Below are positions 1 to 53,148 of a stretch of 53,148 bases of DNA, one piece after another. Position 1 is the stretch's first letter; the number at the start of each line of letters is the position of its first letter. Position numbers and translations under genes: made by a program. The notes below the pieces were generated by a model. The model ran no database searches. It was not told the origin of the DNA and saw only the letters and a list, made by a program, of their open reading frames with translations. The DNA is from an uncultured Erysipelotrichaceae bacterium (GTDB taxonomy: Bacteria; Bacillota_I; Bacilli_A; Erysipelotrichales; Erysipelotrichaceae), in NCBI GenBank assembly GCA_944325685.1, contig CALVBC010000022.1, positions 1 to 53,148 on the forward strand. Reading direction: 5' to 3'.

Positions 1-45
1 TTACCCATCACCAATTACATACTTACGGAATCACAGATAAATAAA

Positions 46-74
46 ACACTGAACTGGAAGATCTAGTTCAGTGT
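46..74. terminator. Hairpin, probable rho-independent terminator
   Basis: A perfect 10-bp stem (ACACTGAACT at 46-55, AGTTCAGTGT at 65-74) has a 9-nt loop. It is followed by a T-rich stretch on the minus strand and a weaker one on the plus strand. It may end a gene lying left of the window. No gene is supported in 1-184. Confidence 0.55.
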
Positions 75-151
75 GTATTCTTATAAACTAACACCATTTT
101 TGAGAGTTAAGTTCTAAAGACAGGTACGATATATATCAAGTCGATATAAAA

Positions 152-176
152 AGCTCAAAGTCTAAGACTAAGAGCT
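152..176 (-). terminator. Terminator of the 5'-nucleotidase/sirtuin unit
   Basis: AGCTC (152-156) pairs with GAGCT (172-176) around an inner AGT/ACT pairing. On the minus strand the stem is followed by a run of five T. It lies just beyond the stop codon of the nucleotidase gene. Confidence 0.55.
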
Positions 177-184
177 CTTTATGA

Positions 185-1822
185 TCAATATATGATTATC
201 CTTCTTTCGCCTAATGGATCACTATAGCTTTCCGGTATTTCTCCATCTTCAAAGCTTTGGATATAGTTAATGATCACTTCATTGTCGACCATGATCTCAT
301 CTAAGATGATCTTGGCATCTTTAAACATCGTCATCCCATCGCCACCGTTTTTGACCGTGTAATTAGTAGCGGCTAATAGATATATGCCTTCAGGATCGAT
401 CGGGATATAATCACCAGTATCTTTATCTAATACGAGGACTTCTCTTATCCGATATTCACCATCGACACTTATAAAATTGCCTTTTTCATCTAAGGTGACG
501 CTGCTTGGGATGCTGGTATCGACGGTGTATCTGATACCTGATATCTGCATGAAACCACCGTTTTGATCATCCGGTAGATCTTTGACACCGACCTCAAGAC
601 AATCGATGATCATCTGACCAGTTACTTCAGCCGTACATAGTAAGTTATTGAATGGGTGGACACTTATGATATCACCATAGGTTATATCACCCCTTAGAAT
701 ATCTTCTCTGATACCACCACCATTGACGATGGCTATATCGGCATCCAATACTTCCCGATAGGCATCAGCGATAAAGTCACCGAGATTGGTCTCCTTTGAT
801 CTGATGATACGCTCAGGATAGTTGACCACAAGGTCAAATCCACTATGACCGATGATGGTATTAGTAAGATCACTTACTTCTTCATTGATGTTTACTAGAA
901 AAGCTTCTACTTCACGATACCTATCATCAGCTATTATCGTATCCATGGGGATGAGCTCAGTAGTGATATCACCTTGACTATCGATCAGTATCTTACCGAT
1001 ATACTCGCCCTTAGTGCCTGTTTGTAAGACCTTTATATCTTGACCATCTTTATCCTTTAAAGTGGTGTCATATACTTCGTGAGTATGACCATCGATGAGG
1101 ATATCGATGCCACTTGTATTAGCTAATAGGGCATTAGATGAGTACTCATCTTCATCATCCATGCCTAAATGGGCTACGGCTATTATGTAGTCGACTTCAT
1201 CTTTGACTTCATCGATCTTAGCTTGGATCCGCTCATAGAAGATATCACTTTCTTCTCCATAGAAGGAATATAGGTAATTACCTTCATCATCCTTGAAGTG
1301 CTTAGGATCGACTGATGTCAGAGTATGAGGCGTGATGATCCCGATATAAGCGATCTTGCGATCGCCATATTCGACTATCTTATAGCTATCTAATAAGTCA
1401 TCGCCATTGATATCGGTGAAATTAGAAGCTAGATAAGTAAAGTCACTAGTCTCTTCCGCTAGCTTCATGAAATTATCGACACCATAGTCAAACTCGTGAT
1501 TGCCAGGGACAGCGATATCATAGCCGACTTCATTCATGATGTCGACGATGTATTTGCCTTTTGATAGTGATCCTAATAAGCCACCTTGGATCGCATCACC
1601 AGCATCCACTAAGGTCACATTATCTTCACCATAATAAGCCTCTTGATCGGCCTTGTATTGGGCGATCTTGGCATAGCTTAGACCATCATCATCGGTGCAA
1701 TGAAGATCATTGGCGAATAAGATGACGGTATCTTTGATATCTAAGGTTTCATTTTTATCACAACCAAATAAGCTTAGGGCTAATAAGATGATGAATAATA
1801 TCTTGAATGCTTTATAGTGCAT
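185..1822 (-). CDS. Lipoprotein 5'-nucleotidase (UshA/YfkN-like)
   Basis: A 545-aa extracellular metallophosphoesterase predicted to hydrolyse nucleotides such as AMP, UDP-sugars or NAD. Residues 1-21 are a lipoprotein signal ending in the lipobox LFGC, so Cys21 is the lipid anchor. The catalytic domain shows NDLH (38-41), DAGD (73-76), GNHEFD (107-112), a later AHLG histidine and GHTH, which are the two-metal ligands of the family. The C-terminal substrate domain shows NGGGIR, PFNN and GGDGMT. The start overlaps the end of the sirtuin gene by 11 nt, with AGAAGG just upstream, so the two are probably translationally coupled. The family is secure; the exact substrate is not. Confidence 0.9.
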   Translation of the reverse strand: MHYKAFKILFIILLALSLFGCDKNETLDIKDTVILFANDLHCTDDDGLSYAKIAQYKADQEAYYGEDNVTLVDAGDAIQGGLLGSLSKGKYIVDIMNEVGYDIAVPGNHEFDYGVDNFMKLAEETSDFTYLASNFTDINGDDLLDSYKIVEYGDRKIAYIGIITPHTLTSVDPKHFKDDEGNYLYSFYGEESDIFYERIQAKIDEVKDEVDYIIAVAHLGMDDEDEYSSNALLANTSGIDILIDGHTHEVYDTTLKDKDGQDIKVLQTGTKGEYIGKILIDSQGDITTELIPMDTIIADDRYREVEAFLVNINEEVSDLTNTIIGHSGFDLVVNYPERIIRSKETNLGDFIADAYREVLDADIAIVNGGGIREDILRGDITYGDIISVHPFNNLLCTAEVTGQMIIDCLEVGVKDLPDDQNGGFMQISGIRYTVDTSIPSSVTLDEKGNFISVDGEYRIREVLVLDKDTGDYIPIDPEGIYLLAATNYTVKNGGDGMTMFKDAKIILDEIMVDNEVIINYIQSFEDGEIPESYSDPLGERRIIIY

Positions 1823-2537
1823 GTCCTTCTAACTCCTTTACGACTTTGATGACATCTTCATCGAATATAAGGGCATTAGATATCTGGATATTGGCCTTGC
1901 CCTTATTGATGAGGATGAGATGGTCACCATTAAAATACTGGATATAACTAGCAGCAGGATAGACCATCAATGATGTACCGATGATGATCATCGTATCAGC
2001 CTTCGTGATCTTATCGATCGCCTTATAGACGACCTTTTCATCAAGGGGTTCTTCATATAGGATGACATCCGGTTTGATGATACCACCGCATTTTGGACAT
2101 CTTGGGATATCAGGACTTTCTAAGATCATCTCTAATGGATAAAAGGTATGACAATCCATACAGTGATTGCGATAGATAGAACCATGGATCTCATCGACTT
2201 TTTCACTACCGGCTTTTTGGTGTAAGCCATCGATATTCTGGGTGACAACACCTAAGCTCTTGCCTTCTTTTTCAAGCTTAGCGATCCATTTATGGGCGCT
2301 ATTAGCTTGCGCATCAGGAAAGCACATCTTAGCTTTATAAAAGTCATAAAAGCCTTTAGGATCATGGGTGAAATAAGAATGCGAGATGATCGTCTCAGCT
2401 TTGATGTCATTAGTATAAAGACCATCTTGTGACCTAAAATCAGGGATACCACTAGGTACGGATATCCCAGCCCCGGTAAAAAAGACGATCCTATTTGAAG
2501 AAGCTAGGATTTCATGAAGCTCAGTTATTTTTTCCAT
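1812..2537 (-). CDS. cobB: Sir2-family NAD-dependent protein deacylase
   Basis: A cytosolic sirtuin that removes acyl groups from lysines using NAD+, releasing nicotinamide and O-acyl-ADP-ribose. The 241-aa reading has GAGIS (22-26) and PDFRS for NAD binding, TQNID (99-103), the catalytic His118 in IHGS, and four zinc cysteines (126, 129, 147, 150). I start at ATG 2537, not at ATG 2543 two codons upstream, because an extended -10 (TGC-TATCAT) ends 6 nt before it and no Shine-Dalgarno is present, pointing to leaderless translation. The following nucleotidase overlaps its 3' end. An NAD-turnover link between the two is inference. Confidence 0.93.
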   Translation of the reverse strand: MEKITELHEILASSNRIVFFTGAGISVPSGIPDFRSQDGLYTNDIKAETIISHSYFTHDPKGFYDFYKAKMCFPDAQANSAHKWIAKLEKEGKSLGVVTQNIDGLHQKAGSEKVDEIHGSIYRNHCMDCHTFYPLEMILESPDIPRCPKCGGIIKPDVILYEEPLDEKVVYKAIDKITKADTMIIIGTSLMVYPAASYIQYFNGDHLILINKGKANIQISNALIFDEDVIKVVKELEGHAL

Positions 2538-2640
2538 ACGCATATGATAGCACTTTAAGGCCTATTTATAAGCTATCAAAGCTTAAAATTACCTTGGTCT
2601 AACTTTGTGTTTGCCATATAAATGAGTATAATACATGGGT
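2538..2640. promoter_or_regulatory. Divergent leaderless promoters, cobB and DMT gene
   Basis: Minus strand: the extended -10 TGC-TATCAT (2544-2552) lies 6 nt before the cobB ATG. Plus strand: TTTGTG (2604-2609), a 17-nt spacer and TATAAT (2627-2632), 8 nt before ATG 2641. Neither gene has a Shine-Dalgarno. Confidence 0.65.
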
Positions 2641-3507
2641 ATGCAACATTTGAAGGGTGAATTAGTACTACTTATAACCGCGATCATCTGGGGCTTTGCC
2701 TTTGTGTTTCAAAGCACCGCGGCTGATCTTATCGGCGCCTTTACATTCAATGCCTTTCGTTTCTTATTAGGGGCTTTATCGATATTACCGCTACTTCGTT
2801 TTAATCGCCATGGGATGGATATCAAAAAGTGTATCAGAAGTGGTATCTTACTTGGGATCATGATCTTTTTAGGTTCTACCACCCAACAGATAGGCATCGC
2901 CTATACGACAAGTGGCAAGGCTGGTTTTATATCGTCACTGTATATGATCTTTGTCCCGATATTAGGCTTTATCTTATTCCGTCATAAGACGAATAAGAAT
3001 GTCGTGATCGCTCTGATATTAGCGTTATTTGGCCTATATCTTATCAATGGTGGCTCATTTGTCTTTGAGATGAGTGATCTCATCATCATCTTGAGTGCGG
3101 TCTTTTTTGCCTTACACATCATCTTTGTCGACCGTTTTGCCAAGGATGTCAACAGTGTCATGCTGTCGTTTGTACAGTATTTGACCGGTGGTATCATCGC
3201 TCTTATCCTAGCTTTGATCTTTGATGATATGCAATTAAACATGATCATCAAAAGTATGCCATCGGTCTTATACACGGGTATCTTGTCAACTGGTGTAGCC
3301 TATACTTTACAGATCATCGGCCAAAAGAATACCGAGCCAGCCATCGCTTCTTTGATCCTGTCTTTAGAATCGGTAGTATCGGTCATCGGTGGTTATCTAC
3401 TACTCAATGAGACTTTGACACTGATCGAGATGATCGGTTGTATATTCATGTTTATCGGCGTCATGATCGCCCAAAGGAGAGACAAAAATGCAAGATCTAG
3501 CGACTAG
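2641..3507 (+). CDS. EamA/DMT-family membrane transporter
   Basis: A 288-aa drug/metabolite-superfamily carrier with about ten hydrophobic segments arranged as two five-helix EamA repeats. An early IIWGFAF motif and a second-repeat stretch (residues about 215-235, ending in QKNTEPA) are typical. The substrate is unknown; relatives export amino acids or other metabolites. ATG 2635 lies only 2 nt after the -10 hexamer, so ATG 2641 is preferred. The 3' end overlaps the chorismate mutase gene by 20 nt, so the two form a small operon. Export of an aromatic metabolite would fit that neighbour but is only inference. Confidence 0.85.
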   Translation: MQHLKGELVLLITAIIWGFAFVFQSTAADLIGAFTFNAFRFLLGALSILPLLRFNRHGMDIKKCIRSGILLGIMIFLGSTTQQIGIAYTTSGKAGFISSLYMIFVPILGFILFRHKTNKNVVIALILALFGLYLINGGSFVFEMSDLIIILSAVFFALHIIFVDRFAKDVNSVMLSFVQYLTGGIIALILALIFDDMQLNMIIKSMPSVLYTGILSTGVAYTLQIIGQKNTEPAIASLILSLESVVSVIGGYLLLNETLTLIEMIGCIFMFIGVMIAQRRDKNARSSD

Positions 3508-3745
3508 CAGAGAAAAATTAAACATCATCGATGCGAAGATGAAAGAGTTGTATTTAGAGCGGATGGCAGTTATCAAAGAGGTCACTGCTTATAAGAAGGC
3601 TAATGGTATCGCTACTTATGATCCTAAAAGGGAAAGTGAGATGAAGGAACGTCTCAGTAAAGATGTACCGGAAGGATTAAAAGCTTACTATCTAGAATTC
3701 TTAGAGACGATCTTAAAAACATCTAAAGATCTTCAAGACGAATAA
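3488..3745 (+). CDS. Chorismate mutase, AroQ type
   Basis: An 85-aa all-helical enzyme converting chorismate to prephenate for Phe/Tyr synthesis. The active-site residues of the E. coli chorismate mutase domain are recognisable three positions earlier: Arg8, Arg25, Lys36, Asp45, Arg48 and Glu49. The length matches a stand-alone AroQ domain. ATG 3488 is preceded by AGGAGAG inside the end of the DMT gene, so translation is coupled. No other aromatic-pathway gene is in the window. Confidence 0.88.
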   Translation: MQDLATSREKLNIIDAKMKELYLERMAVIKEVTAYKKANGIATYDPKRESEMKERLSKDVPEGLKAYYLEFLETILKTSKDLQDE

Positions 3746-3767
3746 AAAAGTAAAAACTTTTAGGATT

Positions 3768-3796
3768 TTGATAAAAAGTCTCCTTATTACTATATT
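3768..3796 (+). promoter_or_regulatory. Sigma-A promoter of the structured toxin-like locus
   Basis: TTGATA (3768-3773), a 17-nt spacer and TATATT (3791-3796). The predicted transcript starts near 3803. That would remove most of the GAAGGAGG (3797-3804) in front of a 25-codon ORF at 3812. Confidence 0.6.
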
Positions 3797-3828
3797 GAAG
3801 GAGGCTTTATTATGAGCTTACTTCTTAT

Positions 3829-3954
3829 TGCGCCTCGCACTTTCGTTAGAAAGGAAAGACGGTGGACATCCTATCCGTCATCGCCTTGATGATCGCTTGT
3901 GTGATCATCAAGCATTTGACTAAGCGATAGTCTAAGTTTACCGTGCGAGGCGCA
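3829..3954 (+). repeat. 12-bp inverted repeat bracketing the peptide ORF
   Basis: TGCGCCTCGCAC (3829-3840) is exactly complementary to GTGCGAGGCGCA (3943-3954). In the transcript the 5' and 3' ends would pair, with TTAGA (3846-3850) and TCTAA (3931-3935) extending the helix towards the ribosome binding site. This resembles the fold-back inhibition of hok mRNA. Confidence 0.75.
3862..3930 (+). CDS. Candidate type I toxin-like membrane peptide
   Basis: A 22-codon ORF starting GTG with AAGGAA 6 nt upstream. It encodes a short peptide beginning MDILSV, with a hydrophobic run rich in I, A, L and V (residues 3-16) and a basic tail ending HLTKR. This is the layout of Fst, Ldr, Ibs and TxpA-type toxins, although I cannot place it in a named family. 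An upstream in-frame stop at 3847 fixes the start. GACGG (3858-3862) can pair with CCGTC (3875-3879), burying the start codon. Codons 8-17 also form a perfect 10-bp hairpin (3885-3894 with 3903-3912). The alternative is that the locus is purely a structured RNA. Confidence 0.45.
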   Translation: MDILSVIALMIACVIIKHLTKR

Positions 3955-4003
3955 TAATGAAAGGAGTGGTTACCGCCACTCCTTTCTTAGTTTACCGTGC
4001 GAG
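3931..4003 (+). repeat. 19-bp direct repeats flanking the terminator
   Basis: Positions 3931-3949 and 3985-4003 are identical except for one base and share the core AGTTTACCGTGCGAG. They flank the central hairpin. Paired direct repeats near a shared terminator are a hallmark of Fst/par-type loci, where they are the sense-antisense contact points. Confidence 0.8.
3960..3985. terminator. Central hairpin, possible bidirectional terminator
   Basis: A perfect 10-bp stem (AAAGGAGTGG at 3960-3969, CCACTCCTTT at 3976-3985) with a 6-nt loop. U-rich sequence follows on the plus strand. It lies where a sense transcript and a converging antisense transcript would both end. Confidence 0.6.
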
Positions 4004-4010
4004 ACTTCGC
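3960..4010 (-). ncRNA. Candidate antisense RNA of the toxin-like locus
   Basis: On the minus strand an extended -10 (TGA-TAAAAT, hexamer at 4017-4022) predicts a start near 4010. The RNA would run through the second direct repeat and the central hairpin, about 50-65 nt in all, similar in size to par RNA II. The -35 is poor, and only the sequence layout supports this call. Nothing else is seen from 4023 to the copper-operon terminator. Confidence 0.35.
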
Positions 4011-4136
4011 ATTGATATTTTATCATATATCCATAGCTTATGTTCATCTAATTTATCGATACAGTTTTTCCATACATCTAAACAAATAATGAACACTTAT
4101 GCGTTCATCAAGAATTCGACTAAGAGATGCTATATA

Positions 4137-4174
4137 AAAATGTGATAAGCCTACTGCTAGACTTATCACATTTT
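4137..4174 (-). terminator. Terminator of the copper operon
   Basis: A 13-bp perfect stem (4137-4149 with 4162-4174) with a 12-nt loop. On the minus strand it follows the csoR stop codon within a few bases and is followed by T-rich sequence. Confidence 0.8.
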
Positions 4175-4175
4175 T

Positions 4176-4433
4176 TTATTTGCTTCTAGTCAATGACTTA
4201 AAGGCTTCTTCGATCTTTGATTCATCACCGTCTAATAAGGCTTCTTTGACACAGGTCTTGAAATGCTCTTCCATGATCATCTGTGACACTTTAGCCAAGA
4301 TAGCTCTAGTGGCATTTATTTGATCGTTGATCTCGATACAGTAGCGATCTTCATCGATCATCTTGATGATGCCATCGAGTTGGCCTTTAGCGATATTGAG
4401 ATTGCGGATGACTTTTTTGTGATCAGCCTTCAT
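4176..4433 (-). CDS. csoR: Copper-sensing transcriptional repressor CsoR
   Basis: An 85-aa all-alpha repressor that releases DNA on binding Cu(I). The Cu(I) ligands appear as Cys32, His57 and Cys61 (EEHFKTC). N-terminal basic helices around residues 5-20 carry the DNA-binding face of the DUF156 family. Its ATG lies inside the end of copA (11-nt overlap), so it is the last gene of a copA-csoR operon and its expression is tied to CopA. The probable operator lies in front of copA. Confidence 0.93.
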   Translation of the reverse strand: MKADHKKVIRNLNIAKGQLDGIIKMIDEDRYCIEINDQINATRAILAKVSQMIMEEHFKTCVKEALLDGDESKIEEAFKSLTRSK

Positions 4434-4632
4434 GGTGGATGGCTTTTACTTCATAGCCGGCATCAGTAATACATGACTTGATCGTCTCATCACTGATATC
4501 ACCTTCGACATAAGCTTTCTTATCGGCTAGTGATACATTGGCTTTGACACCGTTTTTCTCTAAAGCGTCTTTGACGTGTTTGACACAGTGTTCACACATC
4601 ATCCCTTCTACATCGATCGTGATCTTTTCCAT
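4423..4632 (-). CDS. copZ: Internal in-frame CopZ copper chaperone start within copA
   Basis: ATG 4632 is in frame with copA and preceded by AAGGAGG (4641-4647) at 8 nt. The 69 residues from it form a complete HMA chaperone with GMMCEHC (Cys13 and Cys16). Sixty-nine residues is also the usual size of stand-alone CopZ. The reading is either a copA-copZ gene fusion that kept the old copZ start, or a dual-product gene making both the pump and a free chaperone. The start signal is visible in the sequence; its use is inferred. Confidence 0.6.
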   Translation of the reverse strand: MEKITIDVEGMMCEHCVKHVKDALEKNGVKANVSLADKKAYVEGDISDETIKSCITDAGYEVKAIHHEG

Positions 4633-6795
4633 TTGTTTTTCCTCCTTTTTCACGTTTATTTCTTTTTTATGGATCTTACGGATCCGTAGTGCATTTGATA
4701 AGACGATGATCGAGCTCAGTGACATCGAGAAGGCTCCGATCATCGGATTGAGACTAAAGCCAAAGGCTGGATAGAAGACACCGGCAGCGACTGGGATGAA
4801 GATACTGTTATAGAATAGGGCCCAGAATAAGTTCTGTTTGATGATCCGCATCGTCTTTTGGCTCAGTGTCATCATAAAGTCGATATCGCTGAGGTCATTT
4901 TTCATTAAGATGATATCACTTGATTCATAAGCGACATCAGAACCACTGGATATCGCAAAGGAGATATCAGCGGCAGATAATGCGATCGCATCATTGATGC
5001 CATCACCGACCATCGCGACAAGGCCATTATTTTGGTTTGTCTTAACGGTGTTATATTTGTCTTCTGGTTTTACTTCCGCTAATACTTCATCGACACCGAT
5101 CTCTTTGGCGATATTATCAGCTATTACCTTATTATCGCCAGTGCACATGATCACTTTGACACCACGGTCTTTGAGATCCTTGATGGCTTTTTTACTGGTA
5201 TCCTTGATGATATCAGCGATATAGACAAGACCTAATACCTTTTCATCTTTAGCGACCATGATATATGAATAACGGTTATTTAAAGCTTCATCGATATCCT
5301 TTTGGTCGTATTTGACACCAAAGTGATCAAATAACTTATAGTTACCAGCGATATAGATACTGTCACCTTTTACTGCCTTGATCCCTTCACCAGATATCTC
5401 TTCAAAGCTATCAAAGCTCAGATCATGGTCATCATAGTGTTCAGTGACCGCTTTAGCGATCGGATGTTTAGAGTTTTTCTCTAAAGCGACTAAGGTAGGG
5501 ATGAAGCTATCATCGAAGCTGATCTCTTTGATGATCTTTGGCTTGTTTTCAGTGATCGTACCGGTCTTATCTAGGATGATGGTCTTGATATCATGGGTGA
5601 TCTCTAAGACCTCTGGATTTTTGATGAGGATGCCATTTTTAGCACTGACCCCAGTTGCGACCATGATGGCACTAGGTGTCGCAAGACCTAAGGCACAAGG
5701 ACATGAGATGACAAGGACCGATAGACCAAAGTTCATGGCTTGTTCAAAGTTTCTGGTGAAGATATACCAAACTAAGAAGGTGACAAGGGCGATCGCGATG
5801 ACACCTGGCACAAAGAAGGATGAGATCTTATCGGCAAAGCGCTGGATCGGGATCTTCTTTAGTGTCGCTTCTTTAGTGAGTTCGATGATCTTCGATAAGA
5901 TCGAGTCCTCATTGGTCTTGGTTACTTTTATCTCTAAGGAGCCATTTAAATTGATGGTACCACCGATGATCTCATCACCGACTTTTTTATGGACGGGTAA
6001 GGATTCACCAGTGATCATCGATTCATCGATATCGGCTTCACCTTTGATGATCACACCATCTTGACCGATCGATTCACCAGCTTTGGTGATGATGATATCA
6101 TCGATCTTTAAGTCTTCGATCTTGATGACCTTAGGCATGCCATCTTTTAAGACGGTGACTTCCATCGGTCTAAGCGTTGCGAGTAATCTAACAGCTTTGG
6201 TCGTCTTTTCCTTATTGATGCCCTCGATATACTTACCGATCGATACGATGACTAAGATCATCGCTCCGGTCTCAAAGTAGAGATGAAAATCATGGGAGCC
6301 ACTTGCGATCTTGAAGAGGGCATAGATACTATAGAGATATGACACACTACAAGATAGAGTGACTAGGGCATCCATATTCGGATTCAAATGGATGATACTC
6401 TTGATACCACTTTTGAAATAGTGGAATTCCAAGATGTAGATGACCGTCGCGACGATGAGCTGGATGTAGTTAGAATATGGTGGCGTTGGTAGGTTTACCA
6501 TATGGCCCATCGACAGATACATCAAAAAGACCATGAGCACTACCGAGACGATGAGCTTGACTTTAGAATAGTCGATCTCTTTTTTCTTTTCCAAAAGCAT
6601 CTCATAACCTAAGTCATCGACCGTCTTTTTGATCATATTCTCGCTGAGTTTGGATTCATCGTATTCGATGAGCATGTCATTGTCTAAGAGATTGACTTGA
6701 CAAGACACGACACCATCCATCTTGGCGACGTTTTTTTCGATCGTGTTTTTACAGATGGCACACGACATGCCTTTTATTTCGTAATCTTTTTTCAT
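4423..6795 (-). CDS. copA: Cu+-exporting P1B-type ATPase CopA with C-terminal CopZ
   Basis: A 790-aa copper pump of the cytoplasmic membrane. The order is: N-terminal HMA domain (GMSCAIC, Cys12 and Cys15), six to eight membrane helices, the CPC motif in ISCPCALG that defines Cu+ transport, phosphorylation motif DKTGT, HP motif, and GDGIND. After the last helices comes a second HMA domain of 69 residues. A C-terminal HMA is unusual, and this one begins at an internal ATG with a strong ribosome binding site. ATG 6795 follows GGGGG at 5 nt; the upstream GTG at 6801 is less likely. It is followed by csoR. Confidence 0.95.
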   Translation of the reverse strand: MKKDYEIKGMSCAICKNTIEKNVAKMDGVVSCQVNLLDNDMLIEYDESKLSENMIKKTVDDLGYEMLLEKKKEIDYSKVKLIVSVVLMVFLMYLSMGHMVNLPTPPYSNYIQLIVATVIYILEFHYFKSGIKSIIHLNPNMDALVTLSCSVSYLYSIYALFKIASGSHDFHLYFETGAMILVIVSIGKYIEGINKEKTTKAVRLLATLRPMEVTVLKDGMPKVIKIEDLKIDDIIITKAGESIGQDGVIIKGEADIDESMITGESLPVHKKVGDEIIGGTINLNGSLEIKVTKTNEDSILSKIIELTKEATLKKIPIQRFADKISSFFVPGVIAIALVTFLVWYIFTRNFEQAMNFGLSVLVISCPCALGLATPSAIMVATGVSAKNGILIKNPEVLEITHDIKTIILDKTGTITENKPKIIKEISFDDSFIPTLVALEKNSKHPIAKAVTEHYDDHDLSFDSFEEISGEGIKAVKGDSIYIAGNYKLFDHFGVKYDQKDIDEALNNRYSYIMVAKDEKVLGLVYIADIIKDTSKKAIKDLKDRGVKVIMCTGDNKVIADNIAKEIGVDEVLAEVKPEDKYNTVKTNQNNGLVAMVGDGINDAIALSAADISFAISSGSDVAYESSDIILMKNDLSDIDFMMTLSQKTMRIIKQNLFWALFYNSIFIPVAAGVFYPAFGFSLNPMIGAFSMSLSSIIVLSNALRIRKIHKKEINVKKEEKQMEKITIDVEGMMCEHCVKHVKDALEKNGVKANVSLADKKAYVEGDISDETIKSCITDAGYEVKAIHHEG

Positions 6796-6798
6796 ATA

Positions 6799-6847
6799 CA
6801 CCCCCTATGGGTATTATCAGTATACCCAGTGGCTAGTTTTGATGCAA
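6799..6847 (-). promoter_or_regulatory. copA promoter with CsoR operator
   Basis: On the minus strand, TTGCAT (6842-6847), a 17-nt spacer and TATACT (6819-6824). The -10 and start region overlap two C/G-tract inverted repeats: GGGTAT...ATACCC (6810-6828) and an ACCC-ATA-GGGGGT element (6800-6813). These resemble CsoR boxes in other Bacillota, so copper-relieved repression is likely. Confidence 0.7.
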
Positions 6848-6856
6848 GGAATATGC

Positions 6857-6862
6857 TACTAT
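6857..6862 (+). promoter_or_regulatory. Leaderless promoter of the rRNA methylase gene
   Basis: The extended -10 TGC-TACTAT has its hexamer at 6857-6862, exactly 6 nt before ATG 6869. There is no Shine-Dalgarno. It is divergent from the copA promoter, whose -35 lies 10 bp away. Confidence 0.55.
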
Positions 6863-6868
6863 GGATGT

Positions 6869-8146
6869 ATGGAATTTTTGATCAAGAAAATGGGGATCAA
6901 CGGTGAAGGGATCGCCTACTATAAAAGAAAGCCGGTCTTTATCGAAGGGGCTCTGATCGATGAAACAGTGAGTGCGCATATCACAACTGATAAAGGCAAA
7001 TACTATATCGCTAAGCTCGATAAGATCATAAAGAGGTCATCCAAAAGACAAAGACCACTATGTCCTTATTTTAAGGAATGCGGGGCTTGTCAGATCATGC
7101 ATATGACTTATAGAGAACAGTTAGCTTATAAGTGCGAGATGGTCAAAGAAGCCTTTAAGAAGTACGCTGACATCGATATCAAGATCGATGATGTCATCGA
7201 AAACGATGATATATATGGTTATCGTAATAGCCTAAAACTTCCTGTTTCATATATCGATGGTAAATTAGTAAGTGGCTTATATAAAGCTAATAGCAATCAC
7301 CTTTTAGTCATCGACAAGTGTCTTATCCATGATCAAAGACTTGAGAAGGTCAAAAAGAATATCCTCAATGTCTTAAATAAATATCACTACCAAGATGTCT
7401 ATGGTCTATATATCAGGGCCTTAGATGATGATATCCAAGCGGTCATCGTATCAGATACAGAATTATCATTGGAATGCATAGCTGATCTAAAACGGATCGA
7501 GCATTTAGCTTCATTATATCTATCAAAACGGCAAAAGAAAGCCAAGGAATTCTTTGGCAAGGAGAATAAACTATTATTTGGGCAAAAGATGATAGCCTTT
7601 GATATGATGGATCTTAAATTCGCTATCCGTCCTTTTTCCTTTATGCAGCTAAATACCAAACAAGCCACCAAGCTCTATCAAAGGGTCATCGATCTATTAA
7701 AGGCCGATGATAAGGTCATCTTTGAAGGGTACTGTGGTATCGGTGTCATGTCTTTAGCCATGGCTAAAAAAGCTAAGAAGGTCATCGGGGTCGAGATCGT
7801 AAAAGAGGCGATAAGCGATGCCAAGAGAAATGCCAAAGACAATGGCATCGATAATGTCGAGTTCATCTTAGGTGATAGTGGCGAAGAATTGAAGTATCGT
7901 CTTAAAAAAGAGAAGATCGATGCGATCGTCGTCGATCCACCAAGGACCGGTCTTGATGAGACGATGTTAGAAAGCATCAAGAGGTCAAAGGTCAAAGAAG
8001 TGGTCTATGTATCATGTAATCCAGCGACTTTAGCTAAGGACATCGCTTATTTAAAGCCTTACTACGATATAAAGAAGGTCGATGTCTTAGATATGTTTTC
8101 TAATAGCGCTCATGTGGAGTGTATCATCTACATGAGAAAAAGATGA
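6869..8146 (+). CDS. 23S rRNA (uracil-5-)-methyltransferase, RlmD/RlmCD type
   Basis: A 425-aa SAM-dependent enzyme that makes 5-methyluridine in 23S rRNA. It has a short N-terminal TRAM-like region (1-55), the iron-sulphur cysteine cluster CPYFKECGACQ, a SAM-binding loop FEGYCGIG, the VVDPPRTG motif, and the catalytic cysteine in YVSCNPAT. The ATG at 6839, ten codons upstream, overlaps the divergent promoter region and adds nothing family-like; ATG 6869 sits 6 nt from an extended -10. In Bacillota one enzyme of this type often methylates two sites (RlmCD), so RlmCD is the likeliest identity. Confidence 0.9.
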   Translation: MEFLIKKMGINGEGIAYYKRKPVFIEGALIDETVSAHITTDKGKYYIAKLDKIIKRSSKRQRPLCPYFKECGACQIMHMTYREQLAYKCEMVKEAFKKYADIDIKIDDVIENDDIYGYRNSLKLPVSYIDGKLVSGLYKANSNHLLVIDKCLIHDQRLEKVKKNILNVLNKYHYQDVYGLYIRALDDDIQAVIVSDTELSLECIADLKRIEHLASLYLSKRQKKAKEFFGKENKLLFGQKMIAFDMMDLKFAIRPFSFMQLNTKQATKLYQRVIDLLKADDKVIFEGYCGIGVMSLAMAKKAKKVIGVEIVKEAISDAKRNAKDNGIDNVEFILGDSGEELKYRLKKEKIDAIVVDPPRTGLDETMLESIKRSKVKEVVYVSCNPATLAKDIAYLKPYYDIKKVDVLDMFSNSAHVECIIYMRKR

Positions 8147-8247
8147 TCACCCATATTTTGACCGTGTGCAATTCGAGGCAGTAATAAAAGAAGCTAGCTT
8201 TGATCGCTTTGCTATGACGCTAGCAACATGAATGCTATTGGCATAAT

Positions 8248-8276
8248 TTTAAAGGCATAGCGAAATGGGAGATAAT
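8248..8276 (+). promoter_or_regulatory. Promoter of the 8318 membrane protein gene
   Basis: TTTAAA (8248-8253), a 17-nt spacer and GATAAT (8271-8276). The 8147-8247 gap also holds two GCTAGC copies and a short GCTATG/CATAGC pairing, and no gene. Confidence 0.5.
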
Positions 8277-8317
8277 ACACAGATGATGGAAGTGTAAGAT
8301 CAGAGGGGTAAATCACT

Positions 8318-9043
8318 ATGAAAAGATTCAAAGAACTAGCTACATACAATAAGATCGTGATCATCATTTCGATGATCATGGTATTGATATTTTCGATCCT
8401 TTATGTCCTAACTTTGTCTAAGGAAGGCATCTATCATGGTGATGTTTTCTTTAGGAAGGAAAATGTGGATGGTAAGATCTGCTATGTTGGTGTTATCGAA
8501 GCCAAAGATATATCTTTCATCTTAGAGGATGATCATACGATATCGTATATGATCGATGATATAGATCATGGTACTTATACGATCGACAAGGATATCAAAG
8601 TAGACCCTTTAGATGCGACCCTTAAAAAAGATGGTGAAGTGATCTTTAAGGGCGATGTTATCATCGGTGATGATATAAACCTAATTGACGAAAATGGTGA
8701 TGTCGTTTTTGATATGACGATCGATACAGGAAATGGAAAATACGATCTTGAAGGCAATAAGATCGATCCATCAGTGCCATCAAAGCATTTTATCATGAGG
8801 TTATTTGCGGATAAGACTATGCATAAGGGCGATATCAGTATGTTTGTTTATGGTGTGATCATCGTTATCATCAATATCATCTCCATCTTATTTGAAGATG
8901 AATTATTCAGATGGCAGCTGCATTTTAGGGTCAAAGATGCAGATTTAGTAGAACCGTCATCTTTTGAGATCATATTGCGAAAAATCGTCTATGTAGTCTT
9001 TACCGCGCTAGCTTTGATGGTATTTATCATCGGTCTAGGGTAA
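8318..9043 (+). CDS. Unrecognised membrane protein
   Basis: A 241-aa protein I cannot assign. It has one N-terminal membrane helix (about 13-32), an acidic extracytoplasmic-looking middle rich in D, G and I with beta-type repeats (about 40-165), a second helix (about 178-198), a short basic loop, and a third helix near the C-terminus (about 220-240). AGAGGGGT precedes the ATG. The stop is 18 bp from the next start, but that gene appears to have its own leaderless promoter. The middle domain may be a small-molecule or cell-wall sensor; that is speculation. Confidence 0.75.
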   Translation: MKRFKELATYNKIVIIISMIMVLIFSILYVLTLSKEGIYHGDVFFRKENVDGKICYVGVIEAKDISFILEDDHTISYMIDDIDHGTYTIDKDIKVDPLDATLKKDGEVIFKGDVIIGDDINLIDENGDVVFDMTIDTGNGKYDLEGNKIDPSVPSKHFIMRLFADKTMHKGDISMFVYGVIIVIINIISILFEDELFRWQLHFRVKDADLVEPSSFEIILRKIVYVVFTALALMVFIIGLG

Positions 9044-9061
9044 TTGTGTTATCATTGATAC

Positions 9062-10447
9062 ATGTATCCTAAAGCACAAAAGGATAAGATATGCGCTTTT
9101 GCGCGCAAGTGGATGTATCGATTCGCTGATCAAGAGGTATCGGATGATAGCTTATTTTCGCCATCTTTAGAGCGCGATGTCAAAGCTTTGAGTTTTGATA
9201 TCGATGAGCTATTAAATGAAGAAGACTATATCTATGTCGATACTTATCCGGATAAAAAGATGACGATAAAAGAGATCATTGCTTTTATCCTTGTACAGAT
9301 AGATCTAAGAAGGGTAATCTTACAAGATAATGACAGTTTTATGCAGGCAAATGACCGCGGTCTATTCATCGAGGCTTTTTCTGATCTAGCCAAAAAATGT
9401 GGTCAAGATCTACATGTGTTCAAAAAGAAAGCAGCTAAGATCATGATCACTTCCTATCGTGATCTTAAAGATGATATGTCTTCTAGATTTAAGAAAGAAG
9501 ATATCACGATCACCCATAAGTCATGCATCATAATAAAGACAGATATAAATGGTGATATCGAAAAGACAAGATATAAGGTCGATAGTGATCTTATCGATAA
9601 GATCGCTAGTCATTTTAATAAAGGTTATCATCAATATCTTGAAGATCATCGTGGTCATTGGTCGATAATGATCAAGGATGAAGATGGCGATACTTTTAAG
9701 ACCTTTAGCTCTTTTTATCGCTATGATGATGATATATCGGTCTTATTAAGAAACATATTAAATGATGATAATATCTGGGCATTAGATGGTAAGTGTATCG
9801 ATCTATCGATCGAAAAGATCGGTATCACCTTAGCTTATGGCAAAGATAAGATGCAGATCGAAAAGATCATCCTCGATAAAAAGATGCAGGCACTGTATCT
9901 AGAAAAGATCGATCAAATCGGTACTTCAAGTATCAAGGTCTACAAAGACAAGACTAAAGTCCAAGAGATCTTTGATAAGCTAGGCGATGATGCCTTTAAA
10001 GAGCTAAGTGATGATGAAGCTTATATCAAAGAAGGGGAGTTTAAAGAGATACTCTGGGATATCAAATATCGAAATGGCCAAAACGATACCTGTCTTTTCC
10101 CTAAAGATACTAAAAGACTACCTAAAGATCTGGCGATATTCATCTTACTAGTCAGAAGATATATCGAAGATAATGACCATTATGATCTATTAGATCTTGA
10201 TACGATCAAAAGGAAAAGAAGAGACGGTGAACTCATCCTATGCAGTGTCAAATTCACAAATGGCGAAAGGATATATCACTACTTAAGCGAAGATGAAAGT
10301 CTTAGGGTAGGCGATGAAGTGATGGTCCCGGTCAGTAATGATGACAAAGCTCATCTTGCGACCATCTTCAATATTCAATATATCAAAGAGGATCGATTAC
10401 CGATACCTAAAAGTAAGCTCAAGTATATCTTCTTAAAAGATAAATAG
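9062..10447 (+). CDS. Unrecognised 461-aa cytosolic protein
   Basis: No family is recognised with confidence. The protein is hydrophilic, highly charged and lacks membrane segments. The last 65 residues (CSVKF ... PIPKSKLKYIF) read as a small beta-barrel with YHYL, VGDEVMVPV and a terminal PxPxSKxKYIF. That pattern recurs as a C-terminal module in Bacillota hypothetical proteins. A TGT-TATCAT extended -10 sits 6 nt before ATG 9062 with no Shine-Dalgarno, so translation is probably leaderless. The galM gene follows 21 nt after the stop. Confidence 0.75.
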   Translation: MYPKAQKDKICAFARKWMYRFADQEVSDDSLFSPSLERDVKALSFDIDELLNEEDYIYVDTYPDKKMTIKEIIAFILVQIDLRRVILQDNDSFMQANDRGLFIEAFSDLAKKCGQDLHVFKKKAAKIMITSYRDLKDDMSSRFKKEDITITHKSCIIIKTDINGDIEKTRYKVDSDLIDKIASHFNKGYHQYLEDHRGHWSIMIKDEDGDTFKTFSSFYRYDDDISVLLRNILNDDNIWALDGKCIDLSIEKIGITLAYGKDKMQIEKIILDKKMQALYLEKIDQIGTSSIKVYKDKTKVQEIFDKLGDDAFKELSDDEAYIKEGEFKEILWDIKYRNGQNDTCLFPKDTKRLPKDLAIFILLVRRYIEDNDHYDLLDLDTIKRKRRDGELILCSVKFTNGERIYHYLSEDESLRVGDEVMVPVSNDDKAHLATIFNIQYIKEDRLPIPKSKLKYIFLKDK

Positions 10448-10468
10448 TAAAATAAATATGAGGTGAAT

Positions 10469-11482
10469 ATGAAAGAATACTTTGGTAAATGCAATGATAG
10501 AGATGTCTATCTCTATACGATCGAAAACGATATCTTAAAGGTCCAAGTATCAACACTTGGTGCTACTTTGGTGTCCTTTATCTACAAGCCCTATGATCGT
10601 GATGTCGTCTTAGGGTATGAAAATGCGGAGACATATCTTGATAGTCATGGCTCAAATATGGGGGCGACGATCGGCCGTTGTGCTAATCGGATCGCTAAGG
10701 GTGAATTTACTTTAAATGATGTCACTTATCATCTGACCATCAATAATGGTCCTAATACCTTGCACAGTGGCATCAATAATCTCACTAGTAAGATATATGA
10801 TGTCGAAGAGTTTGAAAATAGTCTTATCTTATCGACGGTCAGTGAAGATGGCAGCGATGGTTTTCCAGGTAATTTAAGTGTCAAGATATACTATCGCTTA
10901 GATCATGATACTTTAGAATATCGCTATGAAGCGACTAGCGATAAGGATACCTTGTGCAATATCACCAATCACGCTTACTTTGACCTTGATGGGCTTGATA
11001 GTGACAGTATCTTAGACCATGAAGTAAAGATCGCATCTGACCATATCGCCTTAGTTGATCAAGATGGTCTTAGTACTGATGTCATCTTAGCGGTCAAGAA
11101 TACGGCTTTTGATTTTTCTGACTTTAGAAAGATCAGGGATAATCTATCGATCGGTCATGATAATATCGCCTTAGTGAAGGGTTATGATCACAATTACTTG
11201 TTCCCATATGACAATGATGATCTAAGAGTTCAAATGCGAAATGGCGACATGATGCTTACGGTGAGATCTGATCTTCCTGGCATGCACTTTTATACTGCTA
11301 ACTACTTAGATGGTGAAGTAAGAGGCAAAAAGGGTAATTACTACAAGGAGAAAAACGGGGCATGTTTTGAATGTCAGTACTATCCTAATGCGATCAACTA
11401 CAACGGTTTTAAAAAGCCGATCTTAAAAGCTGGTGATACGATGAGCCACTATATCCGTTTCACCTTATCACCAAGGCAGTAA
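10469..11482 (+). CDS. galM: Aldose 1-epimerase (galactose mutarotase)
   Basis: A 337-aa enzyme interconverting alpha and beta anomers of galactose and glucose. Family motifs are GATIGRCANRI, LHSG, the NHAYFDL segment with the catalytic histidine, and a C-terminal ECQYYPNAIN, where the glutamate acts as catalytic base. The length matches the family. AGGTG at 10461-10465 precedes ATG 10469; the in-frame GTG at 10463 lies within that site and is rejected. No other galactose gene is adjacent. Confidence 0.92.
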   Translation: MKEYFGKCNDRDVYLYTIENDILKVQVSTLGATLVSFIYKPYDRDVVLGYENAETYLDSHGSNMGATIGRCANRIAKGEFTLNDVTYHLTINNGPNTLHSGINNLTSKIYDVEEFENSLILSTVSEDGSDGFPGNLSVKIYYRLDHDTLEYRYEATSDKDTLCNITNHAYFDLDGLDSDSILDHEVKIASDHIALVDQDGLSTDVILAVKNTAFDFSDFRKIRDNLSIGHDNIALVKGYDHNYLFPYDNDDLRVQMRNGDMMLTVRSDLPGMHFYTANYLDGEVRGKKGNYYKEKNGACFECQYYPNAINYNGFKKPILKAGDTMSHYIRFTLSPRQ

Positions 11483-11498
11483 ATTTCAACGACTTTAT

Positions 11499-11526
11499 TT
11501 GTCAAAAAAGATAAATAATGTATAAT
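11499..11526 (+). promoter_or_regulatory. Promoter of the DUF349-like gene
   Basis: TTGTCA (11499-11504), a 16-nt spacer and TATAAT (11521-11526). The gene start at 11570 has AAGGGG upstream. Confidence 0.65.
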
Positions 11527-11569
11527 AATTGAGTGACAAAATTAAAAACTATAAGGGGTAAAAGAGATT

Positions 11570-12703
11570 ATGTATCTAAATGATGAAATGTATGATGTGA
11601 TCGATATCGATGAAGCGATCAAACAAAAGCAAGAATTGATCACAAAAGCCAAAGAATTGAGCGAGCAAGAGACTGGTGATCTCATCAAGGCAGCTGCGCG
11701 TCTACGCAGGAAGTGGCGTCGTATCCCATATTGGGAGTCTGCTTATGAGGATCAATTGGCTCAGGAGTTCGATGGATACCTTGGCGTCGTATATAGTCGT
11801 CGTCATTTAGTAACGGAAGCCAATGTGGAAGCTAAACGCGCTTTGATCGAAGAGGTCAAAGGCTATGATCAAAATGTTCCAGGGACGAAATTAGCGGAAA
11901 GCTTAGAGCGCTGGAAGAAGGTCGGTTCAGCTGGTCATGAAGCTGATGAAGAGTTATGGCAAGAATTCGCTGATGCGCGTCATGCCTTCTTAGAGAAGAA
12001 ACGCGTTTATTGGAATGAAAGACGTGAACACTATGATGAAGCTAAGGCGATAAAAGAAAGAGTCGTTGAAGAAGCTAAAGCTTTAGCGGAAGAAGATAAT
12101 TTCCGTAAGGCATCAGCGCGTTTTGAAGAGCTACTACAAGAGTGGAAGGATGCTGGCTATATCGGTGATCGTGACTACGAAAAAGAACTATGGCAAGAAT
12201 TCTCTGAAGCTCGTCGTAATTTCAATAAAAAACGCGGTGCTTTCTATAGTGAACTACACGCAAGACAAAAAGAAGCATATACAGCTAAGACCGCTTTGAT
12301 CGCTGAAGCAAGAGCGATCTTAGAAGGTGGTAACTATACCCGTGAAGATACCGAAAAGATGAAAGAGCTCAATGCGAAGTGGCGTACGCTTGGCAATTGT
12401 GGTCGCGATAAAGAAGATGGTGTTTGGAAGGAATTCCGCAGTGTCATGGATGAATACTTCGATGTCATCAGAGGCAATCGCGAAGAAAGACAAGCTCGCT
12501 ACCAAGAACGCCTTGGCGATCTAAGGAGCAGGAAGCTCGATCAGATCGCTTCCCAAAGACGTCAGATCGAACGCTTACGCCAAGAAGCGATGGAGACATT
12601 GAGCGAGCGTGAAGCTAACGAGATCAATGAGGAGATCGCTGACAAAGAAGAGTACATCGCTGAACTTGAAAAAGAGATCGCGGAACTCGAAGAAAAAGCA
12701 TAA
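11570..12703 (+). CDS. DUF349-like coiled-coil protein
   Basis: A 377-aa, very charged helical protein. It contains repeated units with the pattern W-x-x-x-G ... LWQEF ... AR ... F-x-x-(K/R)-x-x-x-(Y/F), at about 110-165, 185-245 and 255-310. This is characteristic of DUF349 repeats. The C-terminal 75 residues are a continuous Glu/Arg/Lys coiled coil with no breaks. Codon use (many CGT, CGC, GAA) suggests high expression. The function of the family is poorly defined. It has its own promoter and terminator, so it is monocistronic. Confidence 0.75.
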   Translation: MYLNDEMYDVIDIDEAIKQKQELITKAKELSEQETGDLIKAAARLRRKWRRIPYWESAYEDQLAQEFDGYLGVVYSRRHLVTEANVEAKRALIEEVKGYDQNVPGTKLAESLERWKKVGSAGHEADEELWQEFADARHAFLEKKRVYWNERREHYDEAKAIKERVVEEAKALAEEDNFRKASARFEELLQEWKDAGYIGDRDYEKELWQEFSEARRNFNKKRGAFYSELHARQKEAYTAKTALIAEARAILEGGNYTREDTEKMKELNAKWRTLGNCGRDKEDGVWKEFRSVMDEYFDVIRGNREERQARYQERLGDLRSRKLDQIASQRRQIERLRQEAMETLSEREANEINEEIADKEEYIAELEKEIAELEEKA

Positions 12704-12708
12704 ACTAC

Positions 12709-12736
12709 AGGGTGCACTTAGTTGCACCTTTATTAT
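12709..12736 (+). terminator. Terminator of the DUF349-like gene
   Basis: GGTGCA (12711-12716) pairs with TGCACC (12723-12728) around a 6-nt loop, followed by TTTATTATT. Confidence 0.75.
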
Positions 12737-12753
12737 TGGCATTAAAAAAAACC

Positions 12754-12781
12754 TTTACTGGCCTCTCAACATACCTATAAT
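12754..12781 (+). promoter_or_regulatory. Promoter of the hairpin-array RNA
   Basis: TTTACT (12754-12759), a 16-nt spacer and TATAAT (12776-12781). Transcription would begin near 12788. A second, weaker -10 (TATCAT at 12832-12837) lies downstream. Confidence 0.5.
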
Positions 12782-12884
12782 AACATAAAAAAATTTTAAA
12801 AAATAGACTGTTTTTTATCTTTACAGTCGGTTATCATATGGGTGTAAAGAAATAGATGGTCTCATCTAGAGGAGGTCAAAGTAA

Positions 12885-12932
12885 ATGGAACCTACATCGT
12901 TAGAAGAGATCTTAGAAGGATCTCAAAAATAA
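12885..12932 (+). CDS. 15-residue leader-type ORF inside the structured RNA
   Basis: ATG 12885 is preceded by a perfect GAGGAGGT (12869-12876) at 8 nt, with a 6-bp hairpin directly before it. It encodes 15 residues starting MEPTSLEEI. A hairpin (12906-12924) lies inside its 3' half. The strong ribosome binding site suggests it is really translated, perhaps as a regulatory leader. No family can be assigned. Confidence 0.4.
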   Translation: MEPTSLEEILEGSQK

Positions 12933-13141
12933 AAAGAGAATAACTGATCATGTAGCGTAAGCTACATAAGACTTACACCATGTAAGAAATAGCTACGAGT
13001 AAGTAGCGTATGTGATAGAAGGTTCAGTATATTACCTTAGCGTAAGGCTAAAAAATATACTGACGGTCCATGGATTGACATAACATAGAAAGGAAGTAAA
13101 ATTCATCATGAGTGGATCGGTCAAACCAATCGACAACGTAG

Positions 13142-13170
13142 AGCCCCATCTTGAATTAGATGGGGCTTTT
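13142..13170 (+). terminator. Terminator of the structured RNA
   Basis: A 9-bp perfect stem (AGCCCCATC at 13142-13150, GATGGGGCT at 13159-13167) with loop TTGAATTA, then TTT. The loop contains the -35 hexamer of the next gene. Confidence 0.8.
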
Positions 13171-13179
13171 AATTACAAT
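13151..13179 (+). promoter_or_regulatory. Promoter embedded in the terminator hairpin
   Basis: TTGAAT (13151-13156, in the terminator loop), a 17-nt spacer and TACAAT (13174-13179). ATG 13187 begins 7 nt after the -10, so the message would be leaderless. Confidence 0.5.
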
Positions 13180-13186
13180 TATGACC

Positions 13187-13531
13187 ATGTACAAGAAATA
13201 CTTATTACCGATCGCGATATTGTTATGTTTGTCTTTGGGCATCAGATGGTTAAGTCCGCTATTAAATGGGGCAATAGGTGATGCGATCATCATCGTATTA
13301 AGGGCATGTCTGTTATTTGCCTTTGGTCTATCGCTCAATGTCAGTAAAAGACGGCGCTATGAGACCTGGGTCAGAAAGGTCATCGTCTCCTTTGTCATGA
13401 TCTTTTTCTTGGTATGGGACTTAGGATATATCATGATCCCGGAATTAAAAGCGGTATTTGATAATTTAGGGATAAGCGGTTATATCGTCTATCTCATATA
13501 CATCTACTGTGGTTGGTCATTCTTTGATTAG
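13187..13531 (+). CDS. Unrecognised small membrane protein
   Basis: A 114-aa protein with four predicted membrane helices (about 5-22, 28-50, 65-85 and 93-112), separated by a basic SKRRRYETW loop. I do not recognise the family. The upstream ATG codons at 13160 and 13181 lie in the terminator stem or at the expected transcript start. ATG 13187 is chosen because it is 7 nt from a good -10 and no Shine-Dalgarno exists. It converges with folT, overlapping it by 4 nt. Confidence 0.65.
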   Translation: MYKKYLLPIAILLCLSLGIRWLSPLLNGAIGDAIIIVLRACLLFAFGLSLNVSKRRRYETWVRKVIVSFVMIFFLVWDLGYIMIPELKAVFDNLGISGYIVYLIYIYCGWSFFD

Positions 13532-14043
13532 GATGACTTTTTTATTAGGTCAAAACGCATGAATAAAGGCTTAGACAATTTATATAGGGCGACAAATAAG
13601 ATCACCTCAAGTGGTAAAAGGATGAGGTTTTTAGGGATACTAGCGGTGATATAGAAGATAAAGCCCTTAGATAAAAGAATAGTATTCCAAATACTATTGA
13701 GCAGGATATTATTGATGATCGATACTAAAGTCCTAGCGATGATGATCCTTTTTAAGTTGACCTTTTTATATAGACACAAGGAATATATCGCCATCGAAAC
13801 CATCGCCCCCAAAGTATAGCCAAAGAAGAAGGCACCACTAGGATAGACGATATAAGCCAAGATATCTTCGATAAAGGCGTATAATAGACAGGTCTTAAAG
13901 TCATATATGATCGCGACATACATCATAACGACAAAGCTAAAGGTGATCCGTAAACTATCGGTCACCGGGATATAAAAGGTGTTGAGGATAATATTTAAAG
14001 CCATGAATAAGGCTAATGTAACGATCTTCTTTATATCAGTCAT
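13528..14043 (-). CDS. folT: ECF transporter S component, folate type
   Basis: A 171-aa membrane protein with six hydrophobic segments, matching the substrate-binding subunit of energy-coupling-factor transporters for folate. The pattern FMALNIILN near the N-terminus, LRITFSFVV, and the GAFFFGYTLGAM segment fit FolT-like S components. The shared ECF A, A' and T genes are not in the window, as usual for group II S components. TAAAAT (14050-14055) lies 6 nt before ATG 14043 without a ribosome binding site, so leaderless expression is likely. The folate specificity is moderately sure. Confidence 0.8.
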   Translation of the reverse strand: MTDIKKIVTLALFMALNIILNTFYIPVTDSLRITFSFVVMMYVAIIYDFKTCLLYAFIEDILAYIVYPSGAFFFGYTLGAMVSMAIYSLCLYKKVNLKRIIIARTLVSIINNILLNSIWNTILLSKGFIFYITASIPKNLILLPLEVILFVALYKLSKPLFMRFDLIKKSS

Positions 14044-14079
14044 AAAGATATTTTACTTTAAATATGATAATATTACTAC

Positions 14080-14979
14080 ATGCAGTTATTATGTTCTATC
14101 ACACACATCGATCTTATCGATGACATCTGGGAAGATGTCGATGGGATCATCGTTGGCGCTAAAGCCGCGTCTTTAAAATATCCTTTTACCTTAGATGAGT
14201 TAGTCACCATCAAAAAGAAGTGCCAAATGTATGATATCGACCTCTATTTTGAAGTCGACATCCTCATTAAAGAGACAAAGAGGACCGTCGTATTTGACCT
14301 ATTAGACTTTGTCATGAAACTGGGACCTAAGGGTATCTACTTCAGTGACTTAGCGATATATGACTATGCCTTAAAGAAAGGTTATCATGATCTTCTCATC
14401 TATGATCCGATGACGCTTATGACCAATTCCCTTGATGCCATCTTCTTTTTACACAAAGGCATCAAAGGGGTCACTTTAGCTAGGGAACTGACCCTTGATG
14501 AGATCGTAAAGATATGTGATATGACCAATGGTCAAGTCGATATGCAGATCGCAGGTTTCATCCGGATGGCTTATTCAGGGCGTCATTTTATAAATGACTA
14601 TCTAGACTATATCGATAAGCCCTATGATAAGGATAAGACCTATATGATCAAAGAAGAGACCCGTGATAAGAAGATGCATATCTATGAAGGAAGAGAGGGG
14701 ACTTTGATCTACAGTGAGTTTGTCTTATTAGCTTTAAATGAATATCTTAAATTAAAAGACAAGGTCGCTCGTTTTATCATCGATGATCGTTATTTGAGCC
14801 ATGATCTGATCATCGATATCATCAAAGCCCACCGAGTCGTAGATGAAGACAATGTATCTTCGATAGAAAATGAACTAAAAGAAAGATATCCAAGTATCTA
14901 CTTTGATACCGGTTATCTATACAATAAGACGATGATCAAAAAGGAGGAGAAAGATGATCGAGCTATTAGCGCCGAGTAA
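14080..14979 (+). CDS. U32-family tRNA hydroxylation protein, short partner (TrhP1-like)
   Basis: A 299-aa peptidase-U32-fold protein. B. subtilis has a tandem pair of this kind (YrrN/YrrO, TrhP1/TrhP2) needed for 5-hydroxyuridine formation at the tRNA wobble base with prephenate as oxygen source. This smaller member shows the TIM-barrel beta-strand pattern and QIAGFIRMAYSGRHF, a degenerate version of the signature, without the cysteine cluster of its partner. GATAAT (14066-14071) lies 8 nt before ATG 14080 and there is no Shine-Dalgarno. It overlaps the next gene by 26 nt, so the two are probably coupled. Confidence 0.85.
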   Translation: MQLLCSITHIDLIDDIWEDVDGIIVGAKAASLKYPFTLDELVTIKKKCQMYDIDLYFEVDILIKETKRTVVFDLLDFVMKLGPKGIYFSDLAIYDYALKKGYHDLLIYDPMTLMTNSLDAIFFLHKGIKGVTLARELTLDEIVKICDMTNGQVDMQIAGFIRMAYSGRHFINDYLDYIDKPYDKDKTYMIKEETRDKKMHIYEGREGTLIYSEFVLLALNEYLKLKDKVARFIIDDRYLSHDLIIDIIKAHRVVDEDNVSSIENELKERYPSIYFDTGYLYNKTMIKKEEKDDRAISAE

Positions 14980-16147
14980 AGATCTAAAAAAAGCGAAAGT
15001 TGCGATCGACCATGGGGCTGATGCCGTCTATATCGGTGGTAAGTCTTTTTCCTTGCGCTCAAGGGCCAGCAACTTCGGCCTTGATGAGATCGATGAGATC
15101 GTCAAGTATGCCCACAAAAGGGGCAAGAAGGTCTATGTCACCGTCAATATGGTCTTCCACGACGATGACCTTAAAGGGATCAGACAATACCTTAACGATC
15201 TAGATCGGATCGGTGTCGATGCCCTTATCATCGAGTCCTTTGCCATGATCGAACTTATGAAAAAAGAAGCACCACATGTCGAGATCCATATCAGTACACA
15301 AGCTTCATCATTAAACTCAAATACGGTCATGACCTATAAAAGGTGGGGTGTTAATCGCGTCGTCTTGGGACGTGAATGTTCGATGGATGAGATCGAAGTG
15401 ATAGCTAAAAGGGTCGATGTCCCACTCGAGGTCTTTATCCATGGTGGCATGTGCTCTAACTATTCAGGCCGCTGTACACTATCCAATCGGATGTGCTTAA
15501 GGGATGCCAATCGCGGAGGATGTGCACATAGTTGCAGGTGGCGCTACGAGCTATACGCTGATGATGAACTAGTAAGTGATAAAGATAAGCTTTTTTCGAT
15601 GGCTTCAAAAGACCTCAGGGCGACAGCTTTTATCGAAAGGATGATCAAAAGCGGGGTCGCTTCATTGAAGATCGAAGGGCGGATGAAAAGCGAATACTAT
15701 ATCGCTCAGATAACTAAGACCTATCGTAAGATGATCGATGAGATCTATGCGAGTGGTCACTTAGATGAAGAGCGGATCAGATATTATGATAGTGAGATCG
15801 CCAAAGCGGAAAACAGGATCAGTGATAATGGTTTCCTCGATGGTATCTTTAATAGCGATAAACAGATCTATGAAAAAGAGGCAGCGATGGTCACTCATGA
15901 TTTTGTCGGTCAAGTATTAGATCAAGTCGATGGGATCGCTAAAGTCGAAGTCAGAAATCGCTTCACCATCGATGATGACCTTGAGGTCTTTGGACCTAAG
16001 GTCGATAATGAAAGCTTAAAGATCAAAGAGATGTATGATGAAGATCATAATATCCTGACTTTAGCTAATAAGCCGATGTCGATCGTCTATATACCGATCG
16101 CTTTTAGGGTATACAAAGGCGACATGATCAGGAAGGTATCAAGATGA
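14954..16147 (+). CDS. U32-family tRNA hydroxylation protein (TrhP2-like)
   Basis: A 397-aa partner of the preceding protein, of the size of YrrO/TrhP2. It begins MIELLAPSKD with an early AVYIGGKSFSLR barrel strand. Its signature is HGGMCSNYSGRC, followed by RDANRGGCAHSCRWRY, a conserved cysteine set probably holding an iron-sulphur cluster. Its likely role is wobble uridine hydroxylation in tRNA. The 1989-era name 'collagenase' for some relatives should not be transferred. AAGGAGGAGAAAG precedes the ATG. It overlaps the following methylase by 4 nt (ATGA). Confidence 0.9.
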   Translation: MIELLAPSKDLKKAKVAIDHGADAVYIGGKSFSLRSRASNFGLDEIDEIVKYAHKRGKKVYVTVNMVFHDDDLKGIRQYLNDLDRIGVDALIIESFAMIELMKKEAPHVEIHISTQASSLNSNTVMTYKRWGVNRVVLGRECSMDEIEVIAKRVDVPLEVFIHGGMCSNYSGRCTLSNRMCLRDANRGGCAHSCRWRYELYADDELVSDKDKLFSMASKDLRATAFIERMIKSGVASLKIEGRMKSEYYIAQITKTYRKMIDEIYASGHLDEERIRYYDSEIAKAENRISDNGFLDGIFNSDKQIYEKEAAMVTHDFVGQVLDQVDGIAKVEVRNRFTIDDDLEVFGPKVDNESLKIKEMYDEDHNILTLANKPMSIVYIPIAFRVYKGDMIRKVSR

Positions 16148-16839
16148 TCTTTGAAGGAGCCCTATCAGTCAAATCAGCCCTTTTAAATGACAAAAGGGAT
16201 ATCGATATCATCTATATCGATAAGGATAAAAAAGATCGTGATACACGTTTTATCCAAAAGGTCGCCGCTGATAAAAAGGTAAAGGTCAAGCTGGTATCAA
16301 GATCTTATATCGATGAGGTAGCCAGTGGTAAAAGCCATGGTGGTATTATCCTTAAGGCAAGCGAAAGAAGATATGACGCATTAAAAAGAGAGCCTTTTAT
16401 CTTTGTGGTCGATGGGATCGAAGATCCTTTTAATCTCGGCTATATCTTTAGGACCTTAAAGGCTTTTGGTCATACCAGTATCATCATACCTAAAAGAGAT
16501 CTTTCTACTATGGAACAAACGATCATGAAGTCATCAGCTGGTGCTTTTGATATGGTCGATATCTATCAAAGCGATGATCTAAGGAAAGATCTAAGTGAAT
16601 TAAAGAAAGAATATGAGATCTTAGCCTTATCGAGGAGTGATAAAGCTAAGGATATCTTTGACTATCGCTTTAAAGAAAAGACCGTCATCATCTTAGGTGG
16701 TGAAAAACGGGGGATCAAAAAGGATATCCTAGCTTTAGGTGATGAATTATTCATATCTTATAAAAGCGATTTTAGACCAGCTTTGAACGCATCGAGCGCT
16801 TTAGCGGTGGTCTGTGCTGTAATGAGGACCAATATATGA
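16144..16839 (+). CDS. TrmH/SpoU-family RNA 2'-O-methyltransferase
   Basis: A 231-aa knotted-fold (SPOUT) methyltransferase. Motif 1 is EDPFNLGYIFRT, motif 2 IILGGEKRGI, and motif 3 RPALNASSALAVV, in place of the usual SLNVSVA. An N-terminal substrate-binding domain (about 1-80) resembles RlmB/TrmH-type L30e domains. It overlaps both neighbours by 4 nt (ATGA), so it is fully coupled. The altered motif 3 (ALNAS) suggests an RNA target different from that of its neighbour. The rRNA or tRNA site cannot be told from sequence. Confidence 0.88.
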   Translation: MIFEGALSVKSALLNDKRDIDIIYIDKDKKDRDTRFIQKVAADKKVKVKLVSRSYIDEVASGKSHGGIILKASERRYDALKREPFIFVVDGIEDPFNLGYIFRTLKAFGHTSIIIPKRDLSTMEQTIMKSSAGAFDMVDIYQSDDLRKDLSELKKEYEILALSRSDKAKDIFDYRFKEKTVIILGGEKRGIKKDILALGDELFISYKSDFRPALNASSALAVVCAVMRTNI

Positions 16840-17555
16840 TCACTTCTTTAGCTAACCAAAAGGTCAAGGAGATCAATAAACTACATCAAAGGAAATATCG
16901 TAAAGATCAATATCTTTTAAGCGATGAAGATATGATCTTAAAAGCCCTTGATAAAGGGCTTATCACTAGGATCATCAAAGTACCGGACTATGATATCGCC
17001 TTTGATGATATCATAGAGGTATCAGATGAGGTCATGGCTAAGTTAAATGAAGGCAAAGACACTAAAGTCATGGCTGTATGTAAGATCATAGAAGAAGAGA
17101 CATACGCTAAAAGGGCCTTACTATTAGATGATCTAGCTGATCCGCAGAATATCGGCATGATCATCAAAGCAGCTTCGATCTTTGGCTATGATATGATCTA
17201 TTTAGGCACTAACTGCGCTGATATCTATAATCCCAAATGCTTAGAAAAAGCTGGTACTTCCCTGTATGATGTCAAGATAAAGAAAAAAGACCTCGATATC
17301 GTGATCGGTGATCTTAAAAAACACGGTTATCAGATCTTAGCGACCGGTCTTAGGAAAAATACCAAAGACCTATACGATACTAAAGGACATGACCACTTAG
17401 CTATCATCATGGGTAATGAAGGTCATGGCATCAAGGAGCGCTACTATACGATGACCGATGAAGTCATCAAGATCCCGATGACCAATATCGATTCTTTGAA
17501 TGTCGCCGTCGCCAGTGCGATCGTGATGGAATATTACGCTAATAGTCGACTGTAA
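16836..17555 (+). CDS. TrmH/SpoU-family RNA 2'-O-methyltransferase (second copy)
   Basis: A 239-aa paralogue of the previous gene with canonical motifs: LADPQNIGMIIKAA, IIMGNEGHGI and SLNVAVASAIV. The N-terminal L30e-like region starts VKEINKLHQRKYRKDQYLL, typical of the YsgA/RlmB-like group. It is the last gene of the trhP1-trhP2-trmH-trmH operon, and its end overlaps the convergent acylphosphatase gene by 17 nt. The two copies differ in motif 3, so they probably act on different nucleotides. Confidence 0.9.
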   Translation: MITSLANQKVKEINKLHQRKYRKDQYLLSDEDMILKALDKGLITRIIKVPDYDIAFDDIIEVSDEVMAKLNEGKDTKVMAVCKIIEEETYAKRALLLDDLADPQNIGMIIKAASIFGYDMIYLGTNCADIYNPKCLEKAGTSLYDVKIKKKDLDIVIGDLKKHGYQILATGLRKNTKDLYDTKGHDHLAIIMGNEGHGIKERYYTMTDEVIKIPMTNIDSLNVAVASAIVMEYYANSRL

Positions 17556-17820
17556 AAGACTTCTCGTCTTTTATGAGGTCGACTTCTTTCATAAAGTAGT
17601 CATCGATCCTGATCCATGATGAGATGTCCATCATCTCTCTTATCGTCTTTAAGACCATCTCTTTAGGTCCTTGCATATAGCTTTCAACATCGCCACTATA
17701 AAGGTTCTTTACTTTACCAGTAAGGCCGTTTTTAGTCGCCACTTGGATCAGGGTCCATCTAAAGCCAACACCTTGGACGCGACCTTTGAATAAGACATAA
17801 TACCGTTTACTTTCTTCCAT
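17539..17820 (-). CDS. acyP: Acylphosphatase
   Basis: A 93-aa enzyme hydrolysing acyl-phosphates such as acetyl phosphate or carbamoyl phosphate. The signature KGRVQGVGFRW (residues 12-22) holds the catalytic Arg, and the asparagine partner lies in GKVKNLYSGDVE. I start at ATG 17820, because TACAAT lies 6 nt upstream on the minus strand and the 26 extra residues from the longer frame do not resemble the family. No Shine-Dalgarno is seen. It is divergent from the aminopeptidase operon. Confidence 0.9.
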   Translation of the reverse strand: MEESKRYYVLFKGRVQGVGFRWTLIQVATKNGLTGKVKNLYSGDVESYMQGPKEMVLKTIREMMDISSWIRIDDYFMKEVDLIKDEKSFTVDY

Positions 17821-17886
17821 GGCTTTATTGTACATGAAAGATGTTTTAATTGTAGGTATCATTATCATCATTTTCCAAAATAAGTG

Positions 17887-17905
17887 TATAATACTCACAA
17901 GGAGG
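17887..17905 (+). promoter_or_regulatory. -10 element and strong RBS of the aminopeptidase operon
   Basis: TATAAT (17887-17892), preceded by GTG as in several other promoters here, then AAGGAGG (17899-17905). No good -35 is visible. Confidence 0.5.
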
Positions 17906-17912
17906 AAATACT

Positions 17913-19286
17913 ATGAAAACAGCATGGGATAAATACAAAAATGGCAAGCTATCAGAAGTAATGGATTTTGCAGAAGGATATAAGGAATTCCTTTCTAATT
18001 CCAAGACGGAAAGAGAAGCTACTAAACAAGCGATCGCTCTAGCCGAGGCTAAGGGCTTTAAAAACGCTGAGGAAGTCACAAGTTTAAAAGCTGGTGATAA
18101 AGTCTATTTCAATAATCGCGATAAGGGCTTATGTTTATTTGTCGTTGGTGAAAGACCACTAGTTGAAGGGATGAACATCTTAGGGGCGCATATCGATTCA
18201 CCACGTCTTGACCTCAAACAACACCCCCTCTATGAAGACAATGGCTTAGCACTACTCGATACCCACTACTATGGTGGCATCAAGACTTACCAATGGGTAG
18301 CTAGACCGATGGCCCTTCATGGTGTCGTTGCCAAAAAGGATGGCACAAAGGTCGACATCAATATCGGTGATGATGAAAATGATCCAGTCATCGGTATCTC
18401 TGATCTTTTGATCCACTTAGCGAAAGATCAAATGAAGAAGACTGCTAGTGAAGTCGTCGAAGGCGAAGACCTCAATGTCTTAGTCGGTTCGATCCCACTA
18501 GACAGCGAAGATGAAGAGAAGAAAGATCTCGTCAAAGAGAATATCAAAAAGCTCTTATTAGAAAAATATGGCATCGAAGAGGATGACTTTGTAAGTGCTG
18601 AGATCGAAGTCGTACCAGCGGAAAAAGCTAGAGATTATGGCTTAGATAGGTCACTCGTCATGGGTTATGGTCATGATGATAGGATCTGTGCCTATACATC
18701 CTTAAAAGCGATCTTAGATGTCGACAAGGTCGATAGGACTGCTTGTTGTATATTGGTAGATAAAGAAGAAGTTGGATCACAAGGTAGCACCGGTATGCAA
18801 TCACGCTTCTTTGAAAATGTCATCGCTGAATTATTAGAAAAATGTGGCCAATATAGCGAACTAACCTTACGCCGTCTTTTAAGCAATAGCTACATGCTAT
18901 CAAGTGATGTCTCAGCGGGCTTTGACCCTAACTATCCTGGTGTCAATGAAGCTAAGAATACCGCTTATATGGGCAAAGGTATCGTCTTCAACAAGTACAC
19001 TGGCTCTCGTGGTAAGAGCGGATGCAATGATGCTAACCCTGAATTCATCGCTAAATTACGTAAGGTAATGGATGACAACGATGTCACATGGCAAACAGCT
19101 GAGCTTGGTAAGGTAAACCAAGGCGGTGGCGGTACGATCGCTTATATCTTGGCTAATCTTGATATGGAAGTCATCGATGCTGGTATCGCGGTCCAAAATA
19201 TGCATGCGCCAAGTGAAGTCGCAAGTAAAGTCGACATCTACGAAGCGTATCGGGCATATATGGCCTTTATCAAGGACATCGCTTAA
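17913..19286 (+). CDS. M18-family metalloaminopeptidase
   Basis: A 457-aa dinuclear-zinc aminopeptidase of the aspartyl aminopeptidase/aminopeptidase I family. Metal and catalytic residues sit in GAHIDSPRLDLK (His, Asp), LVDKEEVGSQGSTG (catalytic Glu plus metal Glu), SSDVSAGFDPNYP (Asp), and QNMHAPSEVAS (His). The family forms large dodecameric cytosolic particles. It has a strong AAGGAGG ribosome binding site and heads a four-gene run that ends in a second M18 enzyme. Confidence 0.93.
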   Translation: MKTAWDKYKNGKLSEVMDFAEGYKEFLSNSKTEREATKQAIALAEAKGFKNAEEVTSLKAGDKVYFNNRDKGLCLFVVGERPLVEGMNILGAHIDSPRLDLKQHPLYEDNGLALLDTHYYGGIKTYQWVARPMALHGVVAKKDGTKVDINIGDDENDPVIGISDLLIHLAKDQMKKTASEVVEGEDLNVLVGSIPLDSEDEEKKDLVKENIKKLLLEKYGIEEDDFVSAEIEVVPAEKARDYGLDRSLVMGYGHDDRICAYTSLKAILDVDKVDRTACCILVDKEEVGSQGSTGMQSRFFENVIAELLEKCGQYSELTLRRLLSNSYMLSSDVSAGFDPNYPGVNEAKNTAYMGKGIVFNKYTGSRGKSGCNDANPEFIAKLRKVMDDNDVTWQTAELGKVNQGGGGTIAYILANLDMEVIDAGIAVQNMHAPSEVASKVDIYEAYRAYMAFIKDIA

Positions 19287-20392
19287 TGTTTGTCTTGTAC
19301 GATGAGTGCATCCTAAACTATGTAGCCTCGATCAGAGACTACTTTGGTCTAGCTAGCGCTTATACAAAGGATGAACGTTTTAGTGCCTATCTTAAAAAAG
19401 AAGAGCCAGAAAAGATCTTCATCGTTTTGATCGATGGGATGGGTTCAAGACTTTTAGAAAGGAAATTATCTAAGGATAGTTTCCTTTTAAGTCATTTATA
19501 TAAGGAGACGATGACCGTCTTTCCTCCGACCACTGCAGCGGCCACGACATCGATCCAAAACGGGAAGTCACCAAACCAAAATGGGTGGTTAGGTTGGACA
19601 TCGTATTTCAAAGAGTTTGATGATACGATCACCTTATTTTTAGATGAGGGTTACTACAATAAAAAGAAATACCCTGAAGGCACTGTAAAAAAGATCATCC
19701 CGGTATCGACGACAGTCGATGAATTAAGAGAAAAAGGCATCAAAGCTAGTACGATCAATCCATACTATATCGAAAAAGGCGGTTATGATGGTCTAAAGGA
19801 CTTTGGTCATATGATCATCGAAAGGTCTTTTAGTGATGACAAGTACGTATATGCTTATTATGATAAGTACGATTCATGTATGCATCATGAAGGAGTCGAT
19901 AGTAAAAAAAGTGATCAGTTATTAAAGGATATCAATGATGAACTGGCTTATGTCACAAGGCATCTAAACGATAAGACCTTACTTGTGGTCATCGCTGATC
20001 ATGGCTTGGTTGATATCCATGATACGATCAACATCTACGACACTGACTTAACTAAGTATCTCAAAAGGCCTTGTGCCGTTGAACCAAGGGCTAGTGTCTT
20101 TTATATCAAAGAGGGGATGAAGGAGGGATTCGCTAAGGAATTCAAAGCGATGTTTGAAGATGACTTTATCCTACTCAGTAAAGATGAAGTCAAAAAGACC
20201 CATCTATTCGGTAAAGGTGAAGATCATGAGCGGTTTGACGACTTTATCGGTGACTTTATCGCTATTGCCAAAGGCGATAAAGATCTGATTTCAAAAAAAG
20301 AAGATGATGGTTTTAGGATGAAGGCCACTCATGCGGGTTGTACCCTTGATGAGCTGATGATCCCGATCATCATCTTGAAGAAAGAGGTATAA
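19286..20392 (+). CDS. Alkaline-phosphatase-superfamily hydrolase
   Basis: A 368-aa protein of the nucleotide pyrophosphatase/phosphodiesterase type. Metal ligands are seen as Asp50 in LIDGMG, a nucleophile Thr in FPPTTAAATT (residues 79-88), then YDKYDSCMHHEG, IADHG and THAG. No signal peptide is present, so it acts in the cytosol. The start codon shares its A with the preceding stop codon (TAATG). The substrate is unknown; relatives cleave phosphodiesters or phosphonates. Confidence 0.85.
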   Translation: MFVLYDECILNYVASIRDYFGLASAYTKDERFSAYLKKEEPEKIFIVLIDGMGSRLLERKLSKDSFLLSHLYKETMTVFPPTTAAATTSIQNGKSPNQNGWLGWTSYFKEFDDTITLFLDEGYYNKKKYPEGTVKKIIPVSTTVDELREKGIKASTINPYYIEKGGYDGLKDFGHMIIERSFSDDKYVYAYYDKYDSCMHHEGVDSKKSDQLLKDINDELAYVTRHLNDKTLLVVIADHGLVDIHDTINIYDTDLTKYLKRPCAVEPRASVFYIKEGMKEGFAKEFKAMFEDDFILLSKDEVKKTHLFGKGEDHERFDDFIGDFIAIAKGDKDLISKKEDDGFRMKATHAGCTLDELMIPIIILKKEV

Positions 20393-20393
20393 A

Positions 20394-20906
20394 ATGAAAA
20401 AGATCACAGGATTATTACTCACATTACTATTAGCGATCAGCCTATTAGGGTGTTCTAAGGAAGAAGCGCAATTTATCGAGATCGCGAGTTTTGATGTCGA
20501 TATGAGCGGTTATGAAAGCATGCCTTCAACCAATCACCATTTTAGAGGGATCACACCAGAAGAGTTCATGCGCGTCTATGAAGAAGATGGCAGTGGTATC
20601 TTCTATATCGGTTATACAGGATGTCCAAATTGCCAAGCGATGGTCCCAACGATCGAAGAGGCAGCGATCGAGACTGATTCAACAGTGTATTATCTCGATC
20701 CATATAGCGAGGATTATGATTTCTTCAGCTACTTAGATGATATCATGGCGACCTTAGATCCGATCTTAAGACATGATAGCGATGGTACAGCGACGATCTA
20801 TACACCACATATCTTCACCCTGATCAATGGTGAATTCGGTACAAGCTATATCGGTGGTAATGAAACACTTGAAGATCTTGTAAGCTTAATGGAGGAAGTC
20901 AAGTGA
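20394..20906 (+). CDS. Thioredoxin-like lipoprotein
   Basis: A 170-aa exported protein. The signal ends in the lipobox LLGC, with Cys20 as lipid anchor. The redox motif CPNC (Cys77 and Cys80) follows an FYIGYTG strand, and a cis-proline region appears as YTPHIFTLING. This is the thioredoxin-fold pattern of bacteriocin-transport accessory proteins. It probably handles disulfides on the outer face of the membrane. It begins 1 nt after the previous stop and overlaps the next gene by 4 nt. Confidence 0.82.
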   Translation: MKKITGLLLTLLLAISLLGCSKEEAQFIEIASFDVDMSGYESMPSTNHHFRGITPEEFMRVYEEDGSGIFYIGYTGCPNCQAMVPTIEEAAIETDSTVYYLDPYSEDYDFFSYLDDIMATLDPILRHDSDGTATIYTPHIFTLINGEFGTSYIGGNETLEDLVSLMEEVK

Positions 20907-22165
20907 TCAAGGAGATACTTGAGCTGATCGCTAAGTCACCAACACCATATCAGGCCGTTGAAAACTTCAGTCTCATCTTAGACAACGTCGGTTTTAAAGA
21001 GGTCAAAGAAGATGAAGACATGGTACTTGAAAAAGGTGGTCATTATTATACAAGGCGCAATGGTTCATCGATCATCGCCTTTGTGATCCCAGAAGCGATC
21101 AAAGAGCCGACTTTTAAGATCGTAGCTTCACATAGCGATTGTCCATCGTTTAAGCTAAAACCCAATACCCTCATCAAGCAAAATGGCTATATCAAGCTCA
21201 ATACCGAGCCATATGGTGGAGCATTATATGCGCCATGGTTTGATCGGCCACTATCATTAGCTGGTCGCTTGATCGTAAGAGAAGATCAAAGATTGGTCAG
21301 TCATCCATTTGACCTTGATGAAGACTTCTGTGTCATCCCATCAGTCGCCATCCATCAGGACCGCTTGGCTAATAAAGGTCATGAACTAAATGGACAGATC
21401 GATCTATTACCGATCGTCGGTTTAAATGAAGACTTTGATCTTTTGACCTTTTTGAAGCAAAAGAGTGGTTATGAAGATATCGTCACTTATGATCTATATC
21501 TATATCCGCATATAAGTCCTGTCATCTATGGTGATAGTGGCCTATATAGCTCACATCATATCGATGACCTATTAAGCGCCGTTACTTCACTACTATCACT
21601 GATCGAAGCTAAAAAGTGCGATGATATCAATGTGGCTTGTATCTTCGATAATGAAGAAGTCGGCTCTAGGACCTATCAGGGCGCTAATAGTGACTTCATG
21701 AAGGTGACATTAACTAGGATCGCTAAAGCTTTAGATATCGACCTATATAAGACATCAGCACGCTCTTATATGATCTCATGTGATGGTGCGCATGCGATCC
21801 ATCCAAATCATCCAGAAAAAAGCGATCAAAACAATCACCCTAAGATCAATGAAGGCATCGTCATCAAGGCCAATGCCGATCAAAGCTATACCTCTGATGC
21901 CTTGACTTCAGCGATCATCATCGACCTCATGCAAAGACATGATATCCCATATCAGTCTTTTACCAATCGAAGCGATGAAAGAGGTGGTAGTACCCTAGGT
22001 AATATCGCGATCAGTCAACTTTCGATCAAGGCAGTCGATATCGGTGTTGCCCAGTTAGCGATGCATTCCTGTTTTGAAACAGCAGGCACAAAGGATATCG
22101 AATATCTCTTGAAGTTATTCCATCACTTCTACAGTGAAGACCTGATCAAGGTCGAAGATCGATAA
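20903..22165 (+). CDS. M18-family aminopeptidase, second type
   Basis: A 420-aa member of the other M18 subgroup, close to bacterial aspartyl aminopeptidase (ApeB/PepC type). Signature segments are ASHSDCPSFKLK, FDNEEVGSRTYQGA, SCDGAHAIHPNHPEK and LAMHSCFETAGTKD, giving the same His/Asp/Glu/Glu/Asp/His ligand set as the first M18 enzyme. Two divergent M18 enzymes in one transcription unit suggest complementary specificities for acidic and other N-terminal residues. That is inference. It is followed by a terminator. Confidence 0.92.
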   Translation: MIKEILELIAKSPTPYQAVENFSLILDNVGFKEVKEDEDMVLEKGGHYYTRRNGSSIIAFVIPEAIKEPTFKIVASHSDCPSFKLKPNTLIKQNGYIKLNTEPYGGALYAPWFDRPLSLAGRLIVREDQRLVSHPFDLDEDFCVIPSVAIHQDRLANKGHELNGQIDLLPIVGLNEDFDLLTFLKQKSGYEDIVTYDLYLYPHISPVIYGDSGLYSSHHIDDLLSAVTSLLSLIEAKKCDDINVACIFDNEEVGSRTYQGANSDFMKVTLTRIAKALDIDLYKTSARSYMISCDGAHAIHPNHPEKSDQNNHPKINEGIVIKANADQSYTSDALTSAIIIDLMQRHDIPYQSFTNRSDERGGSTLGNIAISQLSIKAVDIGVAQLAMHSCFETAGTKDIEYLLKLFHHFYSEDLIKVEDR

Positions 22166-22180
22166 AATCAAATACGTAAA

Positions 22181-22206
22181 AAGCACAGTTTAGGCTGTGT
22201 TTTTTA
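22181..22206 (+). terminator. Terminator of the aminopeptidase operon
   Basis: AAGCACAG (22181-22188) pairs with CTGTGTTT (22195-22202, one G-U pair) across a 6-nt loop, followed by T residues. Confidence 0.7.
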
Positions 22207-22227
22207 AATGGCTATGTAATAATGCTG

Positions 22228-22242
22228 ATTAAAGCGTTTACA
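22228..22242 (+). promoter_or_regulatory. CcpA catabolite-response (cre) site candidate
   Basis: ATTAAAGCGTTTACA matches the Bacillota cre consensus WTGAAARCGYTTW at all positions except one (T for G). It lies 45 bp upstream of the -35 of the permease operon. That position would suit either activation or roadblock-free repression. Confidence 0.5.
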
Positions 22243-22286
22243 TGTTAAAAAAAGATCATGTTTATGTGAAAACGAGAATATTTTCC

Positions 22287-22315
22287 TTGCAAAAACCGAC
22301 GGAAGGGTATATAAC
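22287..22315 (+). promoter_or_regulatory. Promoter of the permease/ucpA operon
   Basis: TTGCAA (22287-22292), a 17-nt spacer and TATAAC (22310-22315). A small GGTAA/TTACC hairpin lies just before the AAAGGGGG ribosome binding site. Confidence 0.65.
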
Positions 22316-22351
22316 ATTTGATGGTAACTAAAAATTACCAAAGGGGGATTT

Positions 22352-23758
22352 ATGGACGAAAAAGAAAAGAAAGGCAATGGTCTAAACAAAAGTCTTAAAT
22401 TGATCTTTGTTTACACAGTTGCGACAGGTTCTATCTTCACGTTTGTAAACTATTGGGACTCCGTATTCTATGGCTATTGTGGTTCGGGCACATTCTTAGC
22501 ATTTGCCCTTATGACAATAGCTATTTTACCGGTAGCTTTAGTTTACAGTGAACTAGCATCATTATTCCACACCGGAGGCGGTGAACTTATCTACAACACC
22601 GTCGGTATCAACAAGCACGTTGGTTTCTTTGCTTCATGGCTCATCATGGCAGCATGGATCTCTGTTCCACCAGCTGTCGTCATGGCGATCATGACTTGGA
22701 TCAACAAGACTTTCATGTTAAACCTATCCACGATGATGATCGTCATCGGGGCGGCGGTATTACTTGTGCTTTACTTCTTGATGAGTATCCAAAATGTACA
22801 ATTCTTGGTCAAGGCACAAGCGGTGATGTTGTTCTGTAATATCACAGTTACTGTACTAACAGGTTTTATCTTACTATTCTCAGGTCATTGGAGCTTAGAT
22901 AACTTTGGTAATATCTTCTCAACGACCCTTGATTCAGTAAATGGTATCCCAGGATGGATCATCGGTATGGCCTTACTCATCACACCATACTTCGGTTTTG
23001 AGACCGTTCCTCAGATGGTCGAAGAAGGTGACTTCCCGATCAAGAATTCTAAGAAAGCGATCTGTGGTTCGATCTTAACATGTGGTGCGATATATGTCTT
23101 CTATTACTTCTGTGTCGCTGGTCTTGATGGACTAAATGGTGTCTTTACAAGCTATGCACAAGATGGTTTCTTAACGATCTCAACGATGCAAAATGTCTTA
23201 GGTTGGACATTCTGGCCACTTGCCGTCGGTGTCTTATCATGCTTACTTGGTATGGGTGCATCACTATTAGGTTTCTGGATGTCAACAGTCAGGATGTTAT
23301 ATTCGATGGCTAACAAGAGCTTCTTACCTAAAGTATTTGCTAAGGTCAATAAGCACCAACAACCACTTCTACCTAATATCTTCTTACTAGTATTATCACT
23401 AGTATTCATCGTCTTACAGAATTCATCAGACTTTATGAGTGCATTCTTCAACCTCATGTCATTTGGTTGTGCATGTGCATATGCGATCACGATGATCTCA
23501 TCCATCTGTATCCATCATAAATATCCACATTGGAAGAGTGAAAATGAAGTCAAAGGTGGCGATGTATTCAGAGTATTAGCTTGTATCATCGCTGTTGCGA
23601 TCGCCTTCTTCTGTACATTAGGTCAAGGCATCGATTCTTGGATCTGCTTTGCATGTTACTTAGGTGTCGGTGTCATCTTGTGGTTATGGATGGTCTTAGT
23701 ACATTGGAAGAAACATCCAGTTGAGATCGAAACACTTGATGGTGTTAAACGCTTCTAG
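22352..23758 (+). CDS. APC-superfamily amino acid permease
   Basis: A 468-aa carrier with about twelve hydrophobic segments. The APC fold is indicated by the first-helix region (VATGSIFTF), the GGGELIYNTVG stretch between helices 2 and 3, and TPYFGFETVPQMVEEGDFPIK around helix 6. The C-terminus is short and charged. The substrate is not known, and the usual unwound GSG of helix 1 is replaced by TGS. It heads an operon with a close paralogue and ucpA, under a cre-like site, suggesting carbon-source control. Confidence 0.87.
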   Translation: MDEKEKKGNGLNKSLKLIFVYTVATGSIFTFVNYWDSVFYGYCGSGTFLAFALMTIAILPVALVYSELASLFHTGGGELIYNTVGINKHVGFFASWLIMAAWISVPPAVVMAIMTWINKTFMLNLSTMMIVIGAAVLLVLYFLMSIQNVQFLVKAQAVMLFCNITVTVLTGFILLFSGHWSLDNFGNIFSTTLDSVNGIPGWIIGMALLITPYFGFETVPQMVEEGDFPIKNSKKAICGSILTCGAIYVFYYFCVAGLDGLNGVFTSYAQDGFLTISTMQNVLGWTFWPLAVGVLSCLLGMGASLLGFWMSTVRMLYSMANKSFLPKVFAKVNKHQQPLLPNIFLLVLSLVFIVLQNSSDFMSAFFNLMSFGCACAYAITMISSICIHHKYPHWKSENEVKGGDVFRVLACIIAVAIAFFCTLGQGIDSWICFACYLGVGVILWLWMVLVHWKKHPVEIETLDGVKRF

Positions 23759-23760
23759 TT

Positions 23761-25173
23761 ATGAATAATAATGAAAGTGAACCGAGAGGGTTAAAGAAGA
23801 GCTTACATCTAATCTACGTCTATGCCATTGCGGCAGGGGCGATCTTCACCTTCATCGGTTATTGGGATTCGGTATTCTATGAGTATTGTGGGGCAGGTAC
23901 TTTCTTAGCCTTTGCCCTAATGACATTACTCATCTTGCCGATCGCAGCGGTCTATTGTGAGCTAGCGCCACTATTCCCAAAGGCTGGTGGCGAGCTCATA
24001 TACAACACGGTCGGTATCAATAAGCATGTCGGTTTCTTTACATCTTGGCTGATCATGGCGGCTTGGATCGCCGTACCACCATCAGCGGTCATGGCGATCG
24101 TCACATGGTTATTCCACGTCTTCCATATCGAAAGCACCTTCATGGTCGTTGAGATCGTCGCCTTAGTATCACTGATCGGTTATTGCCTACTCAGTTTACA
24201 AAATGTTGAGATAGCAGGTAAGATCCAACTAGGAATGCTGGTATTTGCGATCATCGGTTGTTTAGTAGCTACTGTCGCCTTCATGTTTTCAGGCGTATGG
24301 AGCTTCGATAACTTCAAAGATTTCTTCTATTCACAGCTTGATCCGCACTTTGGCATCCCAGCTTGGATCATCGGTATGGCTATGCTCATAACACCATTCT
24401 TCGGTTTTGAGACAGTGCCACAGATGGTCGAAGAGGGTGACTTCCCGATCAAGGATTCTAATAAAGCGATCCTTGGTTCGATCTTGACTTGTGGTATCAT
24501 CTACGTCATCTTCTTCTTTGGTTTAGGTGGTATGCCCGTCAAAGATCTAGTGGCTGAAGGTGGAGCTGCTACCGGTGGTTTCTTAGCGATCACGATGATG
24601 GAGCAATTAGGTGGCGGATGGAATGTATTTGCTGTTATCTTCGGTATAGCTGCTATCCTATGTGCGATCGGTACTTGTCTATTAGGCTTCTGGTTATCGA
24701 CAGTCAGATTATTATATGCAATGGGTGAAAATAACTTCTTGCCTAAGATCTTCACCAAGGTCAACAAGCACCAACAACCGATATTACCGAATATCTTATT
24801 ATTAGTTATCTCACTCATCTTCTTGATCATGCAGAATGCCGGTACATTCATGAATGACTTCTTCAACCTCATGTCATTTGGTTGTGCATGTGCATATGCG
24901 ATCACGATGATCTCGGCGATGCGTATCCACAAAAAGCATCCGGAATGGAAATCGCCATATAAATTAAAGGGTGGCAATGTCATGCGGATCTTTGCGCTTA
25001 TCATCGCGATCGTCATCGCCTTCTTCTGTACACTTGGTCAAAGTGTTGGATCGTGGATATCCTTTGCGATCTATCTAGGCGTTGGCGTCATATTATGGTT
25101 ATGGATGGTGTTAGTCCATTGGAAGAAACATTCAGTTGAGATCGAAACACCATCAGGTATAGAAAAGTATTAG
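23761..25173 (+). CDS. APC-superfamily permease, tandem paralogue
   Basis: A 470-aa protein very similar to the preceding permease over its whole length. Identical blocks include TPFFGFETVPQMVEEGDFPIK (one residue changed), NKHQQP, and FFNLMSFGCACAYAITMIS. It starts 2 nt after the previous stop with no clear own ribosome binding site, so translation is probably coupled. The differences cluster in the loops after helices 3, 4 and 7. The pair looks like a recent duplication with possible specialisation or hetero-oligomer formation. Confidence 0.87.
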   Translation: MNNNESEPRGLKKSLHLIYVYAIAAGAIFTFIGYWDSVFYEYCGAGTFLAFALMTLLILPIAAVYCELAPLFPKAGGELIYNTVGINKHVGFFTSWLIMAAWIAVPPSAVMAIVTWLFHVFHIESTFMVVEIVALVSLIGYCLLSLQNVEIAGKIQLGMLVFAIIGCLVATVAFMFSGVWSFDNFKDFFYSQLDPHFGIPAWIIGMAMLITPFFGFETVPQMVEEGDFPIKDSNKAILGSILTCGIIYVIFFFGLGGMPVKDLVAEGGAATGGFLAITMMEQLGGGWNVFAVIFGIAAILCAIGTCLLGFWLSTVRLLYAMGENNFLPKIFTKVNKHQQPILPNILLLVISLIFLIMQNAGTFMNDFFNLMSFGCACAYAITMISAMRIHKKHPEWKSPYKLKGGNVMRIFALIIAIVIAFFCTLGQSVGSWISFAIYLGVGVILWLWMVLVHWKKHSVEIETPSGIEKY

Positions 25174-25194
25174 TCTTTAAGGAGGAATTAAAAA

Positions 25195-25992
25195 ATGGCT
25201 AAATTAGAAGGAAAGGTAGCTCTTATCACTGGTGCTGCTGCAGGACTAGGTGAAGGTATTGCTACAGTATATGCATCATATGGTGCAAAATTATGTATGG
25301 TCGACTTATCAAGTGATGTCGAAAAGACAGCGGAAAAACTAAGGAAGGAATACGGTGCTGAGATCATCACTTATGTCGGTAATGTCGCTGATCGTGCTCA
25401 AATGGATGAAGCAGCTAAAAAGACAGTCGAAGCTTTCGGTGAATTAAATATCGCTTGTTGTAATGCTGGCGTATGCCGTTTAGCACCATTTGAAGAGATG
25501 ACTGATGAAATGCGTGACTTCCATATCGATGTCAATATCAAAGGTGTATGGAACACATGTAAAGCTGTTATCCCATATATGTTAAAACAAGGCAAAGGCG
25601 CTATCGTCATCGCTAGTAGTGTCACTGGTGATATCGTTGCGGATGCTGGTGAAGCAGCTTACGCTATGACAAAGGCTGCATTAGTTGGTCTTACAAAATG
25701 TCTAGCTGTTGAATATGCCGACCGTAATATCCGTGTCAACTGTTCACAACTTGGTTATGCTCGTACACCAATGGTCGAAAAGATGGCTGTTGAATCAAAT
25801 CCAGAAGATCCAGAACAAGCTATCGCTGATATCGCTATCGGTGTCCCAATGAAGAGACTGGCAAAGCCTACTGAAGTCGGTGAATTATTTGCCTTCTTAG
25901 GCAGTGATGAATCAAGTTATCTAACCGGTTCACAGATCGTCATCGATGGTGGTTCAACACTTCCAGAGACGATGAGTATCGGTACTAACTAA
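25195..25992 (+). CDS. ucpA: Short-chain dehydrogenase UcpA
   Basis: A 265-aa NAD(P)-dependent SDR oxidoreductase. The cofactor motif is TGAAAGLGEGI, NAGVCRL replaces the common NNAG, and the catalytic set is Ser in SSVTGDIVAD plus YAMTK (Tyr and Lys). The final segment DGGSTLPETMS is diagnostic of the UcpA group as I remember it, along with DFHIDVNIKGVWN. Its substrate is unknown; E. coli UcpA is linked to furfural tolerance. AAGGAGG precedes the start. Its place behind two permeases suggests it acts on an imported compound. Confidence 0.88.
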   Translation: MAKLEGKVALITGAAAGLGEGIATVYASYGAKLCMVDLSSDVEKTAEKLRKEYGAEIITYVGNVADRAQMDEAAKKTVEAFGELNIACCNAGVCRLAPFEEMTDEMRDFHIDVNIKGVWNTCKAVIPYMLKQGKGAIVIASSVTGDIVADAGEAAYAMTKAALVGLTKCLAVEYADRNIRVNCSQLGYARTPMVEKMAVESNPEDPEQAIADIAIGVPMKRLAKPTEVGELFAFLGSDESSYLTGSQIVIDGGSTLPETMSIGTN

Positions 25993-26022
25993 TAACTAAT
26001 AAAGCTAATTTTCATAAAGTAT

Positions 26023-26048
26023 AGGGTATGCATCAAAAGGCATACCCT
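26023..26048. terminator. Bidirectional terminator between ucpA and the 26062 gene
   Basis: A perfect 9-bp stem (AGGGTATGC at 26023-26031, GCATACCCT at 26040-26048) with an 8-nt loop lies between convergent genes. Confidence 0.75.
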
Positions 26049-26061
26049 TTACACGTTTACA

Positions 26062-26247
26062 TCATTTAAAAATATCGAATAACTTTATATAGACGACGGT
26101 CAAAGCGATGGTAATGCAAGCTGGTCCGATCAAAACGCCTGCCCAGGCTGGATGTCCGAGGTTTAAAGTGAAGAAGTTGACATTGCACGCTAAGATAAAG
26201 ACAATGATGATATAAATGATCGATAGTACAACATGGTTAGAATTCAT
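26062..26247 (-). CDS. Unrecognised 61-aa membrane protein
   Basis: A small protein with two membrane helices (about 7-27 and 35-57) joined by a short NLGHPAWAG loop. No family is recognised. It starts 3 nt after the stop of the secreted-protein gene and is the last gene of a three-gene unit opposite the HTH-TPR regulator. An immunity or anchoring role for the secreted protein is possible, but this rests on position alone. Confidence 0.65.
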   Translation of the reverse strand: MNSNHVVLSIIYIIIVFILACNVNFFTLNLGHPAWAGVLIGPACITIALTVVYIKLFDIFK

Positions 26248-26250
26248 GAT

Positions 26251-26871
26251 CTAATTACCCCAATGGATTCTGTCAGAACAATAGAATGTTTTATATAGGC
26301 TATCTGTGTAAGAAGCGCTAAAAGTAACTTTAACAGATTCACCTACACCAATAGATACTCCTCCAGTAATCGTTACTGTAGCATATCGATAGAAATCTCC
26401 ATCCATCGTGTAGTATATGCAGTTGGGTGTTTCAAGATTGTAATAAATGGTACCAACATATCTATAACTTGCAATACCAGATTGTCTTTCTAGATTGACA
26501 TTTAAAACATTGACTATTTCACCGTGGTGACTACCTTCGTTAGTCTCACAATAGAAATGGATCATTGGTTTGTAGACTTGGGTTACAATAAGCATGTCAC
26601 TGACAGTACGATAGGTCTTGCTTTTAGCTGACAATGGATCGATGTTATTTTTCGCCATTGATCTAAAGAAAGATCTTTGTGCTACATCGATCGAAACACC
26701 TTCGTTTTTAGCATATTCAGCTACTAATTCATCAAAGGTCATTACCTCTGATACTATATTATGTTCGCCGGCGTTTAGATCGATCATTCCTTGTGTTTCG
26801 TCTGCTAATACACTACTTGAAGTAGATAATAACATCAAAACTACTATCAATATACTGAAAAATTTACGCAT
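26251..26871 (-). CDS. Unrecognised secreted protein
   Basis: A 206-aa protein with a clear Sec signal peptide (MRKFF, hydrophobic core, probable cleavage after SVLA at about residue 23). The mature part has a short helical region (40-75) and then a beta-rich domain with many Tyr, Thr and Ser residues (90-206) and two or three cysteines. It lacks an LPxTG motif or lipobox, so it is released or loosely bound. AAAGAGGAG precedes the ATG. It is the middle gene of the unit divergent from the regulator. It could be an effector, a bacteriocin-like protein or an adhesin, and I cannot choose. Confidence 0.7.
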   Translation of the reverse strand: MRKFFSILIVVLMLLSTSSSVLADETQGMIDLNAGEHNIVSEVMTFDELVAEYAKNEGVSIDVAQRSFFRSMAKNNIDPLSAKSKTYRTVSDMLIVTQVYKPMIHFYCETNEGSHHGEIVNVLNVNLERQSGIASYRYVGTIYYNLETPNCIYYTMDGDFYRYATVTITGGVSIGVGESVKVTFSASYTDSLYKTFYCSDRIHWGN

Positions 26872-26930
26872 TGTTTTTTCTCCTCTTTAACTAAATGCTT
26901 TGAGTGTAGTTTTTAGATGACCTTATTGGA

Positions 26931-27095
26931 TCAGTCTGTAGGCCACTTGATATTATTTAGATCAATATCTTCCTGATGGTCTTCTATCACATAGCCTTCA
27001 TCAATATGTTGATTATCAACATGATCTAAATATTGGTCACATATCGGGCATATGACATTGCCTAATAAGATCAAAGACAAGATAATGCCTTTCAT
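26931..27095 (-). CDS. 54-aa small exported or membrane-anchored peptide
   Basis: A short ORF with a strong AAGGAGGG ribosome binding site. It begins MKGIILSLILLGN, a hydrophobic N-terminus, then CPICDQ (Cys16 and Cys19), then a very acidic tail ending DLNNIKWPTD. It may be a signal-peptide-bearing pro-peptide or a small redox or metal-binding protein. It is the first gene of the operon divergent from an HTH-TPR regulator, the usual position for a cognate signal peptide or regulated effector. The ribosome binding site makes it likely to be real; the function is unknown. Confidence 0.6.
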   Translation of the reverse strand: MKGIILSLILLGNVICPICDQYLDHVDNQHIDEGYVIEDHQEDIDLNNIKWPTD

Positions 27096-27132
27096 ATTCC
27101 CTCCTTTTTGTTTGCTTTGTCGATGAACGTTC

Positions 27133-27276
27133 TTGACATGTTCATATTAGCACAAGTCATTTAACGAAAGTGGTACCAAGTGTTTTAGATAAAAACATGG
27201 CATTTTATCCTTATATTTCCAATGATCTTAAGAAAATGCATTTGGTACCACTATTTTGGTACCAATGTGTTAAAAT
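27133..27276. promoter_or_regulatory. Divergent promoter region with three TGGTACCA operator boxes
   Basis: The palindrome TGGTACCA occurs at 27171-27178, 27243-27250 and 27257-27264. Boxes 1 and 2 are inverted copies of a 14-mer (AGTGGTACCAARTG). On the minus strand, an extended -10 (TGC-TAATAT, hexamer 27144-27149) with no -35 has box 1 centred near -37. On the plus strand TGT-TAAAAT (27271-27276) lies 9 nt before the regulator ATG, with box 3 just upstream of the -10. Confidence 0.65.
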
Positions 27277-27285
27277 CAAATAGTT

Positions 27286-28512
27286 ATGAAGAAAGAATAC
27301 CAACTTATAACCGGCTTACTTATGAAGAAATATCGTAAGGAGAATGATGTTTCATTACGCGATCTAAGTGATATCTTAAGTATCGCTCACAGTCATTTGA
27401 GTAGGATGGAAAATGGTATCAGACCGATCCATGACAATATAGCTGACCATTTTTTAAGGGAGTCAGGATTGGGGATGTTTGATGAGGATGCTACTGATAA
27501 GTGCCGTTATTATTTTGATCGTTTTTATGATCTGATCGTCTTAAAAAAGATGGATGATTCGTATGATGTATTTCAAAAGATAATGAAAAATAAAACCAAG
27601 ATCAAAAAGACGATCTTACGTTATCATTACGATCTTTATGAGCTTGTCTATCGTTTGTATTTTGGTCTTGATGTAGATGGTGATCTGATCGATGATGTAT
27701 TAGCCAACAAAGAGTTTTATCTAGAAAACGATAGAAGGATCTTCTATGATACGCTCGGTCTCTACTATCGGAATAGTAAGATGATCGATGAATCGGAGCG
27801 TTGTTTTCAGATGGCGATGGACCATAATGATGGTTCTGTTCACTATGCGATGTCAGCATATCATATGACTCGGATCGCTTATATGAAGGGTGATCATCTT
27901 TTAGCATATAAATATGCCTACGAAGCACTTTTTATCTTTGAAAAGCAAAAGAACGAAGAGCGGATCAATCAATGCAAGATCGTCATCGGGATCATTTATC
28001 TTGCGATCAAAGATGATGATAAAGCTATAACCATCTTTTATGAGATCATCAAAGCGTATGAAGATCATCGATATTTTGATAGTATCGCTCTTGTGATCCA
28101 TAATTTAATACACTGTCTTATCAGGACAAGACGCCATAATGAAGTTGATGGTCTACTAGATAAACTTAAAGCCGATGATCTTAAGGATCTCGATGATGAG
28201 ACTTACATGCTCATCTTATATCATACCTTTATGATCGATGATATCGCTCGATTTGATAAGTGGTATGATAATGCACCTAAAGATGGTACATATCCATATT
28301 GTTTGATGGTCATTGAATTATTGAGGTCGATCATGGTCGATAAGATCGATCATATTGAAATAAAAAGAAGAGTAGCGATATTAAAAAGTCATGATATCGA
28401 TAAAGATATGATATCGCTCCTTGATCGTATGATGTTAAAGATATATCGTGATCACGGTTTAAAGGATGAAGAACTTAAACAATATGGTCTACTTTATGAT
28501 AAAGACTTATGA
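27286..28512 (+). CDS. HTH-TPR transcriptional regulator (Rgg/PlcR-like architecture)
   Basis: A 408-aa protein. Residues 1-70 are an XRE-type helix-turn-helix (SLRDLSDILSIAHSHLSRMENG). Residues about 90-400 are a helical repeat domain with TPR-like units (DESERCFQMAMDHND, HLLAYKYAYEALFIFEKQ, KAITIFYEIIKAYE). This is the architecture of peptide-responsive RRNPP regulators. It is divergent from the operon encoding a 54-aa exported peptide and shares operator boxes with it, suggesting direct control and autoregulation. A truncated paralogue lies at 42.4 kb. No peptide ligand is proven. Confidence 0.82.
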   Translation: MKKEYQLITGLLMKKYRKENDVSLRDLSDILSIAHSHLSRMENGIRPIHDNIADHFLRESGLGMFDEDATDKCRYYFDRFYDLIVLKKMDDSYDVFQKIMKNKTKIKKTILRYHYDLYELVYRLYFGLDVDGDLIDDVLANKEFYLENDRRIFYDTLGLYYRNSKMIDESERCFQMAMDHNDGSVHYAMSAYHMTRIAYMKGDHLLAYKYAYEALFIFEKQKNEERINQCKIVIGIIYLAIKDDDKAITIFYEIIKAYEDHRYFDSIALVIHNLIHCLIRTRRHNEVDGLLDKLKADDLKDLDDETYMLILYHTFMIDDIARFDKWYDNAPKDGTYPYCLMVIELLRSIMVDKIDHIEIKRRVAILKSHDIDKDMISLLDRMMLKIYRDHGLKDEELKQYGLLYDKDL

Positions 28513-28722
28513 TCACCATGCGTATTTACCACTTCTTATAAGTTCATCGATGTCTTTAAAGGCATTTTCGATCGCTTCTTGGTGGTATATCTCGTACATT
28601 CTAAAGATAATGTCGGTCAGACCTTTTTCATCAAGCATCTTTAATAAGTCACCTGTATCGATCTCTTTATAATATGCGTAGCTTTCTAAAAGATAGCAGA
28701 AAAAACTAAACTCTTTGTCCAT
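28513..28722 (-). CDS. DUF3791-like small protein
   Basis: A 69-aa helical protein. The pattern FCYLLESYAYYKEIDTGDLL ... GLTDIIFRMYEIYHQEA ... FKDIDELI matches the DUF3791 family as I remember it. In many gut Bacillota it lies beside a DUF3990 gene in a presumed toxin-antitoxin or abortive-infection module. I start at ATG 28722, which overlaps the preceding stop; the upstream GTG at 28734 adds four residues. It ends directly against the regulator's stop codon. Confidence 0.65.
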   Translation of the reverse strand: MDKEFSFFCYLLESYAYYKEIDTGDLLKMLDEKGLTDIIFRMYEIYHQEAIENAFKDIDELIRSGKYAW

Positions 28723-28723
28723 A

Positions 28724-28969
28724 TCATTTACCACTTAAATAAAGTGAGTTGCGTGGATCACCGGTAGCCACTTCGCTTTCCCATATATCAAATAGAGCTA
28801 AGCCACTGAAATACCACATTTTCATATCATCATCGAGAAGCATCTCATGTGTCTTAGAGTTTAGAAAAAGTCTAAGTGCATCCATCTTTGATATGGCACG
28901 ACTTTTAGCGATCAATCCAACTACTTCAGTATCTGTGTTTTGTAAGATAAATGGTTTGGTCCTATTCAT
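28724..28969 (-). CDS. Small DUF3791-module partner protein
   Basis: An 81-aa protein with the segment SKMDALRLFLNSKTHEMLLD followed by MWYFSGLALFDIWE. This S-K-T-x-x-x-L-x-D ... W-x-x-S pattern is typical of the short protein encoded between DUF3990 and DUF3791 genes. Its ATG overlaps the stop codon of the decayed DUF3990 reading frame, preserving the original gene order and coupling. AAGGAAG lies upstream. It was presumably part of the antitoxin or regulatory side; this is inference. Confidence 0.65.
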   Translation of the reverse strand: MNRTKPFILQNTDTEVVGLIAKSRAISKMDALRLFLNSKTHEMLLDDDMKMWYFSGLALFDIWESEVATGDPRNSLYLSGK

Positions 28970-29210
28970 AGATCTTCACTTCCTTAAGTTTTAAATGCTT
29001 TAAACCACTGTGTGTTGAAAAGACATATTGATCAGATAACTTTTGTGGTTTTAAGAGGATCAGTGTAGTTTCTTAATCGATCATACCACTGATGTATGCG
29101 TTTATGACAGGCATCGTATTATCATTGGCGACAGGGCCGATGATGATATCGTACTTGGTGCCATGATAGTCATTTGTACGATTTTTTACTTTAAAAAGAC
29201 AGTTCTGCAT
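28962..29210 (-). pseudogene. Decayed DUF3990 gene, C-terminal remnant
   Basis: On the minus strand one frame reads NRTNDYHGTKYDIIIGPVAN, then NTMPVINAYISGMID, an in-frame TAA at 29073-29075, and, in the same frame, ETTLILLKPQKLSDQYVFST ending at a TAG (28962-28964). YDIIIGPVANDNTM and SDQYVF are C-terminal hallmarks of DUF3990 proteins. The N-terminal half is missing, and further upstream codons do not resemble the family. So this is a truncated, nonsense-mutated copy. From here to the ATPase promoter I see only a G/C hairpin. Confidence 0.72.
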
Positions 29211-29317
29211 AGTACTACAGTAAGACCATATCCGAAGAAGATAAAGATATGGATAGATCGGTAAATAAGCATATTTCTGGTGTGTAAGCGGTTAGCTTTT
29301 TATGTAGCTCATTTTAT

Positions 29318-29342
29318 AGGGGGATTTTATTGTTGCCCCCCT
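29318..29342 (+). terminator. AGGGGG/CCCCCT hairpin before the ATPase operon
   Basis: AGGGGG (29318-29323) pairs with CCCCCT (29337-29342) around a 13-nt loop, followed by TTGATTTT. It probably insulates the operon from upstream transcription. Confidence 0.4.
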
Positions 29343-29370
29343 TTGATTTTCATCTTTTTAATGCTAGAAT
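29343..29370 (+). promoter_or_regulatory. V-type ATPase operon promoter
   Basis: TTGATT (29343-29348), a 16-nt spacer and TAGAAT (29365-29370). The first gene has AAAGGGGG 6 nt before its ATG. Confidence 0.65.
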
Positions 29371-29393
29371 AGGACAGTTAAAGGGGGCAGTAT

Positions 29394-29705
29394 ATGGAAC
29401 TTGAAGACGTTAAGAAACTTATTGCATTTGACAAAGAAACGATGCAGAAAGTAACTGATGTTTATGAGAAGAAGGCATCAGTCATCAAGGCGATCGCCAA
29501 GGAAAAAGATGAGATTGCTGATAGTACTTGGCAAGATGTAGAAAAGAAAGTCCAGGAAAGAAAAGCTGAACTTGATCAGAAGATCGCTCAAGATAAGGTC
29601 ATCAGTGAAAAAGAATATGCCCGGATGGCTAAAGCCATGGAAGATAAATTCAATAGTAAAAAAGCAGAATGGGAGCAGGTATTATTTGACAACAGTGTCA
29701 AATAG
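29394..29705 (+). CDS. V-type ATPase subunit G/H (NtpF-like) stalk protein
   Basis: A 103-aa, almost entirely coiled-coil protein rich in Lys, Glu and Ala. In Enterococcus-type operons the first gene (ntpF) encodes such a peripheral-stalk partner of subunit E. The sequence alone is low-complexity; its position as first gene of a complete ATPase operon supports the call. Confidence 0.7.
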   Translation: MELEDVKKLIAFDKETMQKVTDVYEKKASVIKAIAKEKDEIADSTWQDVEKKVQERKAELDQKIAQDKVISEKEYARMAKAMEDKFNSKKAEWEQVLFDNSVK

Positions 29706-29717
29706 TTTTCGTCGTAT

Positions 29718-30755
29718 ATGGATTCAGTATTAAACGCCATGACAACAAAGACCAAAGCGATCTACGCTAAGCGTCTTAAAGATACTGACTACAATAATCT
29801 CGTCCAAAAGAGATCGGTCGCTGAGATCGCCTCATATCTAAAGAATGAGACGTATTTTAAAGACAGTCTTGAAGGGATCAATGAGAAGGCTTTACACCGT
29901 GGTCAACTTGAGATCATCATCCGCAATGATTTGATCTTACGTATCTCGAAGATCTTGCGCTATGCTTTTGGTACTAATACATCAGGTATCTCAAAAGCGA
30001 TCGTCGTCCAATCAGAGATCAATATGATCATGACGGTCATCAGATCATTTGTCGTCAGAGATTATGACCAGATCGTTGCGAAGCTACCAGTCATCATCGA
30101 AAATCAGATATGCTTTGATATGAAGGCACTAGTTGCTTGTCGAAGTTTTGATGAGCTATTAGAGGTATTAAAGAATACACCATACTATAACTTAGTAAGT
30201 AAATATACACCAAAAAGCGATGACGACTTTGACTTCGTCGGTATCGAACAAGAACTACACCGTTTCTACTATGGCATGATGCAAAACTATGTCAGAGAGA
30301 GCTTCACTGGTGAAAGCAGGGAAGCGATCGAGCAACTATTCAATACCGAAGTCGAGTTAGACAATATATCGAAGATCTACCGTCTCAAGAAGTACTTTGG
30401 TGCCAGTCCTGATGTCATCAAGTCCTTGATCACACCGATCTATTCGCGTTTCTCTAAAAAAGAGATCGATGATATCATTGAGCACACTGATGCCGATCAT
30501 ATCTTTGACCGTTTGATGGCATCGAGTTATAAGAGCTATATCAAAGAAAGCAATTTCTTATATATCGAACATACGACCAAGATGATCAACTACAACATGG
30601 ATCGTCACCAGATCTTGTTCAGCAGTGATCCAAGGCTCGTATTATATGCCTATATGTCTTTGATGGGTATCGAGATCGAGAATATCATCGATATCATCGA
30701 GGGCGTTCGTTATAAAGTGCCGGTCGATCAGATCAAGCGCATGCTTATATATTAG
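29718..30755 (+). CDS. V-type ATPase subunit C (d subunit)
   Basis: A 345-aa helical protein that links the central shaft to the membrane rotor ring. The opening region MDSVLNAMTTKTKAIYAKRL, the VAEIASYLKNETYF segment, and the Tyr/Phe-rich helices fit the AtpC/NtpC family of V- and A-type ATPases. In most related operons this gene follows subunit E; here it comes before subunit I, a change of gene order. The start is 12 nt after the preceding stop. Confidence 0.85.
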   Translation: MDSVLNAMTTKTKAIYAKRLKDTDYNNLVQKRSVAEIASYLKNETYFKDSLEGINEKALHRGQLEIIIRNDLILRISKILRYAFGTNTSGISKAIVVQSEINMIMTVIRSFVVRDYDQIVAKLPVIIENQICFDMKALVACRSFDELLEVLKNTPYYNLVSKYTPKSDDDFDFVGIEQELHRFYYGMMQNYVRESFTGESREAIEQLFNTEVELDNISKIYRLKKYFGASPDVIKSLITPIYSRFSKKEIDDIIEHTDADHIFDRLMASSYKSYIKESNFLYIEHTTKMINYNMDRHQILFSSDPRLVLYAYMSLMGIEIENIIDIIEGVRYKVPVDQIKRMLIY

Positions 30756-30772
30756 GATAAGGGGGTAAGAAG

Positions 30773-32602
30773 ATGTCGATCGTAAAAATGAAATTTGCTA
30801 GTGTCGTCACTGACCATGACCATCTCGATCAGATGTTGACAGCTTCAAGTAGTACGGGTCTACTACATCCAGAGCTAGCTATCAATATCATCAACGAAGA
30901 CAATAACGGCAAAGTCATAACCGAAGAAAATAACTATTCAGATTATTTGAATAGTCTTAAGAACCTTGCACATTCTATTGGTCTTGAGATCAAAGATCAA
31001 GAACACTACACCAAAGAATACACTAAGGACGAGATCGAAGATTTCATCAAGGAGTTTTCAAAGGACATCGAACTTTCATCATGTGGTGAGGATGTCATGT
31101 TGACAGAAGATGACCGCATCGCTTTAGATAAGCTCGGTGAGTGTGATTTTGAGGCATTGCACAGTTGCCATTATATCCACTTTGATTTTGGTCGCTTACC
31201 TTTAGATTCACAAAAGAAGTTAAGCTATAGTGGTAATCAATATGTCGAGACCTGTATCTTACATTCCAATGCGCAATACAACTGGGTCGTTGTCGCTACA
31301 TCGAATACCTTCTATGGGGAAGTCAGAAGATTACTAAATAGCTTGTTCTTTGAAGAGATCAAGATCCCTAATATCGATGTGAATAAGGTCATAAGCGAAT
31401 ATAAGGATAGACTTGAAGATATCTATGCTTATTGTTCATACAATGATAACCTATATCATCTCTATGACTATGTCACGATCATGGATGATAAAGACTATAC
31501 ACTGTCAGGTTTTATCCCAGCGGCTAAAGAAGAAGAATATCGTAGTGCCTTTAAAGATCTACCGGTTGAAGTCAAGGTATCAGATCCAAGTGAAAGACCT
31601 GATCTTAAAGTACCGACACTTCTCAAAAACAATAAGTTCTTTGAACCATTTGAGATGTTTGTCGAGATGTATTCACTCCCTGACTACAACGACTTTGATC
31701 CAACGGTCTTCTTAGGTCTTACCTATTGTATCCTCTTTGGGATCATGTTCGGTGATCTAGGTCAAGGCTTATTGCTATTCTTAGGTGGTACCTTCTTCTA
31801 TGATATCAAAAAGAAGAAAGCTAGATTATTTGGTATCGTTGGTAGGATCGGTATCTTTGCGATGATCTTCGGCTTCTTGTTTGGTAGTGTATTCGGTAAT
31901 GAAGAGGTCCTAGTACCTGTCCATCAAGCCTTATTCCATACTGAACACAAACTCATCGAAGTCATGGATTCAAGTGCGACGATGACCTTGCTATTAGGTG
32001 CGGTATCGATCGGTATGTGCTTGATACTCATCTCGATGGCTTTAAATATCTACAAACACTTCAAACATAAGAATTGGGGTGAACTACTATTCTCGACATC
32101 AGGTGTAGCTGGCTTTGTCTTCTACTCATATGTCGTCTATGCTGCCGCTAATATCATGATCTTAGGTGGTGATCCACTAAAAGCACCACTGATCATCATC
32201 TTTGTCGGTATCCCATTCTTGTGCTTCATGTTCAAAGAACCACTAACTTGTGCGATCGAGCATAAGCCAGTCAAACCAAAAGAGGGTTGGGGTGGTTATA
32301 TCTTACAAGCGATCTTTGAGATGATCGCCACGATCTTGGAGTATGTATCCAATACGATGTCTTTCTTGCGTGTCGGTGGCTTTATCTTATCACACGCAGG
32401 TATGATGCTCGTTGTCATGACCTTAGTTGAGATGACTGGTAGTGCTGGTATCGTCGTCTTTATCTTCGGTAACTTATTTGTCATGGCCTTAGAAGGTCTG
32501 ATCGTCGGTATCCAGACATTGCGTCTTGAATACTACGAGATGTTCTCTCGCTATTACGATGGTGGTGGTAAGAAATATACTGCCCTAGCATCGGTAAAAT
32601 AG
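30773..32602 (+). CDS. V-type ATPase subunit I (a subunit)
   Basis: A 609-aa stator membrane subunit forming the ion half-channels. The N-terminal 310 residues are cytosolic and helical. The C-terminal half has about seven or eight membrane helices, starting near FLGLTYCILFGIMFGDLGQG, a family hallmark. The conserved arginine region is SFLRVGGFILSHAGM, and a later LEYYEMFSRYYDGGG tail is also typical. The coupling ion cannot be told from this subunit. AAGGGGG precedes the start. Confidence 0.93.
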   Translation: MSIVKMKFASVVTDHDHLDQMLTASSSTGLLHPELAINIINEDNNGKVITEENNYSDYLNSLKNLAHSIGLEIKDQEHYTKEYTKDEIEDFIKEFSKDIELSSCGEDVMLTEDDRIALDKLGECDFEALHSCHYIHFDFGRLPLDSQKKLSYSGNQYVETCILHSNAQYNWVVVATSNTFYGEVRRLLNSLFFEEIKIPNIDVNKVISEYKDRLEDIYAYCSYNDNLYHLYDYVTIMDDKDYTLSGFIPAAKEEEYRSAFKDLPVEVKVSDPSERPDLKVPTLLKNNKFFEPFEMFVEMYSLPDYNDFDPTVFLGLTYCILFGIMFGDLGQGLLLFLGGTFFYDIKKKKARLFGIVGRIGIFAMIFGFLFGSVFGNEEVLVPVHQALFHTEHKLIEVMDSSATMTLLLGAVSIGMCLILISMALNIYKHFKHKNWGELLFSTSGVAGFVFYSYVVYAAANIMILGGDPLKAPLIIIFVGIPFLCFMFKEPLTCAIEHKPVKPKEGWGGYILQAIFEMIATILEYVSNTMSFLRVGGFILSHAGMMLVVMTLVEMTGSAGIVVFIFGNLFVMALEGLIVGIQTLRLEYYEMFSRYYDGGGKKYTALASVK

Positions 32603-32623
32603 AAATTTTAGGAGGTTAGAAAG

Positions 32624-33043
32624 ATGTTAGAAATGTTATTTGCTTTAGTCGGTATGGCTCTTGTATTCGGTTCTTTATTCCTTATGAAAAAAGGTGTAAA
32701 CAAAAGCAATGCCAAGAGTCGTGTCTTAGCGCATGTCGCTATGTTCGTCGGTGTATTTGCGATCACGATCGTCTTCACTGGTGTCAGAGCTTTCGCTTTT
32801 GAATCAGATGGTACGATGACAGGTACCCTAGCACAAGGTCTTGGCTTTATCGGTGCGGCTTTAGTTACCGGTTGTTCTTGTCTTGGTGCTGGTATCGCTG
32901 TTGCTGCTGCTGCACCTGCTGCTATCGGTGCGATCAGTGAGAATAGTGATAACTTCGGTAAAGCGATGATCTTCGTTGCTTTAGGTGAAGGTGTTGCTAT
33001 CTACGGTCTACTTATCTCAATTTTAATTATCAACGCCCTATAA
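32624..33043 (+). CDS. V-type ATPase subunit K (c-ring proteolipid)
   Basis: A 139-aa four-helix rotor subunit. The second hairpin carries the ion-binding glutamate in ALGEGVAIYGLL and small-residue helices (GIAVAAAAPAAIG). The first hairpin lacks an equivalent acidic residue, so the ring has one ion site per four helices, as in V-type c subunits. AGGAGG lies upstream. The gene ends 1 nt before the start of subunit F. Confidence 0.92.
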   Translation: MLEMLFALVGMALVFGSLFLMKKGVNKSNAKSRVLAHVAMFVGVFAITIVFTGVRAFAFESDGTMTGTLAQGLGFIGAALVTGCSCLGAGIAVAAAAPAAIGAISENSDNFGKAMIFVALGEGVAIYGLLISILIINAL

Positions 33044-33044
33044 G

Positions 33045-33353
33045 ATGAAAGTATTTTGTATCAGTGATAACATCGATACCCAAATGGGCCTAAGGCTTGC
33101 GGGTATCGAAGGAGTCGTCGTCCACAAAAGGGAAGAATTCATCAAGACTCTGGAAGATCTCATCAAAGATCCTGAGATCGGGATCATTTTGATGACGACG
33201 ATCATCGTTGATCTTGCACCGGAAATTATCTCTGAATACAAGTTGAATTTAAAATCGCCTTTATTAGTAGAGATCCCTGATCGTCATGGTAGTGCTAATA
33301 TCGGTGAGACCATTGACTCATATATTTCAGAGGCAATCGGTATCAAGATTTAA
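33045..33353 (+). CDS. V-type ATPase subunit F
   Basis: A 102-aa Rossmann-like central-stalk subunit, starting MKVFCISDNIDTQMGLRLAG. The DPEIGIILMTT segment and LLVEIPDRHG match NtpG/AtpF of A- and V-type ATPases. It is translationally coupled to subunit K. Confidence 0.9.
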   Translation: MKVFCISDNIDTQMGLRLAGIEGVVVHKREEFIKTLEDLIKDPEIGIILMTTIIVDLAPEIISEYKLNLKSPLLVEIPDRHGSANIGETIDSYISEAIGIKI

Positions 33354-33364
33354 TGAGGTGACTT

Positions 33365-33931
33365 ATGGAAAATGAAGTGATTAAGAATATACAAGATGAC
33401 ATCAGAGAACAGGCACAACTGGTCATCGATCAGATCGAATATGAGATCAGTATGCTCCATGATGATGAAGTAAGCCATTTTAAGGCTGGCCTTAAAAAGG
33501 AGCAAGATACTTATCTTGAAAAAGAACTGAATGATCTTGAGGTCTTAGCGATAACCGAGGCTTCGAGGCAGAAGATGGACATCAAGCGCAATCTATTAGC
33601 TTTAAGGGAGAAGCTTGTTTCGGAGCTTTTCAAAGAAGTTGAAGCTAAGCTCATCGCTTTTACCAAGACTGATGCCTACAGTGATTATCTAGTGCGCAAA
33701 TTAGATAAGGTCCCATATGATGGTGGTGTTATCTATGCTAGAGCTGTTGATGTCGACTTTATCAAGAAGCACACCAAGGATAAAGACGTCACGATCGAAG
33801 AACGCTATTTCAAGATCGGTGGTTTTACTTATATTTCCGCAAGTCAAGACAGCGAATACGATTTCAGTATCGATACCAACTTCGCTGACCAGACCGAATG
33901 GTTCACCGACCATTCAGGTTTCACGATCTAG
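33365..33931 (+). CDS. V-type ATPase subunit E
   Basis: A 188-aa peripheral-stalk subunit. The N-terminal 100 residues form a long coiled coil, and the C-terminal domain ends DFSIDTNFADQTEWFTDHSG, where IGG-like folds of the family are typical. It probably pairs with the coiled-coil protein at the start of the operon. A GAGGTG ribosome binding site is present. Confidence 0.85.
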   Translation: MENEVIKNIQDDIREQAQLVIDQIEYEISMLHDDEVSHFKAGLKKEQDTYLEKELNDLEVLAITEASRQKMDIKRNLLALREKLVSELFKEVEAKLIAFTKTDAYSDYLVRKLDKVPYDGGVIYARAVDVDFIKKHTKDKDVTIEERYFKIGGFTYISASQDSEYDFSIDTNFADQTEWFTDHSGFTI

Positions 33932-33944
33932 AAAGGAGAGCAGC

Positions 33945-35693
33945 GTGACTAATAAGATCTATTCGATAAATGGTCCAGTCGTCACCGTCAGAGATACAAG
34001 TGACTTCTCGATGATGGAGATGGTCTATGTCGGTAACAAGCGCTTGATGGGTGAAGTTATCGGTATCACCGATGAGAAGACGACGATCCAAGTATATGAG
34101 TCGACCACTGGTCTAAAACCAGGGGAAGAAGTCGTCGGCTCAAAGACGCTATTATCCGTTACCTTAGGTCCTGGTATCCTGACCAATATTTTTGATGGGA
34201 TCGAAAGACCTTTAAAAGATATCCAAAAAATGGATGGAGCCTTCATCGGTGAAGGACAAAGTATAACCTCTTTAGATAAAGATAAAAAATGGGATGTTAA
34301 ATTCAAGATCCGTTTAAATGATGAGGTAGTACCAGGCACGATCTTTGCGACCTGCCAAGAGACCAACCTCATCGAGCACCGTTCAATGATCCCAAGTGGC
34401 ATCAAAGGTAAAGTCATCGAGATCAAAGAAGATGGTGCCTATACAGCTTATGAGACCTTAGTGAAGGTAAAAGATGAAACAGGTAAGGTCCATGAAGTAG
34501 CCTTGAGCCAAAAGTGGCCGATCAAGGTCCCAAGGCCGATCAAAGATCGCCGTCCGATCGCGATCCCACTTGTCACTGGGCAAAGGGTCCTCGATACGAC
34601 CTTCCCGATCGCCAAAGGTGGAGCAGCTGCTGTTCCAGGTGGCTTTGGTGCTGGTAAGACGATGCTTCAACACCAGATCGCTAAGTGGTGTGATGCGGAT
34701 ATCATCGTCTATGTCGGTTGTGGTGAACGTGGTAATGAGATGACTCAAGTTCTCGAAGAGTTCTCTGAGCTCATCGACCCAAGGACCAATCGTCCATTAC
34801 TTGATCGTACGGTGCTCATCGCTAATACATCAAATATGCCAGTTGCAGCGCGTGAAGCTAGTATCTACACTGGTATCACCTTAGCTGAATACTACCGTGA
34901 TATGGGCTATCATGTCGCGATCATGGCTGACTCGACATCGCGTTGGGCGGAAGCTCTAAGAGAGATCTCTGGTCGTCTTGAAGAGATGCCAGCCGAAGAA
35001 GGTTTCCCAGCTTATCTTCCATCGCGTATCGCCCAATTCTATGAAAGGGCCGGTTATGTCGATAACTTAAATGGCACTGAAGGTTCCGTCACGATCATCG
35101 GGGCGGTATCGCCACAAGGTGGTGACTTCTCCGAGCCAGTTACTCAAAATACAAAGCGTTTCGTCAGATCATTCTGGGCATTAGATAAATCACTTGCCTA
35201 TGCTCGTCACTATCCAGCCGTCAACTGGAATCAGAGCTATAGTGAATATGTCGATGATCTAAGCGCTTGGTATAACAAAAATGTCGCTCGTGATTTCTTG
35301 AGCTTAAGAAGTGAGATCATCGCGATCTTACACGATGAACAAAAGCTCAATGAGATCGTCAAGCTCATCGGTTCAGATGTCTTACCAGAAGATCAGAAAT
35401 TGACGATGGAGATCGCTAAGGTCATCCGTGTCGGTTTCTTACAACAAAATGCTTATCACGCTGATGATACATATGTACCACTGGAAAAACAATATAAGAT
35501 GCTCAAGGTCATCTCATATTTGAACAGTGCATGTATCAAGCTTGTCAATAAGCGGATCCCAGTATCCCTTATCGCTGAGACTGGTGTCTTTGAACTGCTC
35601 ATCAAGATCAAATACGATGTCCCTAACGACAACATCGCTCTATTAGATACATATCCCGCTAAGATCGATGAACTCTTAGCGAAGATCGTATAG
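33945..35693 (+). CDS. V-type ATPase catalytic subunit A
   Basis: A 582-aa ATP-hydrolysing or synthesising subunit. Walker A appears as [11 protein letters not shown], catalytic GERGNEM follows, and the [22 protein letters not shown] block is diagnostic. Start GTG 33945 has AAAGGAGAG upstream. A longer open frame from 33717 overlaps subunit E and is not family-like, so it is rejected. The non-homologous insertion (about 120-190) specific for A subunits is present. Confidence 0.96.
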
Positions 35694-35702
35694 GAGGTCA
35701 TT

Positions 35703-37121
35703 ATGGCAAAGCAATTATTAGGACTAAGTGAAGTAAGCGGTTCTTTAGTCGTTTACGAAAATGTCGAAGATGTCGGCTATGAAGAAGTAGTCGAGGTCAT
35801 GATGGCTGATGGTGAGACACGGACTGGTAGAGTTGTTGAGATCGATGGAGATAAGATCATCGTCCAGGTCTTTGAAGGGACGATGGGCTTATCAAAAAAG
35901 AATACTAAGACCAAACTATTAGGTCACCCGATGGAGATCGCTCTTTCTAAGGAAGTATTAGGTAGGACTTTCTCCGGTTCTGGTCGACCGATCGATGGTT
36001 TAGGTGAAGTATATGCCGAGAAGTTTGCTGATATCAATGGTAAGCCATTAAATCCAGTTGCCCGTGAGTATCCACGTAACTACATCTCGACCGGTATCTC
36101 TGCGATCGATGGTCTAAATACTCTGATCCGTGGTCAAAAACTCCCGATCTTCTCAGGTAGTGGTCTACCACATGATAAATTAGCCGTCCAGATCGTTAAA
36201 CAAGCTCAACTGTCAGGTGATGATGCCGATAACTTCGCGATCGTCTTTGGTGCGATGGGTGTCAAAAACGACGTTGCGGATTTCTTCAAACGTTCATTTG
36301 AAGAGACTGGTGTCATGGAGAAGGTCTGTATGTTCATCAACCTATCTAATGACCCGATCATCGAAAGGACGATCACACCGCGTTGTGCATTAACCGTCGC
36401 TGAATATCTAGCTTATGAATGTGGGATGCATGTCCTTGTCATCCTTACTGATATGACTTCATATTGTGAGGCTTTACGTGAGTTCTCATCATCAAAGGGT
36501 GAGATCCCAGGACGTAAGGGTTATCCAGGTTACCTATACAGTGACCTAGCTTCGCTTTATGAAAGAGCCGGTATCGTCAAAGGCGCTAAGGGTTCCGTTA
36601 CTCAGATCCCGATCTTGACGATGCCAAATGACGATATCACTAACCCAGTACCTGACCTTACCGGTTATATCACTGAAGGTCAGATCGTACTAGATCGTGA
36701 TATGCATCTAAATGGTATCTATCCACCGATCAGTATCTTGTCTAGTCTATCAAGGCTTATGAAGGATGGTATCGGTGAAGGATATACAAGAAGTGACCAC
36801 CAAGATGTCGCTAACCAGATCTTCGCATCATACGCTAAAGTCGTCGATGCAAGGTCATTAGCTAGTGTCATCGGTGAAGATGAACTATCAGAAGCTGATA
36901 AGCGCTATATCGAATTTGGTAAACTTGTCGAAGAGGTCTTTATCGGTCAGGGCTTTAAAGTCAAACGTTCGATCCAAGAGACCCTCAACTTAGGTTGGGC
37001 CCTATTATCGACACTACCAAAAGAAGAGCTCGATCGTTTGGATGGTGAACTCATCAAGAAGAATTACGATCCAGAGCATGCGATGCGGACGATCGAATTA
37101 GCCCTAAAGGGTGAAAAATAA
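35703..37121 (+). CDS. V-type ATPase regulatory subunit B
   Basis: A 472-aa non-catalytic nucleotide-binding subunit. Instead of a Walker A it has [12 protein letters not shown]. Further hallmarks are [48 protein letters not shown] (a continuous family block), and [16 protein letters not shown] lies 5 nt upstream. It ends on the ATG region of subunit D. Confidence 0.96.
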
Positions 37122-37747
37122 TGGCTGAGCAAGTATTTGCGACCAAGGGTAATCTCATCCAGGTCAAAAAATCGCTAGCTTTAGCTAAGACCGGTTTTGA
37201 CTTGATGGACCGCAAGCGCAATATCTTAATAAGAGAGATGATGCAGCTAGTCGACAAGGTCAAGATGATGCGTAATGAGATCACCGATGCCTATGCTTTA
37301 GGGTATTATTATCTCCAACAAGCCAATATCTCCACCGGTGTCATCTCTAATATCGCAGCCCAAGTAAGAATCGATGATCAGGTGACGATCACTTATCGTA
37401 GTGTTATGGGTGTTGAAGTACCTAATGTCATCTATAAATCAAGTGGTGACACTAAACTTGAGTATGGCTTAGTTGAGACGAACTCCCGAGTGGATGAGGC
37501 TTATGTCCAATTCCAAAAGGTCAAGGAGTTGACGATGGTCTTAGCCGAAGTCGATAACTCTGTTTATCGTCTAGCTTCAGCGATCCGCAAGACGCAAAAA
37601 AGAGCCAACGCCCTTAAGAATATCGTCATCCCTAACTTTGAAAACACCGTTAAATTCATAACGGAAGCATTAGAAGAAAAGGAAAGGGAAGACTTCTCAA
37701 GGATGAAGGTCATCAAAGCACAAAAAGAAGCCAAGGAAGCTCAATGA
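37121..37747 (+). CDS. V-type ATPase subunit D
   Basis: A 208-aa central-shaft coiled coil, the counterpart of F1 gamma. The N-terminal GNLIQVKKSLALAKTGFDLM and C-terminal RRxNALKN-like segment (RANALKNIVIPN) are family signatures. It is the last gene of the operon, and its stop codon lies within the terminator hairpin. Confidence 0.94.
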   Translation: MAEQVFATKGNLIQVKKSLALAKTGFDLMDRKRNILIREMMQLVDKVKMMRNEITDAYALGYYYLQQANISTGVISNIAAQVRIDDQVTITYRSVMGVEVPNVIYKSSGDTKLEYGLVETNSRVDEAYVQFQKVKELTMVLAEVDNSVYRLASAIRKTQKRANALKNIVIPNFENTVKFITEALEEKEREDFSRMKVIKAQKEAKEAQ

Positions 37748-37760
37748 GCTTCCTTTTTTA
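37733..37760. terminator. Terminator of the V-ATPase operon
   Basis: A perfect 10-bp stem (AAGGAAGCTC at 37733-37742, GAGCTTCCTT at 37746-37755) with a 3-nt loop, then TTTTT. The subunit D stop codon is inside it. Confidence 0.9.
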
Positions 37761-37777
37761 GATATAGAGCTGGATGA

Positions 37778-38941
37778 TCATTTATACTCGATCAGACCAT
37801 TATCGATCTTAGTCTCTATGATCCTATATAAAGAATCATTGATATCTTCTTCTTTGATCCTCCCTTCATCATAGGCTTCTAAAAGGGCTTCGATCTGTAC
37901 TTTGTAATCAGTAGCTAGTAACATATCATTACCAGCTTCAAAGGCTAAGACAGCCGCTTCTTTAGCGCCATATAATTCTGTGATCCCTTTCATGACTAGA
38001 TCATCGGTGATGATGATACCATCAAAATCAAGGTCATTTCTTATATAGTCATGGATGATATCAGAAAGCGACGCTGGATAGCGATCATCTAAAGCTTCGA
38101 TGATATTATGGCTAACTAAGATAAAGTCAGCACCAGCTTCGATACCTTTTTCAAAAGGCAAGAAGTCACTTTCTAAGAAGTTATTTAAAGGTCTACTATC
38201 ATGACCGATCTCAGAGTGTGTATCGACATTATTGCCATAACCTGGGAAGTGTTTTAGACATGAGTATATACCATCTTCTTTCATCGTCTTGACGACACTA
38301 GCTACATATTCACTAGTTTCTTCAGCATCTTGACCAAAGGTACGATCATAGATGTAATCATCAGGATCAGTGCTCACGTCAGCCACTGGCGCAAAGTTCA
38401 TATTGATGCCTAAACTCTTTAAAAGGGAATCTTTTTCATTGGTGTCTTCGATTATCCGATCCATCCCACCTTCAGCGTATAGCTCTTGTGGTGACTTAAA
38501 AGGGGAAGCTACGATATTGGTATTATGACCGACACGATCAACATTGCCACCTTCTTCATCAGTCCCGATAAATAATGGCAGTTTACTGTTTTCTTGTAGA
38601 TGGCTTGTCATTTCGACGACATCATCGATGGTCTTATCTTTAAAATCTTGACCAAAGAGAATGATACCACCGACCTTTTCATCAAGCGCATCATCAGTGC
38701 CATCATAGCGCACATAGAATAATTGACCGATCTTTTCTTGGATCGTCATCTCATCGATCATGCTTTTGATAAAGGTATCTTTGGGATCGATGGTCTCTGG
38801 TGTTTCCGTCGGTTTGATCGTCACTGTCGGTCTTTCACTATCAACGGTCTTATGCTCATCAAGTGATATAAAAAGCTCATAGGCGACGATCGACATGACG
38901 ACGATGAGGGTAATTAATGCAGTCACTAATAATTTCTTCAT
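37778..38941 (-). CDS. Glycoside hydrolase family 3, NagZ-like beta-N-acetylhexosaminidase
   Basis: A 387-aa membrane-anchored enzyme. One N-terminal helix (about 3-24) is followed by a Thr/Pro linker and a GH3 barrel. NagZ hallmarks are GGIILFGQ, KHFPGYGNNVDTHSE, where the flexible-loop histidine acts as acid/base, and the IITDDLVMKG nucleophile Asp. It probably trims N-acetylglucosamine from peptidoglycan fragments outside the cell. ATG 38941 is chosen because TATAAT lies 6 nt upstream; the extra five residues (MYNRC) from 38956 cover that hexamer. Confidence 0.9.
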   Translation of the reverse strand: MKKLLVTALITLIVVMSIVAYELFISLDEHKTVDSERPTVTIKPTETPETIDPKDTFIKSMIDEMTIQEKIGQLFYVRYDGTDDALDEKVGGIILFGQDFKDKTIDDVVEMTSHLQENSKLPLFIGTDEEGGNVDRVGHNTNIVASPFKSPQELYAEGGMDRIIEDTNEKDSLLKSLGINMNFAPVADVSTDPDDYIYDRTFGQDAEETSEYVASVVKTMKEDGIYSCLKHFPGYGNNVDTHSEIGHDSRPLNNFLESDFLPFEKGIEAGADFILVSHNIIEALDDRYPASLSDIIHDYIRNDLDFDGIIITDDLVMKGITELYGAKEAAVLAFEAGNDMLLATDYKVQIEALLEAYDEGRIKEEDINDSLYRIIETKIDNGLIEYK

Positions 38942-38994
38942 ACATCGATTATACACTAAAGCCTATTTTAGGCAAATTGTGTTATCCTAAAGGC
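38942..38994. promoter_or_regulatory. Divergent leaderless promoters, nagZ-like and GH2 genes
   Basis: Minus strand: TATAAT (38948-38953), 6 nt from the nagZ-like ATG. Plus strand: TGT-TATCCT (hexamer 38983-38988), 6 nt from the GH2 ATG. The two start codons are 53 bp apart, and neither has a Shine-Dalgarno. Confidence 0.65.
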
Positions 38995-40590
38995 ATGGAT
39001 AGAAGCTTACTTAAAAGAGATAGATATATAAGCCTTGATGGTATATGGAAGTTAGATGGTAAAGATATCATCGTCCCATATGCCCCACAAGCTAAAAGGT
39101 CAATGTATAATGGTACCATCAAAGAAGAGATGACTTATACAAAGACCTTTAGAAAGCCTGATATAAAAGATGGTGAAAGGATCATCTTGCATTTTGGTGC
39201 CATCGATCAGATCGCCGATGTCTATATCAATGATGTCTTTATGATCCATCATGAAGATGGTTATCTTCCTTTTAGTATCGATATCACCGATGTATTAGAT
39301 GATGACAATGTATTAAAGGTCCGATGTATCGATCATCTAGATAAAGATTATCCTTATGGTAAGCAGACCAAAGATCCCAAAGGTATGTGGTATACACCGA
39401 TATCATTTATTTGGCAAAGCGTCTATTTAGAAGTCGTACCAAATGACTATATCAAGGATATCAAGATAAAGACGACGATGGATAGAGTATCGATCAAATT
39501 AGATAAGCCAAGGACCTATGAGCTTATCATCGATCAAGATGATATCCACTATCATAAGGCCTTTGAAGGTGATGAGATAATGATCGACCTTAAAAAAGAA
39601 GGGCTTGATATACACTTATGGGATATCGATGATCCTTATCTTTATCGCTTTAGCTTAAAGACTGATCAGGATATTATCAAAAGCTACTTTGCCCTAAGAG
39701 AATTTAAGATCAAAGAGATAAAGGGCTATAAGCGTTTTACGCTCAATGATAAGCCGATCTTTCTCTGTGGTCTATTAGATCAGGGCTATTATGGTGATGG
39801 TTTATATACCGCCTTTAAGGATGACTATCGTCAAGATATACTGAATGCGAAAAGATTGGGTTTTAATTGCCTTAGAAAGCACATCAAAGTTGAAAGTGAC
39901 GTGTTTTATGAGGCGTGTGATGAATTAGGGATCTTAGTCATCCAAGATTTCGTCAATAGTGGTGATTATAACTTTATCAAAGATACCGCCTTACCTAATA
40001 TCGGCTTTAAAAGAAAAAGCGATCACAAACCTCATACTAAACGCCATGATATCTTCATAGATCACGCTAAGAAGGTAAAGGAGATATTAGATAGTCATCC
40101 TTGTATCATCGCTTATACCATCTTCAATGAAGGTTGGGGCCAATTTGATGCAGATCATGTATATGAGCTATTAAAGAAAGACGATGAAGACCACATCTTA
40201 GATGCGACTAGTGGCTGGTTTATAAGATCAAAGAGTGACTTAGACAGTGAACATATCTATTTCAGAAACAAGGTCTTAAAGGCTAAGGATAGGGCGTTAC
40301 TACTCAGTGAATGCGGTGGTTATGTCTATAGCGATGAAAAGGATAGCTATGGCTATGGTTCATCCAAAGACCTTTTAGCCCATATGCAAAAGATCGAAAA
40401 GCTATATGAAAGAATGATCTATCCTTCGATAAAATATGGTCTTGATGGTTTTATCTATACCCAGATCTATGATGTAGAAACAGAACGCAATGGCTTATAT
40501 AAAGAAGACCATAAGACCTTAAAGGTCGATGGTGCTAAGCTTAAAGCGCTCAATGAAAGATGTCATAAGCTATTAGAAGAGACGATATAA
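38995..40590 (+). CDS. Glycoside hydrolase family 2 beta-glycosidase
   Basis: A 531-aa cytosolic enzyme without a signal. It has an N-terminal jelly roll (about 1-150), an immunoglobulin-like domain (about 150-235) and a TIM barrel. The catalytic acid/base is Glu379 in FNEGWGQ and the nucleophile Glu439 in LSECGG. Both sites fit family 2 (beta-galactosidase, glucuronidase or mannosidase), and the substrate is undecided. It is shorter than LacZ and lacks the later domains. ATG 38995 is 6 nt from an extended -10; earlier in-frame codons are non-coding. Confidence 0.87.
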   Translation: MDRSLLKRDRYISLDGIWKLDGKDIIVPYAPQAKRSMYNGTIKEEMTYTKTFRKPDIKDGERIILHFGAIDQIADVYINDVFMIHHEDGYLPFSIDITDVLDDDNVLKVRCIDHLDKDYPYGKQTKDPKGMWYTPISFIWQSVYLEVVPNDYIKDIKIKTTMDRVSIKLDKPRTYELIIDQDDIHYHKAFEGDEIMIDLKKEGLDIHLWDIDDPYLYRFSLKTDQDIIKSYFALREFKIKEIKGYKRFTLNDKPIFLCGLLDQGYYGDGLYTAFKDDYRQDILNAKRLGFNCLRKHIKVESDVFYEACDELGILVIQDFVNSGDYNFIKDTALPNIGFKRKSDHKPHTKRHDIFIDHAKKVKEILDSHPCIIAYTIFNEGWGQFDADHVYELLKKDDEDHILDATSGWFIRSKSDLDSEHIYFRNKVLKAKDRALLLSECGGYVYSDEKDSYGYGSSKDLLAHMQKIEKLYERMIYPSIKYGLDGFIYTQIYDVETERNGLYKEDHKTLKVDGAKLKALNERCHKLLEETI

Positions 40591-40614
40591 TAGACCGGGT
40601 CATGCCCGGTCTAT
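40590..40614. terminator. Bidirectional terminator between GH2 and ABC genes
   Basis: A perfect 10-bp stem (ATAGACCGGG at 40590-40599, CCCGGTCTAT at 40605-40614) with loop TCATG lies between convergent genes. Confidence 0.8.
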
Positions 40615-40617
40615 CTA

Positions 40618-42420
40618 TTAGCGAACAGATTTTTTGAATACTTGATAGATCAAGATCTCTATGATCATCAAGATGATCATCACGATGATCGCTATGATGA
40701 TGATCGCTAAGACATTGAAATTAGCGATACTAGCATAGCCATAACTTGTACCAAGTTCATTTAAGAAGGAGGATAGTGGATAGAAGATCAAGATCGCTAA
40801 GATCAAGACGAAGATCATCATCACGACCATCTTGATCATGATATAGCTAGGTACTTTATAATACTTGTCCTTCATAAAGCGCATCTCACCGATGATCTTC
40901 TTTTTATCAAATAGACGATAGACGATGATCGCTAGTAATAAGATACCGATGATCAATATGACATATGGGATGAAGGAGGTAACATCACTATATGCTTGAC
41001 CTGTATCTTCATTGAGCTCACTTTGGATATAAAGCATCGTCTCATTGAACATGAAGTGATCTTGGATATCGCTTAGTGCACTAGCGGCATCGACTTCAGG
41101 ATCGATGATAAAGGAAACATAGTGGAAATATAGGTTATCAAGATCGTGGGCATAGTATTGGGTTATCTTATCTTCACCAAAAGGCGTGGTGATGAAAGCC
41201 ATCGCATTCTCTTCGTTTTCGATGGTGGTGATACCACTGATCGTATATGGGAAGGCTTCAAAAGGAAGGTACTTGTTGTAGTTTGTGGGGTCAGCTTGCA
41301 TCTTTTCGATATAGGCAAGCATCTTCTCATCATCAGCGTACATCTCAGCTGCATCGATCATGTCATTGTACAAAGGGAAAGTCCTTCTTTTGGTACTAGA
41401 GAATTCACTATAGACACTAGGATAAGCCGTCATACCGATGAGCTCCTCAGCGCTTTCAAGATCATAGAGTTTGACCAAGATCTCGGCAGCATTCATGTCT
41501 AATAAGATCACATCGTCGTTTTGCGGTAAAGAGCCATATAAGATCGGCAAAGAAGAATAATCATTGACTAGATGATAAAGCCTAAAGGCATCACGAGAAT
41601 TAAGTCTTCCTACACTATCGTTATAATCTTCAAAGGCTTTACCGCTTTGGATCATCTCTAGATAGCTATCGACATCGGAAAAAAACATGCCATCACTGAT
41701 GATATTGATGACTTCATAGCTTATGATAGAGTCATCTTGTTGCCTGATCTCATATGTACCATCAATGCCTAAAGCATCTTGGGATAAGGTATTAGGAAGA
41801 TCTCTTCCATCAACGATATCGTTAAAGAAGTGTGTTAAAGGATAAAAAGCCTTAGCGCCGATCGCTGAGCCAGTGTTCATATATGCTTCATCGTTACTTC
41901 TGGCACCATATAGGTCATTATAGAAGGCATCGACAGCGATGATATCAGGATCAGATAAAATATCTTTTATATCGCGATAATAGATAAGATCATAATTACT
42001 GTAGAATGTCGATGGGAAAGCCGCATCATACATACGTAAACCATAAAATGACCCTCTTATCGGATCATCGAAACTGCCCGTACCACTGTTAGACATACTG
42101 CCTCTTGATTCGATGATATTATTACCATATTTAAAGATGTCGGTATAATTGTCTTCTTCTTTGATCGAAGTAAACATATTGGATAGTAATACCGTTGATA
42201 ATACGATCATGATCGATAGTAATATATATACGATATTATATAAAGATCTAGCTTTTAAGACTTTTAAAGCTAAAGGAATATGATCCCCAAACCCTCTTTT
42301 GACCTTAGCTCTTTTAGTTACATCAGTATTTAACCTATTGATCTCTTTTATATCGATGATCTTACCTTTTTCAAGATAGTAGATCATATCAACGTAAGGT
42401 GATATGATCGCATCATTACA
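40618..42420 (-). pseudogene. 5'-truncated ABC transporter (ATPase tail plus permease)
   Basis: About 600 codons remain. The first 20 or so (ND ... PYVDMIYYLEKGKIID) are the last strand of an ABC ATPase, normally preceded by the H-loop. After a linker come one membrane helix (about 63-85), a large extracellular domain (about 90-490) and three C-terminal helices, as in fused ATPase-permease (MacB/FtsX-like) proteins. The Walker A, signature and Walker B parts are absent: homology stops near 42417, where a different truncated gene begins on the other strand. The protein cannot work as an ABC pump as encoded here. Confidence 0.75.
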
Positions 42421-43129
42421 GGTAGCGCTCACCTTTAAAAGTGAAGAATTACCATATGCGATGGCCTCTTATCATATGGCAAAGGCGGCCTTTAATAAAG
42501 GCAAGATCTTTGGAGCAGCGCGTTTTAATGATCGCGCTAAAGAGATCTTTAAACAACACAAACTATGTGATCGATATGAGAAATGCGAAATACTCGAAGG
42601 GGTGCTGTTTGCGGAAGATCAAGAATTTGAAAAGGCGATCGCTGTATATGATAAACTATTAAAAAGGCAATTAAAGAAAGCGAGTGCCAATAAATACAAT
42701 ATCATCAATAATTATATCCATTCGTGTATGATGGCAAATGAGTATTTATTAGGAAAGGAGATCATCGATACAATCTTGAATGAAGGAGACATTAGTGATA
42801 GTGTATATTATTTTACCATCTTACATTTTGCCTATAGCTTCAATGATAAGGAGTTGTTCGTCAGATGGCACGAAGCATACGTTCGATATCATAAAGATGA
42901 ACTATATGACAAAGCGATAAAACTTATGCATTATGCATATATTGAAAATGGCGATATTAAAGATATTAAAGTGATGGTGAAACAGCTAGTCGAAGAGATC
43001 AAAGACATCATGGATAGGGACGATATAGCGTTCATCAGCGATCTTATCAAAGGAGTGTATTTTGATAATAATAATCATAAAGAGTATATCGGTATGATGA
43101 GTTCAATGCTTTCTAGCACACAAAAATAG
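42404..43129 (+). pseudogene. 5'-truncated HTH-TPR regulator, paralogue of the 27.3 kb gene
   Basis: An open frame of 241 codons matching the C-terminal helical part of the regulator at 27286-28512 without gaps at its start: SLQVALTFKSEELPYAMASYHM here against CFQMAMDHNDGSVHYAMSAY... there. The HTH domain and the first TPR half (about 170 residues) are missing. There is no ribosome binding site or promoter for this fragment. The gene is fused at its 5' side to the truncated ABC transporter, and the tRNA-His gene follows. Confidence 0.75.
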
Positions 43130-43152
43130 TGCATAAATAGTGCGTAAAGTTC

Positions 43153-43181
43153 TTTACTTAGATAGAATGATTGACTATAAT
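43153..43181 (+). promoter_or_regulatory. tRNA-His promoter
   Basis: TTTACT (43153-43158), a 17-nt spacer and TATAAT (43176-43181), 12 nt before the tRNA. Confidence 0.75.
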
Positions 43182-43193
43182 ATCTAAGCACAT

Positions 43194-43271
43194 GGCGGTT
43201 GTGGTGAAGTTGGTCAACACACCAGATTGTGGCTCTGGCACTCGCGGGTTCGAGTCCCGTCAATCGCCCCA
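43194..43271 (+). tRNA. tRNA-His (GTG anticodon)
   Basis: A full cloverleaf. The acceptor GCGGTTG (43195-43201) pairs with CAATCGC (43261-43267, one G-U pair). The extra G-1 typical of tRNA-His is encoded at 43194 and faces C73 (43268). The anticodon stem CCAGA/TCTGG encloses the loop TTGTGGC with anticodon GTG. The T arm GCGGGTTCGAGTCCCGT is present. The CCA end is encoded. Confidence 0.96.
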
Positions 43272-43282
43272 TTTGTAAAGTA

Positions 43283-43310
43283 AATTGTCGTTATGACAAT
43301 TTTTCTTTTT
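43283..43310 (+). terminator. tRNA-His terminator
   Basis: AATTGTC (43283-43289) pairs with GACAATT (43295-43301) around a 5-nt loop, followed by TTTCTTTTT. Confidence 0.85.
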
Positions 43311-43353
43311 GGTGAAAAGATGATGAAATACTTGTCTAAGGTAGTGCTAATAT

Positions 43354-43382
43354 TTGAATGTTAGTGGGTAATAGGGTAAAAT
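43354..43382 (+). promoter_or_regulatory. Promoter of the gls24-like/fakA operon
   Basis: TTGAAT (43354-43359), a 17-nt spacer and TAAAAT (43377-43382). AAAGGAG precedes the first ATG. Confidence 0.7.
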
Positions 43383-43409
43383 ATCTGTGCATTTTAAAGG
43401 AGTGAAGAT

Positions 43410-43769
43410 ATGTCTATCAAAAGAAGTACCGGTCTTGGTAATATCAATATCACTGATGAAGCGGTAGCTAATCTCGCTGGTAGTGCCGTTATCGAATGTT
43501 ATGGCGTTGTAGCGATGACTAGCCGTAAATTATTCAAAGATGGATTTTTAGAACTATTAAAAAAAGAGAACTACGCTAAAGGCGTTATCGTTCGTAACTT
43601 ACCAGATGGGATCGAGATCGACCTATATGTCGTCATCTCATATGGGGTCAAAGTCACGGAAGTCGTAAGTGAGATCCAAAAAAGGGTCAAATACAGTCTT
43701 GAGAAAGCTTTGAATATCGATGTCAAAGCGGTCAACGTCTATGTACAAGGGATACAGGTGGTCAAGTAA
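43410..43769 (+). CDS. Asp23/Gls24-family protein (YloU-like)
   Basis: A 119-aa protein of the alkaline-shock/Gls24 family. The order NINITDEAVANLAGSAVIEC, then IEIDLYVVISYGVKVTEV and VNVYVQGIQV, is characteristic. It sits immediately before fakA, as yloU lies before yloV in B. subtilis and many Bacillota, and overlaps it by 1 nt. It is thought to be linked to cell-envelope or lipid functions; the exact role is unknown. Confidence 0.93.
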   Translation: MSIKRSTGLGNINITDEAVANLAGSAVIECYGVVAMTSRKLFKDGFLELLKKENYAKGVIVRNLPDGIEIDLYVVISYGVKVTEVVSEIQKRVKYSLEKALNIDVKAVNVYVQGIQVVK

Positions 43770-45391
43770 TGAAGACGATAGACGGTAAGATATTTCTCGA
43801 GATGCTCAAAAGTGGCAACAACAATCTCGCCAATCACAAAAAAGAAGTCGATGCGTTAAACGTCTTCCCGGTACCAGATGGTGATACCGGTACTAATATG
43901 TCCATGACCTTTGAAAGTGGCGTCAAGGATGCGATCAAGGTCGGTGACAGTGACAATATCAGTGCAGTAGCTAAAGGCTTATCTAAAGGTCTACTCATGG
44001 GGGCTAGAGGTAATAGTGGAGTCATCACTTCCCAGATCTTCCGTGGCTTCCATAAAGCCATCGACGGCAAAGAAACGATCGATGTGAATGATGTCGCTGA
44101 AGCCTTTGAAAATGGCGCTAGAGTCGCTTATAAAGCGATCATGAAGCCAGTTGAAGGAACGATCTTAACGGTCATCAGAGAGGCTAGCTGGTATGCTAAA
44201 CACAATCTAGAAGAGACCAAAGATGAAGCGATCGAAGAGTATTTCTCTAAGCTTCTTGACTACGCTAATGAGTCCTTACAAAGGACACCAGATCTATTAC
44301 CGGTCTTAAAAGAAGTCGGTGTTGTCGATAGCGGTGGTACAGGTCTTGTCAAGATCTTAGATGGCATGAAAGAAGCGCTATATGGTCGTCCGATCGAAGC
44401 TAAAGAAGCTTCAGCTACGATCGAAAATGCAGCGATGAGCGTGGAAAATGATGAGTTTGGTTATTGTACTGAATATATCATCCGTTTGAATAAGGAATAT
44501 CACGATTTTGATGAAAATCGCCTTAAGAATAAACTAGCAGCGATCGGCAATTCTTTGGTCGTTGTCAAGGATGAAGATCTTGTCAAAGTGCATGTCCATA
44601 CTTTAAAGCCAGGTGATGCCTTAAATATCGCCCAAAGATATGGTGAATTCATCAAACTCAAGATCGAGAATATGCAAGAACAGCACACCAACCTCGGTGA
44701 AAATGCGCCAGATAAAAAAAGAGAACACAAGAAATACGGTGTCATCACGGTAGCGGCAGGTGAAGGGGTGACCAAGGTCTTTAAAGACCTCAGGGCTGAT
44801 GTCGTCATCAGCGGTGGTCAAACGATGAACCCATCGACTGAGAGCTTCTTAGATGAGATCGATAAATTAGATTGTGATCACATCTTTATCTTCCCTAATA
44901 ACTCCAATATCGTCTTAGCGGCAAATCAGGCAGCTACGATGCGTGAAGATCTCGATATCAGGGTCGTCCCTAGTAAGTCGATCCAAGAAGGATTAGCGGC
45001 TTTAAGTCTATTCAATCCAGAAGGTGATGTCGAAGATAACTATAAGGAGATGGAAGAAGAGATCGGTAATATCCGTTCAGGATCGATCACCTATGCGATC
45101 AAGGACACATCATTAAATGGTGTTGAGGTCAAACAAGGTGATTATATCGCCATGTTCAATAAGGAGATCGTCTCAAGCCAAGAAGACAAGCTCCAGGCCG
45201 TCTATGATCTCATCGACAAGATGGCTGAAGATGAAGATGCCGAGATCATCACCGTCATCACTGGTGAGGGGACAAATACCAAAGAGGCAAAACAAGTCGA
45301 AGAATATATCAATACCCACTACGATCATCTCGATGTCGATATGATCAAAGGTGATCAACCGGTATACAGTTATCTCATCGGTATCGAATAA
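43769..45391 (+). CDS. fakA: Fatty acid kinase FakA (YloV, DAK2 domain)
   Basis: A 540-aa kinase that phosphorylates FakB-bound fatty acids for phospholipid synthesis. The N-terminal DAK2 domain (about 1-210) shows NVFPVPDGDTGTNM, with the aspartates that bind magnesium, and GARGNSGVI. A middle domain and a C-terminal DegV-like part (about 320-540) complete the family layout. The start overlaps the gls24-like stop. FakB is not in the window. It is followed by a terminator. Confidence 0.94.
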   Translation: MKTIDGKIFLEMLKSGNNNLANHKKEVDALNVFPVPDGDTGTNMSMTFESGVKDAIKVGDSDNISAVAKGLSKGLLMGARGNSGVITSQIFRGFHKAIDGKETIDVNDVAEAFENGARVAYKAIMKPVEGTILTVIREASWYAKHNLEETKDEAIEEYFSKLLDYANESLQRTPDLLPVLKEVGVVDSGGTGLVKILDGMKEALYGRPIEAKEASATIENAAMSVENDEFGYCTEYIIRLNKEYHDFDENRLKNKLAAIGNSLVVVKDEDLVKVHVHTLKPGDALNIAQRYGEFIKLKIENMQEQHTNLGENAPDKKREHKKYGVITVAAGEGVTKVFKDLRADVVISGGQTMNPSTESFLDEIDKLDCDHIFIFPNNSNIVLAANQAATMREDLDIRVVPSKSIQEGLAALSLFNPEGDVEDNYKEMEEEIGNIRSGSITYAIKDTSLNGVEVKQGDYIAMFNKEIVSSQEDKLQAVYDLIDKMAEDEDAEIITVITGEGTNTKEAKQVEEYINTHYDHLDVDMIKGDQPVYSYLIGIE

Positions 45392-45420
45392 TTGGATCAT
45401 TTGATCCAATTTTCTTTTTT
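45391..45420 (+). terminator. Terminator of fakA
   Basis: ATTGGATC (45391-45398) pairs with GATCCAAT (45403-45410) around a 4-nt loop, followed by a long T-rich run. Confidence 0.9.
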
Positions 45421-45460
45421 TGTCTAAATAGAGATCAAGAAATGAGTGTATAATACACCT

Positions 45461-47458
45461 GTGACTGCTATCGATACATTAAAACTCACAGATAAACGTC
45501 AAGAGATCTCTAAGATCATGGGTTTTGATAGTGCTGAAGATATCTTAGAGCACTATCCATCGCGCTATGAAGTCAACTATCTCAATAAGAAAGAAGAGTT
45601 TATCAAAGGGGCTAGAGTGACCTTTAAAGGCAAGGTCATTGGACCGACCAAGTATATCCAAGTCGGTTTTAAAAGAAGTGTCGTCAGATTCAAATGTATC
45701 GATCAAAATGATCAAGAATTAAATTGTACCGTCTTTAATCGACCATGGGCTTATCAGCAGATCAAAGAAGGTCATGAAGTCATCGTGATCGGGACGGTCG
45801 ATGGTCCAGGTCGTATCAATGTGGTCAACTACTACATCGATAAAGACATCAAAGATATCTTGGGTATCAAACCGATCTATCCAGTGAAGGCTGATGTGAC
45901 CCAAGCCATGATCAAATCTTTGATCAAACATGTGCGTATCAAGATGCGTGGCCAGATCGAAGATGATATCCCATTATCCTTACGCAAGGAACACGGTCTT
46001 ATAAGCCGTGAAGAAGCGATCAACTACATCCATGAACCTAAAAATGCCGATGAATATAAACGGGCTTTAAGTAGGTTAAAATACGAGGAATTTTTAAATT
46101 TCTACTTGGCTTTATATATGCGTCAAGTACCGACATCTTTTAAAAAGGCTAAGTCATTTTCACTAGATAAGATCAATGAACTAATAAGTGGACTACCTTT
46201 TAAGCTTACTAAAGACCAACTATCGGTCATCAAGGAGATCTTGATCGATCTTAAGAGTGACCGTTTGATGATGCGTTTAGTCCAAGGTGATGTCGGCAGT
46301 GGTAAGACGATCGTCGCGATCATCGCTTTATATGCTAACTATCTAGCTGGCTATCAAGGGGCGATGATGGCACCGACTGAGATCTTAGCTAAACAACACT
46401 TCACATCGGTAAGTGAATTATTAGCGCCTTTAGGGGTAAATGTCGCTTTATTATCAAGTTCGACTAAAGAGCGTAAGGTTTTGATCAAGCGCTTAGAAGA
46501 TGGTGATATCGATATCATCGTCGGTACCCATGCCTTATTCTCCGATGATGTCAAGATGGGGAAACTGGGTCTAGTTATCACCGATGAGCAACATCGCTTT
46601 GGGGTCAATCAAAGAAAGCGCCTATTAGCTAAAGGTGACGATGTCGATTTCCTTTTGATGTCAGCTACACCGATCCCCCGTACCTTGGCATCGGCCATCT
46701 ATGGTGATATGGCGATATCATCGATCTATACGATGCCAAGTGGTAGGAAGGGTTGCGATACTTTGGTCATCTACCAAAACAAGATCGACCTAGTAGAAGG
46801 GGAGATCAAAAAGGTCTTACGCGAAGGAAGACAGGTCTACATCATCGCTAGTGCCATCGACAAAAGCGAAGTCGATGGGATGGTCGATGCGATATCGCTG
46901 TATGAGAAATTAAAAAGGGTCTTTGACCCTTATGTGACCGGATTGCTTCATGGTCGATTGACCAATGCGCAAAAGGATGTGATCATGGATGACTTTGCCC
47001 AAAACAAGATCCAGGTCTTAGTGACGACGACAGTTGTGGAAGTTGGGGTCAATGTGCCCAATGCCACCTGCATGGTGGTCTATAATGCCGAACGCTTTGG
47101 CCTTAGTCAACTCCATCAATTACGAGGACGGATCCAAAGGTCAAACTACAAAGGTCGCTTTTTCCTTTTATGTGATGGACTAGGTGAAGATGTCAAAAAG
47201 CGTCTTGATGTCTTAGCTAATACCAGCGATGGCTTTAGGATCGCTGAAGAAGACCTCAAATTACGAGGCCCTGGTGATCTATTAGGCACAAGGCAGAGTG
47301 GTCTTCCGAGCTTTGTCTTAGGGGATCTTTTGAATGATCGGATGTTTATCGATGCGGCCCAAAGGGATGCGCATATGATACTAGCGAATAGTGATCGAGA
47401 TGAATATCAAAAGATCATCGCAAAGGCTAAACAAAATATCAGTGATAGTTTAGGTTAG
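45461..47458 (+). CDS. recG: ATP-dependent DNA helicase RecG
   Basis: A 665-aa branched-DNA helicase remodelling stalled forks. An N-terminal OB wedge (about 60-150) comes first, then helicase motifs: GDVGSGKT (Walker A), APTEILA, DEQHRFG (motif II), SATPIPRTL (motif III), and the C-terminal QLHQLRGRIQRS and RLDVLANTSDGFRIAEEDL parts. I choose GTG 45461, since the in-frame GTG at 45446 overlaps the -10 hexamer TATAAT (45449-45454), which ends 6 nt before 45461. No Shine-Dalgarno exists, so the message is probably leaderless. Confidence 0.94.
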   Translation: MTAIDTLKLTDKRQEISKIMGFDSAEDILEHYPSRYEVNYLNKKEEFIKGARVTFKGKVIGPTKYIQVGFKRSVVRFKCIDQNDQELNCTVFNRPWAYQQIKEGHEVIVIGTVDGPGRINVVNYYIDKDIKDILGIKPIYPVKADVTQAMIKSLIKHVRIKMRGQIEDDIPLSLRKEHGLISREEAINYIHEPKNADEYKRALSRLKYEEFLNFYLALYMRQVPTSFKKAKSFSLDKINELISGLPFKLTKDQLSVIKEILIDLKSDRLMMRLVQGDVGSGKTIVAIIALYANYLAGYQGAMMAPTEILAKQHFTSVSELLAPLGVNVALLSSSTKERKVLIKRLEDGDIDIIVGTHALFSDDVKMGKLGLVITDEQHRFGVNQRKRLLAKGDDVDFLLMSATPIPRTLASAIYGDMAISSIYTMPSGRKGCDTLVIYQNKIDLVEGEIKKVLREGRQVYIIASAIDKSEVDGMVDAISLYEKLKRVFDPYVTGLLHGRLTNAQKDVIMDDFAQNKIQVLVTTTVVEVGVNVPNATCMVVYNAERFGLSQLHQLRGRIQRSNYKGRFFLLCDGLGEDVKKRLDVLANTSDGFRIAEEDLKLRGPGDLLGTRQSGLPSFVLGDLLNDRMFIDAAQRDAHMILANSDRDEYQKIIAKAKQNISDSLG

Positions 47459-47486
47459 GGGGTTTAAAAAAGTGTATAATCAAGAT

Positions 47487-48164
47487 ATGGATATTTTCGC
47501 ATTTTTAGATGAACACGATATAAGATATAACGACAAGCGCTTGATCGAACAGGCCTTTACGCACTCATCATATGTTAATGAACATCGTGCTGGTCTAAAA
47601 GACAATGAACGCTTAGAATTCATGGGTGATGCCGTCTTACAGATCTGGGTATCTAATAAGCTTTACGCTATCAAGCCACCCCTAAAAGAGGGTAAGATGA
47701 CGGTCAAAAGGGCCAATTTAGTTTGTGAGAAAGCGCTAGCGTCCTATGTCAGGGAACACGAACTCAATCGCTTTTTGAAATTAGGCCAAGGTGAAGAGAA
47801 GACCGGTGGTAGGAATCGTGACAGTATCATCGCTGACATGTTTGAAGCACTAGCCGGTGCGATCTATATCGACACCGATTTTGATAATGTCTCTAAGTTT
47901 TTAGAGCTCACGATCGCGCCACATATCAATAAAGGTCTCGATGATGAGCTTGACTATAAGACCAAACTACAGGAATACGTCCAAGCCGATAGCCGTAAAG
48001 CCATCGTCTATGAGACAGAGAGCACCATCGGTCCTAGCAATGATCCGATCTTTACCGTCGTCGTCAAAGTCGATGGGCTCGTCTTTGGTAGAGGTACCGG
48101 TAACAGTAAAAAAGAAGCTCAGAAAGAAGCCGCTAAGAATGCCTTAGCGAAGATGGCCAAGTGA
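47487..48164 (+). CDS. rnc: Ribonuclease III
   Basis: A 225-aa double-strand-specific RNase for rRNA and mRNA processing. The signature NERLEFMGDAVLQ (Leu is more usual than Met in LEFLGD), the metal-binding DMFEALAGAIYID, and a C-terminal dsRBD with the helix KKEAQKEAAKNAL are all present. TATAAT (47475-47480) ends 6 nt before ATG 47487, so the five extra residues from GTG 47472 are rejected. polC begins 1 nt after its stop. Confidence 0.95.
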   Translation: MDIFAFLDEHDIRYNDKRLIEQAFTHSSYVNEHRAGLKDNERLEFMGDAVLQIWVSNKLYAIKPPLKEGKMTVKRANLVCEKALASYVREHELNRFLKLGQGEEKTGGRNRDSIIADMFEALAGAIYIDTDFDNVSKFLELTIAPHINKGLDDELDYKTKLQEYVQADSRKAIVYETESTIGPSNDPIFTVVVKVDGLVFGRGTGNSKKEAQKEAAKNALAKMAK

Positions 48165-48165
48165 T

Positions 48166-51100
48166 ATGCGTTTTTCGATAAGTGATTTTCAAAAGCGCTA
48201 TGATCTAGCCCTATATCATGATCTATTAGAGGGCCTTATGATCGAAGGGGTCGTCTATCTAAAGAAGAAAGATGAAGTCCTCATCAAGGTCAAAAGCCCT
48301 AAGATCTTACCGTATTGTGTCTATCGTGATCTTAAAAGTTACAGTGATAGTTTGATCGATCATCAGGTGACTTTATTCATAAGGGCTGATGATCAAGAGT
48401 TGTCTTTATGTGAATTAGCCAAATATTTAAAAGCTTATAGTGAAGATAACGATATGGCTTTTAAGTCGGCTTTACCGACGATCAAAGACGATCAGATCAT
48501 CATCAAATATGACCAACAAAAACACTATGACACCGATGGTCCATACTTCGATGACTTAAGGCATTACTTAAAGGATATTGGCTATGAGCGCACGATCGAT
48601 TTTGCCTATACAGAAGATAAGGAAGCTAAAGAGGTCACGATCAAAGCCAGTGATGTCGTCGTTGATAAACCAAAGGTAGTAGTTGAACCTGAGCGCAAAT
48701 GGCGCAAGTCGCGCAAGTTCGATACCAGTACTTACATGGTCATAAGGATCGATGACCTAAGTGAAGGCATCGATAAGGTAGCGATCGATGGGGAGATATT
48801 TAAGGTCGATGAAGTTACGACCAAGACCGGTAAGACGATCCAAACGGTCTATTTAAAGGATGAAGATAATGCCATCCTCATCAAGATCTTTGAGAGCGCC
48901 TATTTCGATAAAGAGAAACTAAAAGCGAATAAAGAAGGGCGTTGGATCCGCGTATATGGTCAATACCGCTACGATGATTTCAGTAAAGATCACGTCTTTT
49001 TTGCCGAGGCGATCGAAGATATCGATCCTAAGATCGTGATCGAAGATGGAGCGATAGAAAAACGCGTTGAACTACATGCCCATACTGATAAATCGGAAAT
49101 GGATGGTATCTGCAGTGCTGATGAACTGGTCAAGGCAGCCTTTAAGATGGGTCATCGGGCTATAGCGATCACCGATCACTATGATGTCCAATCCTTCCCT
49201 GATGCCCAAGCCGCTTATTACGCTTGTAAGAAAAATGATCCAGAGCGTGATTTTAAGGTGCTTTATGGATGCGAGATGGCGATGGTCGATCAAAGGGTCA
49301 ATATCGTATACAATAAGGATGATTCCGATATCGCTGATGCCCACTATGTCGTCTTTGACGTTGAGACATCAGGCTTAAGTAATAAATATGACTATATCAT
49401 TGAATTCGGTGCGGTCACGATGTATAAGGGCAATGTTGAAAGTCGTCTCGATATGTTTATCAAACCACCGGTGGAGATCTCAAGTTTTACCACCGCTTTG
49501 ACCAATATCAAAAACTCCGACTTACAAAAAGCCAAGACCTTTGCCGAATGCAAGGATGAGATCTTAGCGTATATCAAAGACAAGGTCTTAGTTGCCCACA
49601 ATGGCATCTTTGACTATGGCTTTTTAAATGGCGAATTAGCGCGCTTGGGTGAGGGGCCTTTGCCTAATATCGTCGTCGATACCTTGCCTTTAGCTAGAGA
49701 GATGTTTAAAGAGCGCAAACGTTTTGCCTTGGGTAATGTCGCTAATTTCTATCATGTCGACTATTCCAAAAGCGATGCCCATAGGGCGGATTATGATGCC
49801 GAGGTATTAGCTCAGGTCTATAACTTGATGCTTAAAGACTTGAAGGCTAGAGGTATCAAGACCTTTAAAGAGCTTGATGATATCCAAGATGATACAGCCT
49901 ATACCAGGATGAAGCATCCATATCATGTGACGATGCTGGCAAAAAACAAAAAGGGCTTAAAGGATCTCTTTAAGCTTGTCTCGATCGCCCATACTGAGAC
50001 GATCGCCGTCTTTGGTAAAGGTGGGGGCGAAGAAGTCGCGGCTGAACCGCGTATCTTTAGAGATACTTTAAATAGTATGCGTGAAGATCTTCTTATCGGT
50101 AGTGCATGTCTCAATGGTGAGATCTTCACTTTAGCCAGTGAAAAAAGCCAAGAGGAATTAGAAGAAGCGATGCGCTTTTATGACTATATCGAAGTCCAAC
50201 CATTAGAGAACTATCGTCTTTTATATGAAGCTAGTGATCAACTCACCTATGACCGCTTATTAGATGTCATAAGGAATATCATCGCTACAGCGAAAAAATT
50301 AAATAAACCAGTCGTGGCGACTGGTGACTCGCATTATGTGCGCAAAGATGAGAAGATCTTGCGCGATGTCTATATCGGTACTCAGTCGATCGGTGGAGGA
50401 CGTCATCCGCTTTATATCCGCGATGATACCAAGCGCATGACCATTGCTTCACCAGCCCAACACTTTAGAAATACAGAAGAGATGTTAGAGGCATTCAAGT
50501 GGTTAGAAGATGAAGATCTCATCAAAGAGATCGTCATCACTAACCCTAATAAGATCGCTGATATGTGTGATATCATCGATCCGATCCACTCTAAGCTTTA
50601 TACACCAGTCATCGAAGGATCGGATGATAAACTAAGGGATATCGTCTATATGACCGCTAAGGAGCGCTATGGTGATCCGTTAGATGAAAAGATATCAGCG
50701 CGTTTGAAAAGAGAACTTGATGCGATAATCGGCAATGGCTATGGCGTCATCTATTATGTATCGCATCTATTAGTCAAGCACTCCAATGAAGATGGCTACC
50801 TTGTTGGGTCACGAGGATCAGTTGGTTCTTCTTTAGTTGCGACGATGTCAGGGATCACTGAAGTCAATCCTTTACCACCGCATTATGTCTGTCCACATTG
50901 TAAGCACCTTGAATGGATCGATGATCCAGGATGTCTATCGGGTTATAACTTAGAGGATAAGGTATGTCCTGTATGTGGTCATACCATGAAAGGTGATGGT
51001 CAAGATATCCCGTTTGAGACCTTCTTAGGTTTCAATGGTGATAAGGTCCCAGATATCGATCTTAACTTCTCTGGTGAATACCAAGAAAAAGCCCATCTAT

Positions 51101-52503
51101 TCTTAAGGGAGATCTTCGGTGAAGATCATGTCTTTAGGGCAGGCACGATCTCAACGGTCGCCGAAAAGACCGCCTTTGGTTATGCTAAGGGTTACTACGA
51201 AGGAAGACAGATACCATTATCATCGGTATCATCAGCCCAGATCCAAAGGTTGGCGTCAGGATGTGAAGGGGTCAAGCGGACCACTGGTCAGCATCCAGGT
51301 GGCATCATCGTCATCCCAGACTATATGGATGTCTATGACTTCACACCAGTCCAATATCCAGCTAATGACCCGACCGCAACTTGGCGGACGACCCATTTTG
51401 ATTTCCATAAGATCCATGACAATGTCTTAAAATTCGATATCTTAGGTCACGTCGATCCAACAGCGATGCGCCTATTGCAGAATATCTCCGGTATCGATCC
51501 AAAGTCGATCCCAATGAATGATCCTAAGGTCATGTCTTTATTCTCAAGTGCTAAGGAGCTAAATATCAAAGAGGATATCTATGATGAACCGACAGGTGCT
51601 TGTGGCTTGCCGGAATTTGGTACCAGATTTGTCAGAGGTATCTTAGAGCTCACTAAACCATCGACCTTCAGTGACCTTGTCCAGATATCAGGGTTGTCTC
51701 ACGGTACCGATGTCTGGAACAACAATGCCAAAGACCTCGTTGAAGAGGGCATTGCTTTAAAGGATGTCATCGGATGTCGTGACGATATCATGGTCACGAT
51801 GTTAAAGTATGGTCTACCTTCTAAGATGTCCTTTGACATCATGGAAAAGGTCCGTAAAGGTAAAGGGCTTACCGAAGAATATGAAAAGGCGATGATCGAG
51901 CACGATGTGCCTAAGTGGTATATCGACTCCTGTAAGAAGATCAAATACATGTTCCCAAAAGCGCACGCCGTCGCTTATGTCATCATGGCAGTGCGTATCG
52001 CTTGGTTTAAGGTCTACTATCCAAGGCATTACTATGTATCATACTTCTCACTTCGTTGTGATGCCTATGATATCGACATCATGACCAAGGATATCCGTAC
52101 GATCAAGTCATATATGGATCATTTACAGACCAAGATGTTCTCTAATGATCCAGCTAATAAAGCATCAAAGAAAGAAAAGGACCTCTATGATACCTTAGAG
52201 ATCTGTTATGAGATGAAAGCCAGGGGTTATGATCTAGTCAAGATCGATATCAACCGTTCATTGGCGACCGACTTTTTAGTCGATCCGACTAATGACACTG
52301 ATATCATCCCACCTTTCATGGTCATCGATGGTTTAGGTGAAAACGTCGCCAAAAGCATCATCGAAGCGCGCAATGAAAAGCCATTTATATCCAAGGAAGA
52401 TCTGATGAAAAGGACCTTATTATCCAAGACGCTTTTAAAGCGGTTTGAAGATCTTGGCATCTTGGATGGCTTAGATGATACCGACCAAGTGTCTTTGTTT
52501 TAG
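48166..52503 (+). CDS. polC: DNA polymerase III PolC-type alpha subunit
   Basis: The 1445-aa replicative polymerase of low-GC Gram-positives. An N-terminal domain (1-170), an OB fold (about 195-285), a PHP domain with ELHAHTDKSEMDG (about 300-380), and the proofreading exonuclease inserted in PHP with VFDVETSGL (about residue 395) come in PolC order. The polymerase core shows GSRGSVGSS (about 880), a zinc ribbon with CPHC and CPVC, and the catalytic aspartates in PDIDLNFSGE (about 962). It follows rnc by 1 nt, an unusual placement. Confidence 0.97.
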   Translation: MRFSISDFQKRYDLALYHDLLEGLMIEGVVYLKKKDEVLIKVKSPKILPYCVYRDLKSYSDSLIDHQVTLFIRADDQELSLCELAKYLKAYSEDNDMAFKSALPTIKDDQIIIKYDQQKHYDTDGPYFDDLRHYLKDIGYERTIDFAYTEDKEAKEVTIKASDVVVDKPKVVVEPERKWRKSRKFDTSTYMVIRIDDLSEGIDKVAIDGEIFKVDEVTTKTGKTIQTVYLKDEDNAILIKIFESAYFDKEKLKANKEGRWIRVYGQYRYDDFSKDHVFFAEAIEDIDPKIVIEDGAIEKRVELHAHTDKSEMDGICSADELVKAAFKMGHRAIAITDHYDVQSFPDAQAAYYACKKNDPERDFKVLYGCEMAMVDQRVNIVYNKDDSDIADAHYVVFDVETSGLSNKYDYIIEFGAVTMYKGNVESRLDMFIKPPVEISSFTTALTNIKNSDLQKAKTFAECKDEILAYIKDKVLVAHNGIFDYGFLNGELARLGEGPLPNIVVDTLPLAREMFKERKRFALGNVANFYHVDYSKSDAHRADYDAEVLAQVYNLMLKDLKARGIKTFKELDDIQDDTAYTRMKHPYHVTMLAKNKKGLKDLFKLVSIAHTETIAVFGKGGGEEVAAEPRIFRDTLNSMREDLLIGSACLNGEIFTLASEKSQEELEEAMRFYDYIEVQPLENYRLLYEASDQLTYDRLLDVIRNIIATAKKLNKPVVATGDSHYVRKDEKILRDVYIGTQSIGGGRHPLYIRDDTKRMTIASPAQHFRNTEEMLEAFKWLEDEDLIKEIVITNPNKIADMCDIIDPIHSKLYTPVIEGSDDKLRDIVYMTAKERYGDPLDEKISARLKRELDAIIGNGYGVIYYVSHLLVKHSNEDGYLVGSRGSVGSSLVATMSGITEVNPLPPHYVCPHCKHLEWIDDPGCLSGYNLEDKVCPVCGHTMKGDGQDIPFETFLGFNGDKVPDIDLNFSGEYQEKAHLFLREIFGEDHVFRAGTISTVAEKTAFGYAKGYYEGRQIPLSSVSSAQIQRLASGCEGVKRTTGQHPGGIIVIPDYMDVYDFTPVQYPANDPTATWRTTHFDFHKIHDNVLKFDILGHVDPTAMRLLQNISGIDPKSIPMNDPKVMSLFSSAKELNIKEDIYDEPTGACGLPEFGTRFVRGILELTKPSTFSDLVQISGLSHGTDVWNNNAKDLVEEGIALKDVIGCRDDIMVTMLKYGLPSKMSFDIMEKVRKGKGLTEEYEKAMIEHDVPKWYIDSCKKIKYMFPKAHAVAYVIMAVRIAWFKVYYPRHYYVSYFSLRCDAYDIDIMTKDIRTIKSYMDHLQTKMFSNDPANKASKKEKDLYDTLEICYEMKARGYDLVKIDINRSLATDFLVDPTNDTDIIPPFMVIDGLGENVAKSIIEARNEKPFISKEDLMKRTLLSKTLLKRFEDLGILDGLDDTDQVSLF

Positions 52504-52512
52504 GAGGGAAAG

Positions 52513-53058
52513 ATGAACGAGACGATAAAGACGATATTAAAGCGAAGATCGATCAGAAGATTCACTGATGTCAAGATCGATAAGGAAGATCTAAAGCTCA
52601 TCACAGAATGTGCGATCCATGCCCCAAGTGCGATGGGTAGTGACTATTGGCACTTTACGATCATCGATGATGATGATCTTATAAATGAGCTTATAAGGGT
52701 CATGCAGGTGATCTTAGATAAGCCAAGCTATACGATGTATCATCCTAAAGCCTTGATCATCCCATCGACCAGGTGCGATTATCGCTTTGGCAAGGATGAT
52801 AATGCCTGCGCTTTAGAGAACATCTTTATCGCAGCGACATCTTTAGGCATCGGTTCGGTATGGATCAATCAGCTAAATGGCATTGAGGATGATCATCTTA
52901 GGGCTTACTATGATAAGCTCATGATCCCTGAAGACCATGTGGTCTATGGGATCGCAGCTTTAGGATATCCTGATGAAATACCTAACACAAAGGAAAGAAA
53001 AGGCACCTATAAATACTTCGGCTGCACTAGTCAACAGAAAGTAGACACTTTCTTATAA
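52513..53058 (+). CDS. Nitroreductase-family flavoprotein with IS-derived C-terminus
   Basis: A 181-aa FMN enzyme. KRRSIRRFTD at residues 11-20 binds FMN, and HAPSAMGSDYW, SVWINQ and IAALGYPDE are family blocks. The core ends about KYFG (residue 170). The last 11 residues (from Cys-Thr) and the stop codon are read from the terminal sequence of the adjacent insertion element. The natural tail was replaced, but the fold should survive. An AGGAGG ribosome binding site lies right after the polC stop, so it is probably co-transcribed. Confidence 0.82.
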   Translation: MNETIKTILKRRSIRRFTDVKIDKEDLKLITECAIHAPSAMGSDYWHFTIIDDDDLINELIRVMQVILDKPSYTMYHPKALIIPSTRCDYRFGKDDNACALENIFIAATSLGIGSVWINQLNGIEDDHLRAYYDKLMIPEDHVVYGIAALGYPDEIPNTKERKGTYKYFGCTSQQKVDTFL

Positions 53059-53148
53059 ATATCAGTCTTTCTTCTCTTGAAAGTATTCATCCTTTACTTG
53101 TTTAGGTGTCTTATATCCTAAAGCGTAGGCAGGTCTTTCATTATTGAA
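53023..53148 (-). mobile_element. End of an IS3-family (IS150-like) insertion sequence
   Basis: The element end appears to begin at TGCACTAGTCAACAGAAAGT (53023-53042). It contains the short stretch typical of IS3-type ends, followed by the 3' end of a transposase gene reading into the element. The other end lies outside the window, so the boundary at 53023 is an estimate from where the nitroreductase homology stops. Confidence 0.65.
53062..53148 (-). CDS. IS3-type transposase OrfB, C-terminal fragment (window edge)
   Basis: The last 28 codons of a minus-strand gene continuing beyond the window. FNNERPAYALGYKTPKQV, ending in an EKKD tail, is the classic end of an IS3-family DDE transposase (YNxxRP...LGxxTPxxF). 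Confidence 0.82.
   Translation of the reverse strand, partial: FNNERPAYALGYKTPKQVKDEYFQEKKD

Follow-up and report, generated by a model that had tools for sequence, protein, structure and literature searches.

A copper pump gene that may also encode its own free chaperone: a conserved internal CopZ start signal at the C-terminal domain of CopA

In an uncultured Erysipelotrichaceae bacterium, the copA gene found in a 53,148-nt stretch of contig CALVBC010000022.1 that was analysed as a whole (hereafter the window) very probably serves two products, a copper pump with a tethered chaperone and a free CopZ generated by conserved internal initiation on the same mRNA. According to the proposed mechanism, ribosomes that load at the copA start would synthesize a pump with a chaperone-like HMA attached to its C-terminal end, and other ribosomes would start de novo, in the same frame, at AAGGAGG-N8-ATG and release a free CopZ of 69 residues (~7 kDa), which would carry Cu(I) to the pump. 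The observations that bear on this are a complete chaperone domain, a start signal in front of it, the conservation of this arrangement across phyla, its placement at the terminal HMA, weak structure around the start and a complementary distribution of stand-alone copZ genes. The pump gene and its parts outside the embedded chaperone are the following.

Positions 4423 to 6801, minus strand: copA, encoding a Cu(I) P1B-type ATPase with an N-terminal and a C-terminal HMA (open reading frame and domain profiles).
Positions 6601 to 6780, minus strand: N-terminal HMA of CopA (domain profile).
Positions 4633 to 4683, minus strand: linker from the last-TM anchor (LSNALR) to the internal Met, comprising RKIHKKEINVKKEEKQ and its neighbours, hypervariable except for the Shine-Dalgarno (SD) sequence.

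Read from GTG 6801 to 4423, copA encodes 792 aa, although the likelier start is ATG 6795, two codons in and preceded by an AGGGGGT SD. The translation scores 580 bits against the profile of copper-translocating P-type ATPases (TIGR01511, cut-off 397) and has the hallmarks of a P1B-1 Cu-ATPase, namely SCPCALG (which includes the CPC motif), DKTGT and GMSCAIC together with an N-terminal HMA. This N-terminal HMA is the expected acceptor domain, at which docking would take place. The embedded chaperone gene and its signal lie at the other end of the reading frame.

Positions 4423 to 4632, minus strand: embedded copZ, 69 codons plus stop, a complete HMA with GMMCEHC, opening at the in-frame ATG 4632-4630.
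Positions 4641 to 4647, minus strand: internal SD AAGGAGG, 8 nt before the ATG and the sole AAGGAGG in copA.

The final 69 residues of CopA (MEKITIDVEGMMCEHC...HHEG) are encoded from 4632 to 4426 and followed by the stop codon at 4425-4423. An earlier note on this DNA had described them as a full HMA of CopZ length, and profile and structure bear this out: PF00403 matches over positions 1-62 of 62 (49.5 bits, cut-off 24.8), the solved CopZ structure 1k0v aligns with the terminal HMA across residues 1-65, and the piece has what defines a CopZ-type protein, a complete HMA with an MxCxxC motif (here GMMCEHC) in about 65-70 aa. It falls under the cut-offs of two curated CopZ models, NF047957 (60.7 of 85) and NF033795 (46.5 of 91), and by these profiles is CopZ-like, outside both narrow models. 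The in-frame ATG with AAGGAGG 8 nt upstream, also pointed out in the earlier note, lies exactly as described there, the SD (4647-4641) being separated from the ATG by an 8-nt spacer (AAAAACAA) and pairing with the anti-SD with a duplex energy of -11.8 kcal/mol. No other CopZ was found in the window's own genome (1.36 Mb in 31 contigs), where the only further HMA matched with confidence belongs to a VDCANC protein, the neighbour of a ZntA-like ATPase, and one weak HMA match (21 bits) lies in a 204-aa frame. The predicted free CopZ is thus apparently the genome's sole copper chaperone.

The neighbourhood of copA contains the following features.

Positions 4176 to 4433, minus strand: gene for a CsoR-like copper-sensing repressor, overlapping the 3' end of copA (PF02583, 82.5 bits).
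Positions 6798 to 6834, minus strand: pseudo-palindrome GGGTATactgataATACCCatagGGGGTgTAT resembling a CsoR operator, immediately before the likely copA start (read from the sequence).
Positions 4132 to 4179, no strand assigned: inverted repeat with T/A tracts, following the csoR-like gene (read from the sequence).

The best NCBIfam match of the csoR-like gene is RicR, below the cut-off of that model. The pseudo-palindrome is a candidate CsoR operator, and the inverted repeat is the probable terminator of the operon. Elsewhere in the window (3822-3961, and 3985-4003), a 22-codon GTG-started reading frame on the plus strand (3862-3930, MDILSVIALMIACVIIKHLTKR, with AAAGGA upstream) is flanked by 19-nt inverted repeats (TTCTTATTGCGCCTCGCAC and GTGCGAGGCGCATAATGAA), and this locus resembles those encoding type I toxin-like small membrane peptides.

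The earlier note had suggested that internal initiation may yield both the pump and a free CopZ, and had let this turn on whether the ribosome binding site and ATG are conserved among fused homologues. They were sought in 205 non-redundant CopA (tails at most 90% identical) that carry a C-terminal HMA, drawn from named genomes that were scanned and from genome searches at genus, family and phylum level. In 188 of them the terminal HMA opens with a start codon preceded by an SD (186 ATG and two GTG/TTG, the latter with very strong SD), which supports the suggestion; the start is missing in the other 17. The anti-SD duplex is -7 kcal/mol or stronger at 168 of the 205 terminal HMAs, and AGGAG or GGAGG precedes the start in 160 (about 78%). 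Such a conserved in-frame start codon with an SD at a domain boundary is one mark of an internal-initiation (gene-within-gene) locus. The set is mostly from Bacillota, with members from Spirochaetota and Coriobacteriia too, and named carriers belong to Erysipelotrichales, Lachnospirales, Eubacteriales, Tissierellales, Treponematales, Spirochaetales and Coriobacteriales. Many of the source genomes are metagenome assemblies, but the arrangement is present in isolates too (L047, Faecalibacillus faecis; L056; L077; L083, Agathobaculum; and L100, Treponema porcinum). Because the query included the linker, recall was biased towards similar linkers; when the query was restricted to the ATPase core, the ATG and SD were found in 8 of 11 fused loci.

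Could the signal be a relic? A recent copA-copZ fusion, in which the stop was lost, the old copZ ribosome binding site has yet to decay and the protein works only in fused form, was the alternative raised in the earlier note, which also proposed looking for relatives with separate genes and a stop codon at the junction. Such relatives exist and show how fusions may arise: in L062 (TAGGAGGACAAAATG) and L160 (TAGGAGGACAATATG), where the split junction reads TAG GAG GAC AAA ATG, the copA stop is itself part of the copZ SD, so that a single base change would suffice for fusion with the SD left intact. In addition, at least 10 changes between fused and unfused states were counted on a tree of 222 CopA cores (a FastTree estimate). 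This part of the idea, the origin of the fusions, therefore stands. As an explanation for the signal it was rejected, because the SD is retained in deep, uniformly fused clades. The window clade (26 members, support 97) is entirely fused and keeps the SD in 25 of 26 with core identity down to 0.45, and other uniformly fused clades behave alike (supports vary from 4 to 100), so that across clades of 18-43 members and core identities down to 0.45-0.52 the SD has persisted as the linker changed in length and sequence. That decay does happen is seen in genus g48, whose linkers have lost both the internal Met and the SD (their best SD reaching -0.4 to -2.2). With these findings strongly opposed to it, a leftover binding site is a very improbable account.

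What distinguishes the genomes without the start came from their stand-alone HMA genes, which were compared in nine no-start genomes (the tandem-HMA cases of family f2 being left out) and 43 start genomes, HMA types and genus-collapsed counts being tallied by hand. A canonical stand-alone copZ is present in seven of the nine (four genomes of genus g48, L339-L342; G101, L260; G097, L344; and G267, L345) and in none of the 43 (Fisher strict 2.7e-7, genus-collapsed 2.5e-4, phylogeny otherwise uncorrected). Under a broad definition of a stand-alone HMA, seven of the 43 start genomes have one (G015, G018, G093, G099, G108, G114 and G514, with another small soluble HMA type), and the association weakens to 6.6e-5, or 0.01 when genus-collapsed. 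The internal start and a canonical stand-alone copZ are thus mutually exclusive in the genomes checked. The same split is seen within genera g20 and g27, in each of which the no-start member has a separate copZ and the checked start members (G019 and G069; G141) have none. G267 shows what may be called an intermediate arrangement (L345, about 2580-3095), a fused CopA without internal start and a separate copZ directly after copA. Of the other no-start genomes, G423 has neither an internal start nor a stand-alone copZ, and the only small HMA of G304 (L346) is not a canonical copZ and belongs to a small HMA family, GMxCxMCExHIN, that is present in start genomes too (L367, L368, L374, L376, L377 and L379). 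Members of this family, with the fuller pattern GMxCxMCExHINDxIR...VKKV.SSHKKG, occur in genomes with and without the start (L272, L346, L367, L368, L374, L376, L377 and L379). Separately, several genomes of the bacterial family and order encode membrane-anchored single-HMA proteins with an N-terminal TM, CCGG/CCSS and an HMA (L261, L263, L264, L347, L352, L362 and L364-L366), and the L365 gene lies directly upstream of copA.

Free CopZ might also come mainly from a separate transcript initiated at an internal promoter. The E. coli chaperone is partly controlled at the level of the transcript, to judge from the title of Drees 2017 (cited in PMC7558416), and an internal transcript would use the same SD and ATG. 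Promoter-like sites in the region, however, number 9 against 8.7 in shuffled sequences, no excess, and we regard such a transcript as the main source of CopZ as slightly less probable still than the relic. A short transcript feeding the same internal start would in any case leave the product unchanged.

For the preferred reading, internal initiation, it matters how specific the signal is to the start of the last domain. AGGAG or GGAGG occurs at the same distance before only 30 of the 4311 in-frame ATGs located elsewhere in homologous copA genes (0.7%). The median anti-SD duplex is -11.1 kcal/mol at internal starts versus -2.5 at 3597 in-frame ATGs elsewhere in these genes, and 87.6% of the former versus 4.0% of the latter reach -7 kcal/mol or lower. 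Where a CopA has more than one N-terminal HMA, the later domains (27 in all) never have a strongly SD-backed ATG. Two or three C-terminal HMAs occur in 14 CopAs; 10 of these have the start on the last HMA, and only one of 18 non-last C-terminal HMAs has a start (L118, with a predicted two-domain product). Being at the last HMA and nearly absent from other HMA boundaries, the start would mark the piece from which a single-domain chaperone could be made. In three tandem cases (L118, L129 and L234), a start, strong in L118 and weak in the others, precedes the first of the C-terminal HMAs and would give a two-HMA chaperone.

It is the bases rather than the amino acids that seem to be kept, since the SD sits in two main codon phases (GGAG in phase 2 in 129 genes and in phase 0 in 42) and is read as KEE in some CopAs and as KGG, KGD or EGD in others. 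In 171 of 177 genes the SD is stronger than synonymous recodes are on average; many genes are unexceptional singly (median p 0.13), the signal lying in the aggregate, for which the Fisher-combined p is ~1e-37, ignoring phylogeny. Folding energy at the internal start is -3.4 kcal/mol, compared with -11.9 for random windows and -5.0 for synonymous recodes, hence weak structure. The initiation itself, the amount of product and its role in copper delivery are inferred.

Slowing of ribosomes has been put forward as a role of internal SDs, and the SD does lie just past the last TM helix in many CopAs, as it would if it served as a translational pause for insertion of the last TM helices and initiated nothing. 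Yet its distance is fixed to the ATG (7.9±1.7 nt) and not to the membrane, the TM-to-ATG length ranging from 9 to 70 codons, which indicates that the SD tracks the ATG. Moreover, where C-terminal HMAs come in tandem the SD accompanies the last of them, at a great distance from the membrane, and a pause leaves unexplained both why an ATG stands at the exact start of the domain and why losses are complemented by stand-alone copZ. We therefore hold it to be very improbable. Finally, a coincidence of chance Met and K/E-rich linker, for which one might invoke that charged linkers are common, that AAG and GAG codons build SD-like strings and that the synonymous null already averages -5.8 kcal/mol, is effectively refuted by the tandem-HMA boundaries and the same-gene ATGs, and sits badly with the two codon phases and the combined p (phylogeny again ignored).

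How does internal initiation in copA compare with known systems? The E. coli copA gene relies on programmed frameshifting to give both a pump and a chaperone, CopA(Z) (Meydan 2017; Drees 2017, as cited in PMC7558416). The comparison, drawn in the earlier note, is apt in that a single copA gene gives a copper pump and, here by prediction, a free HMA chaperone. The mechanism would differ: in E. coli, frameshifting truncates the protein after an N-terminal HMA, whereas here it is a C-terminal HMA that would be released by in-frame internal initiation, so that both the domain and the predicted mechanism are different. The E. coli-type slippery site CCCAAAG, expected after the N-terminal HMA, does not occur in the window copA. 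Across the whole window there are 11 occurrences against 3.3 expected, all outside copA. The copA-copZ operons of Bacillota (with CopZ of B. subtilis and E. hirae) share with the window copA the single operon, the HMA fold, MxCxxC and a similar distance from start to Cys. There, however, a stop separates the genes, often overlapping the copZ SD as in L062 and L160, whereas the window copA lacks the stop and carries a tethered copy. HMAs at both ends are also found in a known Cu-ATPase, for which we know of no report of a separately translated C-terminal domain. Separate translation of a C-terminal domain from the same gene has been described for SpaO-short of a secretion sorting platform (PMC12132427) and for RpnS of a toxin-antitoxin system (PMC10327210); these proteins are unrelated, whereas the product predicted here would be a metal chaperone serving the very pump from whose gene it comes. 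Published internal initiation of CopZ within CopA was not found in the open-licence literature.

Taken together, we consider it likely, if less firmly than internal initiation as such, that much of Bacillota, together with some Spirochaetota and Coriobacteriia, obtains its standard copper chaperone by internal initiation within the pump gene and not from a gene of its own. The pump would then always come with one tethered copy and the free chaperone would scale with pump mRNA; split and fused forms would interconvert at a stop codon within the SD, and the start would be kept or lost according to the presence of another copZ. If true, this would be a second and mechanistically different solution to the problem that E. 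coli copA solves in making a pump and a chaperone. The arrangement would be common in Bacillota and easily overlooked in annotation, since the chaperone lies inside a longer gene, which would account for the apparent absence of copZ from such genomes. It would also be a clear example, open to testing, of a ribosome binding site under selection within a coding sequence, its natural losses going together with a stand-alone copZ.
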